From [Clostridium] clostridioforme AGR2157 (GTDB lineage Bacteria > Bacillota > Clostridia > Lachnospirales > Lachnospiraceae), in NCBI RefSeq assembly GCF_000424325.1, contig NZ_AUJR01000036.1:1-57399 (forward strand): a stretch of DNA of 57,399 nucleotides. The letters are read 5' to 3'. Made by a program: the position numbers and the translations under genes. Below are positions 1 to 57,399 of this stretch, one piece after another; within the stretch, counting starts at the first letter, position 1, and each line of letters begins with the position of its first letter. Below the pieces are notes generated by a model that ran no database searches, was not told where the DNA came from, and worked only from the letters and a program-made list of their open reading frames with translations.

Positions 1-95
1 CCTACGCGAGTAAACTCGCAAGAGATGATTTCCGTCTTCCGGTTATCTGATTTCCAGATTTCCGGAAGCGCGATTTCATCGCGCAAGAATAATCA

Positions 96-275
96 ATGGC
101 AGATAGCGGTTGGGGAGAAGAACTGTTTTACCGGCCCATTCGGACCGAGAAGGGTGAGATTTATATTGGGTTCTGGGATACGGACAATAATGACAATCTG
201 TTCATAAAAACGGAAGAGGAGTTTCGGCGGGACTGCCTGGGAGGAAGTCAGATTGGACAGGTGCCGCAGCTTTAA
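96..275 (+). CDS. Small hypothetical protein, possibly a remnant
   Basis: A 59-residue frame opens at ATG 96 and closes at TAA 273-275. A stop at 90-92 lies just upstream, so this is not the tail of a longer intact frame. The composition looks protein-like, with motifs such as YIGFWDTDNN and EEEFRRDCLGG, but no family is recognised. There is no clear Shine-Dalgarno sequence before the ATG. It sits at the window edge beside transposase fragments, so it may be a decayed mobile-element gene. Confidence that it is expressed is low. Confidence 0.3.
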   Translation: MADSGWGEELFYRPIRTEKGEIYIGFWDTDNNDNLFIKTEEEFRRDCLGGSQIGQVPQL

Positions 276-410
276 ACGTAAGTCTTTCAATGCAAACCAA
301 AAACAGTGGCTAAATATGAAAAGAACAAATGTTCTAAAAAACGTATTGCGATCTCATGTCTGCTCCTGTATAATAGCACTAGTATAGTTAACATTAAATA
401 GCTTTATGAT

Positions 411-608
411 TCAGCTTGTTTTTGGCCTTTCCTTTTTCGTTTTGTTGGAATAGGCCGCAATAAACTCATTGGAAAGCCTCTGGGATTTTAAGAGAAGTAT
501 TTTTGCTCTTTTATAAACTCTGGCCTGAACCGTTCCTTTTTGAGTGACTGATGTCAGATATCGCAACTCGTCATCAGTAAGCGAAATTGAATTTGCGTTT
601 TTAGGCAT
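411..608 (-). pseudogene. IS630-family transposase, N-terminal fragment
   Basis: The protein starting MPKNANSISLTDDELRYL has the usual N-terminal helix-turn-helix start of IS630/Tc1-mariner transposases: an L-T-D-[DE]-E opening followed by an A-R-V-Y-K-R-A-K-I-L-L-L block. The start is ATG at 608, with GGAGGAAAG seven or eight bases upstream; a longer reading from 650 lacks a ribosome site. Only about 66 residues remain. The helix-turn-helix is interrupted after ...SNEFIAAYSN, and the whole DDE catalytic domain, normally another 250-300 residues, is missing. It is a dead fragment and the first of several transposase relics in the first 3 kb. Confidence 0.75.
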
Positions 609-823
609 AAGTTCTTTCCTCCGAATTTGGTATGAATAAGAGTATACCATAAAAGGGGAATAACATAAAGTTATTTAAAAACATTTATACTAGAAAGAGG
701 AAGCGATAGTGGCGAGGTGGTATTATGACAAGCGGGACCCCCTGGCATGGATATAAGAGTATCAGCCCTGAGTGTATGTAATGCTATGTACCGTAGGAGA
801 TACTGATTTAATGGAGGGCGGCG

Positions 824-1230
824 ATGGATAAGAATGAATTAACATTTTCCATTAATCAGGATTTCTTTCAGAGTATATCTAACATTCTGGAAGAAGCTCG
901 TAGAAATGCCAAAACTGCCGTCAACCTTTCCATGGTTTACGCATACTACGAGATCGGCAGAAAGATTGTCGAGGAAGAGCAGAATGGGGAGAATCGTGCC
1001 GCTTATGGCAGGCAGCTTTTAAAGGAATTATCTAAATTCCTGACAAAAAATTATGGCAAAGGCTATTCTGCAGAGAATTTAAAACTGATGCGGAGATTTT
1101 ATATGGTATATTCTCAGGATCAAATTGGGGGTGGAGTAACCAGAAGATTGTTCCGGAACTGAACGATCAGCTGATTTTGGAACATTTGCGGAAGATCCAA
1201 CGCAAAAATCAGTTCGTGGGCGGCGGCTAG
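824..1230 (+). pseudogene. DUF1016 / YhcG-type protein, truncated N-terminal domain
   Basis: A good ribosome site (GGAGGG) precedes ATG 824. The first 105 or so residues match the DUF1016 N-terminal domain: a helical region with YYEIGRKIVEEEQNG, then YGRQLLKELSKFLTKNYGKGYSAENLKLMRRFY. Intact family members run to about 350 residues and end in a PD-(D/E)XK nuclease domain. Here the frame goes out of register after QDQIGGG and stops at 1162. A short coding-like stretch in another frame (1150-1230, reading PELNDQLILEHLRKIQ) may be a displaced tail. The nuclease domain is absent, so this is a pseudogene. Intact relatives are often found near mobile or defence genes. Confidence 0.7.
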
Positions 1231-1321
1231 AAAATAGGGCGCTTTTGATGGATATGAGGTGAAATATAGGTGAATTGTTATCGCTGGCGTGACGATTTAA
1301 CGAGGATTTTTTAAGAATCAC

Positions 1322-1350
1322 TTGAATTTCATAGGTGGATTGATTATAAT
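1322..1350 (+). promoter_or_regulatory. Sigma-A-type promoter for antisense RNA 1
   Basis: TTGAAT (1322-1327), a spacer of exactly 17 bases and TATAAT (1345-1350) form a near-consensus vegetative promoter pointing right. No protein-coding start follows. It reads instead into a hairpin and a terminator that overlap the 3' end of the minus-strand peptide gene. The same arrangement (TTGAAT, 17 bases, TATTAT) occurs in the second module at 56247-56275. Confidence 0.7.
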
Positions 1351-1356
1351 AGAAGT

Positions 1357-1456
1357 GTAATAAAAAAGGAACAACCACCTCGTACAAGAGGTTGGCCTAT
1401 ATCAACGATAGAAAAATCCACCCTTTTAACGGCCAAGTTTACAAGGGTGGTTTTTC
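1357..1456 (+). ncRNA. Candidate type I antitoxin RNA, antisense to peptide mRNA 3' end
   Basis: Transcription from the 1322-1350 promoter would start near 1357 and end at the hairpin terminator 1418-1455, giving an RNA of about 100 nt. It contains a 5' hairpin at about 1373-1396 (CCTC and AACC arms around GTACAA) and the terminator stem. It is convergent with the 27-residue peptide gene and overlaps its 3' untranslated region, as in TxpA/RatA-type loci. Its segment ACCACCTC (1374-1381) exactly complements GAGGTGGT in the peptide's ribosome site, so it could also act on translation. The RNA is predicted from layout; expression is not shown. Confidence 0.55.
1412..1455. terminator. Bidirectional terminator shared by peptide mRNA and antisense RNA
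   Basis: CCACCCTT (1418-1425) and AAGGGTGG (1443-1450) form an eight-pair stem. It is flanked by an A-run on the left and TTTTT on the right, so it can end transcripts from either side. The homologous stem at 56157-56189 occupies the same place in the second module. Confidence 0.7.
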
Positions 1457-1484
1457 TGTACCCGTTTCCGGGATTAAGAAAACG

Positions 1485-1568
1485 CTACTGACTAATCTTT
1501 AAGATAAAGGTCAGTAATGCGAGAATGAACATACCAAAGGCCATTAAGTCCTTGAAGTCAAATTTCAT
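1485..1568 (-). CDS. Small hydrophobic peptide, putative type I toxin (holin-like toxin family)
   Basis: This 27-residue frame begins MKFDFKDLMAFGMF and ends in ILKISQ. ATG 1568 follows a strong GGGAGGTGG ribosome site. A short polar N-terminus (FDFKDLM) precedes one predicted membrane helix of about 18 residues, the plan of the small 'putative holin-like toxin' peptides of Firmicutes. The residues FDFKD-M-FG-F-LAL-TF recur in the 41-residue peptide at 56055-56180. It has its own promoter (1640-1668) and a convergent antisense RNA. The toxin role is inferred from size, hydrophobicity and locus layout. It is shorter than many relatives, lacking the basic tail seen in the second copy, so it could be reduced. 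Confidence 0.6.
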   Translation of the reverse strand: MKFDFKDLMAFGMFILALLTFILKISQ

Positions 1569-1639
1569 TCGCACCACCTCCCATCTTATGTAAAATGGAA
1601 GGCCAACACCTTGTAATAACATGATTGTTCCCTACGGAT

Positions 1640-1668
1640 ATTTTAGCAAATTATTTTCTATCTTTCAA
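1640..1668 (-). promoter_or_regulatory. Promoter of the 27-aa peptide gene
   Basis: On the minus strand TTGAAA (1668-1663), 17 bases and TAAAAT (1645-1640) form a good vegetative promoter, leaving a leader of about 65 nt. The leader contains AGGCCAACACCTTG in plus-strand reading (1600-1613). Its complement pairs with the mRNA 3' end (see findings). Confidence 0.65.
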
Positions 1669-1748
1669 TGATGGAAAAACGAATTTATAAAGGCTCTTTT
1701 ATATTTCACATAATTACATTATAATATATTGTATTGGAGGTATTAATA

Positions 1749-2068
1749 TGTTTAAACTCTATTCAGAAAGAAATGCTAATCCTAACGAATTACCAGATGT
1801 ATATGAATATAAAGTATCAGTGCTACTTTTTCACGAGAAATCGGAACTAAAAGTTTAGTACCCAGCAAAGGATATTTTAATGATAAGAAAAAACAAATTG
1901 AGTTTTTTATAGCATCTTGTCAGACAACATATTTTTTAGATTTCATTGATTTTATTTCTAATATTTTCTTCCAATTAAAAAAGGAGCCTCCCTATTCTTA
2001 TGACACCGAATATGTAGACTGCATAGAGCAAGCCTTTATAGTTTCTGATACAATCTTTTCAAAACATG
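1749..2068 (+). pseudogene. AbiJ N-terminal-domain-like protein, frameshifted and truncated
   Basis: ATG 1749 follows TTGGAGGTATTAAT, a good ribosome site, with a TATAAT about 20 bases upstream. The product starts MFKLYSERNANPNELPDVYEY, resembling the start of AbiJ-NTD proteins (phage abortive infection family). The frame then stops at 1857-1859. A +1 frame continues with coherent sequence (GTKSLVPSKGYFNDKKKQIE ... EYVDCIEQAF) to about 2060, where it runs into an IS66 relic. The residues that normally follow YEY are missing, so an internal deletion and a frameshift have both occurred. The AbiJ assignment comes from recognition of the opening residues only. The gene is dead. Confidence 0.5.
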
Positions 2069-2823
2069 AGAGGAATCGCCACTCCATCTCTGGTTGCGGG
2101 TATCATGAATGCAAAATATGTCAACGGCATGCCGCTGGCAAGACAGGAACGGGAATTCGCAGGATATGATTTAAAGCTGTCAACAAAGACCATGGCAAAC
2201 TGGATCATCAACTGCGCAGACAGATACCTGAAACGGCTCTATGACCGATGAAGGAAGAATTCCTGAAAAGCCGATATATCCATTGCGATGAGACACGTCT
2301 TCAGGTAATCGGCGAATCGGAGAAGCAAGGGTCCACTCAAAACTGGATGTGGGTTTATCTGACAGACCGTTACAGCGAAGCCCCGCAGATGGTTCTTTTT
2401 GATTATGAGCGGACACGCGCCGGTTATCATCCGGCGAACTTCCTGGGAGACCAGTTTCAGGGATATCTTACCTGCGATAGTTATCAGGCATATCATGGGC
2501 TGAAGGATTCCATCATCATTTCCGGATGCTTTACCCATGCCAGACGCCGGTTTGACGCAGCGCTTACCGCACTGAAAAAGGATTTCACGAAGGAGCAGCT
2601 GAAAGAAACGGTCGCATATCAGGCCATGGCCAGAATCGGTGCCAGCGCTGTGGTTTACAGTATCACAGAGACAGCGCTTTTAAATGGTGTGAAACCCTAT
2701 CTTTATCTTACATACGTTCTGGATCAGCTGCGGCGGATGGACCCGTTCCCGAAGCCGGAAGACCTGGATCGGCTTCTGCCCTGGTCGGGCGAACTTCCGG
2801 AAGAACTTCGAACAAAAGAATAA
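2069..2823 (+). mobile_element. IS66-family transposase (TnpC) remnant, two frames with internal deletion
   Basis: Two abutting frames together encode pieces of an IS66 transposase. The first (to 2251) has GIATPSLVAGIMNAKYVNGMPL...NWI. The second (2248-2823) has the core with the Asp of HCDETRLQV, the block YLTDRYSEAPQ and CDSYQAYHGL, then CFTHARRRF. After AYQAMARIG the sequence jumps to ASAVVYSITETA, so about 150 residues are missing. The end LPWSGELPEEL is the normal C-terminus. The N-terminus, zinc-finger region and accessory genes TnpA and TnpB are absent. The element is inactive and has truncated the AbiJ-like gene to its left. Confidence 0.85.
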
Positions 2824-2829
2824 AATTTG

Positions 2830-2857
2830 AGCCGCCCTTTTGGGGCGGCTTATTTTG
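2830..2857 (+). terminator. Rho-independent terminator after the IS66 relic
   Basis: AGCCGCCC (2830-2837), a five-base loop and GGGCGGCT (2843-2850) are followed by a T-rich tail (TATTTTG). It sits just after the transposase stop codon. Confidence 0.65.
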
Positions 2858-2912
2858 AAAAATCAAGGTACGGATGATTACCTACTTACGTTCTATCTTA
2901 TACAAGAATATG

Positions 2913-3170
2913 AAGCTTTTGCAGGGAATCCTGAATTCTCTTCGTCCGGCTGTGGTAGCTATGATCGGATCTGCCGGGATCCTCATTCTGATTTCCGTAT
3001 TCTGGGGAAGCGCAGAGCAGATCGCCCTAGTACATACCAACTGAGTGCTGGCAGGCATCTTCGCTGTATGCCTGGTTTTGCTGCAGAAGTGTAAGATGAA
3101 TCCGATTTGGGTTATGGGCTGGCGGGGGTCATGAAAGTGGCGGCTTCGCTGTCTTTCGAAGTTTTATCGT
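2913..3170 (+). pseudogene. Chromate transporter (ChrA), C-terminal fragment with stop and frameshift
   Basis: The reading LLQGILNSLRPAVVAMI, then ILILISVFWGS, an in-frame stop near 3043, and later LAGIFAVCLVLLQKCKMNPIW is the last membrane section of CHR-family chromate transporters, where L-R-P-A-V-V and K-x-N-P-I-W are typical. The N-terminal three quarters is absent, one stop codon interrupts the frame, and a frameshift follows VMG. It ends close to 3170 and is non-functional. Confidence 0.65.
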
Positions 3171-3200
3171 GACAATGTGTCTAATAATTATCAAAATCCC

Positions 3201-3240
3201 CTACAGCTTTTGCACATAAAGCTGCAAAACCTACAGCTTT
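3201..3240. promoter_or_regulatory. Repeated CTACAGCTTT sites upstream of the transporter operon
   Basis: The decamer CTACAGCTTT occurs exactly at 3201-3210 and 3231-3240. An inverted copy of its core, AAAGCTG (3218-3224), lies between, so CAGCTTT-7 bases-AAAGCTG forms a palindrome. The array is about 115 bases before tctC. It could be an operator for the GntR-LacI-type regulator encoded at 9044, or the relic of a hairpin. No copy was found before the sulfatase gene. Function is inferred. Confidence 0.4.
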
Positions 3241-3352
3241 GTGAAAAAATAGAATGAAGTTGTTGAAAGTAAAAAAAACGTATGTTAATCTTGAACTAAT
3301 AAAAAAGAAACTGTTGTATGAAAAAATCAAAATTAACAAAAGGAGAAGGGTC

Positions 3353-4315
3353 ATGAAGAAAAAAATGTTAGCACTTGGGTTGGCTGCTTTGACTGCAGTC
3401 ATGTCTCTTGCAGGATGTTCCGAAAAGACGGAAACCTGGACGGTTACCTGTCCGTGGGCGCCATCTGGTGTGGCAGCCATGGTAAGCCAGAAAGCAGCCA
3501 GTCTTTCAAACACTTACTCAGACAAGATTGTACTGGTGGCGGATGCCGTAAAAGGGGATGCGGCAACGGTAAACAGCTGGGTGGCAGAAACAAAAGCAAA
3601 TGATTCGGAACTGGTATTTGCAGGAGAAGGTCTTTTTTCCATTACCTCAATTCTGGATCCGGCGAAGATGCAGTTCAGTTATGACGATTTTGAATTTGTT
3701 GAAAATTTGTATTCCTCCGTATTTGTCATGTCGGCAGATGCAAAGCTTGGAATCACTTCTATCGATGAATTAAAGTCTTACATGGATCAGGGAAATCAGA
3801 TTTCCATTGCAACAAACGGAGCAACCGGATCGGAGGCCTTTTTGGCGGCTGCACTGTTTGGATCCATGGGCTATGGAGACCAGATCAAGATCGTTGCGTA
3901 CAGCTCAGCGGCTGAGGCAGCCCAAGCTGTGGCAAAGGGAGAGACAAACTTTGCAGTATCCCATCAGTCCCAGATTTTAGAGACCTATCAGCAGAATGGT
4001 GTCAGCATTGTCTGTGCCTTTGATGGCGAGGATATTGCAGACGGTCCGTTTGCAGGAGTGGAAGGTGTCGGTAAGTACGGATATCCTTACTTCAGAAACC
4101 GTTGCCTGATCCTTGCACGCAAAGGTACGGATGCAAAGAAGATTGCGGCATTAAAAGAACTCTATGACAAAATCCTTGCAGACCAGAGTGTCAGCGAGTG
4201 GCTGGCGGATACCATGCTTCTGGAGGTAGACACCATGACCAATGATCAGGTTTTGGAACACATTGAAAACGTAAAGAGCATTGTAAACGAATACAAGGAT
4301 CTGGTTGTACAGTAA
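3353..4315 (+). CDS. tctC: Tripartite tricarboxylate transporter substrate-binding lipoprotein TctC
   Basis: This 320-residue lipoprotein is the extracytoplasmic receptor of a TTT-family importer (Bug superfamily). A basic start and hydrophobic segment end in lipobox L-A-G-C with Cys22. The mature part has the two-lobe TctC pattern: TVTCPWAPSGVAAMVSQK near the N-terminus, GITSIDELKSYM and ISIATNGATGSEAF in the middle, and an LKELYDKILADQSVSEWL end. Start ATG 3353 has AGGAGAAGGG upstream; an in-frame extension to 3254 lacks a ribosome site. It heads tctCBA, followed after the IS110 relic by sulfatase genes, so a carboxylated or sulfated organic anion is a reasonable guess at substrate. The substrate cannot be read from sequence. 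Confidence 0.85.
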   Translation: MKKKMLALGLAALTAVMSLAGCSEKTETWTVTCPWAPSGVAAMVSQKAASLSNTYSDKIVLVADAVKGDAATVNSWVAETKANDSELVFAGEGLFSITSILDPAKMQFSYDDFEFVENLYSSVFVMSADAKLGITSIDELKSYMDQGNQISIATNGATGSEAFLAAALFGSMGYGDQIKIVAYSSAAEAAQAVAKGETNFAVSHQSQILETYQQNGVSIVCAFDGEDIADGPFAGVEGVGKYGYPYFRNRCLILARKGTDAKKIAALKELYDKILADQSVSEWLADTMLLEVDTMTNDQVLEHIENVKSIVNEYKDLVVQ

Positions 4316-4340
4316 CCAGTGAAGGAAATATCATAATCAT

Positions 4341-4372
4341 GAGGATGCTGTGTAACGGCAGCATTCTCATTT
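4341..4372 (+). terminator. Intercistronic hairpin between tctC and tctB
   Basis: GAGGATGCTG (4341-4350) pairs with CAGCATTCTC (4359-4368), with one G-T pair, followed by ATTTTAC. A leaky terminator here would make more binding protein than membrane subunits, as is common for solute-binding-protein operons. Confidence 0.6.
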
Positions 4373-4448
4373 TACACTTAGCCGCGGCGATCTGATGTTA
4401 TGTCAGCCGTGAGACATATTCATTGCAATAACGGGAGGAAGGAAAACG

Positions 4449-4946
4449 ATGCAGGAAAAGAAACTGGATCAGATCGCATCCAGATTAAAGGAAAAGCAAT
4501 TTACAATTCCGACCGATCTGGTCGGAGCCATATTATTTTTTGCATTGGGGGCATTTTTGTTTCTGATCATGCCGGAACAGGTCTCTGTTTCGGAAAGTGA
4601 TGTTGTAAATGGAAGAGTATTTCCAAGACTTTTATTTTTGCTCATGATGATCTGCAGCTTGATTCTGATCATTCAGAATGTTTCAAAGCTGCTGAGAAAG
4701 GAACCGGTTCAGACGTATACGTTTCATCTGTTGACAGAGATCAAGGCATTGTTGATTCTCGGCATCCTCATTATGACTTATCTGATCTGCAAAGTAACGG
4801 ATCTGTTTGTGCTGGGCGCTGTTTTCTGTGCAGTCAGTTTCCTGCTTTATTTCCGGTGCCGGAAAAAAAGCTATTATGTGATTACGCTGGGGCTGGCTGT
4901 GCTGATCTGGGCGGCGTTCTGTTTTGGACTGAACGTAAAATTTTAG
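4449..4946 (+). CDS. tctB: Tripartite tricarboxylate transporter small membrane subunit TctB
   Basis: A 165-residue, very hydrophobic protein with about four predicted membrane helices (roughly residues 18-42, 55-77, 95-117 and 120-160) matches the poorly conserved small subunit of TTT importers in size and place. P-R-L in GRVFPRLLF after the first helix is typical of TctB. ATG 4449 follows GGGAGGAAGG. The gene lies between tctC and tctA, with 14 bases to tctA. It forms the membrane complex with TctA and has no known catalytic residues. Confidence 0.8.
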   Translation: MQEKKLDQIASRLKEKQFTIPTDLVGAILFFALGAFLFLIMPEQVSVSESDVVNGRVFPRLLFLLMMICSLILIIQNVSKLLRKEPVQTYTFHLLTEIKALLILGILIMTYLICKVTDLFVLGAVFCAVSFLLYFRCRKKSYYVITLGLAVLIWAAFCFGLNVKF

Positions 4947-4960
4947 AGGAGGAATGTGAG

Positions 4961-6475
4961 ATGGGTGCTTATATCGGACCGGCGCTGAAAATGCTGTTTA
5001 CACCGGAAAACTTTATCTGGATGAATCTCGGGGTGTTTATCGGCTCTGTGTTTGCTGCAATCCCCGGACTTACCGTAATCTTATGCATTATCCTGTTTTT
5101 GCCGTTTACCTACAAGATGACAGCGATCCCGGGCATGATGTTTCTGCTTGGAATTTACTGCGCGGGAGGTTACGGCGGAAGCGTATCTGCAATTTTGATC
5201 AATACGCCGGGAACACCGCATGCAGCCACCACCATGCTGGACGGACATCCCCTGTCAGAAAAAGGACGGACAAAGGCGGCCTTGAAGATAGCTCTGTATG
5301 CATCTACATTTGGAGGTATATTCTCCGCTTTAACGCTTTTGTTTTTAGCACCGCAGGTGGCGAAGGTTGCAGCAAACATCGGAACGGCAGAATATTTTCT
5401 GGTTTGTGTCTTCGGTCTTACGATCATCGCCGGAATTTCCGGAAAGAGCATGCTTAAGGGAATCATCTCAGCTTGTGTCGGTCTATTTGTTTCCTGTATT
5501 GGAGCGGATCCGCAAACCAGTTATGACCGTTTTACCTTTGGCATTTCCAGACTGTATCTGGGGCTGGATCTTGCAATCTGCCTGATCGGCCTGTTTGCGC
5601 TGATTGAGATTTTGAAAAAGGCAGAACTGAAGCCGGATCGTTTAAAGCTGGATACGTCCAGAATTGCAGATGATGGAAAAATCAGTAAAGATGAGTACCG
5701 CCGCATGGTGCGCCCGGCATTTATTTCCTCGATTATAGGCACGATTATCGGAATCATTCCCGGAACCGGAGCGTCTATGGCATCCTGGTTCAGCTATGAC
5801 GTGGCGAAAAATATGTCGAAGCACAAGGAAGAGTTCGGACACGGATCGGTAGAAGGAATTGCTGCTGCGGAAAGCGCAAACAACGCAGTAACCGGTGCAA
5901 CGCTCATTCCTCTGCTTACGCTCGGAATTCCGGGAGACGGCTGCGTGGCCATCATGCTGTCCGCGCTGATGATCAATGGACTGAATCCTGGCTTAAGCCT
6001 CTTTACGACACAGGGAGATATTATGTACGCGATCATGATCGGGCTTTTATTTGTAAACCTTTTCATGCTGCTGCAGGGAAAATATCTGACGAAACTGTTT
6101 GCTAAGGTTGTCTCTATCCCGCAGGAAATACTTACACCGATCATTGTGATTTTCTGCTTTGCGGGAGCTTATTCGGTGAATAAGTCCTACTTCGATGTAG
6201 CAGTAACGCTGACATTTGCCGTGATTGCCTGGATCTTGTATAAGCTTGATTTCCCGACAGTTCCGATTCTCCTCGGTCTGGTGCTTGGGAATATGACAGA
6301 AACTAATTTCCGCCGTGCGCTTTTGATCTCAGAAGGAAATCCATCCATTTTTGTAAGCAGTCCGTACTGTCTGATTTTTATTGCGCTGATCGTTGGTGCA
6401 GTGGCTATGATTGTGAGAAGCAAAGTTATGGAACGCAATGCCCGAAAAGTCCAGCTAAGAAATGTCAAGGAATGA
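4961..6475 (+). CDS. tctA: Tripartite tricarboxylate transporter large permease TctA
   Basis: At 504 residues this is the usual length for TctA, the 10-12-helix permease. Diagnostic segments are present: GGYGGSVSAILINTPGTP near residue 70 and IIGIIPGTGASMASWFSYD near 265, the two internal-repeat motifs that shape the transport path, plus LLTLGIPGDG near 320. Start ATG 4961 has AGAGGAGGAATG upstream; reading back to 4856 would overlap tctB. Its stop abuts the IS110 relic, so co-transcription with the sulfatase genes downstream is uncertain. Confidence 0.9.
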   Translation: MGAYIGPALKMLFTPENFIWMNLGVFIGSVFAAIPGLTVILCIILFLPFTYKMTAIPGMMFLLGIYCAGGYGGSVSAILINTPGTPHAATTMLDGHPLSEKGRTKAALKIALYASTFGGIFSALTLLFLAPQVAKVAANIGTAEYFLVCVFGLTIIAGISGKSMLKGIISACVGLFVSCIGADPQTSYDRFTFGISRLYLGLDLAICLIGLFALIEILKKAELKPDRLKLDTSRIADDGKISKDEYRRMVRPAFISSIIGTIIGIIPGTGASMASWFSYDVAKNMSKHKEEFGHGSVEGIAAAESANNAVTGATLIPLLTLGIPGDGCVAIMLSALMINGLNPGLSLFTTQGDIMYAIMIGLLFVNLFMLLQGKYLTKLFAKVVSIPQEILTPIIVIFCFAGAYSVNKSYFDVAVTLTFAVIAWILYKLDFPTVPILLGLVLGNMTETNFRRALLISEGNPSIFVSSPYCLIFIALIVGAVAMIVRSKVMERNARKVQLRNVKE

Positions 6476-7470
6476 TTTGAAAAAGATGTTCTGCCGCATA
6501 GCGGCTGCAGTGCTCTTCGGGCGTGATGATTTCAAAAGGCTTGTTATCCCTAAGCATGGCGAAAATAATGTTACAGATCTTGTGCATGACCGCGCCAACA
6601 GCAACATTCTTTTTCTTACAGGTACATTTGCGAATGTAATAATCGTAAATAAAGGCTTGAACCCCGCTTCGACATATGGACTTTATCCCCGTTGAACTTG
6701 CCAGACTGTTTTACAGCCGGATCAAGCCCAAAGTAAGCGTAGAGCTTCTTGGGTGAAGGGAACAGGTCAAAGGAGCCCATTTCCGCAATTAGGACAACCG
6801 CACTTAAAAAGCCGACACCACGAAGGGATTGAAGAAGGTTAATGCGTTCATAAACAGGCTTCCCTTGCAGCTTGTCTACAGCTTTGTGCAGTTCTTCCAG
6901 TATGGAGTCCAGATGCTTCTGGTATTCCTGGTAGGAATCTGTGTACATCTTGATGCGGAGTGCATTGCTGGGCAGGGCGCGCCCAAATACAGAGGCATCC
7001 CTTGCAGCGGCGCAGATGGCGTCATATTTGGCAAGTGCATACTTTTCCCCGAAACGCGCCGTACTCCGGATGATTTCAGTGATTTCATCCTTTGGGGCTG
7101 CGAGCATGTCCGAAGCAAGAGGATATGCCTGCAGCAGCTTCAAGGAAGTCTGTGTCGTGACCTTGCTGAACACCTGCAGGTAAGCAGGAAAGGACACTTT
7201 GAGTTCCGCATTCAGCTTGAGGACGATTGCCGATTGGAGGTCTTTGAAGTAATAGTAGTCGCGGACCTGGTTTCGGAGGTCAATGATGTCATCATCCGGG
7301 ACAATGGAAGTTTTCAGGGAAGCGTCCAGACCAACTTTGGCAGCCTTTTTTGAATCAAATTTATCATTATGTAGTTTCCTTATGTTCAAATTTGTGCTAT
7401 TCTTAGTGATTATAGGATTGATGACGGAGCAGTCAAACCAGCCTGGTGCATTATGGAAGCCGCAGACATG
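6476..7470 (-). mobile_element. IS110-family transposase relic, N-terminally truncated and frameshifted
   Basis: On the minus strand the main frame (7389 to 6616) carries the IS110/IS1111 middle and C-terminal parts: KLHNDKFDSKKAAKVGL, LRNQVRDYYYFKDLQS, and SLRGVGFLSAVVLIAEMGSF, the helix-hairpin block before the catalytic serine region. Coding sense continues upstream to about 7470 (WFDCSVINPIITKN) but the N-terminal DEDD domain is gone. At about 6640 the frame is lost; the rest (KKKNVAVGAVMHKICNIIF ... EIITPEEH) follows in another frame with about 30 residues missing. The tail touches the tctA stop. The element is inactive and splits tctA from the sulfatase gene. Confidence 0.85.
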
Positions 7471-7613
7471 ATAAATATTTTATGCTTTATAGACCCTCTG
7501 ATGGAGGGGGAATCCTCCTTCGGCATCTATACAAATATATTTAAATTGGACTTTGTAACTATTAACCAGTAGTCACTCTTGACTACACCATTATTATACT
7601 AGGAGTTTAAACC

Positions 7614-8972
7614 ATGAGAGAAAACATTATCTTTTATTTTACAGATCAGCAGAGAGCGGATACCTGCGGCTGTTTCGGACAGCCTCTGGACATTACGCCG
7701 AATCTGGACAGCCTCGCAAAGGAAGGCGTAAAGTTTGATCACGCTTATTCTCCGCAGCCGGTCTGTGGACCCTGCCGTGCATTGTTTCAGACGGGAAAAT
7801 ATCCTACGGAGACTGGGTGCTTTCGGAATAATATTATGCTTCCAAAAGGTGTAAAAACACTTGCAGATTATATCGAGGAGGCTGGATACGAGACAGCCTA
7901 CATTGGAAAATGGCATTTGGCAAGTGATGGAGAACTTGAGAAAGCGCCGGTGATTGATCATACCATTACAGCCATTCCGAAAGAGCTGCGCGGCGGCTAT
8001 ACCGGATTCTGGAGAACGGCGGATGTTCTGGAATTTACTTCTCATGGTTATGACGGTTATGTCTTTGATGAAAATGATAACCGCATCGATTTTAAAGGCT
8101 ACCGGGCAGACTGCATTATGGATATGGCGCTGCAGTTTTTTGATCAGTATGACCGGAAGAAACCGTTCTTTATGACGATTTCCCAGATTGAACCGCATCA
8201 TCAGAATGATCACAAGCATTATGAAGGACCGCATGGATCCAAAGAAAAATACAAGAATTTTGTCCTTCCGGGAGATCTGGCAGCGTTAAAGGGAAATGCG
8301 GCAGAAGAGTATCCGGATTACCTGGGACAGTGTGCAAGCCTGGATGAGAATCTGGGGCGTCTGATTGAGAGACTGAAGGAAGAGCATCTGTATGAGAATA
8401 CCGTCATCATTTTTGCATCAGATCATGGTTCCCATTTTATGACAAGAAATACAGACAGTCATCTGCATGGCTACGACGATTACAAGCGTACCTGCCATGC
8501 GGCGGCGACTCATGTACCGCTTGTTATAGCGGGGGGTCCCTATCAGGGCGGAAAGGAAGTAGAGGAGCTGGTCAGCACGGAGAGTCTTCCAAAGACGATT
8601 CTGGCGATTGCCGGTGTCGATGTGGGGGACGCCATGATCGGGGAGAATCTTCTTGACGTTGTCTGCGGAAAGACAGATAATAGACCTGATGAGGTGTTCT
8701 CGCAGATTTCGGAGAGCCGTGTTGGAAGATGTATCCGAACCAGGTATTATCTGTATTCTGTCTATGCACCGGATAAGGATGGAGGTGCTTGTGCAGCATC
8801 GGATCTGTATGCGGATGATTTCCTCTATGATTTGAGGACGGATCCGTATGAGTTGAATAATCTGATCCATGATCCGGCATATGACAAGGTCCGGCTGGAG
8901 TTGCGGGAGAAACTGCTTGGATGGATCGAGAAGGCGGAACATAGCCGTCCGCGCATTGTAGATGGGGAATAA
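7614..8972 (+). CDS. Cys-type sulfatase (formylglycine-dependent)
   Basis: This 452-residue enzyme hydrolyses a sulfate ester. The active-site signature C-x-P-x-R is C51-G-P-C-R55, followed by ALFQTGKYP; Cys51 would be oxidised to formylglycine. Metal ligands are visible in YFTDQQR near residue 11 and FASDHGSHF (D270, H271). The substrate-side GKWHL lies near 99. No signal peptide is seen, so it acts in the cytoplasm, which fits with import by the TTT transporter upstream. ATG 7614 follows TAGGAGTTTAAACC. The gene for an anaerobic maturase is 1.2 kb downstream. The sulfated substrate is not identifiable; the family also includes choline-sulfatases and glycosidic sulfatases. Confidence 0.9.
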   Translation: MRENIIFYFTDQQRADTCGCFGQPLDITPNLDSLAKEGVKFDHAYSPQPVCGPCRALFQTGKYPTETGCFRNNIMLPKGVKTLADYIEEAGYETAYIGKWHLASDGELEKAPVIDHTITAIPKELRGGYTGFWRTADVLEFTSHGYDGYVFDENDNRIDFKGYRADCIMDMALQFFDQYDRKKPFFMTISQIEPHHQNDHKHYEGPHGSKEKYKNFVLPGDLAALKGNAAEEYPDYLGQCASLDENLGRLIERLKEEHLYENTVIIFASDHGSHFMTRNTDSHLHGYDDYKRTCHAAATHVPLVIAGGPYQGGKEVEELVSTESLPKTILAIAGVDVGDAMIGENLLDVVCGKTDNRPDEVFSQISESRVGRCIRTRYYLYSVYAPDKDGGACAASDLYADDFLYDLRTDPYELNNLIHDPAYDKVRLELREKLLGWIEKAEHSRPRIVDGE

Positions 8973-9043
8973 TGTTTGAAAATGGCAGAACTTCCATCTG
9001 TAGTGTGAAGAAAAATTGAAAAAGAACTGGCGGGAGGAGTGCA

Positions 9044-10162
9044 TTGAATACAGGGTTATCTACTAACAAAAAGAAGTCAGACATCATTTATAACCGGCTT
9101 CGCGCGTATATTGACGAAAATAAATTTTCGGCGAATCTGAGGCTCCCGTCTGAGAATGCACTCTGCCGTCAGTTTCAGGTCAGCCGGGATACAGTCAGGC
9201 TGGCCATGGCGAGACTGGTAGAGGAAAAAATTGTGATCCGGGTCAAAGGGAGCGGTTCCTATATTAATAAAGCGACTGCGCTATCCAGTCGAGTCGGTTT
9301 GCAAAACTCCTGTCTGAAGATCGGACTGATTCTGCAGGGCCAGGATTCCAACGCGAATTCCGGTCTGATTGACGGGATTCGGGAAGTACTGACCGATACG
9401 GATGCAGATCTGCAGACATTCTTTACGGACAATAAATTTTCCAGTGAGCGGAACTGTCTGGATGTGGTAGCGCATCAGGGCTTTGATGGGTTTATTGTGG
9501 ATGGTGTGAAGGCAAGTCTTTTAAATCCCAATCTGGACTGTTATCGGAACATTTATTCCAAAAAAATCCCGGTGATTTTTTATAACAACTATTACAAAGA
9601 GTTAAAGTACCCCCGTGTGATCAATAATGATTATAAATGTGCTCGGGAACTGATCGGACTGCTGACTCGAGCAGGGCATAAAAATATAGCCGGCATCTTT
9701 GTGTACGATAATTATCAGAGTATTGAAAAATTCAGAGGATATGTGAGTGCATTAAGAAGCGCCGGGATTGTATTTGAAGACGATTATGTGAAGTGGTGCA
9801 TTTCCAATGAAGCGCATTCGGACGGCTTTTATAAGGAGATTGGAAAATTTTTAAAGAGTCTGCAAAAATGTACTGCCGTGGTCTGCTGTAACTATATGAT
9901 CCTGCAGTCTGTACTGGCCAGTCTGAAGGAGATGAAAAAGAATGTTCCGGAGGATTATTCCCTTGTCTGCTTTGATTATTCCAATAAGGACTGGAAAGAA
10001 ACAGGCATTACCTGCTCGATCCATCCTGGTTATGAAATGGGAGTTTTGGTCGGAAGCCGGTTGATGCAGATGATCCGACAGAAGGATTATTCGGATAATG
10101 GATATTCGTATCTGATGAAGCCGCGCATTTATGAGGGAAGATCGATCAGGGTGATCAGATAA
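9044..10162 (+). CDS. GntR-type regulator with LacI-type effector domain
   Basis: The 372-residue protein has an N-terminal winged helix (residues 8-75: SDIIYNRLRAYID ... LRLPSENALCRQFQVSRDTVRLAMARL ... VKGSGSYI) and a C-terminal LacI/periplasmic-binding-protein fold, an AraR-like architecture. ARELIGLLTRAGHKNIAGI and EDYSLVCFDYSN are typical of LacI effector domains. The start is TTG 9044 with GGGAGGAG upstream; no in-frame ATG precedes the helix-turn-helix. It lies between the sulfatase and its maturase and most likely controls them and tctCBA in response to substrate or a breakdown product. The ligand is unknown. Confidence 0.85.
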   Translation: MNTGLSTNKKKSDIIYNRLRAYIDENKFSANLRLPSENALCRQFQVSRDTVRLAMARLVEEKIVIRVKGSGSYINKATALSSRVGLQNSCLKIGLILQGQDSNANSGLIDGIREVLTDTDADLQTFFTDNKFSSERNCLDVVAHQGFDGFIVDGVKASLLNPNLDCYRNIYSKKIPVIFYNNYYKELKYPRVINNDYKCARELIGLLTRAGHKNIAGIFVYDNYQSIEKFRGYVSALRSAGIVFEDDYVKWCISNEAHSDGFYKEIGKFLKSLQKCTAVVCCNYMILQSVLASLKEMKKNVPEDYSLVCFDYSNKDWKETGITCSIHPGYEMGVLVGSRLMQMIRQKDYSDNGYSYLMKPRIYEGRSIRVIR

Positions 10163-10176
10163 GAGGTGCAGATAAG

Positions 10177-11271
10177 ATGAAACAGCTTACCGTGATGCTG
10201 AAACCGGCATCGTCACTTTGTAATCTCCGCTGCAGCTATTGCTTTTATGATGATATCAGCAGTTTGCGGGAGGTGTCCTCCTTTGGGATTATGACGGAGT
10301 CGGTTGCCAGAACAGTGCTCGATCACATTCTGACTGAACTGGAAGCCGGAGACCGGCTGACATTGTCCTTTCAGGGCGGAGAGCCAACGCTTGCAGGGCT
10401 TGATTTTTACCGGAATCTGACTGAGTATATAAAGCAAAAGAAAACAGAGGTGCAGATTTTTTACACGATTCAGACCAACGGCCTTCTTTTGAATGAGGAG
10501 TGGTGTGAATTTCTGACAGAGAATCATGTTCTGATTGGAATTTCCTGTGATATTCTTTCGCAAGCACATGATCATGCGCGGACGGACGAAAAAAAGAATG
10601 GAACATACCGGCGTGTGGTGGAAACGATCAGGCGGCTTACGCGGTATCGTGTGGAATACAATGTACTATGCACATTAACCCGGCAGATAGCCAGACATCC
10701 GAAACAGGTCTGGAATGAAATTAAAAAGCTTGGAATTGAATACGTTCAGTTTACGCCATGCTTGCGTGATCTTACGTGTTCCAAAACGGAAGCGTTTGCG
10801 CTGACGCCAGAGCGGTTTGCATCATTTTATCAGGAACTGTTTGACTTATGGTATAAGGAACTCTGTGACGGACAGTACCGGAGCGTGAAGCTGTTTGATG
10901 ATCTGGTCCAGCTGCTTTCCAGAGGGCTTGTAACAGCTTGCGGAATCGGCGGATACTGCCAGCCGCAGATTGTTGTGGAGGCAGACGGAACCGTGTATCC
11001 CTGTGATTTTTACTGCCTGGATCCTTTTGCAGTAGGTAATTTGACGCGGGACTCTTTGCGTACAGTCTACGAACGTTCAGCTGTATCGGCATGCAAAAAG
11101 AGGGAGAAGCTCCCCGTACTTTGCGGCGATTGCCGATACCGGAAGCTCTGCGGAGGAGGCTGCAGGCGGATGCAGGAGGAAGTGTGCTGCAGTTTTGAAG
11201 ATACATATTGCGGGTATCGGGATTTTCTGAATCATATATGGGAGAGACTTGTAAAGATCAGTAGTAGATGA
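10177..11271 (+). CDS. Anaerobic sulfatase-maturating enzyme (radical SAM, SPASM)
   Basis: This 364-residue enzyme would convert the sulfatase active-site Cys to formylglycine without oxygen. C15-x3-C19-x2-C22 (CNLRCSYC) binds the radical-SAM cluster and LSFQGGEPTLAG follows near residue 67. The C-terminal half has the SPASM cysteines for two auxiliary clusters: CGIGGYCQPQ, YPCDFYC, then LCGDCRYRKLCGGGC. Maturases act on sulfatases, and the Cys-type sulfatase two genes upstream is the obvious partner. ATG 10177 is 14 bases after the regulator stop, preceded by AAGAGGTG. The pair forms an operon. Confidence 0.93.
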   Translation: MKQLTVMLKPASSLCNLRCSYCFYDDISSLREVSSFGIMTESVARTVLDHILTELEAGDRLTLSFQGGEPTLAGLDFYRNLTEYIKQKKTEVQIFYTIQTNGLLLNEEWCEFLTENHVLIGISCDILSQAHDHARTDEKKNGTYRRVVETIRRLTRYRVEYNVLCTLTRQIARHPKQVWNEIKKLGIEYVQFTPCLRDLTCSKTEAFALTPERFASFYQELFDLWYKELCDGQYRSVKLFDDLVQLLSRGLVTACGIGGYCQPQIVVEADGTVYPCDFYCLDPFAVGNLTRDSLRTVYERSAVSACKKREKLPVLCGDCRYRKLCGGGCRRMQEEVCCSFEDTYCGYRDFLNHIWERLVKISSR

Positions 11272-11608
11272 ACGGCTGGATCTTTCTTTGCATGAAAACT
11301 TTTTCAAGAGATGTTTGCCAATGCCATTGAGGAATCCTATCAGGAGTCTCTTACAAGAAAGCAGGCACGCGCCTCTAAAGGCAATCAGAAGGCTTATGCT
11401 GGAATCAAATGGTCTCATTACCATAGCTTTTAGAAGGGGTTATATCAAAGATGGATTGGGGAAACCCAGAAACGATATGGGACAACAGGAATACCATATC
11501 AATGAATACTTTAAATCAAGGGAATGGACGCAAATCATCCAAAAATAGGTTTAAGCTGTCCGGATATTATATCATCGGGAAACCGCAGTGACAAAGGAGG
11601 TTCGGAAC
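11272..11608 (+). other. Decayed coding stretch, unidentified
   Basis: Between the maturase and the next gene one frame reads coherently (LFQEMFANAIEESYQES, then LTRKQARASKGNQKAYAG), then meets stops near 11433 and further on. The composition is protein-like and basic, resembling the end of a recombinase or transposase, but no family could be named. It marks the right edge of the accessory region, where GC and codon use change towards the richer chromosomal block. Confidence 0.35.
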
Positions 11609-11953
11609 ATGAGGAAAGTAAAGATAACTGTTTTAAAAACCACCCTGGACAAAGAACTGGCCCGGGAATACGGGGCAGAGGGCCTGACTGCCTGTCCCAT
11701 GATGAAGGAAGGGCAGGTATTTTATGCGGATTATGCAAAGCCTGAAGGGCTTTGTGATGAGGCATGGAAAGCCATTTATCAGTACGTATTTGCCCTGGCC
11801 CATGGTGCGGGAAATGAACTGTTTTATTACGGAGACTGGATTAGAAAGCCGGGAGTCGCCATATGCAGCTGCAATGACGGACTGCGGCCTGTCATATTCA
11901 AACTGGAGTCCACCGGCCAGGAGTCTGCCATGGATTACGAGCCGGTCCGGTAA
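11609..11953 (+). CDS. TIGR04076-family protein
   Basis: A 114-residue cytoplasmic protein starting MRKVKITVLKTTLDKEL. Features shared with TIGR04076 proteins are the opening K-V-K-I-T-V-L, the C-P-M-M-K-E-G-Q-V-F block near residue 29 and the Y-A-K-P-E-G-L-C-D-x-A-W block, with further Cys in AICSCNDG. The conserved cysteines suggest metal or redox use, but no function is established. ATG 11609 lies eight bases after AAGGAGG; the in-frame ATG at 11588 has no ribosome site. The gene stands alone. Confidence 0.7.
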   Translation: MRKVKITVLKTTLDKELAREYGAEGLTACPMMKEGQVFYADYAKPEGLCDEAWKAIYQYVFALAHGAGNELFYYGDWIRKPGVAICSCNDGLRPVIFKLESTGQESAMDYEPVR

Positions 11954-12060
11954 AATGAATCGACCGGTTTGACGGGTATGAATGGACCGTATTATGAGAA
12001 TACAGAACCTGTATTTACAGTGTATAATGTCATTATAATCTGCATAAATGGCGAAATAGC

Positions 12061-12120
12061 AATGCCCGTCAGCCATACTGCATTCTAAGATTATGCAGCA
12101 TGGCCGGACGGGCATTAGCT
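12061..12120. repeat. Long near-perfect hairpin
   Basis: AATGCCCGTC (12061-12070) pairs with GACGGGCATT; inside it GCCAT pairs with ATGGC and CTGCAT with ATGCAG, with a bulged base or two between blocks and TCTAAGATT as the loop. That is about 21 base pairs. No T-run follows, so it is not a standard terminator. The surrounding 11954-12291 holds no gene. It also carries two imperfect copies of CGGCTATTTC-AAGT (about 12178 and 12211) and three CCGTCA units spaced 11 bases apart (12267-12294). It may be a small mobile repeat or a stable RNA element. Confidence 0.6.
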
Positions 12121-12291
12121 TACGCAAATCAGCGTATAATTACAGACAGTTTATAAATTCCAAAATGGACGATAACGGGCTATTTCGAAGTTCTGTTACG
12201 GGTGATATCGGCTATTTCAAAGTCCCATTCCAGTCAGTATTTAATGGCGTTAAAATTTTGGTTTCGCCGTCATTCTGCCGTCATACCTCCG

Positions 12292-12786
12292 TCACCCTTC
12301 CGGATCCTTAAAAATAGAAAATCCCGGCGGAAAATAAGTAAACAGCAGAAAACAAATCAATAAAAGAAACACGGTCATGGATGTCATATGACTGTATTTT
12401 TCCAAAAGACAGCTCCCTGACAGTCCGCGGTATATGAGAAAGGCAGCAATTACACAAATGTAAAATAGTGTTATATCCACAGCCAAAATGCTACGTCCCA
12501 GCACGCTTGTATAGGAGTAAAACAGCACTGGCATCAGGAGCGTTCCCATAAGCAGTCCTGCGTGAAATGCAGATAAGCGGCAGGCGTCGGTCACGCCCTT
12601 TAAGCTCCATAGACCAAACAGGAGCATGGGGAAAAACAGCAGTTTCATATGTTCCCAGACAGACTCATTGACAGGGGCAATAAGGCCGATGAGAGGATTG
12701 CGGCCGGACCAGCGGTAGGTGAAATGGAGAAGGGTCCCCAGTACGGATACGAACAGAATCCCGGCTATTGTTTGTGAAATATTCAT
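12292..12786 (-). CDS. DUF6512-family integral membrane protein
   Basis: A 164-residue protein with about five predicted membrane helices. The early block WSGRNPLIGLIAPVNESVWEH is typical of DUF6512 proteins of Firmicutes, whose function is unknown. ATG 12786 is five bases after GGAGG; the GTG two codons upstream overlaps the ribosome site. It is transcribed leftwards and alone, with no clear partner. Confidence 0.7.
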   Translation of the reverse strand: MNISQTIAGILFVSVLGTLLHFTYRWSGRNPLIGLIAPVNESVWEHMKLLFFPMLLFGLWSLKGVTDACRLSAFHAGLLMGTLLMPVLFYSYTSVLGRSILAVDITLFYICVIAAFLIYRGLSGSCLLEKYSHMTSMTVFLLLICFLLFTYFPPGFSIFKDPEG

Positions 12787-12924
12787 ATGCACCTCCTGTT
12801 ACACTATATGAAACCGGGACATATGGTAGAACATTGGACTGGAAAGGGCTTTCGTTTTCTTTTTGACAAATATTATAAAACAATGTACACTGAAAATATA
12901 GCTAAAAGTCAGGAATATGCCCAT

Positions 12925-13246
12925 GGAGGATGATATGCTGAGGGATAATATGGAGGATGGATTCAGCCCGGGTTCCATGCTGCATTTGTGGACAGCTCAG
13001 ACATACGCAGTCCTTATTGTCCGGTACCTTTGTGCTTGCCATGTTCTCATCCAAGGGAGACCTGAATCCGAAGAACGGAAGAAAGGTTCTGTGGGGCGTT
13101 GTACAGTCTCTTCTGGCTGTGGGACTTCTGATTGCGGGTGGATTGAAACCGCTTCAGACAATTTCCTTGCGGCGGCATTCCCCTTTATATTTATTATGCT
13201 GTTTGCGGGGGCTGCCCTTGTTAAGGCTATGATGAAAGAGAAATAG
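12925..13246 (+). pseudogene. BCCT-family (betaine/choline/carnitine) transporter, C-terminal remnant
   Basis: Two overlapping frames contain consecutive pieces of the last membrane helices of a BCCT transporter: SGTFVLAMFSSKGDLNP, GRKVLWGVVQSLLAVGLLI and GGLKPLQTIS in one, then AAFPFIFIMLFAGAALVKAM in the next. At least two frameshifts separate them and about 400 N-terminal residues are missing. The gene is dead. Its loss is of some interest because choline-linked envelope genes lie at 40.8-45.8 kb. Confidence 0.65.
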
Positions 13247-13399
13247 TTGTGTGTTAAGAAATATTCGCGGGCGCAGAGCCAGCAGAGTAAGATTGGGTGT
13301 CCTGGAAGCTGCCTTTTATATGGAGGGCGGGCTTTCAGGACATGTTTGCTTTGTTGGATGGGGGAGAATGCGGAAATAAAAGATTGCAGAAGGAAGGAA

Positions 13400-13428
13400 T
13401 TGACATTTTGGTTAGCCAATGCTAATCT
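13400..13428 (+). promoter_or_regulatory. Promoter with DtxR/IdeR-like iron box
   Basis: TTGACA (13400-13405), 17 bases and TAATCT (13423-13428) form a promoter. The 19-mer at 13407-13425, TTTGGTTAGCCAATGCTAA, matches 15 of 19 positions of the DtxR/IdeR consensus TTAGGTTAGCCTAACCTAA and covers the spacer and the start of the -10. A further palindrome TTAGCTAA lies at about 13447. Repression of the HMA-domain gene by an iron- or manganese-sensing DtxR-family protein is inferred. Confidence 0.55.
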
Positions 13429-13473
13429 TATCACATAAACCACACATTAGCTAAGCAAAAGGGAGATGATATT

Positions 13474-13950
13474 ATGTCAACAGCCATTATATGTGCAGTT
13501 CTGATTGTCATTGCAATAATTGGGCTCAAGAGCTACGCCAAAAAACTAACCTCCGGGTGCTGCGGGGCCTCGTCCCAGGCATCGGTGAAAAAAATCAAAG
13601 TCAGTGATAAGGATAAGTCCCATTATCCCTATTCACGGATTCTCAAGGTGGACGGCATGTCCTGCGGTAATTGTGCCGGCCATGTGGAAAATGCCCTCAA
13701 CAGCCTGGAAGGGGTGTGGGCCCAGGTGGACCTGGAAAAAGGCGAGGCTCTGGTGCGGATGAAACAGAAGTACGGAAACAATGAGCTTAAACAGGCTGTT
13801 AAGGACGCAGGATATGTGGTCTATAAAATAGAAGAAATCATACTGACAGGGAGGGGAAGCATCTATGGCTTTGGAGGATCTGAAAACATCAGAAGACCGG
13901 AAAAAAGCATTGCGTCGAGAGACAAAAGAGGCGGTTGCAGCGCTGGATGA
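13474..13950 (+). CDS. Membrane-anchored heavy-metal-associated (HMA) domain protein
   Basis: Residues 1-20 form a membrane helix (TAIICAVLIVIAIIGLKSY). KKLTSGCCGA follows, a Cys-rich stretch like FeoB-associated membrane proteins. An HMA fold runs from about residue 50 to 123 with metal site GMSCGNCAGHVE. Similar proteins accompany ferrous-iron uptake genes in clostridia and probably handle iron or copper at the membrane. ATG 13474 follows AAAGGGAGATG. The HMA fold ends near 13845, but the frame runs on to 13950 and overlaps the folate gene by 86 bases, encoding a basic tail of about 30 residues that looks like read-through of an ancestral stop. Regulation by the iron-type box upstream is likely. 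Confidence 0.75.
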   Translation: MSTAIICAVLIVIAIIGLKSYAKKLTSGCCGASSQASVKKIKVSDKDKSHYPYSRILKVDGMSCGNCAGHVENALNSLEGVWAQVDLEKGEALVRMKQKYGNNELKQAVKDAGYVVYKIEEIILTGRGSIYGFGGSENIRRPEKSIASRDKRGGCSAG

Positions 13951-14458
13951 AGGGTACACAAAGGAGGCGGACCTTCAGATATTCCGGCATGTGACCGGGC
14001 TGACGGAATATGAGCAGGCGGAGACTCTGTTCTGCTTTGTGGGAACCAGCGGTGAGATTAATACAGCGCCCATACTGGAGGAGGCTTTAAGGCAGGGAAA
14101 ACGGGTGGGTGTTCCCAAGTGCACTGCCAGAGGGATCATGGAGGTACGTGAAATCAGGAGCCTTCGGGATTTGGAGGCAGGAAAATACGGTATATTGGAA
14201 CCGGGAGCACATGCTCCGGTCATACAGCCGGAGGAAATCAATCTGGCCATTGTGCCATGCATGTCATGCAGTTACGACGGCAGGCGGCTGGGGTACGGCG
14301 GCGGGTACTATGACCGCTATCTGGGCGGGACCCGGGCCGTGAAGGCAGTCATATGCAGGGAACGAATCATGCGCGCGGACATACCTATGGAGCCCCACGA
14401 CCAGATGATGGATATAGTGATATCGGAAAATGGAGTCAGGCGGTTGGGGAGTCAGTGA
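13865..14458 (+). CDS. 5-formyltetrahydrofolate cyclo-ligase
   Basis: This 197-residue cytoplasmic enzyme (MTHFS family) converts 5-formyl-THF to 5,10-methenyl-THF with ATP. The signature near residue 140, GRRLGYGGGYYDRYL, is the family's substrate-binding loop. The ATP-binding basic start KKALRRETKEAV and FCFVGTSGEINT are also present. Length is normal. ATG 13865 has GGGAGGGGAAGC upstream. It overlaps the end of the preceding gene and is probably transcribed with it. Confidence 0.92.
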   Translation: MALEDLKTSEDRKKALRRETKEAVAALDEGYTKEADLQIFRHVTGLTEYEQAETLFCFVGTSGEINTAPILEEALRQGKRVGVPKCTARGIMEVREIRSLRDLEAGKYGILEPGAHAPVIQPEEINLAIVPCMSCSYDGRRLGYGGGYYDRYLGGTRAVKAVICRERIMRADIPMEPHDQMMDIVISENGVRRLGSQ

Positions 14459-14539
14459 AATGGCGGTCATCCGTATGGGAATACCTGCTGGAAGTAAAAT
14501 AGTCTTGAAAAAATTCACTAAACTGATTAAACTGATACC

Positions 14540-15514
14540 ATGAGAATATTATATGAAAAAACGCTGGACGGGATCTGCCTCCAGCGTTGTTATGGTTTGG
14601 ACAAAAGTCTGGAGATTCCGGGGACGGCTGACGGCATGCCGGTGACAGAGCTGGCCGCCTACCTTTTTTCAGATACAGTCCGCAGGCGGGAACCGCCGCC
14701 CGGTGAGTACCAGGGAGAGCCGGAGCTTTGCGGCAGCCGGGTGGAGGAAATCAGCCTGCCGGATACAATCAGGAAGGTGGGGGCCTATGGCTTTTACAAC
14801 TGCTACGGCCTGAAGAGGCTTTCATGCAACAGTGCCGTGGAGGACTGGGGAGCCGGGGTATTTACCGGCTGTACAGGCCTGGAATGCCTGGATATCCGTA
14901 TTGCCAAGGGCAGGAAGTCCTGCTTTAAGGACATCCTGTCGGAGCTTCACCAGACCCTGTCCGTAAATTACAGGTCCGGTTCGGGTACGCTTCTGGCAAA
15001 GCTTATATTTCCGGAATTTTTTGAGGAGTCCGTGGAAAACACACCGGCCCGCATCATCATGAGGGAGATGCATGGCTGCGGTCATATGTACCGGTACTGT
15101 TTTGACGGAGGGGATTTCCGTTTCGATGAATACGACAGGCTGTTTCCCCATGTAAAGGTCCAGGAAAAGCCGGAGCTGGCGGTGCGCCTGGCCCTGTACC
15201 GCCTGTACTGGCCCTATGGTTTAAGGGAAAATGCAGAGGATGAGTACTGGGATTATGTAAGGATTCATGCCGGGGAAGGCACAAAGGGACTGATTGAACG
15301 TGGAGAGCGGGATATCCTGGGCTTCATGGCCCGGTCAGCCCGGCTGGGAGACGCTGAGATTAAGAAGATGATAGATGCCGCCGCCAGGTCCGGTGATGCC
15401 CAGTCCTCCGCCCTGTTGCTGGATGTGAAGCACAGCCGCCGTAAGGCGGCAGGCAGGACCGGATGGGGCGGGGTGGAGCCGCGCGGCGGACGGGAACGGA
15501 CATTTGAATTATAA
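14540..15514 (+). CDS. BspA-type leucine-rich-repeat protein, cytoplasmic
   Basis: The 324-residue protein has one to two LRR_5 (BspA-like) repeats near residues 70-125: VEEISLPDTIRKVGAYGFYNC then LKRLSCNS, and VFTGCTGLECLDI. No signal peptide or anchor is seen. The C-terminal half (about 170-300) is helical and ends in a basic Arg/Gly-rich tail. The family is common in Lachnospiraceae without known role. A ribosome site is weak (GATACC before ATG 14540), so translation may be low or coupled. Confidence 0.6.
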   Translation: MRILYEKTLDGICLQRCYGLDKSLEIPGTADGMPVTELAAYLFSDTVRRREPPPGEYQGEPELCGSRVEEISLPDTIRKVGAYGFYNCYGLKRLSCNSAVEDWGAGVFTGCTGLECLDIRIAKGRKSCFKDILSELHQTLSVNYRSGSGTLLAKLIFPEFFEESVENTPARIIMREMHGCGHMYRYCFDGGDFRFDEYDRLFPHVKVQEKPELAVRLALYRLYWPYGLRENAEDEYWDYVRIHAGEGTKGLIERGERDILGFMARSARLGDAEIKKMIDAAARSGDAQSSALLLDVKHSRRKAAGRTGWGGVEPRGGRERTFEL

Positions 15515-15585
15515 ATGCCGCAACCGTCATAACTTAAGTCAGTAAAGCATCAGTTTATAAAATAAAATATACCAGGAGGATAATA

Positions 15586-16980
15586 ATGGCTAAGAATACA
15601 ATAGGACAGGAATTACAGGAACAGCTTACATGGGCGTTCCCTCATATTGGAAAGGATAAACCGGAGCAGGCGGGAAAGGCGTTCAAATACTGCGAGGGCT
15701 ATAAGGAATTTCTGGATGCGGGAAAGACCGAGCGGGAGTGTGTGAAGGAAGCTGTAAAGATGCTTAAAAAGGCAGGCTATAAGCCCTTTGACTCCAGGGA
15801 ATCCTATAAGCCTGGTGATAAGGTGTATTATGTGAACCGCGGTAAATCACTGATTGCCACCACATTTGGTAAGAAGCCCCTGGACCAGGGCCTGAGAATC
15901 AACGGAGCTCATATTGATTCCCCCAGGTTGGATTTAAAGCCCAATCCTCTGTACGAGAAGGAGGATATTGCATTCTTCAAAACCCATTATTACGGCGGCA
16001 TCCGCAAATACCAGTGGGGAACCATTCCCCTGGCCATGCACGGCGTGGTGGTGAAGAAAAACGGAGAGACCGTGGAGGTTTCCTTTGGAGAGGATGAGAA
16101 GGAGCCGGTATTCTGCGTGACGGACCTGCTTCCCCATCTGGCTGCCAAGCAGAACGAGCGTCCCTTAAAGGACGGGTTAAAGGGAGAGGAACTGAATATT
16201 GTGGTTGGCTCCCTCCCCTTCCAGGATGAGGAGGTTAAAGAGCCTGTAAAGCTGATGGCTTTAAGCCTTTTAAATGAGAAGTACGGAATTACGGAAAAGG
16301 ACTTTTTCCGCGCTGAGATTGAAATGGTTCCCGCTGTAAAGGCCAGGGACGTTGGTTTTGACGCCAGCATGATAGGCGCTTACGGGCAGGATGACAGGGT
16401 TTGCGCGTATACGGCCCTGACAGCTGAGATAGATGCAAAGAAGCCGGCCCACACCACGGTGACCATTCTGGCTGACAAGGAAGAGATCGGCTCCACCGGC
16501 AACACGGGACTGAATTCGGATTTTGTGCTTCATTACATAGAAGATTTGGCGGAACAGGCAGGTGTCAGCCCAAGGGAAGTGATGAGAAAATCCCTGTGCC
16601 TTTCTTCGGATGTGAACGCTGCATTTGACCCCAGCTTTCCGGATGTGTACGAGGGCCGCAACACAAGCTATATCAACAAAGGCTGTGTGCTGACCAAGTA
16701 TACGGGAGCCAGGGGAAAGTCCGGCTCCAACGATGCCAGCGCCGAGACCATGGCAAAGGTCATTGCCATTATGGAGGAAGAAGGCGTGTATTGGCAGGCC
16801 GGTGAGCTGGGAGCCGTGGATGTGGGCGGCGGCGGTACCATTGCCCAGTTCGTGGCGCACATGGATGTGGATACCGTGGATTTGGGCGTGCCCATCCTTT
16901 CCATGCATTCTCCTTTTGAGCTGGCTTCCAAGCTGGATGTCTATAATACGTATAAGGCGTTTAAGGCATTCTACAAATAG
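15586..16980 (+). CDS. M18-family aminopeptidase
   Basis: A 464-residue cytosolic zinc aminopeptidase of the M18 (aspartyl aminopeptidase) family. Metal- and substrate-binding segments are visible: INGAHIDSPRLDLKPNPL near residue 103, ILADKEEIGSTGNTG near 300 with the catalytic Glu, SSDVNAAFDP near 343, and LSMHSPFELASKLD at the end. The length is normal. ATG 15586 follows CCAGGAGGATAATA. It most likely trims peptides during protein turnover. Confidence 0.9.
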   Translation: MAKNTIGQELQEQLTWAFPHIGKDKPEQAGKAFKYCEGYKEFLDAGKTERECVKEAVKMLKKAGYKPFDSRESYKPGDKVYYVNRGKSLIATTFGKKPLDQGLRINGAHIDSPRLDLKPNPLYEKEDIAFFKTHYYGGIRKYQWGTIPLAMHGVVVKKNGETVEVSFGEDEKEPVFCVTDLLPHLAAKQNERPLKDGLKGEELNIVVGSLPFQDEEVKEPVKLMALSLLNEKYGITEKDFFRAEIEMVPAVKARDVGFDASMIGAYGQDDRVCAYTALTAEIDAKKPAHTTVTILADKEEIGSTGNTGLNSDFVLHYIEDLAEQAGVSPREVMRKSLCLSSDVNAAFDPSFPDVYEGRNTSYINKGCVLTKYTGARGKSGSNDASAETMAKVIAIMEEEGVYWQAGELGAVDVGGGGTIAQFVAHMDVDTVDLGVPILSMHSPFELASKLDVYNTYKAFKAFYK

Positions 16981-17146
16981 TCTGTGGACTGTTGCTTAAA
17001 TTTTCATGAAATTGGTGGAAAGTCTTTTTTTTCACGGACAGGTATGATATAACTATGTACAGCGCACGCTATTTGGGGATGAATGGAAAAATAAGGATAA
17101 TTCAAGGTCCTGCGTGTGAAATCAGGATAGAAAAGGGATATGTAAA

Positions 17147-18316
17147 ATGAAAAAATCAGCACTCATATGTTTATGCGGACTGGTTGCGGCCTCCATCATG
17201 ACAGGCTGCGGGGCCAGCCAGACAGAAGGAAAGGAAAATCTCGGCACAGTTGAGCTGGCAGAGTATAAGGGCGTGAAGGTAAATGTACCGGCTGTTATGG
17301 TAACAGATGCCGAGGTGGAGTCAAAAATCAACCAGGTACTCAGCCAGAATCCTAAAATTGAGGAAGTGGACAGGCCAGCCGCGGAAGGCGACATTGTCAA
17401 CATTGATTATGTGGGAAAACAGGACGGAGTGGAATTCGCAGGCGGCACCGGCGAAGGACAGGACCTGACCCTGGGCTCCGGCAAAATGATCGACGGATTC
17501 GAGGACGGACTGATTGGCACAAAGAAGGGCGATAAGAAGGAACTGAACCTGACGTTCCCGGAGGACTACAGCGAAAAAGCCCTGGCAGGACAGGACGTTG
17601 TATTTGAAGTGACTGTGAATGCTGTAAAGGAAAAGCAGTCAGCCGTACTGGACGACGCATTTGTACAGAGTGTTTCTGATTTCAAGACAGTGGATGAGTA
17701 CAGGGCCAGCGTTAAGGAAGACCTTTTAAAGCAGAAGCAGCAGTCTGCCGACCTTCAGATTCAGCAGTATGTACTTAAGAATGTGGTTGAGAACTCCAAG
17801 TTCAAGCTGAACAGGAATACCCTTTCCAGACGTTATAATGACCGCATCAAGCAGTATGAAGAGCAGGCTAAGATGTACGGCACCAACCTGTCCGGCATGG
17901 CTAAGGCCAATGGCATGGATGTGCCCGGATTACAGGAAGCTGTTTACGCGTCAGTGAAGGATGATGTGAAGAACCAGCTGGTCATCCTTAAGGTTGCCGA
18001 GCTGGAGGGCATTACCCTGGAGGATGCCGACCGTCAGGCATTTGCGGAGTTGAACGGCCAGACCCTCGAGGCCGCAGTGGAATATTTCGGCCAGGAGACC
18101 CTGGATGAAATGGCCCTGAACCAGAAGGTCATGAAGTTCATGGCGGACAACGCAGTCAACGAAGCCCAGGATGCAGCTGCTCCGGCAGAGGAGACAACGG
18201 CCGCAGAAGGGACTGCCGCCGCAGAGGAAACAACGGCAGCGGAAGAGACTGCTGCCGCAGAGGAAACCACAGCTCCGGCAGAAACCACAGCTGCAGAGAC
18301 AACTGCCGCACAGTAA
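17147..18316 (+). CDS. Trigger-factor-like FKBP-type PPIase lipoprotein
   Basis: This 389-residue protein has a lipoprotein signal ending M-T-G-C at Cys21, so it acts outside the membrane, unlike true trigger factor. An FKBP-type prolyl isomerase domain spans about residues 80-165 (GDIVNIDYVGKQDG, LGSGKMIDGFEDGLIG, KKELNLTFPEDY). A helical trigger-factor C-terminal domain follows (about 170-330). The final 45 residues are Ala/Glu/Thr-rich with tandem AAEETTAAE units, perhaps a wall-spanning linker. It probably helps fold secreted proteins. It precedes xpt by 35 bases. Confidence 0.85.
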   Translation: MKKSALICLCGLVAASIMTGCGASQTEGKENLGTVELAEYKGVKVNVPAVMVTDAEVESKINQVLSQNPKIEEVDRPAAEGDIVNIDYVGKQDGVEFAGGTGEGQDLTLGSGKMIDGFEDGLIGTKKGDKKELNLTFPEDYSEKALAGQDVVFEVTVNAVKEKQSAVLDDAFVQSVSDFKTVDEYRASVKEDLLKQKQQSADLQIQQYVLKNVVENSKFKLNRNTLSRRYNDRIKQYEEQAKMYGTNLSGMAKANGMDVPGLQEAVYASVKDDVKNQLVILKVAELEGITLEDADRQAFAELNGQTLEAAVEYFGQETLDEMALNQKVMKFMADNAVNEAQDAAAPAEETTAAEGTAAAEETTAAEETAAAEETTAPAETTAAETTAAQ

Positions 18317-18351
18317 AGAAGGATTGCCAAAAGAAAAAGGAGGACTCGTAC

Positions 18352-18936
18352 ATGCAGATTTTAAAGGACAGGATACGCAAGGACGGCAAGATAAAAGCCG
18401 GAAACGTTCTGAAGGTGGACAGCTTCTTAAACCATCAGATGGACATCAAGCTTTTTGGAGAGATTGGGAAAGAATTCAAGCGCAGGTTCGCCGATGTGGA
18501 GGTCACCAAGATTCTTACCATTGAGGCCTCCGGAATCGGGATTGCATGTATTGTGGCCCAGTATTTTGATGTGCCGGTTGTATTTGCCAAGAAGACGCAG
18601 ACCAAAAATATTGCAGGCGAGGTTTATACCACCAAGGTGGAGTCCTACACCCATGGCAGGGTTTATGATATCATTGTGTCAAAAGAGTTTCTGGGAGCCG
18701 GTGATAAGGTGCTGCTCATTGATGACTTCCTTGCCAATGGAAAGGCTCTGGAGGGCCTGGCTGCCCTTGTACGGGATTCCGGCGCTGAGCTGGTAGGCGC
18801 GGGCATTGTCATCGAGAAGGGATTCCAGGTAGGCGGAGACCTGCTGCGTTCAGAGGGAATCCGGCTGGAGTCACTGGCAATCGTGGAGAGCATGGACGAG
18901 GAAGCACAGACCATTGTGTTCAGAGATGATGAATAA
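18352..18936 (+). CDS. xpt: Xanthine phosphoribosyltransferase
   Basis: A 194-residue purine-salvage enzyme that makes XMP from xanthine and PRPP. The PRPP-binding motif is VLLIDDFLANGKAL near residue 121. The opening LKDRIRKDG and FLNHQMDIKL near residue 25 are characteristic of Xpt. ATG 18352 follows AAAAGGAGGACTCGTAC. Xpt genes often follow a purine riboswitch; only 35 bases separate it from the previous gene and none is visible. A uracil/xanthine-type permease is encoded at 32761, away from it. Confidence 0.93.
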   Translation: MQILKDRIRKDGKIKAGNVLKVDSFLNHQMDIKLFGEIGKEFKRRFADVEVTKILTIEASGIGIACIVAQYFDVPVVFAKKTQTKNIAGEVYTTKVESYTHGRVYDIIVSKEFLGAGDKVLLIDDFLANGKALEGLAALVRDSGAELVGAGIVIEKGFQVGGDLLRSEGIRLESLAIVESMDEEAQTIVFRDDE

Positions 18937-19723
18937 GAAAACGAAAGCTTTATTTTATGATATTGACGGAACCCTCCTGTCTGAGAAAACAGGCCGGGTT
19001 CCCGAAAGTGCGGTACAGGCGCTGAAGGAGGCGCGGGCAAAGGGACATCTGGTGTTCATCAATACAGGCCGTGTATATGCCCATCTGGGTGAAATTAAGA
19101 AGCTGGTGGAAGCAGACGGATATCTGTGCGGCTGCGGGACATATATCCTTGCGGAGGGCAGGGTAATGTACAGCTACCACATTCCTCATGAGAGAGGGCT
19201 GGATATCAAGAGCCATATTGATGCGTGCGGACTGGACGGAGCCCTTGAAGCGTCGGACGGAATCCACATTCACAGGTCACAGTCACCTATTCCAAGGGTG
19301 GAGCAGCTGAAGGCGTCGCTCAGGCGTTCGGGCTGTCTGTCTGAATATGACTGGGAAGACGACTGCTATGACTATGATAAGTTTTATCTTATCTCGGATG
19401 AAAACAGCAGGCCCAAGGAGCTTTTTGGACGGCTCAGGGACATGGAAATCATAGACCGGGGAAACGGGGAATATGAATGTGTGCCCAGAGGACATTCCAA
19501 GGCAACTGCCATTGATTTGGTATTGAAGCATTATGGCATCTCTCTGGATGACGCCTATGTGTTCGGTGACAGCGGCAATGACCTTGCCATGTTCCGCTAC
19601 GCAAGGAACTGTATCCTGATGGGAAAGCATGACGAGGTGCTGGAGCCCTACGCGACGTTCGAGACAAAGGATGTGGAGGAGGACGGAATCGCGTATGCCA
19701 TGAAGGAACTGGGCATAATATAA
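18926..19723 (+). CDS. Cof-type HAD-superfamily phosphatase
   Basis: A 265-residue HAD hydrolase of the Cof/IIB group. Motif I is FYDIDGTLLS near residue 8 (nucleophile Asp), motif II is FINTGR, and motifs III/IV are GHSKATAIDLVL and VFGDSGNDLAMF near 213. The start is one of two ATGs at 18926 and 18929, inside the last codons of xpt, so translation is probably coupled. Substrates are likely small sugar or nucleotide phosphates and cannot be specified. Confidence 0.85.
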   Translation: MMNKKTKALFYDIDGTLLSEKTGRVPESAVQALKEARAKGHLVFINTGRVYAHLGEIKKLVEADGYLCGCGTYILAEGRVMYSYHIPHERGLDIKSHIDACGLDGALEASDGIHIHRSQSPIPRVEQLKASLRRSGCLSEYDWEDDCYDYDKFYLISDENSRPKELFGRLRDMEIIDRGNGEYECVPRGHSKATAIDLVLKHYGISLDDAYVFGDSGNDLAMFRYARNCILMGKHDEVLEPYATFETKDVEEDGIAYAMKELGII

Positions 19724-19757
19724 CACAGCGATAGTTAATACGGAAAGAGCAGACTGC

Positions 19758-21317
19758 ATGAAGAGAAAGACCTGGATGATAAGTGCCCTGATGTATGCCA
19801 TGGTATTTATGGCATGCTTTGGGGTACTGCACGTTTTAAAGACTTTAATGGAGCCTTCAGGGCCTGTATCGGTTGAGAGCAGCGGGGTGCCTGAGGGCAC
19901 CCGGGAAGCGGAAACAGGGGAGGAATGGGAGGAGCAGGCCGGGCCTGCATTGGCTACGGATTCCCAGGCCCGGGAACCCCAGGATGAAGTAATCAGGCAG
20001 GAGGGCTATAAGGAGTGGAAGAAGAAATTCACCGGTATGTGGAGCCCTCCGGCAGCCCCGGAGGAGCCCTACATACCGCCCAAGCTGATCCTGGCAACAG
20101 ACCTTCACTATCAAAGCGCTTTAGCCGGGGACGGCGGGGAAGCTTTCCGGCTGTTCGTGGAGCGGTGCGACGGAAAGGTGGTCCAGTATCTGCCTGAGCT
20201 TTTGGAAGCATTTCTGGACGAGGTCATAAAGGAGCGGCCCTCTGCCCTGGTTCTCAGCGGCGATATTACCATGAACGGGGAGCGAATGAACCATGGGGAG
20301 CTGGCGGCAAGACTCAAGCGGGTCCAGGACGCCGGCATACAGGTCCTGGTGATACCGGGAAACCATGATATCAATAACCACGACGCTGCGGTATACTACG
20401 GCGCCCGGAAAGAGCCGGCTCCCTATATTGACGGACCTGAATTCCATGAGATTTACCATGAATACGGTTATGACCAGGCATTGGGCCGGGACAGCAGCTC
20501 ACTGAGCTATGTCTATGCCCTGGATGACAGAAACTGGCTCCTGATGCTGGACTCCTGTCAATATGAGCCGGATAACAGGGTGGAGGGAAGGCTGAAAGAC
20601 AGCACCATGGCCTGGGCCGATGAACAGCTGGCCAGGGCAAAGGAGGAGGGCGTGTTTGTGATACCCATTGCCCACCATAATCTGTTGGCCCAGAGCAGGA
20701 TGTATACCACCCAGTGCGCCATGGACAACAATGGGGAGGTGATTTCCCTTCTTCAGAAATATGAGCTCCCGCTTTTTTTCAGCGGACATCTGCATGTGCA
20801 GCGCATACGCAAGCATAAGAGCGGGCCCGGAGTTCCGGAAGGAAATTACGGCATACAGGAAATCGTGACAGATGCCCTCAGCATACCGCCCTGCCAGTAT
20901 GGAGAGGTGTTATGGGAGGAGGACGGAAGTATTTCCTATGCCACCAGAGCCGTGGATGTGTCGGCCTGGGCCCGGAAAAACGGAAGCACCAATCCGGACC
21001 TGCTGGATTTTGAGGACTGGTCCTACCGATACATACAAAAGCTGATCAGTGACCAGATAAGGGGCGTTGTGAAGAACCTGGGAGCAGACGTGGAACATTC
21101 CATGGCAGCTACATATGCGGGGGTATACATTGATTACTATGCAGGACGGGAAATTGACGTCAAGGGCATAAAGAGCACCAAGGGATACCGGTTCTGGGAG
21201 AGGAACATGCCGGACAGCTATCTGATTCGGGAGCTGGATGCCATGATTGCTGATTCGGACAGGGACAATAACTATTTCCTGCTTCCGGAGGAGGAAGGGT
21301 GGCTGACCGGAGATTAG
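19758..21317 (+). CDS. Membrane-anchored calcineurin-like phosphoesterase
   Basis: A 519-residue protein with an N-terminal signal or anchor helix (residues 7-27). Metallophosphatase motifs are in order: LATDLHYQSA (D-x-H), LVLSGDITMNGE (GD-x-x), VIPGNHDINNHD (GNHD), and FSGHLHVQRI (GHxH). A Glu-rich linker separates helix and catalytic domain. It is probably extracellular and acts on phosphodiesters such as nucleotides or teichoic-acid parts, though the substrate is unknown. ATG 19758 has a modest ribosome site. Confidence 0.85.
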   Translation: MKRKTWMISALMYAMVFMACFGVLHVLKTLMEPSGPVSVESSGVPEGTREAETGEEWEEQAGPALATDSQAREPQDEVIRQEGYKEWKKKFTGMWSPPAAPEEPYIPPKLILATDLHYQSALAGDGGEAFRLFVERCDGKVVQYLPELLEAFLDEVIKERPSALVLSGDITMNGERMNHGELAARLKRVQDAGIQVLVIPGNHDINNHDAAVYYGARKEPAPYIDGPEFHEIYHEYGYDQALGRDSSSLSYVYALDDRNWLLMLDSCQYEPDNRVEGRLKDSTMAWADEQLARAKEEGVFVIPIAHHNLLAQSRMYTTQCAMDNNGEVISLLQKYELPLFFSGHLHVQRIRKHKSGPGVPEGNYGIQEIVTDALSIPPCQYGEVLWEEDGSISYATRAVDVSAWARKNGSTNPDLLDFEDWSYRYIQKLISDQIRGVVKNLGADVEHSMAATYAGVYIDYYAGREIDVKGIKSTKGYRFWERNMPDSYLIRELDAMIADSDRDNNYFLLPEEEGWLTGD

Positions 21318-21418
21318 GCAGGGAGTATGGACGGGAGATTAGGCGTTAAATCAACTGGCGGTAAACCGTCCGGGATGTTACAATAGGCGTATACCATAAT
21401 ATGTAAGGAGGGCCTGCT

Positions 21419-23413
21419 GTGAATAGAGGAATGTGGAAAAGGAATCTGAGGCGCGGGGCAGCGCTGGCCCTGACTTTGGTCATGTCCCTGTCCATTGCCG
21501 CCTGCGGCGCGGCTCAGGAAAGATTGGCTGCCCAGGCAGCGGGAAATGCCGGCGGGGCCGGTGTGAAGGTCCATGAAGCCGTACCCTATTCCCAGAGGCC
21601 ATACGAGCATTATGACCCGGCCGTCATGGAACAGGCCATGGCTGACTTTGAACAGGCCTGTGCCGTTGAAGGCCGGGATGAGGAAGTGCTGAGGCTCTAC
21701 GATGCCATTGTGGATGAGTATGACCGTCTGGCTACCCTGACTTATATGGCCCAGCTGAAATATGACGCAGATGTGTCGGATGAGCAGGCTGCCGCAGAGC
21801 AGGCATATACCACGGACATCTATTCCGAGATGGGGGATAAGGCCGCGGCCTGCCTTAAGAAGGGCATGAACTCATCCTATAAAGAAGTCCTGACGGATAA
21901 GATGGGGATTGAAAATGCGCCCTACATCGAATATTACAGGGAAAATACAGGGGAGCTGACCGAACTGAACCGGAAGGAGCAGGAGCTTCTCAGGGAGTAT
22001 GACAAACTGGCTGCCGGTGATTTTACGGTGGAGCTGGAGGGCGGACAGTGGAGCTACAGCCGGCTGGAACGGGAACCGGACTTTGACGACGGGCAGTACG
22101 CAGAGATAGAGGATGCATTGGTCAGGGAAAAGAACCGGGTGCTGGGCAGCAAGTTCCGGGAACTGGTTCAGGTGCGCCGCCGGATAGCGGAGCTTAAGGG
22201 CTATGATAACTACGCCCAGTATTGTTTTGAGGCTGTTTACGGAAGGGACTATACCCTTCAGGATGCAGAGGGGCTTTGTTCGGATGTAAAGACCAGTATT
22301 GTTTCCCTGAATAATGACATCTGGCATATGGATGTGGCCCAGGAATCCTATGACTCCCTGGACCTTATGGAAGAGAGTTCCACAGAGGATATACTGGCCT
22401 GTGTGGGAAGAACGGTCAAGTCGGTGAATCCTGAGCTGGGTGAGATTTTCCGGTATATGCAGGACAATGAGCTGTATGATATCCGGTCAGGGGAAGACGG
22501 ACAGGACCGGGTGGATAATAATTATACCGTAGGGTTCCCAAGCTATGGAGACGCATTTATTTTCATCAACAGAAACCACACATTTACGGATTACCAGTCC
22601 CTGATTCATGAATTCGGGCATTTCAGCTCCTATTATTATAATTCGGTGCCTGAGCTGTTCCAGGGTTACAGTGTGGATGTGTGCGAGGTCCAGTCACAGG
22701 GATTGGAGATGCTGGCCAACCAGTATGCGGGGGATATGTTCGGCGAAGGGGCAGAGGCCTTTGAGTTTGAGTCCGTTACGGATATGCTGTATGTGACAAT
22801 TATGTCCTGCATGCTGCAGGAATTTGAGGAAGCTGTTTACATGGAGCCGGACATGAGTCTGGAGGACATGAACCGCACATTCAAAGAGATACAGGATTCC
22901 TATCATGGATGGTATTATGATGTCTACGATGAGGGTGTGTGCTATGACTGGGTGGATGTGTCCCATTTGTTTTACAGCCCCCTGTACTATATGGGATATG
23001 GAACCTCGGCGCTGTCGGCCCTTGACCTCTGGACCATGTCCAGGAGCGACTGGGACGGCGCTGTGGATACCTACATGGGACTTTTGCATGAAGGTCTGGA
23101 TGCACCTTATTGCGGCACCATGAACCGCTGCGGGCTGCGGGATGTGTTTGACAGCAGGGAACTGGAATCCCTGGCCGGGGATGTGCGCAGGCTCCAGGGA
23201 CTGGAGCAGGATGGTGAGGGATCCGAAGTTCCGTCACAGGAGGACGCGGGCCAGGCAGGAACGGACCTTGAGGGAAGTTCTGACAGCGGATTAAGGGTTG
23301 TAGGCCTTCTGGTGCTGGCAGGCATCTGTGTCATCCTTATATTTCAGGTTATGATTTTATGCACCGGGTTTGTAATCATCTGGCTGATTGTCAGGAAGAA
23401 GAGAGAAGAGTAA
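21419..23413 (+). CDS. M3-family metallopeptidase, lipoprotein with C-terminal membrane helix
   Basis: A 664-residue oligoendopeptidase-F-like protein. The signal ends near S-I-A-A-C at Cys24 (lipobox-like). The zinc motif HEFGH lies near residue 396 in SLIHEFGHFSSYYYN, with the family's downstream Glu region EVQSQGLEML. The last 30 residues form a membrane helix followed by RKKREE, so the protein may be tethered at both ends, which is unusual for M3 enzymes that are normally cytosolic. The start is GTG 21419 after GGAGGGCCTGCT. It likely degrades peptides outside the cell. Convergent with the M13 gene. Confidence 0.85.
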   Translation: MNRGMWKRNLRRGAALALTLVMSLSIAACGAAQERLAAQAAGNAGGAGVKVHEAVPYSQRPYEHYDPAVMEQAMADFEQACAVEGRDEEVLRLYDAIVDEYDRLATLTYMAQLKYDADVSDEQAAAEQAYTTDIYSEMGDKAAACLKKGMNSSYKEVLTDKMGIENAPYIEYYRENTGELTELNRKEQELLREYDKLAAGDFTVELEGGQWSYSRLEREPDFDDGQYAEIEDALVREKNRVLGSKFRELVQVRRRIAELKGYDNYAQYCFEAVYGRDYTLQDAEGLCSDVKTSIVSLNNDIWHMDVAQESYDSLDLMEESSTEDILACVGRTVKSVNPELGEIFRYMQDNELYDIRSGEDGQDRVDNNYTVGFPSYGDAFIFINRNHTFTDYQSLIHEFGHFSSYYYNSVPELFQGYSVDVCEVQSQGLEMLANQYAGDMFGEGAEAFEFESVTDMLYVTIMSCMLQEFEEAVYMEPDMSLEDMNRTFKEIQDSYHGWYYDVYDEGVCYDWVDVSHLFYSPLYYMGYGTSALSALDLWTMSRSDWDGAVDTYMGLLHEGLDAPYCGTMNRCGLRDVFDSRELESLAGDVRRLQGLEQDGEGSEVPSQEDAGQAGTDLEGSSDSGLRVVGLLVLAGICVILIFQVMILCTGFVIIWLIVRKKREE

Positions 23414-23425
23414 TAATGGCAATAC

Positions 23426-23457
23426 AGAGTCCGGGAGGCAGCTGCTTCCCGGACTCT
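23426..23457. terminator. Shared terminator of convergent M3 and M13 peptidase genes
   Basis: AGAGTCCGGGA and TCCCGGACTCT form an 11-pair stem around a GC-rich loop (AGAGTCC at 23426, GGACTCT ending 23457), with TTTT shortly after on the plus strand. It lies between two converging stop codons. Confidence 0.7.
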
Positions 23458-23483
23458 GACATTTTGGATATATGAAAATATTT

Positions 23484-25631
23484 CTACCAGATATGGGGCC
23501 TGTCCTCCGGCCTGCGGTACATCCCGTCGCCCTCCTTGACTCCAAAGGCAGTATAAAAGTCATCGGTGGCGGACAGTACGGCATTTACCCTGGTGATGCC
23601 AGGGGAATGTGTATCATTGGTCATGATGTAGGAAAGGTATTCATCCCTGTATTTTGTGGCCCATATGACACCATAGGCATGGTACAGCTCCTTCAGGTCA
23701 TATCCCTTTTCCCTGGCTATTTCTGTTATGCAGGAAACGCCGCCCAGGTCGGCGATATTTTCCGTAACGCTCAGTGTACCGTTTACCTGGATGCCGTTTA
23801 CTTCCATGGTATCATAGTAGTCAATGACCTTTTGGGCCAGTTCCCTGAAACGCTGTTTATCCTGGGCAGTCCACCAATCCCGCAGGTTTCCCTTTTCATC
23901 ATACTGGGAACCGCTTGTGTCAAATGCATGGGTGATTTCGTGGCCGATGACAGCACCGATGCCTCCCAGGTTGGCCACAGGCTCTGCCTCCGGGTCATAA
24001 AACGGGGCCTGAAGGATTCCGGCCGGAAACACGATTTCGTTGTTTCCGGGGTTATAATAGGCATTGACTGTCTGGGGCGTCATGCCCCATTCATTCCGGT
24101 CCACCGGGTCGTGTCTGGTCTTAAAGGAGTAGTCCTGGGATGCCTTCAGGATTTCCATGATATTGTCAATGTAGACGCCGCCCTCGTCCGGGGATTTCAG
24201 TACCAGGCTGTATTTGTCCTGGGGCCATTGGTCGGGATAACCAACCTTGACTGTAATGGCTTTCAGTTTTTTCCTTGCCTCCTGACGGGTGGATTCTGTC
24301 ATCCATTCCATATGGGCAAGGCGGTTGTCGTATACATCTATGATTTGACGGATGATGGAAGCCACATCCTGTTTGGCGTCCTCGTTAAAATAGGTTTCAC
24401 AGAATACACGGCCGCACTGGAAACCAAGTTTTTCCTGGACTGTTTCAGACACGGTCCTCTCAAAATCCTTTTTCTTTTCTATACCGCCTGCCGCTGTCTG
24501 ATACTCCTGGGCAGCAGCCAGGGAAGCGGTGTCTGTCATCATGGACAGATCCGAATAGAGACAGGTTTTGACATATTCTTTCAGGAGAGGTAGGTTTTCT
24601 TCCTTCAGATAGCTTCCAAGCTTCCTGCAGGCATCCGGCTGGGAGACAACTGTCTTTTCACCTTCCAGTATGCCGAATATGCTGTTTAGAAGGCTGAAGG
24701 GCAGGGCGCCGGAATACAGGTTTGCTGCCTCGCCGGCTGTGCAGACATTGTATGTTTTTTCCGCGTCATAGACCTCCTCTATCTTAAGGGTGGAGGATGC
24801 CAGTTCCTTCATCATATCCGTTACCCGGGCTACGGTGGCCGCAGCTTCCTCCGGGCTCAGGCCGTTGTTTTCGTGAAGCTTTGTGAGATATTTTTTGTAT
24901 TCCTCCACCCGCTTCTGGTTGGATGCATCTTCGGAGAACCAGACTTCCCTCCTGAGACCGGAATCCGGCTGCGAGAGATAGAGGACCTTTACCGAGGAGT
25001 CCTCACTGTCCCCTTCATAATACCAGCCCATAAGGCTCAACAGGCCGGTATCCCTCTGGAACTGAAGGCATGCCTTCAGAAGCTCAGATACAGAGTCCGC
25101 TGAATCTATTTCCTTTAAAAATGCTCCGGCTGTACGGCCGTATCCTTCCCTGTCCCTGGTCTCCCGGTCCAGCCCGGTCAAATTCAGCGCGCGTATGTTG
25201 TACAGGTCGCTTCCCGCTTCCTGACCTGCCTGGCCTGCTTCGGATGAAGCCTGGCGAATCAGGTCATGTACCTTGGAATAATTGTCCTCCCGCGCCTTCC
25301 TGAACCAGCTCATATCGGCCTGTTCAGCCGGAATCTCCCAGCTTTCCAGTGTGTCATGGTTTACCGCATCATAGAAATCATCCACATAGGCTGCCGGGCC
25401 TTCGCCGGTTTGGCCGCCGTTGGGCTGCTTTAGGCTTTCAGGCTGGTTAACTGCCGGGCCGGCTGTGATTTCAGCCTGGCTTTCCGGTTCTGTATCTGTC
25501 CGGCCTGCACCGGAGCATCCGGTGACAGCCATGGCGGCTGCCAGTACCGCGGCTGTGAACGCCAGGGCTGTCCGGGTTGAGGCTGCCCGGGCTTCGGTGA
25601 TTCGTGCCGCCAGGCTTTTTCTTTTTTTCAT
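23484..25631 (-). CDS. M13-family (neprilysin/PepO-like) metalloendopeptidase lipoprotein
   Basis: A 715-residue secreted zinc endopeptidase. The lipobox A-V-T-G-C follows a long hydrophobic signal near residue 40. Zinc motif HEITH occurs in IGAVIGHEITHAFD, followed by ENIADLGGVS with the third ligand and NAYYNPGNNEIVFPAGIL upstream, all diagnostic of M13. Length is normal. Start ATG 25631 follows AAGGAGGAATTAATA; a longer reading to 25763 has no ribosome site. With the M3 and DUF3810 proteins nearby it may form a peptide-processing set at the cell surface. Confidence 0.9.
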   Translation of the reverse strand: MKKRKSLAARITEARAASTRTALAFTAAVLAAAMAVTGCSGAGRTDTEPESQAEITAGPAVNQPESLKQPNGGQTGEGPAAYVDDFYDAVNHDTLESWEIPAEQADMSWFRKAREDNYSKVHDLIRQASSEAGQAGQEAGSDLYNIRALNLTGLDRETRDREGYGRTAGAFLKEIDSADSVSELLKACLQFQRDTGLLSLMGWYYEGDSEDSSVKVLYLSQPDSGLRREVWFSEDASNQKRVEEYKKYLTKLHENNGLSPEEAAATVARVTDMMKELASSTLKIEEVYDAEKTYNVCTAGEAANLYSGALPFSLLNSIFGILEGEKTVVSQPDACRKLGSYLKEENLPLLKEYVKTCLYSDLSMMTDTASLAAAQEYQTAAGGIEKKKDFERTVSETVQEKLGFQCGRVFCETYFNEDAKQDVASIIRQIIDVYDNRLAHMEWMTESTRQEARKKLKAITVKVGYPDQWPQDKYSLVLKSPDEGGVYIDNIMEILKASQDYSFKTRHDPVDRNEWGMTPQTVNAYYNPGNNEIVFPAGILQAPFYDPEAEPVANLGGIGAVIGHEITHAFDTSGSQYDEKGNLRDWWTAQDKQRFRELAQKVIDYYDTMEVNGIQVNGTLSVTENIADLGGVSCITEIAREKGYDLKELYHAYGVIWATKYRDEYLSYIMTNDTHSPGITRVNAVLSATDDFYTAFGVKEGDGMYRRPEDRPHIW

Positions 25632-25860
25632 TATTAATTCCTCCTTGATTGCTTGATTACAGAGCGTGTTTGAAAATTGCTTAAGTCCTGCCCTGTATGA
25701 ATAACAGAGCGGGCAGAGTACCAAACATCTGCCACAGCATTTAATATACCCTGGTAAATGCAATGATATAAAAGCTCCGTGGGGACGGAGGCCGGGTGGG
25801 ATTTTGGGGTTATTCCGGGATTGACATTTTGCCGGGTTACGGCCGGTGATATGGGCCAGA

Positions 25861-27063
25861 CTATAGTTGGTCCTTATAATACGCCAGCATCAAATCCACC
25901 ATCCGGCCATAGCTTCTGACGCCGTCCTCCTGACTGTGAGCTTTAAGATACCTGTCATTCATCTGGGTGGAGGCCTTTGCCACCGGTCCTTCAAAACGCT
26001 CCCAGTACTGGTTGTTCCAGTCCAGGTCCCGGGCTGCCTGAGGGGACAGCTTTGTATAGAGGTCATAATAACTTTCAGGGTCCACCTTGGCAAGGGCATT
26101 GCCTGCGTAGACCCAGCCGGTCAGGTAGCCGCTGTAGCGAAAGTCCGGGGAGTCGGAGCCGATACATGCCAGATATCCGATGAAGTTGGCCTCATCTTCC
26201 CGCATAAAGCCCTTCAGATGGGACAGTTCGTGGCATATGGTATGGGGGATGTTATAGTAGGGCATTTCCCTGTTGTAGTTTGCCTCTATGGTGAAGGGGG
26301 AGTAGATGCCGCAGAGCTGCTGTACGGACAGCAGTCTGGAGTTGATGAGGGGTTTTGGATAGGGATAATATCCACCCAGCTGGGGATAGGATTGGCCCAG
26401 CCGAATCATGGCTGCCCTGCCGTCCTTACCCAGTCTGGAAAGTTCCCGGGCCGAGGGTGCAGGGGTTGCTTCTGTCTGCCCGGGATACAGACCGTCCAGG
26501 AGTTCGCCTGAGTGGTCTATTTCCGGCAGAGAGCTGTTGATTTGGTTTGTAAGATAACGGCACAGCGCCAGCAGCTCCTCGGTGGAGGATTTTTCTGCAG
26601 CAATACCTGCCTCATAGGAAAAGGGAGTCCGGTAATAGTTGATGCCGCAGTTTACCGTGAACAGAAATAACAGGACACCGCAAAGAAAAAGGACACGGGA
26701 GAACAGCGCAACAGGCTGTCTGATATGCAGAATCATGTAGCATATGCAAAGCAGGCAGAGGAAATACAGCCCGATTTCGGAAAGGGAAAATGGAAACAGG
26801 CTGCAGAACCGTCCTAATGTCCCTGCCAGGAGAGGGTACACGGTGACGGAGTAAAACTGGGCAAACCCGGGCACCGTCCGGGCACAGAGCCCCAGCAGAC
26901 CAGAGACAGCAGCCAGAACCAGGCCGGCTGCGAAGAAAACCAGGGAACGGACTTTTTTTTCTGTTCTTTCAGGAGCCGCGTTTTGGGGTCCGGGGGATTT
27001 TGCTGTGTTTTTAGTGGAAAACGCCGGTGGAATCTTGGCTGTAACGTTATGGAAGAACTTCAT
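25861..27063 (-). CDS. DUF3810-family membrane protein with HExxH motif
   Basis: About 400 residues. Three membrane helices in the first 150 residues are followed by an extracytoplasmic domain with ICHELSHLKGFMREDEANF near residue 275, a gluzincin-like motif (HELSH with a downstream E-D-E-A-N). DUF3810 members are thought to be zinc-metalloprotease-like but lack a known role. Start ATG 27063 is used because GGCAGG lies nine bases before it; a GTG three codons upstream is also possible. It stands 0.2 kb from the M13 gene, same strand. Confidence 0.75.
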   Translation of the reverse strand: MKFFHNVTAKIPPAFSTKNTAKSPGPQNAAPERTEKKVRSLVFFAAGLVLAAVSGLLGLCARTVPGFAQFYSVTVYPLLAGTLGRFCSLFPFSLSEIGLYFLCLLCICYMILHIRQPVALFSRVLFLCGVLLFLFTVNCGINYYRTPFSYEAGIAAEKSSTEELLALCRYLTNQINSSLPEIDHSGELLDGLYPGQTEATPAPSARELSRLGKDGRAAMIRLGQSYPQLGGYYPYPKPLINSRLLSVQQLCGIYSPFTIEANYNREMPYYNIPHTICHELSHLKGFMREDEANFIGYLACIGSDSPDFRYSGYLTGWVYAGNALAKVDPESYYDLYTKLSPQAARDLDWNNQYWERFEGPVAKASTQMNDRYLKAHSQEDGVRSYGRMVDLMLAYYKDQL

Positions 27064-27229
27064 ATACAACACCTGCCTTTGGAGTATGGTTGTGTTCTTG
27101 CCTGGTGGGATGCTGCGGTGGGTAAAGCATGGTGGGTAAAGCGTGGGTGGGTAAAGCGTAAGTGGGGAAAGCGCAGGCGGTGGGAATGGTCATAACGTAA
27201 ACATGGGGGAGCCAGGGGGAGACTGGAGG

Positions 27230-28297
27230 TTAAACCTGGTCCTGAGTGGGGAGGTTATTTCCGCTGTGCAGTTCGGCCAGTACGGTGGCGGTTATGGGAA
27301 ACAGGAATATACCGGTCAAACCCAGAAGCTTGCCGCCTGCAAAGATACACAGCAGGGTGGCTGCGGGGGACAGGCCCATCTGATGGCCGATGATTTTGGG
27401 CTCCAGGGTCTGGCGGACCACTGCTGTGAGCAGGTACAGGCACACAAGGCCCAGGGCCAGGCTTCCCGATCCCGTCATCCAGGCCATGAATGCCCAGGGA
27501 AGAAGCACGGTGCCTGTGCCCAGGACCGGCAGGATATCCACCAGCGAGGTGATGCAGGCAAGAGTGAATCTGGCCGGAATGCCCAGCACCAGGAAACCGA
27601 TATAAAGTTCCGTAAATGTCAGAAGCATCAGGAGAGCATAGGCCCTCAGAAGCCGGCAGGCAACATTACGGACATGGAGAAGTACCTGTAAGAGCATTTG
27701 CCGTCTGTCCTCAGGAATCTGGCACAGCAGGAAATCCAGCGTCTCCCTGTAATTGCCTGTCAGGAAAAAGGATGCTATCACAGCGATGATGAAATCAAGG
27801 AACAGGGCGGGAATCCCGCTTATGGCAGAGGCGCCCCAGCCAAGCAGCCCGGAGGAGATGCCCACGGAAGCATTTTCCATGAAATGCTCCAGGCTTTGTC
27901 CAAGGGCAGATATGTGGATGCTGTGGCCCGGGAAACTGTTCTCCAATAAGGAAAAGAAATGGGACAGACCTGGTTCGATGGTCTGGCTGTAGATGCCGGG
28001 CAGTTTTTTTGCCTGTTCCTGGATAGATGCCAGGATTTGGCTGCCGGACACGCACATGATTGTCAGAATGGAACCATAAAAAACCAGCAGCACAACCGCG
28101 GCGGCCACGCCCTTTCCGCCCTTCATATGTCTGTCCAGCAAGGACACTGCCGGTTCCAGCAAGGCTGCAATAGCCATGGCTGCCATAAAGGGAATCAGTA
28201 TGGGCAGGAGTTTCTTTAATCCTATATAGCAGAGCACACCTATGATTCCAAAGTAAATAAAGCTGATGATGAACGTCCTGCGTTTTTGAATGTCCAT
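27230..28297 (-). CDS. AI-2E-family transporter
   Basis: A 355-residue polytopic membrane protein of the AI-2E/YtvI group. It shows the N-terminal block LKKLLPILIPFMAAMAIAAL, a middle soluble segment with helices, and the C-terminal GLSPAATLLCIFAGGKLLGL region that is the most conserved part of the family. Family members export small signals or antiport ions; substrate is not inferable. ATG 28297 is taken as start because CAGGATA precedes it; ATG 28327 lacks a ribosome site. Confidence 0.85.
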   Translation of the reverse strand: MDIQKRRTFIISFIYFGIIGVLCYIGLKKLLPILIPFMAAMAIAALLEPAVSLLDRHMKGGKGVAAAVVLLVFYGSILTIMCVSGSQILASIQEQAKKLPGIYSQTIEPGLSHFFSLLENSFPGHSIHISALGQSLEHFMENASVGISSGLLGWGASAISGIPALFLDFIIAVIASFFLTGNYRETLDFLLCQIPEDRRQMLLQVLLHVRNVACRLLRAYALLMLLTFTELYIGFLVLGIPARFTLACITSLVDILPVLGTGTVLLPWAFMAWMTGSGSLALGLVCLYLLTAVVRQTLEPKIIGHQMGLSPAATLLCIFAGGKLLGLTGIFLFPITATVLAELHSGNNLPTQDQV

Positions 28298-28474
28298 ATA
28301 TGTATCCTGTTGTTTGCTTAGTTCCATTATAGGCTCAGGAGACCCGGCAGTCAAGAAAGAATCCCCAGAAAATGGGGGACATGCCCTGGAAGATATTTCC
28401 GGGGCAGGGCCATGTTCCGGGGAATGCTTTTATGTGAGGGAAAGGTATTGCTGAATCATGATGGAGCGAAGGTG

Positions 28475-30046
28475 TCAACCGGATACTTTGCCTGTCAGAG
28501 CTATGAGAGAGCACAGGATGATGCCGAGAATGAACACCAGCAGCCGTCCTGATAAGAAGTACAGGGTATGGCCAGGCCTTCTGCGCAGCTTCAGACAGGC
28601 AGTAAGGCTTGGAAAGCGGGTCAGGGCCATGAGACAGGTGCACAGTGCTGTGCGCCAGGTCCATCCGTGATTTGCCAGCAGCTGTCCAAGGATGAAGGGG
28701 GATGAAGGGGAAGGAGCGCCTCCTGTTTTCAGATATATCATCATCATGGCGGGAAGTGTCATTCCATGAGAAAAAATACCCAGGATAAAAGCAGTCAGTA
28801 TGGTGCCGTCCAGTCCAAGGAGGCGGGCCGGATGATCAAGAAAAAGTATGATGACTTCCAACAGGCTCCCGCCGGATATGCCTGGGGACAGGAAGGCTAA
28901 ATGACCAGTTTCCGGTCCAACGTATGCCATGCTGCCAAGAAACCATATGAGAATGCCGGACGTGACAGCCGCCGCCGCTGCCCTGTCAAGGATGGGAATG
29001 GTGTGGTCTGCGGTACAGGAGCAAAGGGTGGAAAATATGCCGTGTGGCTTGTAACGGCTGGCGGTATTGCAGGGTTTTTCAATAAAAAACTCCGTCAGCA
29101 GGTCAGACAGATATACGGCCCGGGGAAAGCAGCCGCTTCTTCCCAACAATCCTAACAGAGGAAATAGCAGAAAAAGCGGCGGAAGCATCACGAGTATGGT
29201 GCATGACACGGCGCAAAATGCACCATGGATGATGGGGGCAATCAGCCAGGCAGGCATTCCAGGCCATTCTGCCCAAGCCCACAGGATGGTTTCAGTTTCG
29301 AAAAATAACGGCCAGAAGCAATCCGTGAGCCGGACTGACAGACAGGCGGTAAGTCCAAATAAAAGCAAAAGCAGCAGTGCCTTACAAATTATTCTGTTCC
29401 ATCCCGCTTCCGGACGTATGTTCCATTGCCTTCCATGGGATGTTTTTATTTCAGCCATCATACACTCATGAGCCAGACGGCAGGGGGAAAAGTCCAGGCA
29501 GTCGTAGTGAAAATCATGCTTGTGATGGGGCTGGAGGGCATAGTGGAGGACTGCTTTTAAGTCGTCCATCTGTTCCTTGCCGTATCCATGAAGGGGGACG
29601 ACCGGAATCTGGAGTACATCGTGAAGAAGTGAAAAATCAATGCGGATGCCCTGCCGTCTGGCTTCTTCACAGCGGATGACACACAGTACAACGGGGATGG
29701 AAGAATCCCTGACCGGTCCAAGACTCAGAATTTCTTTTAATAGCCCCAGAAGGATTTCCAGATGAAGTGCATGGCCTATCACCAGGATGGCATCCGGATT
29801 TCCTGAGCAGAGATAGGTTGCAGTGCAGTTGGCTTCCTCTGATGGGGAGCTGAGGGACAGGATGCCGGGAAGATTTACTGCCTTATAGCAGCGGCTGTCA
29901 TATAGAAAATCACCATGGGGGCAGGACATGTCCCGTATGCAGGAAGGTTTAACAGAGCCTTTTTGGGCAGTGAGCTTTTTAAATAAGACCTCCTTGCCAG
30001 TCTGTTCATTACCGGTAAAAGCGATGACAAAATGTGGGTGTTCCAT
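28475..30046 (-). CDS. FeoB-like membrane protein with eroded GTPase motifs
   Basis: At 523 residues it is shorter than FeoB (600-800). Residues 5-170 align to the FeoB G domain: G12-NEQTG-K-E19 for GNPNxGKT, NLPG (58-61) for DLPG, and CVIR (122-125) for N-M-x-D, followed by the telltale EEARRQGIRID and LQIPVVPL. The Mg-binding Thr/Ser, the G3 Asp and the G4 Asn/Asp are all changed, so GTP hydrolysis is unlikely. The membrane part has GRSGCFPRAVYLSDLL, like FeoB's first Gate, but the Cys-Pro gate motif is not visible. Start ATG 30046 follows CAGGAGTG. The frame is intact, so selection has kept it. It may be a regulatory or repurposed FeoB paralogue. Confidence 0.7.
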   Translation of the reverse strand: MEHPHFVIAFTGNEQTGKEVLFKKLTAQKGSVKPSCIRDMSCPHGDFLYDSRCYKAVNLPGILSLSSPSEEANCTATYLCSGNPDAILVIGHALHLEILLGLLKEILSLGPVRDSSIPVVLCVIRCEEARRQGIRIDFSLLHDVLQIPVVPLHGYGKEQMDDLKAVLHYALQPHHKHDFHYDCLDFSPCRLAHECMMAEIKTSHGRQWNIRPEAGWNRIICKALLLLLLFGLTACLSVRLTDCFWPLFFETETILWAWAEWPGMPAWLIAPIIHGAFCAVSCTILVMLPPLFLLFPLLGLLGRSGCFPRAVYLSDLLTEFFIEKPCNTASRYKPHGIFSTLCSCTADHTIPILDRAAAAAVTSGILIWFLGSMAYVGPETGHLAFLSPGISGGSLLEVIILFLDHPARLLGLDGTILTAFILGIFSHGMTLPAMMMIYLKTGGAPSPSSPFILGQLLANHGWTWRTALCTCLMALTRFPSLTACLKLRRRPGHTLYFLSGRLLVFILGIILCSLIALTGKVSG

Positions 30047-30184
30047 CCAGTCACTCCTGAAATATAAATCTGCCTGCGGGCGGGCAGATTGAGTCTTAGG
30101 ATAGCGTATGTGCCGTAAAACCTTTGGGTGCATGGCAGCCAGGTCCCTATCTGCCATTGGTTCATCATTGTGACAACAGACTGC

Positions 30185-30213
30185 TTGACGGAGGAAAGGT
30201 TATCAACTATACT
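30185..30213 (+). promoter_or_regulatory. Promoter of the DUF6483 gene
   Basis: TTGACG (30185-30190), a 17-base spacer and TATACT (30208-30213) give a strong vegetative promoter about 53 bases before ATG 30266. It faces away from the FeoB-like gene. Confidence 0.65.
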
Positions 30214-30265
30214 AAGTTTAAATGTGCCATAAACAGAATACACTAAATTCAGGAGATGAAACGAT

Positions 30266-30661
30266 ATGGGATATCAGGACGATTATGTTATGAGGACAAT
30301 CAGCGATCTGGTGAGGGCGATTGCCAGGCTGGTTCTTGGCAAGAACGATATTGATTATGACCTTCCGGAGGATGAGGACAAGTATACGGACCTTGACCGG
30401 GTATATAAGAGGCTTAAGGACCTGGTTGATGAGGGAAACATCAATGATGCGGAGAACCTTCTTACCGACGAGCTGGACACGGACAGCCTGGACTGCCTGG
30501 AGATGGCCCTTACATTTTATATGTACCTTAACCAGCTGAAGGATGACGAACTCTACACCGCCAATTACTCACGGGAGGAAATAGTGGATGGAATCAACAG
30601 CGTGTGTGCAGAATATGGTATATCGGGGTTTGAACATTTTGTAGATACAACCATGGTATAA
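30266..30661 (+). CDS. DUF6483-family protein
   Basis: A 131-residue acidic, helical cytoplasmic protein starting MGYQDDYVMRTISDLVRAIARL, the usual opening of DUF6483 proteins. The rest is a tetratricopeptide-like pair of helices (DLVDEGNINDAENLLTDEL, DCLEMALTFYMYLNQL). Function is unknown. ATG 30266 follows CAGGAGATGAAACGAT. It heads a run with the Suv3-like helicase (73 bases on) and the permease gene. Confidence 0.65.
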   Translation: MGYQDDYVMRTISDLVRAIARLVLGKNDIDYDLPEDEDKYTDLDRVYKRLKDLVDEGNINDAENLLTDELDTDSLDCLEMALTFYMYLNQLKDDELYTANYSREEIVDGINSVCAEYGISGFEHFVDTTMV

Positions 30662-30734
30662 TGTGCTGCCAGATGGATATGGAAACATATGCGTCTGGCT
30701 GCTTTTACGAATATTTGAAAGAAAGAGGAAGTCC

Positions 30735-32732
30735 ATGGAGATAAAAAAGGATTGCGAGCAGTATCTGGCGGAATATTACCAGGGCCTGTTCTTTGGGAAT
30801 GTGAACAAACGCTACCGGGCCATGAAAGGTGCCGAACTCAGGAAACGCCTGAGCCGGCTGACTGAGGCCAATCTGAAGCCGCTGGTGAAGTCCAACGAAC
30901 TCAGCGATGTCCACGCCATGCTGTCAAAGGTGTGCGCCTATCTCATGCGCAGGGAAGGTCACCTGACAGGGCCGGCCCTGGAGCAGTGGGAAGCCAGCTG
31001 CCGTCAGATGAATGAATTCTGTGAAGCCCTTGCCCGGAAGGACCTGGAATATGTAAACGGCCTGTCCCGTGAGGATTTGGAACAGGTGCTGAAGATGCAG
31101 GGCATCCGCCGTTATCTCCTCACCAATTCTCTTGAGAGAGCGTACCAGCTGTTCTACATTCCGAAAACCATCAAGAGGGGAATCCTGGAGTCTGTGAAAC
31201 AGAAGCCGGAGCAGGAATACCCGGGGGCCAGGGAGATGAAACGCAGGTTCATTCTTCATGTGGGCCCTACCAACAGCGGTAAGACCCACGACGCCCTGGA
31301 GCGTCTTAAGGAGTGCAGGCATGGCGCCTACTTCGGGCCTTTAAGGCTGCTGGCCCTGGAGGTCTATGACAAGCTCAACACAGAGGGCCTGTCCTGTTCC
31401 ATGGTTACAGGAGAGGAGACATTGGAGGTGCCTGGATCTGTCTGCCAGTCCTGTACCGTGGAGATGCTGAATGACCACGAATATTTCGATATCGTGGTGG
31501 TGGACGAGTGCCAGATGATAGCCGACCCCTACCGCGGACATAACTGGACCAGGGCAGTGCTGGGGCTTCGGGCAGAGGAAATTCACCTGTGCATGGCTCC
31601 GGAGGCAGAGGATATTGTGGTGCAGATGATTAAGCGGTGCGGCGACCAGTACAGGGTGGTGCGCCATAAGAGAAACACCAGGCTGACCATGGAGAAAAAG
31701 CCCTATAATCTGAAACGGGATTTAAAAAAGGGCGATGCCCTCATAGTATTTTCCAAGAAATCAGTGCTGGCCCTGGCAGCCCATCTGGAGAACGAGGGAA
31801 TCCATTGCAGCGTTATTTACGGAAGTCTGCCTCCCGCCACCAGGCGTGAACAGGTGCGCAGGTTCCTGGCCAGGGAGACAGAGGTGGTGGTCAGCACTGA
31901 CGCCATCGGCATGGGGTTAAACCTGCCCATACGCAGAATCGTGTTTGTGGAGACACGCAAGTTTGACGGGGTGAATAAGCGTTCCCTGAATCCGGAGGAG
32001 ATAAAACAGATTGCTGGACGGGCCGGAAGATACGGTCTTTACGACGAGGGATTCGTGGCTGCCATCGACGAGGCGGAGGTCATTGAGGACGGCCTTTCCA
32101 GAATGCCCATGCCCATCATGAAGGCATATGTGGGATTCCCTGAGCAGCTTCTTAACCTTCCTGCTGAGATTGATACACTGGTTAAGATATGGGCCGGCTT
32201 GGATACGCCTTCCATCTATGAGAAGATGGAGGTGGACGAGCTGCTGGCGCTGTATATGAGCTTTGAGCATGTACACCGGGATGATATGGGGGAATACTCC
32301 CGGCAGGAAATTTATAAGCTCATCACCTGTTCCATCGACATAGACAATAAGATGGTTATGGACCTGTGGAAGGATTACTGCAGGGATTACCGTGACGTGA
32401 CGGAACTGGAGTTTCCTTACAGTCCGGGGGAAGACCTGTATGATTTGGAGAGCTACTATAAAATGCTGGACCTTTATTTCCAGTTCTCCAGGAAGGTGGG
32501 GCTTCCTGTGCAGGTGGAGAACCTGGCCGAGGAGAGGCGCAGCACAGAGGAGGAAATCAGCCGTATTTTAAGGACGGAATGTGCCAGCTATACCCGCAAA
32601 TGTTCAGCCTGCGGGAAGGAACTGTCATGGGATTACCCGTCCTCTATCTGCGAACGGTGTTTTGATAGGGGTAAGATAAGCCGGGGGCATAACTGCTCAG
32701 GGCGGAGACGCGCGGCAGGAAAAAGAGTATGA
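30735..32732 (+). CDS. Suv3-like DExH RNA helicase with C-terminal zinc ribbon
   Basis: A 665-residue SF2 helicase. A helical N-terminus of about 160 residues precedes Walker A GPTNSGKTHDAL (near 177) and Walker B-like VVDECQMI (near 257). Helicase C carries VVVSTDAIGMGLNLPIRRI and QIAGRAGRYG, the Suv3 version of motifs V and VI. A Cys4 zinc ribbon (CSACGKEL ... CERC) ends the protein. Suv3 is best known as the mitochondrial degradosome helicase; bacterial versions are scattered in Firmicutes and other groups and little studied. ATG 30735 follows AGAGGAAGTCC. It likely remodels or degrades RNA with a partner nuclease not encoded here. Confidence 0.85.
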   Translation: MEIKKDCEQYLAEYYQGLFFGNVNKRYRAMKGAELRKRLSRLTEANLKPLVKSNELSDVHAMLSKVCAYLMRREGHLTGPALEQWEASCRQMNEFCEALARKDLEYVNGLSREDLEQVLKMQGIRRYLLTNSLERAYQLFYIPKTIKRGILESVKQKPEQEYPGAREMKRRFILHVGPTNSGKTHDALERLKECRHGAYFGPLRLLALEVYDKLNTEGLSCSMVTGEETLEVPGSVCQSCTVEMLNDHEYFDIVVVDECQMIADPYRGHNWTRAVLGLRAEEIHLCMAPEAEDIVVQMIKRCGDQYRVVRHKRNTRLTMEKKPYNLKRDLKKGDALIVFSKKSVLALAAHLENEGIHCSVIYGSLPPATRREQVRRFLARETEVVVSTDAIGMGLNLPIRRIVFVETRKFDGVNKRSLNPEEIKQIAGRAGRYGLYDEGFVAAIDEAEVIEDGLSRMPMPIMKAYVGFPEQLLNLPAEIDTLVKIWAGLDTPSIYEKMEVDELLALYMSFEHVHRDDMGEYSRQEIYKLITCSIDIDNKMVMDLWKDYCRDYRDVTELEFPYSPGEDLYDLESYYKMLDLYFQFSRKVGLPVQVENLAEERRSTEEEISRILRTECASYTRKCSACGKELSWDYPSSICERCFDRGKISRGHNCSGRRRAAGKRV

Positions 32733-32760
32733 AACAAGTGAACAACTAAGGAGGACGACA

Positions 32761-34014
32761 ATGGAAAATCAACGCATCATTCAAGTAGAGGACAAGGTAC
32801 CCTTTAACCTGCTGGTACCCCTCAGCATCCAGCACATGTTCGCCATGTTCGGCGCATCCATCCTGGTGCCGTTCATATTTGGCATAAACCCGGCTGTGGT
32901 GCTGTTCATGAACGGCGCGGGCACCTTGCTCTTTATCGGAGTAACAAAGGGAAAGGCGCCGGCCTATCTGGGATCCAGCTTTGCATTTTTGGCACCGGCA
33001 GGCGTGGTCATAAGTAATTTTGGATATGAATATGCCCTGGGCGGGTTCGTGGCAGTGGGTTTCTGCGGATGTATCCTGGCATTCATCGTATATAAATTCG
33101 GAACAGAGTGGATTGAAGTGGTCCTTCCGCCGGCAGCCATGGGCCCGGTAGTGGCGCTCATCGGACTGGAGCTCTCCGGTTCAGCGGCCAGTAATGCAGG
33201 GCTCTTGGACGAGGTGCTGGACCCCAGAAAGATAATCGTGTTCGTGTTTACCCTGGGAACTGCTGTATTTGGTTCCATCCTGTTCAGAAAGTTCTTCTCG
33301 GTAATCCCTATTCTCATAGCAGTCATTGTGGGCTATGTGTCGGCCCTGGCCTGCGGTATCGTGGATTTTGCCGAGGTAGCGGCGGCTCCTGTTTTTGCCC
33401 TGCCTAATTTCAGCACGCCTAAGTTCAATCTGGAAGCTATCATGATTATCCTTCCGGTGCTCCTGGTCATTACCTCCGAGCACATCGGGCATCAGGTAGT
33501 CACCAGCAAGATTGTGGGAAGGGACCTGTTAAAGGATCCGGGCCTTCACCGCTCTCTGCTCGGAGATAATTTCTCCACCATGATATCAGGACTGATAGGT
33601 TCCGTGCCCACCACCACCTATGGCGAGAACATCGGCGTCATGGCAATCACCCGTGTATACAGTGTGCACGTGATTGCGGGAGCAGCTGTGCTGTCCATTG
33701 TATGCTCCTTCATCGGCAAGTTCTCCACCCTTATCAGCACCATACCTGGTCCTGTTATCGGCGGTATTTCCTTCCTTCTCTACGGTATGATTGGAACCTC
33801 AGGTCTGCGCATTCTGGTGGATTCCAGGGTAGATTACGGAAACTCCAGAAATCTGGCCCTTACTTCAGTCATATTTGTCACAGGCCTGTCAGGAATTGCC
33901 GTGAAGTTTGGAAATGTGCAGCTCACCGGTATGGTGCTGGCCTGCGTGGTAGGCATGATTTTGAGCCTGGTATTTTATGTTCTGGATTACTTTAAGCTGA
34001 CCAATGATCAGTAG
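32761..34014 (+). CDS. Uracil/xanthine permease (NCS2 family)
   Basis: A 417-residue, roughly 14-helix nucleobase transporter. Family hallmarks are LLVPLSIQHMFAMFGASILVP at the start, ITSEHIGHQVVTSKIVG near residue 238 with the conserved Glu/His, and GSVPTTTYGENIGVMAITRV near 282. The sequence resembles UraA/PyrP more than xanthine-specific PbuX. ATG 32761 follows AAGGAGGACGACA, 28 bases after the helicase stop, so it is likely co-transcribed. Confidence 0.87.
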   Translation: MENQRIIQVEDKVPFNLLVPLSIQHMFAMFGASILVPFIFGINPAVVLFMNGAGTLLFIGVTKGKAPAYLGSSFAFLAPAGVVISNFGYEYALGGFVAVGFCGCILAFIVYKFGTEWIEVVLPPAAMGPVVALIGLELSGSAASNAGLLDEVLDPRKIIVFVFTLGTAVFGSILFRKFFSVIPILIAVIVGYVSALACGIVDFAEVAAAPVFALPNFSTPKFNLEAIMIILPVLLVITSEHIGHQVVTSKIVGRDLLKDPGLHRSLLGDNFSTMISGLIGSVPTTTYGENIGVMAITRVYSVHVIAGAAVLSIVCSFIGKFSTLISTIPGPVIGGISFLLYGMIGTSGLRILVDSRVDYGNSRNLALTSVIFVTGLSGIAVKFGNVQLTGMVLACVVGMILSLVFYVLDYFKLTNDQ

Positions 34015-34034
34015 ATGGTTCAGCGGAAGATATT

Positions 34035-34274
34035 TTAAACTGGCTTCACAGCCCGGACCAGCACTTCCCTGGCATTCTGGGGCCTGAGGGCGATGACTGT
34101 GCCCTGTATCTGGTAGGCGGACATGTGGCCGCGCCGGCCCTTCAGAATACAGGTCACCTGGGCTGCGGCTGTAAAACCCAGCTCTTCCAGCCGCAGGGAC
34201 ATAGGCGGTTCGCTGATAACCCAGACGATTTCCGCCTGTTCTCCCGGTTTCAGTTCATGTAACGGATAGACCAT
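34035..34274 (-). CDS. FeoA-family protein
   Basis: A 79-residue SH3-like FeoA protein: MVYPLHELKPGEQAEIVWV, then RLEELGFTAAAQVTCIL and a final TVIALRPQNAREVLV. FeoA binds FeoB in ferrous-iron uptake or, standing alone, modulates related proteins. No canonical feoB is next to it; the nearest FeoB-like gene is 4 kb away at 28475 and lacks GTPase residues. It converges on the permease gene with 20 bases between stops. Confidence 0.85.
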   Translation of the reverse strand: MVYPLHELKPGEQAEIVWVISEPPMSLRLEELGFTAAAQVTCILKGRRGHMSAYQIQGTVIALRPQNAREVLVRAVKPV

Positions 34275-34407
34275 AGTGAATCACCGTTCAGGTTTGTTAT
34301 GATATTATATGCAGAGCACGTATCTGTGGGAATAAAAGGAAGGTTGTCACACTTTTGGCCCAGCCCCGTATAATAAAGTACAACCTAGATGAAAGGAGAT
34401 TAACACT

Positions 34408-34776
34408 ATGAATTATAATGATTGTAATGGTTGGAATGGATATGCAGGAACTTATGAGGGAGCTTATTATGACGAGGATGCAGCATTTGCCAGAACGGCG
34501 GCTGCCAGTGGAAACTGCGGCAGTACTGCGGCCGCGGCCGCAGCCGGTACGTCCGAGTCATTCGGTGGAACAGGCCGGACCTGCGATTTATACTGGCAGG
34601 GATATATGGCAGGGTTCTATGCCAACCACAACTGTAATCAGTCGGCTGAGGCAAGGACGGCTGCCCAGGCAGCAGGCCGGACCGCTGGGGCTTCAAACTG
34701 CCGCTGCTCCTGCAATAACTGCAATAATTGCCGTAACTGGAACAATTGCAGCAACTGGAATAACTGCCGCTCCTAA
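34408..34776 (+). CDS. Asn/Cys-rich low-complexity small protein
   Basis: A 122-residue protein starting MNYNDCNGWNGYAG after AAAGGAGATTAACACT, a strong ribosome site. Middle residues are Ala-rich; the last 30 residues are tandem short units of the pattern N-C-x-N/W (NNCNNCRNWNNC). There is no signal peptide or recognised domain. Composition resembles spore-coat or metal-binding Cys-rich proteins, but no identity is claimed. Other frames in this stretch stay open only because of the repeat composition. Confidence 0.6.
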   Translation: MNYNDCNGWNGYAGTYEGAYYDEDAAFARTAAASGNCGSTAAAAAAGTSESFGGTGRTCDLYWQGYMAGFYANHNCNQSAEARTAAQAAGRTAGASNCRCSCNNCNNCRNWNNCSNWNNCRS

Positions 34777-34820
34777 AATACCTGCAGCTTGGGGTTATAA
34801 TATTCAACATGAATTCTAAA

Positions 34821-34858
34821 CCGGCCAGGGCCTCCTTCGCGGAAGCCCTGGCCCGGAG
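34821..34858. terminator. Hairpin between convergent genes
   Basis: GCCAGGGC pairs with GCCCTGGC around a loop (34824-34852), with CCGG/CCGG flanks. It lies between the Asn/Cys-rich gene and sfsA, which converge. No long T-run follows, so termination is presumed rather than clear. Confidence 0.45.
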
Positions 34859-34885
34859 CGTTTGAAGTGTATGTTATGACACGAT

Positions 34886-35632
34886 CTAATCCAGCATGAC
34901 CTTTACCGGCGAATCCACAGTCATGGTATCGGGGGTTACGAGGCAGTCATATGCCAGTACATGAACGCCGGCTTCACGGGCCTGCCTGAGCGCATCCCCA
35001 AAGGCCGGATGGGTAATGTCATTGGGGGTAAAACCCCGGATACCCTTCATCTGTATGACAAACAGGACATAAGCCTCATAGCCCTCCTCATGGGCCCTTA
35101 TAAGGCCTTTCAGGTGTTTGATGCCCCGTTCCGTGGGCGCGTCAGGAAACATAGCCAGACCATTTTCCTCCAGGGTCACGCCTTTGACTTCCATGAAGGC
35201 CGGGGACACTGCTTTCGTATTCCGGTTTCTCAGGGAGAATGCCAGGTCAAACCGTGAGTCGCCGTGGGTGACCTCCCGCCGTATGTCAAAGGGTACATAA
35301 GAACCAAGGGGGGAGCGTTTTTTTTCCGTACATTGGCCGTCGCCCAGTGAGGCCAGCCACTCCCATGCAGCCTTGTTGGGGGCCTGGGAGTCCATGTTGA
35401 TGAGCAGACCGTTTTTATATACGCCAATCAGGTCATACCCGGTCTTTCTTCCGGAAAGGGCTGCATCCGAATGGAATTCCAGTATAACCGTGACTCCGGG
35501 AATCAGAAGCTCCCTGCACCGTCCGGTGTTCTTTACATGGCATACCACCGTCCTGTTCTCTGTCTCCACATGGGCGATAAAGCGGTTGGGCCGGCTTATG
35601 AAGGTTCCGGCAACTATATGTTCATAGGTCAT
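34886..35632 (-). CDS. sfsA: SfsA (sugar fermentation stimulation protein, nuclease-like)
   Basis: A 248-residue protein of the SfsA family, which has an OB-like N-terminal domain and a PD-(D/E)XK-like C-terminal domain. Typical pieces are FISRPNRFIAHV near the start, HVKNTGRCRELL (family signature H-x-x-N-x-G-R-x-x-E-L-L), SRFDLAF with D, AFMEVKGVTL with E-x-K and TERGIKHLKGL. Length is standard. Function is uncertain; E. coli SfsA was linked to maltose metabolism. Confidence 0.9.
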   Translation of the reverse strand: MTYEHIVAGTFISRPNRFIAHVETENRTVVCHVKNTGRCRELLIPGVTVILEFHSDAALSGRKTGYDLIGVYKNGLLINMDSQAPNKAAWEWLASLGDGQCTEKKRSPLGSYVPFDIRREVTHGDSRFDLAFSLRNRNTKAVSPAFMEVKGVTLEENGLAMFPDAPTERGIKHLKGLIRAHEEGYEAYVLFVIQMKGIRGFTPNDITHPAFGDALRQAREAGVHVLAYDCLVTPDTMTVDSPVKVMLD

Positions 35633-35761
35633 GATGATGTTCCTCCCGGGCTTATTGGGCCTGCCCCGGATCCTGCGGGGGATGAGGACACGGCAGTATC
35701 GGGACAGGCTGTATCAGTATACCAGATAAAGGGCGGAAAAGGAAGGTATCCGTGTTTACAG

Positions 35762-35801
35762 TTGCGTCTGTCCGGGAAATATGTTAATATTTTGGTAACA
35801 T
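35762..35801 (+). promoter_or_regulatory. Promoter and palindrome before thrC
   Basis: TTGCGT (35762-35767), a spacer of 17 bases and TAATAT (35785-35790) resemble a promoter. The palindrome ATGTTA-9 bases-TAACAT (35781-35801) overlaps the -10 and could be an operator. No T-box or riboswitch fold was recognised. Confidence 0.4.
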
Positions 35802-35837
35802 TACTAATTGAGAATTTTAAAAGCGAGGAAAAAGAGT

Positions 35838-37334
35838 ATGGGATTAACCTATCAGAGTACAAGAGGCGGTGAAAAGGAAGTGACGGCTTCCATGGCCATC
35901 TTACAGGGCCTTGCAAAGGACGGCGGCCTGTTCATGCCGTCCTGTATTCCGGAGCTGGATGTGCCCATTGAAAAGCTGGCGTCCATGACATACCAGGAAA
36001 CAGCGTACGAGGTCATGAAGCTGTTCCTGACAGATTATACGGAAGCAGAGCTTAAGGACTGTATTGCCAGGGCCTATGACAGCAAGTTTGATACAGAGGA
36101 GATAGCGCCCCTTGCAAAGGCTGACGGATCATATTATCTTGAACTGTACCATGGAAGCACCATTGCATTCAAGGACATGGCTCTGTCCATCCTGCCGCAT
36201 CTTATGACCACAGCGGCCAGGAAGAACCATGTGGACCGGGAAATCGTCATTCTCACGGCCACGTCCGGGGATACGGGCAAGGCGGCCATGGCCGGATTTG
36301 CGGATGTGCCCGGGACCCGGATCATTGTATTCTATCCCAAGGACGGAGTCAGCAAGGTCCAGGAGCTTCAGATGCGTACCCAGAAAGGGGACAACACCTC
36401 TGTGGTGGCAATCCACGGCAATTTTGATGACGCCCAGACCGGCGTGAAGAAAATTTTCGGGGACAAGGACCTGGAAGCAGAGCTTGCGGGAAAGGGTTTC
36501 CGGTTTTCCTCGGCAAACTCCATTAACATTGGCCGTCTGGTTCCCCAGATTGTGTACTATGTATATGCTTATGCCAAACTGTTAGAAGCAGGAGAGATAG
36601 AAAAGGGCGAGAAAATCAATGTGGTGGTGCCAACAGGTAATTTCGGCAACATCCTTGCAGCCTATTTTGCGAAGCGTATGGGACTTCCTGTAAAGACTCT
36701 GGTATGCGCCTCCAATGATAATAAAGTCCTGTATGACTTTTTCACCACAGGAATTTATGACAGGAAGAGAGAGTTCATCCTCACCAATTCACCGTCCATG
36801 GATATCCTTATATCCAGCAACCTGGAGCGTCTCATCTATCTGAGTACAGGATGTGATGCCCAGGCCAACGAAAACCTGATGCGGGGGCTTTCCGAGGAGG
36901 GAAGATATGAGGTGACGCCTGAGATGCGCGCCTTCATGTCCGATTTCGTGGGAGGCTTTGCCACACAGGAGCAGAACGCTGTCACCATCAGGAAGCTGTT
37001 TGATGATACGGGTTATCTCATCGACACCCATACAGGCGTTGCGGCTGCCGTATACGGAAATTACAGGAAGGAAAGCGGGGATGACACAAAGACAGTCATA
37101 GCGTCCACTGCCAGCCCTTATAAATTCTCCCGCAGTGTCATGGAAGCCATTGCAGGCAGGGAAGGACTGGAGGGCAAGGATGAATTTGAAATCGTAGATG
37201 CATTAAGCGCCCTGTCCGGCGTCGCTGTTCCCCAGGCAGTGGAGGAAATCCGCCATGCAGCCATCCACCATAACAGGGAGTGCGGCGTGGATGATATGAA
37301 GAACGAGGTAAAGGACATCCTTGGCCTCAGCTGA
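35838..37334 (+). CDS. thrC: Threonine synthase
   Basis: A 498-residue PLP enzyme that makes threonine from O-phosphohomoserine. It opens with the family motif Y-x-S-T-R-G (TYQSTRGGEKEV). The PLP lysine is in STIAFKDMALSILP near residue 110; TATSGDTGKAAMAGF and VVPTGNFGNILAAYFAKRMG are phosphate- and ring-binding loops. The length fits the long (class I) type. ATG 35838 follows GCGAGGAAAAAGAGT. Confidence 0.93.
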   Translation: MGLTYQSTRGGEKEVTASMAILQGLAKDGGLFMPSCIPELDVPIEKLASMTYQETAYEVMKLFLTDYTEAELKDCIARAYDSKFDTEEIAPLAKADGSYYLELYHGSTIAFKDMALSILPHLMTTAARKNHVDREIVILTATSGDTGKAAMAGFADVPGTRIIVFYPKDGVSKVQELQMRTQKGDNTSVVAIHGNFDDAQTGVKKIFGDKDLEAELAGKGFRFSSANSINIGRLVPQIVYYVYAYAKLLEAGEIEKGEKINVVVPTGNFGNILAAYFAKRMGLPVKTLVCASNDNKVLYDFFTTGIYDRKREFILTNSPSMDILISSNLERLIYLSTGCDAQANENLMRGLSEEGRYEVTPEMRAFMSDFVGGFATQEQNAVTIRKLFDDTGYLIDTHTGVAAAVYGNYRKESGDDTKTVIASTASPYKFSRSVMEAIAGREGLEGKDEFEIVDALSALSGVAVPQAVEEIRHAAIHHNRECGVDDMKNEVKDILGLS

Positions 37335-37424
37335 TTTAATAAAAACCATCTTCCTTTTTGTTCGCGTATGCGATATAATGGGTGAGATGGTTAATAAAAT
37401 AACAAAGTTATAAGGAGGTATAAT

Positions 37425-38294
37425 ATGTTAGTTTCAGCAAAAGACATGCTTGAGAAAGCAAGGGAAGGCAAGTACGCAGTTGGCCAGTTCAACATCAATA
37501 ACCTTGAGTGGACCAAATCCGTACTGCTGACAGCAGAAGAACTGAAATCTCCGGTTATCCTGGGCGTATCCGAGGGCGCAGGAAAGTATATGACGGGATT
37601 TAAGACAGTTGCAGCCATGGTCCGGGCTATGATGGAAGAACTGAACATCACGGTACCGGTTGCCCTGCATCTGGACCATGGTACTTACGATGGCTGCTAT
37701 AAATGTATCAAAGCAGGATTTTCCTCCATCATGTTTGATGGTTCCCACTATCCCATCGAAGAGAACATCGAGAAGACAAAGGAGCTGGTTAAGGTAGCAC
37801 ATGCCATGGGTCTGTCCCTGGAGGCAGAGGTTGGCTCCATCGGCGGTGAGGAAGACGGCGTGGTAGGCTTAGGCGAGTGCGCTGATCCTCAGGAGTGCAA
37901 GGCCATCGCTGATCTGGGAATTGACTTCCTGGCAGCAGGTATCGGCAATATTCACGGCAAATATCCTGAGAACTGGCCAGGCCTTCGTTTCGACGTATTA
38001 GAGCAGGTAAAGGCAGCTGTAGGCGACATGCCTCTGGTTCTTCACGGCGGTACAGGTATCCCTGAGGATATGATTAAGAAGGCTGTCAGCCTGGGCGTTG
38101 CAAAAATCAATGTAAACACAGAGTGCCAGCTGTCCTTCGCAGCAGCCACCAGGGAATACATCGAGGCTGGCAAGGACCTGAAGGGCAAGGGCTTTGATCC
38201 AAGGAAGCTTCTGGCTCCGGGCGCTGATGCTATCAGGGCAACTGTTAAGGAAAAGATGGAGCTGTTCGGTTCTGTTGGCAAGGCAAAAGAATAA
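37425..38294 (+). CDS. Class II fructose-1,6-bisphosphate aldolase
   Basis: A 289-residue zinc-dependent glycolytic aldolase (Fba, class II). Zinc ligands are in VALHLDHGT (near residue 84), GNIHGKYP (near 181) and LVLHGGTGIPEDM (near 206); AVGQFNINNLEW near residue 15 is the usual start. Related tagatose/ketose bisphosphate aldolases share these, but the KAINVNTE-like block (KINVNTECQ) and length fit Fba. ATG 37425 follows TAAGGAGGTATAAT, and a TATAAT -10 lies at 37374. Promoter activity is likely high. Confidence 0.9.
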   Translation: MLVSAKDMLEKAREGKYAVGQFNINNLEWTKSVLLTAEELKSPVILGVSEGAGKYMTGFKTVAAMVRAMMEELNITVPVALHLDHGTYDGCYKCIKAGFSSIMFDGSHYPIEENIEKTKELVKVAHAMGLSLEAEVGSIGGEEDGVVGLGECADPQECKAIADLGIDFLAAGIGNIHGKYPENWPGLRFDVLEQVKAAVGDMPLVLHGGTGIPEDMIKKAVSLGVAKINVNTECQLSFAAATREYIEAGKDLKGKGFDPRKLLAPGADAIRATVKEKMELFGSVGKAKE

Positions 38295-38304
38295 AAATGT
38301 ATTT

Positions 38305-38395
38305 TTATTTAAAAACCACTTGCAATTTCGGTGGAAATGGTTTATTTTAATAAAGAACAAAGGTGTTCTCTCTCAGAGGGGGAACGCCTTTTTAT
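38305..38395 (+). terminator. Two tandem terminator hairpins after the aldolase gene
   Basis: The first pairs AAACCA with TGGTTT before TATTTTA (about 38311-38348). The second pairs AAGGTGTTC with GAACGCCTT and is followed by TTTTTA (about 38359-38395). Between here and the glutamine synthetase start (38522) a short direct repeat, TATGACCTGAG, is seen at about 38439 and 38456. Confidence 0.6.
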
Positions 38396-38521
38396 TATAT
38401 ATCCGTGCGGACTTAATATAATTACGTGAAAAGAGATGTATGACCTGAGAGAACTATGACCTGAGGATTTTAGAAACGATTTTGGAAAAGGAAGATAAAA
38501 AAAGAGAGGATGGATAATTCT

Positions 38522-40636
38522 ATGAGCGATGTATTGAATGTCTCGGAGATGTTCGGTAAAAATGTATTCAATGATGCGGTGATGAGGGACCGTCTGCCAA
38601 AGAGCGTGTACAAGAAGTTGAAGAAAACGATTGAAGACGGGGCAGAGCTGGACCCCAGTATTGCAGATGTGGTTGCCCATGCCATGAAGGACTGGGCAAT
38701 CGAGAGGGGAGCCACCCACTATACCCACTGGTTCCAGCCGCTGACAGGCGTGACTGCAGAGAAGCATGATTCCTTTATCTCTGCTCCCTCCGACGGAAAA
38801 GTAATCATGGAATTCTCCGGCAAGGAGCTGATTAAGGGCGAGCCGGACGCATCCTCCTTTCCATCCGGCGGCCTGCGCGCCACCTTTGAAGCAAGGGGAT
38901 ATACGGTTTGGGATTGTACCTCACCGGCCTTCCTGCGGGAAGACGCCATCGGCGTGACCCTGTGCATCCCCACTTCCTTCTGTTCCTATAAGGGGGAGGC
39001 GCTGGATAAGAAGACCCCATTGCTGCGTTCCATGCAGGCTGTCAATGAGCAGGCCTTAAGGATACTCCGTCTTTTTGGCAACACCACAGCCAAGCGGGTC
39101 GCACCGTCCGTAGGCGCGGAGCAGGAATATTTCCTGGTAGACAGAGAGAAATATTTGCAGCGCAAGGACCTGATTTACACCGGCCGCACCTTATTCGGCG
39201 CAATGCCTCCCAAGGGCCAGGAGCTGGAGGACCATTACTTTGGCGCCATCCGTGAGAGAATCGGTTCTTACATGAACGATGTAAATAAAGAGCTGTGGAA
39301 ATTAGGCGTGCCTGCCAAGACACAGCACAACGAGGTGGCTCCGGCCCAGCATGAGCTTGCGCCTATCTACGAGGGTGTGAATCAGGCTGTTGACCACAAC
39401 CAGATTGTCATGGAGACACTTAAGAAGGTGGCCGGACGCCACGGCATGGCCTGCCTCCTTCATGAGAAGCCCTTCGCGGGCGTCAATGGTTCCGGTAAGC
39501 ATGACAACTGGTCCCTGACCGCTGATGACGGTACCAATCTTCTGAATCCTGGCGACACGCCTCATGAAAACATCCAGTTCCTCCTGGTACTGGCATGTAT
39601 CATCAAGGCTGTGGATGTCCATGCAGACCTTCTTAGGGAATCTGCATCCGTTGTGGGAAATGACCACAGACTGGGAGCCAACGAGGCGCCGCCTGCCATC
39701 ATATCCATTTTCCTGGGAGAGCAGCTTGAGGATGTAATCGATCAGCTGTGCAGCACCGGCGAAGCCACCCACTCCAAACAGGGCGGCACCTTAAAGACCG
39801 GCGTTGACATTCTTCCTGACCTGGATAAGGATGCCACGGACAGGAACCGTACATCACCCTTTGCCTTTACCGGCAATAAATTCGAGTTCCGCATGGTGGG
39901 TTCCTCGGATTCCATCGCTTCTCCCAATACCGTGCTGAACACCATTGTGGCAGAAGCCTTTAAGGAAGCGGCAGACATACTGGAGAAGGCAGAGGACTTC
40001 GATATGGCTGTACATGATTTCATCAAGGAGACCCTGGCCGCCCATAAGAGAATCATTTTCAATGGAAATGGATATTCAGATGAGTGGGTGGCCGAGGCTG
40101 AGAGAAGAGGCCTTCCAAACATCCGCTCCATGGTGGATGCAATCCCGGCCCTGACAACGGATAAGGCAGTGAAGCTGTTCGAGGCGTTTGGGGTATTTAC
40201 AAAGGCTGAGCTGGAATCCAGGTCTGAGGTGGAATATGAGAACTATTCCAAAGCCATTAACATTGAGGCCAGGACCATGTATGACATGGCCAGCAAGTCC
40301 ATCATCCCGGCAGTCATCAAGTATACCACACAGCTGGCTGCATCCATCGGAGCCGTGAAAGGCGTATGCCAGGAGGCAGATGTGAGCACCCAGACAGAGC
40401 TGCTTATAAAGACCTCAAAGCTGCTCACTGAGATAAGGACAGCCCTTGCCCACCTTTTGGAGGTGACAGAAAAGGCCTCCGCCGCCGAGGGCGGTAAGGT
40501 TCAGGCAGTCGTCTACCACAGCCAGGTAGTACCGGCCATGGAAGCACTCAGGGCTCCTGTGGACCAGCTGGAGATGATTGTGGATAAGGAACTGTGGCCA
40601 ATGCCAAGTTATGGGGATTTGATATTTGAAGTGTAA
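38522..40636 (+). CDS. glnN: Glutamine synthetase type III
   Basis: A 704-residue GSIII (GlnN), the long form common in Bacteroidetes and clostridia. Key parts: [16 protein letters not shown] near the start, [12 protein letters not shown] with metal-binding Glu, [35 protein letters not shown], and [15 protein letters not shown] near the end of the catalytic domain. The conserved type III C-terminal helical extension is present. The start could be ATG 38510 or 38522; 38522 has better spacing to GAGAGGATGG. It incorporates ammonium into glutamine and typically responds to nitrogen. Confidence 0.92.
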
Positions 40637-40649
40637 GTTTATAGGTAGG

Positions 40650-40689
40650 AAAGCCAGGCTCCGGGAAATGCTTCGGAACCTGGCTTTTT
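40650..40689 (+). terminator. Rho-independent terminator after glnN
   Basis: AAAGCCAGG and CCTGGCTTT form a nine-pair stem with an inner TCCG/CGGA pair, followed by a T-run ending at 40689. Confidence 0.8.
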
Positions 40690-40820
40690 AGTGCTTATGG
40701 TTTCAAAAAGGAAATATTTCCATTTTGCTTGCTTTTTTAAGCGGGTGTGATATAATGTTCATATATTTTTATAAAATGATAAATTTGAACATAAACAGGC
40801 AGGGAAGCGAGGATTACACA

Positions 40821-42692
40821 ATGGACAGACATGGACTTGTATGCAGGGCGGTGCTGGAGCAGCCGGATATCACCCAAAGGGGGCTGGCCGGAAAGCTGGA
40901 CGTCTCCCTGGGCACGGCCAATGGTTTGATTAAGGAATGCCTGGCAAAGGGATATATAGGAGAGGAAAGCAGCCAAAAGGGCAAGGCCCGATGGAGGCTT
41001 ATGCCCGCTGGACAGAAACTGTTAGACCAATATAAGGTGGACGGCGCTCTTATTATTGCAGCCGGATTCGGTTCTCGTTTTGTACCCCTGACCTTTGAGA
41101 CGCCCAAGGGGCTCCTGGAGGTCTTTGGGGAGCGTATGATTGAGCGTCAGATTAAGCAGCTCCACGAAGTTGGTATAAGGAACATAACCATAGCAGTGGG
41201 ATATCTGAAGGAGAAGTTCGAATACCTCATTGATAAATACGGTGTGGAGCTTCTGTACAATCCTGAATATACCAGCAAAAACACCCTGACCACCATCTAT
41301 CGGGCCAGGAAGGTGCTGGAAGGACGCAATATGTACATCCTGTCATCGGACAACTGGATGCGGAAGAACATGTATCATGCCTATGAATGCGGGGCCTGGT
41401 ACAGCTCAGTCTTTCAGAGGGGAGAAACCAGGGAATGGTGCCTTTATTTTAATAAAAAGGGAAGGATCACGGATGTGAAAGTAGGCGGGCGGGACCAGTG
41501 GGTCATGTATGGTCCGGCTTATTTTTCCCGGGAATTTTCACGGCAGTTTCTTCCCGTGCTGGAAGCCTATTATAAGACGCCGGGAACAGAGCAGTTCTAC
41601 TGGGAACAGGTCTATGCGGACATGCTGGAAGGAGAGGCCAGACAGCGTCTGGAGGAGGAAGCCGGCGGACTGCTGGAAGCGGCCCAGGAAGCCAGCGGCC
41701 TGGCAGCTTCCAGATGGGATGAGATAGAGATGGATGTGAACCGTCAGCCGGATGACCAGGTATATGAGTTTGAGAACCTGGAGGAGCTGCGCCTGTTTGA
41801 CCCCCGCTATCAGAATCATTCTGACAATGCGGCCATGAAGCTGGTCGCAGAGGTATTCAATGTACCGGAATCCCACATTAAGGATATCCGCTGCCTGAAA
41901 GCAGGCATGACCAACAAGTCGTTTCTGTTTAAGGTGGAGGACCGCCGCTGCATCTGCCGCATACCGGGTCCGGGTACAGAACTTCTGATTAACAGGGAAC
42001 AGGAAAAAACTGTCTACGATGCGGTTGCTCCACTTGAAATTACCGAGCATGTGCTGTACATGAACGAAAAGACGGGGTATAAGATAGCGGATTACTATGA
42101 AGGCACCAGAAATGCGGATTCAGCGGTTTGGGATGATATGGAAAAATGCATGTCCATGGTGCGCTGCCTTCATCAGTCTGGCATCACGGTGGCCCATTCC
42201 TTTGACATCCGGGAAAGAATCAGCTTTTACGAAAAGCTGTGCGGGAGCCACGGGACTCTTTTGTTTGAGGATTACGAGGAAGTGAAGAGGGGGATGGACT
42301 GGCTTATGGATACGCTTGATTCCATGGAACGCCCAAAATGCCTGTGCCATATTGACGCAAATGTGGATAACTTTCTCTTTTTTGAGGACGGCAGTGTAAA
42401 ACTTCTGGATTGGGAGTATGCAGGCATGTGTGACCCGGTGATGGATGTGTCCATGTGCGCTATTTATTCCTATTACAATGAAGAGGACATGGAACGGCTC
42501 TTCAGGCTTTATCTCCGGAGGGAGCCCTCGGAGGACGAACTGTTCGCCCTTTATGCCAATGCTGCTCTGGGCGGATTCCTGTGGTGTCTGTGGGCTGTAT
42601 ATAAAAGCTTCCTGGGAGAGGAGTTTGGGGAATACACCATTATCATGTACCGGTATGCAAAAAAATATTATAGTAAATTACGGAAATTGTAA
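40821..42692 (+). CDS. Three-domain fusion: winged helix, LicC-like cytidylyltransferase, LicA-like choline kinase
   Basis: A 623-residue protein. Residues 5-62 form a MarR-like winged helix (GLAGKLDVSLGTANGLIKE). A nucleotidyltransferase follows with IAAGFGSRF (79-87) and Lys96 in TPKGLLEVFG, most like CTP:phosphocholine cytidylyltransferase LicC. From about 345 a choline/ethanolamine kinase domain carries LCHIDANVDNFLF (HxDxxxxN) and LLDWEYAGMCDP (metal Asp). Together they would phosphorylate choline and make CDP-choline for surface decoration. ATG 40821 follows GCGAGGATTACACA; an extended -10 TGATATAAT is at about 40748. Choline-binding-repeat proteins are encoded next door. No licD transferase is in the window. 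Confidence 0.85.
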   Translation: MDRHGLVCRAVLEQPDITQRGLAGKLDVSLGTANGLIKECLAKGYIGEESSQKGKARWRLMPAGQKLLDQYKVDGALIIAAGFGSRFVPLTFETPKGLLEVFGERMIERQIKQLHEVGIRNITIAVGYLKEKFEYLIDKYGVELLYNPEYTSKNTLTTIYRARKVLEGRNMYILSSDNWMRKNMYHAYECGAWYSSVFQRGETREWCLYFNKKGRITDVKVGGRDQWVMYGPAYFSREFSRQFLPVLEAYYKTPGTEQFYWEQVYADMLEGEARQRLEEEAGGLLEAAQEASGLAASRWDEIEMDVNRQPDDQVYEFENLEELRLFDPRYQNHSDNAAMKLVAEVFNVPESHIKDIRCLKAGMTNKSFLFKVEDRRCICRIPGPGTELLINREQEKTVYDAVAPLEITEHVLYMNEKTGYKIADYYEGTRNADSAVWDDMEKCMSMVRCLHQSGITVAHSFDIRERISFYEKLCGSHGTLLFEDYEEVKRGMDWLMDTLDSMERPKCLCHIDANVDNFLFFEDGSVKLLDWEYAGMCDPVMDVSMCAIYSYYNEEDMERLFRLYLRREPSEDELFALYANAALGGFLWCLWAVYKSFLGEEFGEYTIIMYRYAKKYYSKLRKL

Positions 42693-42720
42693 TAAATTTG
42701 TTACCAAATGAATATGGGAT

Positions 42721-42731
42721 TGTGCTATAAT
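42721..42731 (+). promoter_or_regulatory. Extended -10 promoter before the choline-binding protein
   Basis: TG-C-TATAAT (42723-42731) is an extended -10 element; the -35 region is weak (TACCAA about 18 bases upstream). It is about 70 bases before ATG 42800. Confidence 0.5.
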
Positions 42732-42799
42732 CGAAGATATGTAAAAGGTTGGGGACTACTATGCCCCTGGCCAGATATACCAGGCGAGGAGGATGACAA

Positions 42800-43891
42800 A
42801 TGGGATATAAAAAGTACTGGGCAGCAATCGCGGCAGCCGGTATGATTGGGGCCATGTCATTGGGGTCTGTATTTACCAGCTATGCGGCAGACGGATGGAG
42901 TAAATCCAATGATAATTGGACTTATATCTATAATGGACAGATACATACAGGATGGCTTCAGACCAGCGAGGGCTGGTATTATATGGATTTATCCACGGGA
43001 TATATGTCTACTGGTTTTAAGCAGATTGACGGAAAATGGTATTTCTTCAGGCCGAACGGCCTCATGGCCATGGGCTGGATTAATCCGGAGGACGGCAAGT
43101 GGTATTATATGCTGAACGACGGAAGTATGGTTACAGGCTGGCTGAAGATTGGCAATGACTACTACTTCATGCGTGGCAACGGAACCATGGCAACCGGCTG
43201 GCGTGAGATGGACGGCGCATGGTATTATTTCCAGAGCAACGGAAAGTGCGTGGTTAATTCCTGGGCACAGATTAAGGACAACTGGTACCTCTTTGGCACG
43301 GACGGCAAGATGATGACGGGCTGGGCTAAAGTGGATAATGATTATTTCTACCTGAATACGGATGGCCGGATGCTGATAGGCTGGCTGAGCGACAGCGAAG
43401 GCAACAAATATTATATGGATACAAGCAACGGTAAGATGTCCACAGGCTGGAAGCAGATTGATAATTCCTGGCATTACTTCAACAGCAATGGACATATGAT
43501 GACGGGATGGATTCAGCTGGACGGCAAGTACTACTATCTGAACCCTGCCAACGAGGGCAAGATGATTGCAGGCACGACAGCTACCATCAACGGCGTACAG
43601 TATAATTTTGACGGCAGCGGCATATGCCAGAATGCCAACGGCGTATCGGCCCAGACACCGGGTACCGTGAACAATAATTCCGTCAGTTCCGGCGGCAGCG
43701 GCGGACCTGGCGTATCCGGTTCTTCCGGCTCCGGTATCAGCAGCGGCACACCGGGCAGCTCCGGAAACAGCAGCGGCACACCAGGCAGATCCGGAAACAG
43801 TACAAACGGCCCGACCAGCGGCAATTCCAATAACAGCCCATCCGGCTCATCAACTGCGCTTGAACCAGGACGGACAGACGGACCAGGTTGA
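42800..43891 (+). CDS. Secreted choline-binding-repeat protein
   Basis: A 363-residue exported protein. A signal peptide (residues 1-27, ending near YAA) is followed by about 11 CW_binding_1 repeats of some 20 residues, each with the W-x-x-x-x-G-x-W-Y-Y-x-x-x-x-G-x-M-x-T-G pattern, to about residue 275. The last 80 residues are Gly/Ser/Pro-rich tandem units (GTPGSSGNSS). There is no catalytic domain, so it may be a structural or adhesive layer on phosphocholine-bearing polymers. ATG 42800 follows GAGGAGGATGACAA. Confidence 0.87.
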   Translation: MGYKKYWAAIAAAGMIGAMSLGSVFTSYAADGWSKSNDNWTYIYNGQIHTGWLQTSEGWYYMDLSTGYMSTGFKQIDGKWYFFRPNGLMAMGWINPEDGKWYYMLNDGSMVTGWLKIGNDYYFMRGNGTMATGWREMDGAWYYFQSNGKCVVNSWAQIKDNWYLFGTDGKMMTGWAKVDNDYFYLNTDGRMLIGWLSDSEGNKYYMDTSNGKMSTGWKQIDNSWHYFNSNGHMMTGWIQLDGKYYYLNPANEGKMIAGTTATINGVQYNFDGSGICQNANGVSAQTPGTVNNNSVSSGGSGGPGVSGSSGSGISSGTPGSSGNSSGTPGRSGNSTNGPTSGNSNNSPSGSSTALEPGRTDGPG

Positions 43892-43907
43892 TTTACTGCA
43901 GTTTAAT

Positions 43908-43951
43908 AAGGGGGGTGTGACAGCGGATGGCTGGACATCCCTTCTTTTTTT
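43908..43951 (+). terminator. Imperfect terminator between choline-binding genes
   Basis: AAGGGGGGTGT can pair with ACATCCCTT (with wobble), followed by CTTTTTT. It probably separates the two choline-binding-repeat transcripts. Confidence 0.45.
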
Positions 43952-43980
43952 GAAAAATACAAAGGGATGAGGAGAAGACT

Positions 43981-45807
43981 ATGAAAAATACGACGCAGAT
44001 AATGAGGCGCTGCCACGCACTCGCTCTGGCAGGGCTCATCGGGGCAGGTACAATCGTGCCCGCAGGTACAACCCTGGCCGTGGGACCGGGGGAGACCCAG
44101 TCCGCCACGGTCATATCTCCCGTAGGGCCTGGGCAGAGTTCCACTGGCAGCACAGGAACCACCTCCGGAACAGGAAGCACTTCAGGACAGTCTGCTTCCA
44201 CCGCAAATCCTAATGCGTGGAAGAAGGCAAACGGCGTATACCAGATGCCGGACGGCTCAGCCATCAATAATGTGCTGTTCCGGGGAATCGACGTATCCAG
44301 GTGGCAGGGGGATATCAACTGGAGCCAGGTAGCTGCGGACGACGTGTCCTTCGTCATGCTGGGCACCCGTTCAAAGGGCGCGGTGGACCCTTATTTCCAC
44401 AGGAATATCCAGCAGGCCAGCGCGGCAGGCGTCAAGGTGGGCGTATATATCTATTCCCTGGCCATGACACCGGAGATGGCGGTGGAGGAGGCGAACTTTG
44501 TCCTCAACTTGATTCACGATTATCCGGTCTCCTATCCGGTGGCGTTTGACATGGAGGATTCCACCCAGGGAACCCTGTCCAAGGATGAGCTGGCAGCCAT
44601 CGCCAATGCGTTCTGCGGGCGGATTTCAGAGGCGGGCTATTATCCGGTCATCTATGCCAATGACAACTGGCTTGTCAATAAGCTGGATATGAGCAAGATG
44701 AACTATCCTGTATGGGTGGCGCGCTATTCCGCCAAACCGGCCTACCAGAATCCGGTTATGTGGCAGGCAACCAGCACCGGCGCTGTAAACGGTATAAGCG
44801 GAAATGTGGATATTGATTTTCAGTTCAGGGATTTCACCTCCGTGATTCCGGCTAATACGTGGAGGACCATCAACGGCCAGACCTACTATTACCAGAACTA
44901 TGCAAAGCAGAAGAACAACTGGATTCAGGATGACGGCGCGTGGTATTATATGGACGGGGACGGTTTGGTGTTCAAGGGCTGGCTCAACCAGTCCGGCAAG
45001 TCTTACTATCTGGATGACGCCACCGGCAAGATGATAACCGGCTGGAAATCCGACAGCGGGAAATGGTATTACTTCGGCAGCTCAGGAGCCCTTTCCAAGG
45101 GTTGGATCAATGACAACGGAACCTGGTATTACAGCAATCAGGAGGGCGTGATGCAGACAGGCTGGCTGGATGAAGGCGGCCGCAGATACTTCCTCGAGGG
45201 GAATGGGGCCATGGCAAAAGGCTGGACCAGCCAGAACGGGAAGTGGTACTATCTGGACAGCTTAGGAGCCCTTTCCAGGGGGTGGATTAATGACAATGGA
45301 ACCTGGTATTACAGCAACCAGGAGGGCGTGATGCAGACAGGCTGGCTGGATGAAGGCGGTGAGCGGTATTACCTTAAGGGGTCCGGCGCCATGGCCACGG
45401 GCTGGCGTGAGATGGATGGGGCCTGGTATTATTTTGAGGGCTCCGGACGTATGGCTAAAGGTGTGATAGATGTGGGCGGACTCCACTACTACATGGACCC
45501 GTCCACAGGCCGGATGGCGGCAGGCACCACCGTGGATATAGGCGGCGTGGCCTATACTGCTGACGGAAGCGGAGTGCTCAGCCAGGTTGTTCAAGAAACG
45601 GGAAATGAAACCGGGGACGGCCAGACAGGAAATGTCCAGACAGGAAATGTCCGGACTCAGGCGCCGGACGGCAGCCAGGGAGGACAGGCACCTCAGCCTT
45701 CACAGAACGGCGTGGTATCTAACCAGGCTCCGGGTTCCGGTCAGTCTGTCACAGGTTCATCCGGCGGACCGGGCGTGGTGGTCACACCAATAGGAACAGG
45801 ACAGTAA
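43981..45807 (+). CDS. GH25 lysozyme with choline-binding repeats
   Basis: A 608-residue secreted muramidase. After a signal peptide and a Ser/Thr/Gly linker, the GH25 domain runs from about 100 to 285: RGIDVSRWQGDINW with catalytic Asp, VAFDMEDSTQ with the Asp/Glu pair, and NVDIDFQF at its end. About 11 choline-binding repeats follow (about 290-530), and a Gln/Gly-rich tail with repeated GNVQTGNVQ-like units. It would cut peptidoglycan while held to phosphocholine polymers. Two 120-base blocks within the repeats (45061-45180 and 45241-45360) are nearly identical. ATG 43981 follows GGGATGAGGAGAAGACT. Confidence 0.92.
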   Translation: MKNTTQIMRRCHALALAGLIGAGTIVPAGTTLAVGPGETQSATVISPVGPGQSSTGSTGTTSGTGSTSGQSASTANPNAWKKANGVYQMPDGSAINNVLFRGIDVSRWQGDINWSQVAADDVSFVMLGTRSKGAVDPYFHRNIQQASAAGVKVGVYIYSLAMTPEMAVEEANFVLNLIHDYPVSYPVAFDMEDSTQGTLSKDELAAIANAFCGRISEAGYYPVIYANDNWLVNKLDMSKMNYPVWVARYSAKPAYQNPVMWQATSTGAVNGISGNVDIDFQFRDFTSVIPANTWRTINGQTYYYQNYAKQKNNWIQDDGAWYYMDGDGLVFKGWLNQSGKSYYLDDATGKMITGWKSDSGKWYYFGSSGALSKGWINDNGTWYYSNQEGVMQTGWLDEGGRRYFLEGNGAMAKGWTSQNGKWYYLDSLGALSRGWINDNGTWYYSNQEGVMQTGWLDEGGERYYLKGSGAMATGWREMDGAWYYFEGSGRMAKGVIDVGGLHYYMDPSTGRMAAGTTVDIGGVAYTADGSGVLSQVVQETGNETGDGQTGNVQTGNVRTQAPDGSQGGQAPQPSQNGVVSNQAPGSGQSVTGSSGGPGVVVTPIGTGQ

Positions 45808-45835
45808 TTCAATATGATGTAAGTTCAGCCGAGCG

Positions 45836-45870
45836 GCGCCGGGAACATCCCGGCGCTGTTTTCTTCTTTT
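45836..45870 (+). terminator. Strong terminator after the GH25 gene
   Basis: GCGCCGGGA (45836-45844) and TCCCGGCGC (45848-45856) form a nine-pair stem with a three-base loop, then TGTTTTCTTCTTTT. Confidence 0.85.
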
Positions 45871-45980
45871 CACACATTTTGTGAAGTCTTAGAAAGTCAG
45901 GAAAAGGTAAAAGCATTTTTACATTGTCCCTGCACATATACTGGATAGATAAGGATGTGAAATAAGCGAGGGAAAACAGG

Positions 45981-46709
45981 GTGAAGCTGATAAATAAGTC
46001 AAAAATCCTGGCAGCTGTCTGCATAGCGGACCTTTTGCTGCTAGGCGGCCTTATCCATGCGGTAAGGGGGGAAATGCCGGCCCATGTGTCCGCTGACAAG
46101 GGCTCCTGGGTCAGGGAGGGAGGGGATACCCTGGACCGGGTCAAGGGGCTGGAAGGGAAATTTGTGGCTCTGACCTTTGACGACGGACCAAATGAGGATT
46201 ACACGGAAAAACTGCTGGACGGGCTGAAAGAGCGAAATGTCCGGGCATCCTTTTTCCTTATGGGACAGAACATAGTGGGAAACGAGAAAATCGTAAAGCG
46301 CATGAAGGCAGAGGGGCATTTGATTGGAAACCACAGCTACAGCCATGTGCAGCTCACAAAGGCCGGCTCTGAAAAGGTCTGCCAGGCCGTGGACAGAACC
46401 AGCCGGATGATAGAAGGGATTACGGGAGAGCGGCCCCAGTATATGCGCCCGCCCTATGGGGACTGGAATGAGGAGCTGGAGTGCAGGGTCGGCATGACCA
46501 CCGTTCTATGGTCCGTGGACTCGCTGGACTGGAAACTGCGCAATACCAACCGTGTTGTGAAACGCGTGCTAAAGGAGGTGGAGAACGGGGATATCATATT
46601 GATGCATGATATTTTTCCCACTTCTGTGGAAGCAGCCCTGGAAATCGTTGACACGCTCACGAAGCGGGGCTATACTTTTGTTACGGTGGATGAACTGCTG
46701 ATTGACTGA
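45981..46709 (+). CDS. Polysaccharide deacetylase (CE4/NodB)
   Basis: A 242-residue protein with an N-terminal membrane helix (residues 7-27) and a NodB domain from about 58. Motif 1 is ALTFDDGPNEDY (catalytic base and metal Asp), motif 2 is GNHSYSHVQL (metal His pair), motif 3 is MRPPYGDWN, and the end has IILMHDIF. It likely removes N-acetyl groups from peptidoglycan or another wall glycan, fitting the neighbouring lysozyme. The start is GTG 45981; a short overlap-free gap of 13 bases leads to rarA. Confidence 0.9.
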   Translation: MKLINKSKILAAVCIADLLLLGGLIHAVRGEMPAHVSADKGSWVREGGDTLDRVKGLEGKFVALTFDDGPNEDYTEKLLDGLKERNVRASFFLMGQNIVGNEKIVKRMKAEGHLIGNHSYSHVQLTKAGSEKVCQAVDRTSRMIEGITGERPQYMRPPYGDWNEELECRVGMTTVLWSVDSLDWKLRNTNRVVKRVLKEVENGDIILMHDIFPTSVEAALEIVDTLTKRGYTFVTVDELLID

Positions 46710-46722
46710 GGAGAATACAGAT

Positions 46723-48039
46723 ATGGATTTATTTGATTATATGAGAGAAAAGGATATGGAGAAGGAGTCGCCTCTGGCATCCAGGCTCCGTCCAAGGACC
46801 CTGGACGAGGTGGTGGGGCAGCAGCATATTGTGGGAAAGGATAAGCTGCTGTACCGGGCCATACAGGCGGATAAGCTGGGGTCTATTATTTTTTACGGAC
46901 CTCCGGGAACCGGTAAGACAACCCTGGCCAAGGTCATTGCCAATACTACCAGTGCGGATTTCAGGCAGATTAACGCCACGGTGGCAGGAAAAAAGGACAT
47001 GGAGGAAGTGGTGAAGGAGGCCAAGGACAACATTGGCATGTATGGAAGGAAGACCATACTGTTCGTGGATGAGATCCACCGATTTAATAAAGGACAGCAG
47101 GATTACCTTCTGCCCTTTGTGGAGGACGGGACGCTGATACTGATAGGGGCCACTACGGAGAATCCTTATTTTGAGGTAAACGGAGCGCTTCTTTCCAGGT
47201 CCAGGATATTTGAGCTTAAGCCCCTGGAAAAGGACGATGTCAAGGAGCTGATCCGCAGGGCGGTTTATGACAGGGAACGTGGAATGGGCATTTACGATGC
47301 CGACATTGACGAGGATGCCGCTGATTTCCTGGCGGACACGGCCAACGGGGATGCGAGGGCCGCGTTAAATGCCGTGGAGCTGGGGGTACTGACCACTGCA
47401 AAGGGACCGGACGGGCGGATTCACATTGATATGGCAGTGGCCCAGGAATGCATTCAGAAAAGGGCTGTCCGGTATGACAAGAACGGGGACAACCACTATG
47501 ATACCATATCCGCGTTTATTAAAAGCATGCGCGGGTCGGACCCGGACGCGGCCGTGTATTATCTGGCGCGGATGCTGTACGCGGGGGAAGACATCAAGTT
47601 CATAGCCAGAAGAATTATGATATGCGCTGCGGAGGATGTGGGAAATGCGGACCCTCAGGCCCTCGTGGTGGCGGTAAACGCAGCCCAGGCCGCAGAGCGC
47701 ATCGGACTTCCCGAGGCCAATATCATCCTTTCACAGGCAGTGACCTATGTGGCCACGGCGCCAAAGAGCAACGCAGCCTGTATGGCGGTACAGAAGGCCA
47801 TGGAAGCGGTGAGGAATGAACGGACCATGCCTGTGCCTGTCCATCTGCAGGACAAGCATTATAAGGGAGCGGAAAAGCTGGGGCATGGGGCAGGCTACCG
47901 GTATGCCCACGACTATCCCAAGCATTATGTGCAGCAGCAGTATCTGCCTGACGGAATGGAGGGAACCGTATTTTACGAACCTTCTGACAATGGTTACGAG
48001 AAACAGATAAGTTCGCATATGAAATGGCTTAAAAGCTGA
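46723..48039 (+). CDS. rarA: Replication-associated recombination protein A (RarA/MgsA AAA+ ATPase)
   Basis: A 438-residue AAA+ clamp-loader-like ATPase acting at stalled forks. Opening SPLASRLRPRTLDEVVGQ, Walker A GPPGTGKTT (about 60-67), Walker B ILFVDEIHRFNK, sensor 1 ATTENPYF and the RarA-specific C-terminal block YPKHYVQQQYLPD are present. Length is standard. Start ATG 46723 has GAGGAGAATACAGAT upstream; it overlaps no neighbour. Confidence 0.93.
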   Translation: MDLFDYMREKDMEKESPLASRLRPRTLDEVVGQQHIVGKDKLLYRAIQADKLGSIIFYGPPGTGKTTLAKVIANTTSADFRQINATVAGKKDMEEVVKEAKDNIGMYGRKTILFVDEIHRFNKGQQDYLLPFVEDGTLILIGATTENPYFEVNGALLSRSRIFELKPLEKDDVKELIRRAVYDRERGMGIYDADIDEDAADFLADTANGDARAALNAVELGVLTTAKGPDGRIHIDMAVAQECIQKRAVRYDKNGDNHYDTISAFIKSMRGSDPDAAVYYLARMLYAGEDIKFIARRIMICAAEDVGNADPQALVVAVNAAQAAERIGLPEANIILSQAVTYVATAPKSNAACMAVQKAMEAVRNERTMPVPVHLQDKHYKGAEKLGHGAGYRYAHDYPKHYVQQQYLPDGMEGTVFYEPSDNGYEKQISSHMKWLKS

Positions 48040-48056
48040 ATTTCTCAAATTTTAAC

Positions 48057-48271
48057 TTTACAATCTCTGATATTCGTGTATATAATAGGGCTATACATAG
48101 ATTGGCTGGCAGTTTTCTTGATACTGCCGGCAGTCTGTTAGTCCCTGAGCAATTCCCAAATCTGGAATAAACCCCGAATTTGAATGAACAGAAGATAATA
48201 TGAACTTAGACAGAAGGCATACACCGGCTCATTTTGCGGGTGAAGAATTCAATTTAATAAGGAGAGATACT
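48057..48271 (+). promoter_or_regulatory. rho promoter and long leader
   Basis: TTTACA (48057-48062), an 18-base gap and TATAAT (48081-48086) form a promoter. The leader of about 180 nt has a hairpin, GGCAGT and ACTGCC around a loop (about 48107-48129). rho genes are commonly autoregulated through their leaders; here that is inferred only from length. Confidence 0.5.
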
Positions 48272-49933
48272 ATGCGTGAAAAACTGCAGACCCTGCCTCT
48301 TTCAGAACTAAAGGAAATGGCCAAGAGCCGTGGAATTAAGGGCATCAGCTCATTGAGAAAGGCAGAAATCATTGATTTGCTCTGCGATGAGGCGGAGAAA
48401 AACCCGGAAGTAAAGCCGGCGGAGATAAAACGGGAAGAAAAGGCTGAAACGCCCCGCAGCCAGGATATGCCCCGGAGCCAGGAAACGTCTCGGAGCCAGG
48501 AATCCTACCGTTCCCAGGACCAGTCCCATGCCCCTGAGCGTAACCAGTCAAGGAGCCAGGATTATCAGGAAAACCGGAATGACAGCAGAGGAACGGATAA
48601 CCGCCGCCCTGTTTCAAGAGGGTACGACAACAAGTATACGCAGAACAGGACCCAGTCTCCCAAACCCCATGGAAACAGCAGTATGAATAACAGCATGGGA
48701 CAGAACAGCGCGCCTTCCCAGAGTGAGGGAGAGCGTTTTACCAGAGCGGACAATAGGAGTGACGCAATCGGCCTATCCAGCCAGGATATGGCTGAGTTAG
48801 ACAGCGGGATTGAGGCAAACGGCATACTGGAAGTCATGCCGGACGGATTTGGATTCATCCGTTGTGAAAATTTCCTTCCAGGTGAAAACGACGTCTATGT
48901 GGCGCCATCCCAAATCCGCCGTTTCAATCTGAAAACAGGAGATATAATAGTGGGAAACCGCAGGGTGAAGTCTGCAACAGAGAAGTTTGCGGCCCTGCTC
49001 TACATCAAGACGGTGAACGGCTATCCGTTAAGCGCCACGGAGACAAGGCCCAACTTTGAGGACCTGACACCAATCTTCCCCAACAGGCGCCTTCACATGG
49101 AAACACCTGGCGAGAGGAATACAATGGCCATGCGTGTCCTGGATCTTCTGGCTCCCATTGGCAAGGGACAGCGTGGCATGATTGTATCCCCGCCAAAGGC
49201 AGGCAAGACCACACTGTTAAAGCAGGTAGCAAAGGCAGTCACAACCAATAATCCGGACATGCATCTGATGATCCTTCTGATCGACGAGCGCCCTGAGGAG
49301 GTTACGGACATAAAAGAAGCCATTGTGGGCCCCAATGTAGAGGTCATCTACTCTACCTTTGACGAGCTGCCTGACCGTCATAAGAGGGTATCCGAGATGG
49401 TGATTGAGCGGGCCAAGCGTCTGGTGGAGCACGGACGTGACGTTATCATCCTGCTGGACAGCATTACCAGGCTGGCAAGGGCATACAACCTGACGGTCGC
49501 GCCCAGCGGCCGTACATTATCCGGCGGTCTGGATCCGGTGGCCCTTCATATGCCAAAGCGTTTCTTCGGCGCAGCCAGAAATATGCGCGAGGGCGGAAGC
49601 CTGACCGTTCTGGCCACTGCTCTGGTGGAGACGGGAAGCCGTATGGATGATGTTGTGTATGAGGAATTTAAGGGCACCGGCAATATGGAGCTGGTGCTTG
49701 ACAGGAAACTGTCTGAGAAACGTATCTTCCCGGCCATCGACATATTGAAGTCCGGTACCAGAAGGGATGATCTCCTGCTGTCTAAGGAGGAAGCCGAGGC
49801 AGTGGATATCATCCGCAAAGCCACCAATTCCCTGAAACCCGAGGACGCAGTGGAAAAGATACTTGACCTTTTCGCAAGGACCAGGAATAACAGGGAATTT
49901 GTGGAGAATGCCAAGCGGATACGTTTCTTTTAG
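48272..49933 (+). CDS. rho: Transcription termination factor Rho
   Basis: A 553-residue RNA-dependent ATPase. N-terminal helical domain (LSELKEMAKSRGIKGISSLRKAEI), then a disordered insertion (about residues 50-165) rich in Arg-Ser-Gln units (SQDMPRSQETSRSQ), an RNA-binding cold-shock-like fold (GFGFIR near 192), Walker A PPKAGKTTLL (about 307), and the Q/R-loop segments to the end FVENAKRIRFF. Insertions of this kind occur in Rho of several Gram-positive groups and can alter RNA binding or promote assembly. Start ATG 48272 follows AAGGAGAGATACT; an in-frame ATG at 48200 has a poor ribosome site. Confidence 0.93.
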   Translation: MREKLQTLPLSELKEMAKSRGIKGISSLRKAEIIDLLCDEAEKNPEVKPAEIKREEKAETPRSQDMPRSQETSRSQESYRSQDQSHAPERNQSRSQDYQENRNDSRGTDNRRPVSRGYDNKYTQNRTQSPKPHGNSSMNNSMGQNSAPSQSEGERFTRADNRSDAIGLSSQDMAELDSGIEANGILEVMPDGFGFIRCENFLPGENDVYVAPSQIRRFNLKTGDIIVGNRRVKSATEKFAALLYIKTVNGYPLSATETRPNFEDLTPIFPNRRLHMETPGERNTMAMRVLDLLAPIGKGQRGMIVSPPKAGKTTLLKQVAKAVTTNNPDMHLMILLIDERPEEVTDIKEAIVGPNVEVIYSTFDELPDRHKRVSEMVIERAKRLVEHGRDVIILLDSITRLARAYNLTVAPSGRTLSGGLDPVALHMPKRFFGAARNMREGGSLTVLATALVETGSRMDDVVYEEFKGTGNMELVLDRKLSEKRIFPAIDILKSGTRRDDLLLSKEEAEAVDIIRKATNSLKPEDAVEKILDLFARTRNNREFVENAKRIRFF

Positions 49934-49938
49934 GAATA

Positions 49939-50391
49939 TCAGGCTATGTCCTTTCGTTCCTTCAAAAGGTCGCGGATTTCAGCCAGAAGTTCTTCCTGTG
50001 TGGGCCCAGCCGGTGCAGGTGCCTCTTCCTTGACTTCTTCTTCATGGCGTAACCGGCTGCTGATGACGGCAACTGTCTTAATCATAAAGAACATGCACAC
50101 GCCGATAATGAGAAAATCCAATATATTTTGCAGGAAGCTGCCATAGAGTATGGCGGCTTCTTCTACTTCTGCCCCGTTTATCGTGGCCGCGGGATGGATG
50201 ACATATTTGAGTGTGTTGAAGCTTGCGCCGCCGGTCAGGGCGCCCAGTAGGGGCATCAGGATGTCATTGACAAGGGAAGTCACAATCTTGCTGAAAGCGC
50301 CGCCGATAATGACGCCCACAGCCATGTCGATGATGTTTCCTTTGAGGATAAATGCCTTGAATTCTTTCATTACGCTGTTAATGTTGTTCAT
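49939..50391 (-). CDS. mscL: Large-conductance mechanosensitive channel MscL
   Basis: A 150-residue pentameric channel that opens under osmotic downshock. The N-terminus MKEFKAFILKGNIIDMAVGV and first helix IGGAFSKIVTSLVNDILMPLLG are highly conserved. A second helix (FLIIGVCMFFMIKTV) and a charged cytoplasmic helix (LAEIRDLLKE) follow. Convergent with rho, with five bases between stops. Confidence 0.93.
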   Translation of the reverse strand: MNNINSVMKEFKAFILKGNIIDMAVGVIIGGAFSKIVTSLVNDILMPLLGALTGGASFNTLKYVIHPAATINGAEVEEAAILYGSFLQNILDFLIIGVCMFFMIKTVAVISSRLRHEEEVKEEAPAPAGPTQEELLAEIRDLLKERKDIA

Positions 50392-50560
50392 TGGTAAAGC
50401 CTCCTGTCATTTGTGATGACTTAAGTTTACACGAAATGTCCTTAATCTTCAAGAGACAGGAGCCGGATAGGTGAGATTTCCCGGCTTTACATTGGCTGTG
50501 GCGGGTGCTAAAATAAACTGGACATAGAGCAAACGGTATTTAACAATCGAGGTATGAATC

Positions 50561-51745
50561 ATGGAGACAAAAAGAATTATTATAGAAGACAGGAATCATA
50601 TAAAGGATGAGGAACTGAGGGAGGCAGCCGGTATACTGCGTTCTGGGGGCCTGGTGGCATTTCCCACGGAAACCGTATACGGTCTGGGCGGCAATGCACT
50701 GGACGAGGACGCGGCGAGGAAAATTTATGCCGCAAAAGGGAGGCCTTCCGATAATCCTCTTATTGCCCATGTCTCCTGCATGGAGGAGGTTGCGCCTCTT
50801 GTAAAGGAGATACCGGAGGCAGGGAGGAAGCTGATGGAGGCTTTCTGGCCGGGTCCCCTGACCATGATATTTCCCAAGAGTGACAAGGTCCCCTGCGGCA
50901 CAACCGGCGGGCTGGATACCGTGGCAATCCGGATGCCGGACGACCCGGTGGCAAACCGGCTCATCGCCCTGGCCGGAGTACCTGTGGCCGCGCCCAGCGC
51001 CAACACATCTGGCCGTCCAAGTCCCACTACGGCCGACCATGTATGGCAGGATATGAACGGCAGGATTGAGATGATTATAGACGGGGGTCCCGTGGGAATC
51101 GGGGTGGAGTCCACCATAGTGGATGTTTCATCCGCAGTGCCGGCTGTTCTGAGGCCCGGGGCCATCACCATGGAAATGCTTGAGGAGGTGCTGGGGGAGG
51201 TGAGCGTGGACCCGGCTATCCTGGGCCCTCTTTCTGCGGATGTCAGGCCAAAGGCGCCGGGAATGAAGTATAAGCACTATGCCCCCAAGGCTGACCTTAC
51301 ACTGGTGGAGCCGAATGCTGAAACGGACTGGAAGACCGGAACAGATCGGAAGCACGGAACAGACCGGGAGAACGGAACAGACTGGAAGAATGGAACAGAC
51401 CGGAACACGGGCGCGGACCCGGAAAATGGATTGGATGAGAGACAGCTTCAGGCCATGATTCGCAAGGTGCAGGAGCTCTCCCATGAGAAGATTGAGGCCG
51501 GATACAAGGTGGGAGTCATCTGTACGGACGAGTCCAGGGATTGCTATACAGACGGCGCGGTGCGCAGCATCGGCGCAAGAAAAAGCCAGGCATCCGTGGC
51601 CCATAATCTTTACGCTTTGCTCAGGGAATTTGATGATTTGGGAGTGGATTACATATTTTCGGAGAGCTTTCCGAAGGATCACCTGGGGCAGGCCATCATG
51701 AACCGGCTTTCCAAGGCGGCGGGATATAAGATTGTAAAGGTGTAA
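50561..51745 (+). CDS. Threonylcarbamoyl-AMP synthase (TsaC/Sua5)
   Basis: A 394-residue enzyme making threonylcarbamoyl-AMP for t6A37 in tRNA. The YrdC domain (1-215) has GGLVAFPTETVYGLGGNA, KGRPSDNPLIAH, PGPLTMI and PSANTSGRPSPTT. A Sua5 C-terminal domain (about 295-394) follows a linker with six or so near-repeats of the pattern G-T-D-[RW]-K/E-N/H (255-291), encoded by 18-base units. The linker varies in length in the family, but this repeat run looks recent. ATG 50561 follows CGAGGTATGAATC. Confidence 0.9.
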   Translation: METKRIIIEDRNHIKDEELREAAGILRSGGLVAFPTETVYGLGGNALDEDAARKIYAAKGRPSDNPLIAHVSCMEEVAPLVKEIPEAGRKLMEAFWPGPLTMIFPKSDKVPCGTTGGLDTVAIRMPDDPVANRLIALAGVPVAAPSANTSGRPSPTTADHVWQDMNGRIEMIIDGGPVGIGVESTIVDVSSAVPAVLRPGAITMEMLEEVLGEVSVDPAILGPLSADVRPKAPGMKYKHYAPKADLTLVEPNAETDWKTGTDRKHGTDRENGTDWKNGTDRNTGADPENGLDERQLQAMIRKVQELSHEKIEAGYKVGVICTDESRDCYTDGAVRSIGARKSQASVAHNLYALLREFDDLGVDYIFSESFPKDHLGQAIMNRLSKAAGYKIVKV

Positions 51746-51765
51746 TGCATCAGGCAGGAGGAAAC

Positions 51766-52464
51766 ATGGAAAAACAGACCTTAGGGGAGATTGCTTCCCA
51801 AAAGCTTTTTGAGATGATACAAAAGGACGGCTATACGGCCGGAGATAAGCTTCCCACGGAAGCCGAGCTGGTGGAACTTCTGGGGGTTGGCCGCAACACG
51901 GTGCGGGAAGCTCTTAGAATCCTCATGTCCAGAAATATCGTCACCATACGCCAGGGTTCAGGCACCTTTATTTCAGATAAAAACGGTGTATCCGATGATC
52001 CCCTGGGGTTTGCCATGATAGAGGACCGAAGAAAACTGACAGAGGACCTGATCCAGGTGCGTGTCATGCTGGAACCGCCCATTGCGGCCCTGGCAGCCCA
52101 GAACGCTGAGAAGGAGGATATCCGCGAGCTGGAGGACATACTTCTGGGGCTGGAGGAACAGATGATGCACAGGGAGGACTATTCGGACAAGGATTCGCAG
52201 TTTCACGCCCAGATTGCAAATTGTTCCCATAATCTGGTCATGACCAACCTGGTGCCGGTAATCACAGACGGCGTCCGTGTGTTTGCCGGCGCTGTCCAGG
52301 AAACAGAGTATGAGCAGACGCTTAAATCCCATCGCAGGATATTTGAGGCTATCCGGGACAGGAAACCTGTGGAGGCGCAGCAGGCTATGTATTTCCACCT
52401 GATGTATAATGACAACCGGTATAAAGGCGAAATGCGGGAAGAGAAGCAGGGGGATGAGAGTTGA
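51766..52464 (+). CDS. FadR/FCD-type GntR transcription regulator
   Basis: A 232-residue regulator. Winged helix at residues 8-70 (KLPTEAELVELLGVGRNTVREALRIL, then RQGSGTFISDK) and an FCD ligand domain after it (LIQVRVMLEPPIAALAAQ; DKDSQFHAQIANCSHN with metal-site His). Start ATG 51766 is preceded by CAGGAGGAAAC. It stands 318 bases before the GlpA-like operon, whose promoter carries two copies of a palindrome, and is the likely regulator of that operon. FCD regulators respond to small organic acids. Confidence 0.88.
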   Translation: MEKQTLGEIASQKLFEMIQKDGYTAGDKLPTEAELVELLGVGRNTVREALRILMSRNIVTIRQGSGTFISDKNGVSDDPLGFAMIEDRRKLTEDLIQVRVMLEPPIAALAAQNAEKEDIRELEDILLGLEEQMMHREDYSDKDSQFHAQIANCSHNLVMTNLVPVITDGVRVFAGAVQETEYEQTLKSHRRIFEAIRDRKPVEAQQAMYFHLMYNDNRYKGEMREEKQGDES

Positions 52465-52555
52465 GGAATAGCGGGAAATAAGTAATAGTGGAAAGTATGG
52501 AATAGAATTGAGGCTGGGGGCGCTGTGGTTATGGCTCTCAAAATAACTCACCATA

Positions 52556-52584
52556 AAAAGGACCGGTTATCCGGTCTTTTTTTT
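52556..52584 (+). terminator. Terminator after the FCD regulator
   Basis: GACCGG (52561-52566), TTAT and CCGGTC (52571-52576) form the stem; eight Ts follow. It insulates the regulator from the operon. Confidence 0.85.
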
Positions 52585-52659
52585 GCACTTTTGTTAGCAG
52601 GTTTTTGTGCTTGTTTTCAGATAAGGATAACTTTTGTGGCGGAATGAAAATAGAAAAAT

Positions 52660-52674
52660 ATTCATCCTATAAAT
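52660..52674. promoter_or_regulatory. Operator copy 1 before the GlpA-like operon
   Basis: ATTCATCCTATAAAT, read on the minus strand, is ATTTATAGGATGAAT. It differs by one base from the perfect palindrome at 52736-52750. It lies about 35 bases upstream of the -35. Confidence 0.6.
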
Positions 52675-52698
52675 ATTTTCGTTTTCTTCGATTTTGTA

Positions 52699-52750
52699 TT
52701 GACTATACCCGCCGAATATGGTAAAAATAAAATATATTCATAGGATGAAT
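52699..52750 (+). promoter_or_regulatory. Promoter and operator copy 2 of the GlpA-like operon
   Basis: TTGACT (52699-52704), 17 bases and TAAAAA (52722-52727) form the promoter. The palindrome ATTCAT-AGG-ATGAAT (52736-52750) covers the expected start of transcription. With copy 1 the two sites are 76 bases apart centre to centre, so one repressor dimer pair could bind both and loop. The FCD regulator encoded just upstream is the natural candidate. Confidence 0.6.
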
Positions 52751-52781
52751 TTTTGCAATTATCCTTTAGGAGGAAAGCGGC

Positions 52782-54239
52782 ATGAAACAACTGTATGATG
52801 TAATCATTATCGGCGGCGGCGTGGTGGGCAGCGCCATTGCCAGGGAAATGTCCAGATACCGTCTGAAAATAGGCGTATTGGAAAAGAACCTGGATGTTTG
52901 TTATGAGACCAGCGGCAGGAATTCCGGTGTGGTCCATGGCGGGTTTGCCTATGACACAGGCTCGTTGAAGGCCAGGCTCTGTGTGGAAGGCAATCAATTC
53001 ATGGGACAACTGGCAGAGGAGCTGGATTTTAAGTTCATCCGCTGCGGTAAGGTTTTGGTGGGCAATACGGCGGAGGACATGGAAACCCTGAAACGGACCA
53101 TAAGGCAGGGGGAGGAAAATGGGGCTTCAGGACTGGAGCTCATCGGAAAGGAGCGGCTCCATCAACTGGTTCCTGCTGTGGTAGGGGAATTTGCCATGTT
53201 TTCGGCGAACAGCGGAATTGTGGACCCATTCAATTATACCATAGCCCTGGCGGAGAATGCCCATGCCAACGGGGCAGCGTATTATTTTGACCATGAAGTG
53301 ACAGGAATACGGCGGGACAGCGAGGGCAATTATATTCTTACGACGCCAAAGGGTGAATTTTACACCCGGTGGGTGGTGAACAGTGCGGGACTGGGCTGCG
53401 GTAAAATATCCGATATGCTGGGTATCCGCGGATATAAGGTGATTGGTTCCAAGGGTGATTACATTATTCTGGACAAGCGCACAGGTCCTCTTCTTCCCAT
53501 GCCTGTATATCCGGTTCCCAGCAACACATACATGGGAATCCATGTGACCAACACTACAGACGGCAATGTCATTATTGGTCCCAACGCGGAGATGGTAACA
53601 GATTTTACATACTATGGTGTCCCCCAGGAAAATATGGATTACCTGGCTAAGAGCTCAGACCTGTGGCCATGTATCCATAAAAAGGATTATATCCGCAACT
53701 ATTCCGGTATTCTGCCTAAATGGGTGGATGAGAACGGGGTTATACAGGATTTTAAGATAGAGATAAGGGATGACATTGCGCCCCGCGCCATTAATCTGGT
53801 GGGCATCGAGTCTCCAGGGCTTACTGCGGCAGTCCCCATTGCCCGTCATGCAATCAGCCTTATGGAAGAAAGGGAGAAGCTGACGCCGAATCCAGAGTTT
53901 AATCCTGTGAGAAAAGGAATTCCTCATTTTGCCGGGATGACTAAAGAAGAGCAGGAGCAGATGATAAGGCAGAATCCTGATTACGGCCAGGTCGTCTGCC
54001 GATGCGAAAAGGTAACCAGGGCGGAAATCCTGGCAGCCATCCATAATCCATTGGGAGTTGACACCATGGCAGGGGTCAAATACAGGACCCGTTCCATGAT
54101 GGGGCGGTGCCAGGGAGGATACTGCCAGATGCGTATTGCGCAGATGATAGAAGAGGAATTGGGAAAAAAGGAAACAGAAGTAAGGTATGCCAGAAAAGAT
54201 TCACAGATGTTTTTCGGCAGAGTACGGGAGGAGGCGTAG
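52782..54239 (+). CDS. GlpA-like FAD-dependent oxidoreductase with BFD-type [2Fe-2S] domain
   Basis: A 485-residue flavoprotein of the anaerobic glycerol-3-phosphate dehydrogenase subunit A / L-2-hydroxyglutarate oxidase group. FAD-binding IIGGGVVGSAIARE lies at residue 8-21. A C-terminal BFD-like domain (about 400-450) has CRCEKVTRAEI and GRCQGGYC, four Cys for an iron-sulfur cluster. Start ATG 52782 follows TTAGGAGGAAAGCGGC. It is three bases from the next gene. The trio with a second flavoprotein and a DUF1667 protein is a conserved clostridial unit; substrate is a hydroxy acid or glycerol-3-phosphate, unproved. Confidence 0.87.
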   Translation: MKQLYDVIIIGGGVVGSAIAREMSRYRLKIGVLEKNLDVCYETSGRNSGVVHGGFAYDTGSLKARLCVEGNQFMGQLAEELDFKFIRCGKVLVGNTAEDMETLKRTIRQGEENGASGLELIGKERLHQLVPAVVGEFAMFSANSGIVDPFNYTIALAENAHANGAAYYFDHEVTGIRRDSEGNYILTTPKGEFYTRWVVNSAGLGCGKISDMLGIRGYKVIGSKGDYIILDKRTGPLLPMPVYPVPSNTYMGIHVTNTTDGNVIIGPNAEMVTDFTYYGVPQENMDYLAKSSDLWPCIHKKDYIRNYSGILPKWVDENGVIQDFKIEIRDDIAPRAINLVGIESPGLTAAVPIARHAISLMEEREKLTPNPEFNPVRKGIPHFAGMTKEEQEQMIRQNPDYGQVVCRCEKVTRAEILAAIHNPLGVDTMAGVKYRTRSMMGRCQGGYCQMRIAQMIEEELGKKETEVRYARKDSQMFFGRVREEA

Positions 54240-54242
54240 GGA

Positions 54243-55475
54243 ATGGAAATGGACGTACTCATTGTGGGCGGCGGACCGGCGGGACTGGCTGCGGCTGTCC
54301 GGTTATACAGGAAGGGAATACATAACATATTGATTGTGGAACGGGAAAAACAGTTGGGAGGAATACTCAGGCAGTGCATTCATGACGGTTTTGGACTGAC
54401 CCGTTTTAAAACCACATTGAGCGGGCCGGAATATGCCCAGAGATTTATCGATGAGGTGGAGGAATTAGGAATTCCTTATATCACGGACGCGACTGTGCTG
54501 GAGGTGGCAGAAGACAGGACTGTCACAGCAGCAACCCGCCAGGGGCTTAAGGTGTGGAAGGCCAAGTCCGTCATCCTTACCATGGGATGCAGGGAGCGCA
54601 CCAGAGGCGCTTTGGGAATCCCGGGTGAGCGTCCTGCCGGTGTGTTTACGGCTGGGGTTGCCCAGGCTTATATTAACCTTTACAATGCAATGCCTGCAAA
54701 GGAAGTGGTCATCCTGGGCTCCGGCGACATCGGCATGATTATGGCCCGCAGGCTTACGCTGGAAGGCGCCCATGTCCAGGCCGTGTTTGAGATCCAGCCA
54801 TATCCCAGCGGCCTGCCCCGCAATGTGGAGCAGTGCCTGAATGATTACGGCATTCCGCTGTACCTGAGCCATACGGTAACGGCTGTCCACGGGGACAACC
54901 GCCTGACAGGCGTCACGGTGTCCCGGGTGGATGAACACTTAAGACCCATTCCGGGAACAGAAAAGGAATACAAGTGTGATACCCTGATACTTTCCGTGGG
55001 CCTGATTCCCGAAAATGAACTTTCTCTGGACGCTGGCGTGACCCTGGATGACAGGACAAAAGGCGCTGTGGTGGATGAACATTTCCAGACGGATGTGGCG
55101 GGAATCTTTGCCGCGGGAAACGTGCTCCACGTCCATGATTTAGTGGACTTTGTTTCCATGGAAGCAGAGAGCTTGGCGGATTCAGCCGCGGAATATGTGC
55201 AGAAGGGATGCCTGGCCCCCTGTCCCATCGATATAGGAACAGACAGCCATATTAACCATACCGTTCCCCAGAGAGTGAGCGGCACCAGGGATTTTAAGCT
55301 GTCCCTGAGGGTAAACAGTCCCTTGAAGGAATGCCGCATTGAGGTAAGGCAGGACGGAATATTGGTGGCATCCAGGAAAATGAAGAAGGCGATACCGGCC
55401 GAGATGATTGAACTTGCCGTTAAGGCAGATAAACTGGTGTCCCTGAGCCGGCTGGAGGTGAGCGCTGAATGTTGA
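54243..55475 (+). CDS. GlpB-like NAD(P)/FAD-dependent oxidoreductase
   Basis: A 410-residue pyridine-nucleotide-disulfide-type flavoprotein. The first nucleotide site is VGGGPAGLAAAVRL near residue 8, then ILTMGCRERTRGA and a second site VVILGSGDIGMIMARRLTLEG near 155; VAGIFAAGNVLHVHDLVD near 290 is the FAD-binding end. It is probably the partner transferring electrons from GlpA-like protein. Three bases separate it from the upstream gene, and its end overlaps the next start by seven bases. Confidence 0.87.
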   Translation: MEMDVLIVGGGPAGLAAAVRLYRKGIHNILIVEREKQLGGILRQCIHDGFGLTRFKTTLSGPEYAQRFIDEVEELGIPYITDATVLEVAEDRTVTAATRQGLKVWKAKSVILTMGCRERTRGALGIPGERPAGVFTAGVAQAYINLYNAMPAKEVVILGSGDIGMIMARRLTLEGAHVQAVFEIQPYPSGLPRNVEQCLNDYGIPLYLSHTVTAVHGDNRLTGVTVSRVDEHLRPIPGTEKEYKCDTLILSVGLIPENELSLDAGVTLDDRTKGAVVDEHFQTDVAGIFAAGNVLHVHDLVDFVSMEAESLADSAAEYVQKGCLAPCPIDIGTDSHINHTVPQRVSGTRDFKLSLRVNSPLKECRIEVRQDGILVASRKMKKAIPAEMIELAVKADKLVSLSRLEVSAEC

Positions 55476-55867
55476 GAGAATATACATGTATTATCTGCCC
55501 CAACGGATGTGATATAAGGGCGCAGATTGAAGAGAGGGAAGACGGAACCAGACGGATTTGCTCCGTGGAGGGCGCCGCATGCCCAAAGGGCAGGGCGTAT
55601 GTGGAACAGGAATTGACGAACCCCCAGAGAAATATTGCCACATCTGTATTGGTAAAGGGCGGTATACTCCCCCTGGCCAGCGTGAGGCTGACAAACCCCA
55701 TACCCCGGGACCGGATTTTTGATGCAATGGGTGAGATAAAGAAATGTACCCTGACCGCCCCTGTGAAAGCGGGAACCGTTGTTATACCGCATTTGCTGGG
55801 GTATGACGCGGATGTAATTGTGACTAAGTCAGTGCCGGAAAATGGATGCAGGCAAAGTTCGGACTGA
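55469..55867 (+). CDS. DUF1667 domain protein (GlpC-like electron-transfer partner)
   Basis: A 132-residue protein with Cys clusters C-x2-C near the start (CIICPNGCDI) and CSVEGAACPKG near residue 30, suited to an iron-sulfur centre, followed by the typical ASVRLTNPIPRDRIFDAM block. DUF1667 proteins regularly follow GlpAB-like pairs and likely pass electrons from them. It overlaps the previous gene (ATG 55469 inside its end) so translation is coupled. Confidence 0.87.
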   Translation: MLREYTCIICPNGCDIRAQIEEREDGTRRICSVEGAACPKGRAYVEQELTNPQRNIATSVLVKGGILPLASVRLTNPIPRDRIFDAMGEIKKCTLTAPVKAGTVVIPHLLGYDADVIVTKSVPENGCRQSSD

Positions 55868-55964
55868 TGAAAAAATAAAGAAGAGTCTGTTATTGTTTTA
55901 TGCACTTTTTTTTTCAATCCCCAGGAATTTTCCTGACAAACTAATTGTAACATATAAGTAATTA

Positions 55965-55993
55965 ATGACACTCCTGGTAAATTATGCTATTCT
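55965..55993 (+). promoter_or_regulatory. Promoter of the 41-aa peptide gene
   Basis: ATGACA (55965-55970), 17 bases and TATTCT (55988-55993) form a moderate promoter. The leader after it (to 56054) resembles the first module's leader, sharing GTGTTGGCCT and a G-rich ribosome site followed by G-A-T-G-C/G-T-G-C. Confidence 0.5.
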
Positions 55994-56054
55994 TGTTTTA
56001 AGAAGTTATCGTGTTACAGGGTGTGTTGGCCTCATTCTAATGGGGGTGATGCCA

Positions 56055-56180
56055 ATGAAAAATCATTTTGATTTTAAGGATATGATGACCTTTGGTCTAT
56101 TCCTTTTGGCATTATTTACATTCGTTTTTACGTTTTGTAAGAAGCTACATAGAAAAACCACCCTGATACTTGGCAGTTAA
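56055..56180 (+). CDS. Small hydrophobic peptide, putative type I toxin (second copy)
   Basis: A 41-residue frame, MKNHFDFKDMMTFGLF then LLALFTFVFTF and the basic tail CKKLHRKTT. One membrane helix is followed by a Lys/Arg-rich end, the classic holin-like-toxin layout. It matches the peptide at 1485-1568 through FDFKD-M-FG-F-LAL-TF. ATG 56055 has GGGGGTG at the right spacing; a longer frame from 55965 starts inside the promoter. Its last codons run into the terminator stem, and its stop is in the loop. It converges with a predicted antisense RNA. Confidence 0.6.
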   Translation: MKNHFDFKDMMTFGLFLLALFTFVFTFCKKLHRKTTLILGS

Positions 56181-56195
56181 GAGGGTGGTATTTCT
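56152..56195. terminator. Bidirectional terminator of module 2
   Basis: ACCACCCT (56157-56164) and AGGGTGGT (56182-56189) form the stem; AAAAA flanks one side and ATTTCT the other. The peptide's stop codon lies in its loop. Confidence 0.65.
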
Positions 56196-56241
56196 ATCTT
56201 CATATTCAGCTAACCCCTTGTGGGCGGTTGTTTCTTTTATG
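56152..56241 (-). ncRNA. Candidate antitoxin RNA of module 2
   Basis: From the minus-strand promoter (56275-56247) an RNA of about 90 nt would start near 56240 and end at the shared terminator. It passes a CCC/GGG hairpin (about 56214-56229), equivalent to the 5' hairpin of RNA 1. It is antisense to the last 28 coding bases and the 3' untranslated region of the peptide mRNA. Confidence 0.5.
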
Positions 56242-56246
56242 TTTAT

Positions 56247-56275
56247 ATAATAGCAGATTTTGGTAATTTATTCAA
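56247..56275 (-). promoter_or_regulatory. Promoter for antisense RNA 2
   Basis: On the minus strand TTGAAT (56275-56270), 17 bases and TATTAT (56252-56247). The -35 and spacing are identical to the promoter of RNA 1. The remainder of the gap to 56459 holds no gene that can be supported. Confidence 0.65.
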
Positions 56276-56459
56276 GGTTTTTCTAATATTGAGTTTCGGT
56301 TTACCAATGATGGTTCTGTAATCAATACAATAATAAAGCGTATTTAAGTGGTACAATGTCTGCTCTTTACAATGAACAACACTACTCAGTAAAGGCCAAT
56401 ATACTCAAAAAAATCCTTAAGCCGATGGGCAGTCTGCTATATAAAGTTTTTTAAAATTA

Positions 56460-57347
56460 CTAAATTCCGAACTCCTTAAACAACTGTTCCTGATAAGTCC
56501 TATCCGATGCTGCCCGGATGATATCATCCGCCCTACCTGCATCTGCCAGCTTCATATTCAGCGCATTTGCGCGCCCCAGCCCCTGCTGAACGCCTTTTTC
56601 TATTCCTTTCTCCACACCGTCCTCAAACAGCATTTTGCCTAAAACAGTCATTCCGATCCTCTCCTTTATCATCTTTAATTCATCTCTGTCCAAAAATTTT
56701 ACTGCCAGCGCATATAGTACTGACTGCATTCTTTTTCGCTCATCATCCCCTGCTTTGAGTTCCTTACACTGAAGAAACTCCATGCCCTGGTAAATCCGCT
56801 GGCTCATCTCCATCTTTCCCGACATCAAAGGGGTCAAAAGCAGAGGAAATACATCATGGCGTCTCAGGGTCTTGCCCCGGTTGATTTTCCGCCTCAGCTT
56901 TTCAAAGACCTTGTCCGCATTCCTGTCCCTTAGCCGAACCACCTCTACTCTGTATACGTTCATTCCGTTGACCAGTTCCTTTTTCAGGATTTTCACCCGG
57001 GATGTACATATTACAGTTGTGGTGACCGGAACATCATATGTAAGCCCTATGTAAGCCTCATATTCCCGGAACCGTCTCAAGTCTTTCTCCCGTATGCTGT
57101 CGCTCTCAAATTCCAGATGTCTCCACGAACCGTCCTTCATGATGAAATTAAAGTCTTCTTCCAGCCTTCGCATCTCCAGATGGACATGCTCTGTAGGTGC
57201 CACGCAGGCAATCCGGCCCTTTATACCAGCATAGGGAAGCAAATCCTCCCCGAAAAACTGTGCCGCTGTCTTCATTACCTTGTCCTCCAGCTGGCTGAAC
57301 CCGCTGGCCCCTGCTGATTCCTGTTCACGCAGGTATTCTTTTCCCAT
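56460..57347 (-). CDS. Rpn/YhgA-type PD-(D/E)XK nuclease family protein
   Basis: A 295-residue protein of the recombination-promoting-nuclease / transposase-like PD-(D/E)XK group. DFNFIMKDGSWRHLEFESD near residue 87 carries the D ... E-x-[SD] core, and LRRFREYEAYIGLTYDVPV and TVICTSRV follow. The C-terminus has tandem GVEKGIEKGVQQGLGRA, typical of the family. Members are often present in several copies and are not always mobile. ATG 57347 follows AGGAGGCTG. Confidence 0.75.
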   Translation of the reverse strand: MGKEYLREQESAGASGFSQLEDKVMKTAAQFFGEDLLPYAGIKGRIACVAPTEHVHLEMRRLEEDFNFIMKDGSWRHLEFESDSIREKDLRRFREYEAYIGLTYDVPVTTTVICTSRVKILKKELVNGMNVYRVEVVRLRDRNADKVFEKLRRKINRGKTLRRHDVFPLLLTPLMSGKMEMSQRIYQGMEFLQCKELKAGDDERKRMQSVLYALAVKFLDRDELKMIKERIGMTVLGKMLFEDGVEKGIEKGVQQGLGRANALNMKLADAGRADDIIRAASDRTYQEQLFKEFGI

Positions 57348-57399
57348 ACAGCCTCCTGTTCCGGCAAGCCATATAAGAACCTATCCCCATTATAGCGTT

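Follow-up and report, generated by a model that had tools for sequence, protein, structure and literature searches.

The window studied here, a 57,399-nucleotide stretch of the [Clostridium] clostridioforme AGR2157 genome, carries at 1322–1668 a small module that is very likely a type I toxin-antitoxin system of the TxpA/BsrG kind, in which a putative membrane toxin would be silenced by an antisense RNA. Among published systems its regulation appears closest to that of BsrG/SR4, rather than to that of TxpA/RatA. What is new is that the 5' leader of the toxin mRNA, as read from the DNA, is expected to pair over about 28 bp with the RNA's own 3' end, the same stretch to which the antitoxin is complementary. 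At the level of sequence comparison the parts of the module, their joint conservation, the covariation of this long-distance helix and a hairpin over the ribosome binding site are all established. The parts are listed below, along with a second module in the window, a diverged member of the family:

1640–1668, minus strand: toxin promoter TTGAAA-17-TAAAAT, with TG ahead of the -10, 10/12 to consensus
1599–1631, minus strand: 5' leader of the toxin mRNA, beginning GGAACAAUC, the 5' arm of the long-distance helix (inverted repeats, duplex, covariation)
1576–1603, minus strand: hairpin that sequesters the Shine-Dalgarno (SD) sequence, 12 bp with the leader free; at least 5/6 SD bases paired upstream in 40/44 modules
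1574–1581, minus strand: SD sequence GGAGGTGG, 5 nt ahead of the ATG; GG.GGT columns invariant in 44 aligned modules
1485–1568, minus strand: open reading frame of a toxin-like peptide, 27 aa plus stop, with one hydrophobic span, Hol_Tox-like
1410–1457, both strands: hairpin 1, the antitoxin terminator, two-way by sequence
1368–1399, minus strand: stretch near the toxin mRNA's 3' end that supplies the second (3') arm of this helix and is complementary to the antitoxin 5' leader (inverted repeats, duplex, covariation)
1362–1392, minus strand: proposed distal toxin terminator, a putative assignment from hairpin 2, a U tract and a terminator-like site at 1392–1377 (minus)
1322–1350, plus strand: antitoxin promoter TTGAAT-17-TATAAT, 10/12 to consensus
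1357–1458, plus strand: antitoxin RNA, about 100 nt, its start placed from the promoter
55975–56262, plus strand: second, diverged module of the family, outer limits by eye, toxin reading frame from about 56055

The original prediction for this DNA had described a hydrophobic peptide gene facing a convergent promoter that reads a short hairpin RNA, and inspection together with a promoter scan places every part it named at the position it gave. Over 5 kb the scan finds 19 promoter-like sites where shuffled sequence gives 10.6 (sd 3.2), so that a single promoter match is weak alone; the module is raised above chance by conservation, as its parts can be aligned across 46 non-redundant modules. 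These modules were drawn from 123 toxin-core hits, 55 of which had both leader motifs and 46 of which remained after near-duplicates were removed; leaving out L080 and L124, whose terminator pattern was not parsed, gives the 44 modules analysed below. The convergent layout is kept in these relatives, with the leaders, SD hairpin, peptide and hairpin 1 aligning across all 44. The patterns TTG...TAnnnT for the toxin promoter (39/44) and its antitoxin counterpart with TTG (38/44) are in place in most of them, both being loose patterns without a chance baseline, while TG.TA...T stands at the toxin promoter site in 41/44 and an antitoxin -10-like pattern is found in 43. The neighbours are indeed decayed, as had been claimed, with a DUF1016_N fragment at 824–1162 on one side and IS66 transposase fragments at 2066–2823 on the other. 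The former covers only positions 2–87 of the 137-position profile and lies directly upstream of the antitoxin promoter. Searched against Rfam at gathering scores the whole window gave no match, and a weak match to Alpha_RBS at the module site is read as chance.

The peptide encoded at 1485–1568 (minus strand), MKFDFKDLMAFGMFILALLTFILKISQ, has a best 19-residue Kyte-Doolittle mean of 2.24, which fits a small, hydrophobic, membrane-spanning peptide. The frame can also be read from further upstream, at 1622, and 27 aa is accepted as the peptide length because most of the relatives listed have no in-frame start at the equivalent of 1622. Against the Pfam family Hol_Tox (PF16935) the peptide scores 23.2 bits for a gathering cut-off of 23.3, or 23.5 when joined to its reading-frame neighbours, and 36 of 41 relatives match that model at E <= 0.01. 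The NCBIfam model PepG1, a type I toxin, is matched at E <= 0.05 by 16/41 relatives, the best at 4.1e-4 and all sub-threshold; the window peptide reaches 14.5 bits and misses its cut-off of 70. Of the chains in the PDB only 7ns1 (31 aa) matches the peptide profile, weakly (E 0.057); the label of that record is silent on identity, and from its length and PMC8309996 the chain is presumably the SprG1 peptide. The reading of the original prediction, a type I-like locus with the convergent layout of TxpA/RatA, is thus borne out by a Hol_Tox-like peptide, sub-threshold PepG1 similarity and a BsrG/SR4-like RNA architecture, with the toxin role itself a prediction.

The long-distance helix was examined through its duplex energies, its covariation and its recovery by folding. 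The presumed toxin and antitoxin RNAs begin near-identically, with GGAACAAYC, a likeness explained by the 3' arm, to which either leader can pair. In the 44 modules the duplex of leader and 3' arm averages -40.8 kcal/mol for cognate pairs against -35.7 for non-cognate pairs, a value as low being reached in 0/20,000 permutations; the cognate advantage persists when the modules are divided by sequence into groups of 21 and 23, and the cognate duplex has an average rank of 9.4 of 43. Over the 20 aligned pairs of the helix 98.4% of cells are paired, against 26.8–52.3% when the alignment is slid by 1–3 columns. Changes on both sides occur in six pairs, in 30 cells where shuffles give 8.4, and the covariation score of 0.210 against 0.159 is reached by 0/500 shuffles, in a control in which relatedness remains. 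RNAalifold recovers the helix unprompted, the mean pairing probability of its outer part exceeds 0.5 in 44/44 modules, and the proposed full-length toxin RNA folds at -99.1 kcal/mol with a z of -7.15 by dinucleotide shuffles, the corresponding z for the antitoxin RNA being -4.43.

Choosing the 44 modules by the presence of the motif GGAACAACC at both sides introduces a bias in the outer helix pairs. A separate test was therefore made of the remaining 68 hits, which had not been picked by leader motif, with 65, 62 or 63 modules left once short or redundant ones were dropped. For 65 of these the cognate whole-flank duplex averages -49.7 against -44.7, with 0/10,000 permutations as low, the cognate partner ranking first in 5/65 and having a mean rank of 19.8 of 64. 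A longest helix of at least 20 is found in 32/62 cognate against 84/372 non-cognate combinations, a moderate separation, since modules of one class have arms in common. A loose helix criterion, for which there is no chance baseline, is passed by 58/63, and 47/63 look real by eye. Matched outer arms among these unselected modules include GGCAATCGT with GCGATTGCC, GGACACCGT with GCGGTGTCC, GAAATAGTC with GGCTATTTC and GGAACGATT with AATTGTTCC. Two loci, L044 and L130, have a small hairpin (TACCCC...GGGGCATAAAT) inserted in the 3' region between two parts of the long-distance arm.

One element of the original prediction, that both transcripts end in a shared terminator, holds for the antitoxin strand, where hairpin 1 is followed by a run of at least five T's in 40/44 modules, and is less well supported for the toxin strand, where the run is three or fewer in 32/44. 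The covarying helix needs the 3' stretch and can form only if toxin transcription continues past hairpin 1 as far as about 1362, so that termination of the toxin RNA at the shared hairpin is improbable; nearly the entire antitoxin would then be complementary to the toxin RNA. In the window copy hairpin 1 is followed by five T's on both strands, and given those on the toxin strand some toxin transcripts may end there. The distal terminator-like hairpin 2 has a T run of at least four in 29/44 modules. That an antisense RNA gene overlaps the toxin mRNA is read from its convergent promoter and terminator by sequence alone.

When isolated segments are folded, the SD sequence pairs with an arm upstream of it in 40/44 modules, and in longer segments at least 5/6 of its bases are paired in 41/44. 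Constrained folding with the 3' region blocked, as bound antitoxin would do, raises the median number of pairs between SD and arm to 10.5 from 7.6, with an increase in 44/44 modules, and the median probability that the SD is unpaired falls from 0.129 to 0.011, going down in 40/44 and up by more than 0.02 in 3/44. Antitoxin binding is thus predicted by folding to lengthen the SD hairpin, with the SD already strongly occluded without antitoxin (median unpaired probability 0.13). RNAalifold also predicts a helix between the SD and the reading frame (columns 62–78 with 142–157), which in the folding model may compete with the local SD hairpin.

Direct pairing of the antitoxin with the SD is also possible, since an 8-nt direct repeat, ACCACCTC, occurs at 1374–1381 and 1573–1580 and its copy in the antitoxin leader complements the SD. 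The duplex of the antitoxin leader with the toxin 5' region averages -27.0 kcal/mol against -21.4 in shuffles, on average 16% of which are as good, and the best such duplex overlies the SD in 35/44 modules. As a main mechanism this pairing was set aside, cognate combinations doing no better than non-cognate ones (p 0.19; longest run 6.4 against 6.4).

We propose the following course of events. A minus-strand toxin RNA of about 270 nt, transcribed from about 1633 to 1362, would encode the 27-aa single-span membrane peptide, which when made would arrest or kill its own cell. This RNA would be poorly translated, since a hairpin covers the ribosome site and the leader is tied up in pairing with the RNA's 3' end. 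The plus-strand antitoxin (about 1357–1458), complementary to the last 100 nt or so of the toxin RNA, would make first contact probably through the complementary loops of hairpin 1 and then displace the toxin leader from the 3' arm, whereupon the freed leader would lengthen the SD hairpin and block translation. RNase III may then cut the duplex of the two RNAs, and the role of the whole would be the maintenance of mobile DNA. A broader reading, which we advance tentatively and give somewhat under an even chance, is that the modules form a family-wide type I subclass of the Lachnospiraceae in which the 5' end of the antitoxin mimics the toxin leader and acts by strand exchange, the released leader closing the ribosome site.

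Several features of this scheme have counterparts in known systems. As in BsrG/SR4 of the SPbeta prophage of Bacillus subtilis, there are, as read from the sequence, convergent RNAs overlapping at their 3' ends and a long 5'-3' helix, and the BsrG consensus line holds the same 5'-3' helix and SD hairpin elements as the present family. The available passages of PMC6562991 describe antitoxin binding that lengthens the SD stem of BsrG from 4 to 8 bp, to which the lengthening predicted here by constrained folding in 44/44 modules corresponds; by the figures in Table 1 of the same source the toxin has 38 aa (27 here), the SR4 antitoxin 180 nt (about 100) and the toxin mRNA 294 nt (about 270). The Rfam model of BsrG (RF01412) aligns end to end, the window RNA scoring 21.2 bits (E 0.006 over 551 bases searched) and the relative L086 32.8 bits; the gathering cut-off of 55 is not reached, and matches occur in 5/15 stretches, namely the window and 4/14 loci, one of them at E 1.7. 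TxpA/RatA of B. subtilis and SprG1/SprF1 of Staphylococcus aureus share the convergent layout and a small hydrophobic toxin, and it is towards the SprG1/TxpA side that the weak similarities of the peptide to PepG1 and chain 7ns1 point, with the difference that the published toxins are longer (59 aa for TxpA; 44 and 31 aa for SprG1) than the 27 aa found here. According to the portions of PMC4147584 and PMC6562991 at hand, RatA acts mainly via decay by RNase III with the SD structure unchanged.

The 5'-3' interaction also recalls hok/Sok and AapA/IsoA, for which PMC6733600, in the sections available, describes such a helix as the inert form of the mRNA, released by 3' trimming. A system of that kind here, with the long-distance helix as the off state, trimming of the 3' end switching translation on and the antitoxin striking the trimmed form, seems unlikely to us, even though the covarying helix is present as in hok and AapA (PMC6733600, same sections) and the start-codon region becomes slightly more open in predicted trimmed forms, from a median of 0.047 to 0.075 and 0.093. 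Folding here predicts the opposite effect on the SD from losing the 3' arm: opening of the SD, which such a system would lead one to look for, was not found in the folding of the 44 modules, the SD being more closed in 40 of them and its median unpaired probability dropping from 0.129 to 0.011 on removal or blocking of the 3' region. A review, in the part available to us, moreover assigns processing to the Gram-negative route and other routes to B. subtilis (PMC6562991). The par locus of pAD1 (Fst/RNAII), as described in the accessible text of PMC7472228, has convergent RNAs, a shared two-way terminator and direct repeats DRa and DRb at the translation start. The shared hairpin at first suggested a par/Fst reading, against which the 5'-3' helix and the inverted orientation of the long repeats then weighed. 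That the present module works in this manner, with one two-way terminator and interaction via the terminator and via direct repeats over the ribosome site, is now very unlikely, despite the convergent layout, a shared hairpin whose stretch holds ACTT[TG] in 44/44 modules, a likely start by loop contact, an SD stem-loop, occurrence on plasmids and the single 8-nt direct repeat (1374 and 1573) through which the antitoxin could pair with the SD, the duplex covering it in 35/44. Unlike in par, the long repeats lie in inverted orientation; the 5'-3' helix calls for a toxin RNA that continues beyond the shared hairpin, whose T tract on the toxin strand is poor in 32/44 relatives; SD complementarity is not cognate-specific; and Hol_Tox alone appeared among the Pfam matches of the peptide at E <= 10, with no Fst model, in a search whose filters discard most weak matches.

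Of a different sort is the suggestion of a membrane peptide that does no harm or has a regulatory role, for instance a ComI-like one, and of an antisense RNA that is an ordinary repressor. The NCBIfam model ComI does match more members of the family than PepG1 does (39/41 at E <= 0.05), the window peptide itself lying far under the ComI cut-off, but a double lock of SD hairpin and long-distance helix, an antisense RNA, and occurrence on plasmids and in multiple copies would, by analogy, suit a dangerous product, and we consider the suggestion quite unlikely. It is scarcely credible that the inverted repeat is a DNA feature, the ends of a small mobile element with the peptide as its passenger. 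Both arms do flank the module and several copies occur per genome, but the arms change together, and their mispairs, unlike those of DNA repeats, favour G-U over A-C: the outer 11 bp hold 402 Watson-Crick, 73 G-U, 3 A-C and 6 other cells, and when the two columns that give 64 of the 73 are set aside, G-U still stands at 9 against 3. This excess, mostly resting on those two columns, points to an RNA of the toxin strand. The type I toxin-antitoxin reading, with regulation of the BsrG/SR4 kind, is the one we retain.

The source genome holds two further copies of the module, one of them diverged, and one relic. The copy at C3 agrees in 26/27 peptide residues and is 93% identical over about 360 bp of the locus. 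The diverged copy is the second module of the window, with its peptide match at 56067–56132; its reading frame overruns the usual stop into hairpin 1 to give about 41 aa, and the divergence extends to the 5' leader. The relic at C35 has kept the antitoxin part and lost the peptide N-terminus and the leader; at C35:24836-25066 (L022) it retains hairpin 1, the antitoxin leader and the antitoxin promoter at 90% identity to the window, and this orphan antitoxin might still silence another copy. At two further places in the source genome only the region of the antitoxin promoter recurs, C23:13409-13562 (L025) being 95% like window 1310–1366, with a flank also 88% like 1213–1325, and C23:18173-18233 (L026) being 86% like 1316–1378. 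Both adjoin a Hol_Tox-like peptide of another sequence (MTAYEII...), an arrangement that looks as though unlike modules had exchanged promoters.

Beyond this genome the distribution is broad. A 5-row protein profile at E <= 0.001 finds the peptide in 82/397 Lachnospiraceae genomes and 76/334 genera of that family, a 41-row profile in 38/392 genomes drawn from the order, and a scan of the genome collection confirmed at least 285 relatives, with at least 79 loci kept. Among the matches listed, the best is that of [Clostridium] asparagiforme DSM 15981, whose peptide is identical. Plasmids of Enterocloster bolteae carry the module in three records, and one of them, NZ_CP053230.1 (L028), has two modules head-to-tail in tandem, flanked by the genes of an InlB B-repeat protein and a metal-dependent hydrolase. 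Annotated genes cover 0/3 of the plasmid matches, in a gene table that is incomplete. Sixteen loci on viral contigs have a relative, and the annotated phage records searched contain none.

Modules of type I are easily missed because their peptides are tiny and their RNAs unannotated. Earlier homology searches reportedly turned up TxpA-like sequences in C. bolteae (PMC6563280, in the excerpts available), and part of the present family may already have been predicted by them. In the portions of the literature available on holin-like and Hol_Tox toxins, on type I toxin-antitoxin systems including those of Lachnospiraceae, on TxpA, Fst and RatA layouts and on long-distance interactions, we did not find the module family described, and no paper came up for Enterocloster or for putative holin-like toxins with an antisense RNA; the absence of a description holds for the available text of PMC10903887, PMC6507118, PMC11318856, PMC8167048 and PMC10601692, and likewise for that of PMC7472228, PMC8309996, PMC4147584, PMC6562991, PMC6563280 and PMC6733600.

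The result is a family with named RNA parts and a structure backed by covariation, present in plasmids and chromosomes and in about a fifth of the Lachnospiraceae genomes searched. It appears to be a subfamily that lies under the cut-offs of the BsrG RNA and PepG1 peptide models and that, judging by architecture and folding prediction, would work like BsrG/SR4. If the mechanism by which the antitoxin mimics the toxin leader is true, regulation of the BsrG/SR4 type would extend to a major group of gut bacteria, and should the subclass proposed above be real, the covarying arms would mean that lock and key differ by copy class, so that several could coexist in one cell.
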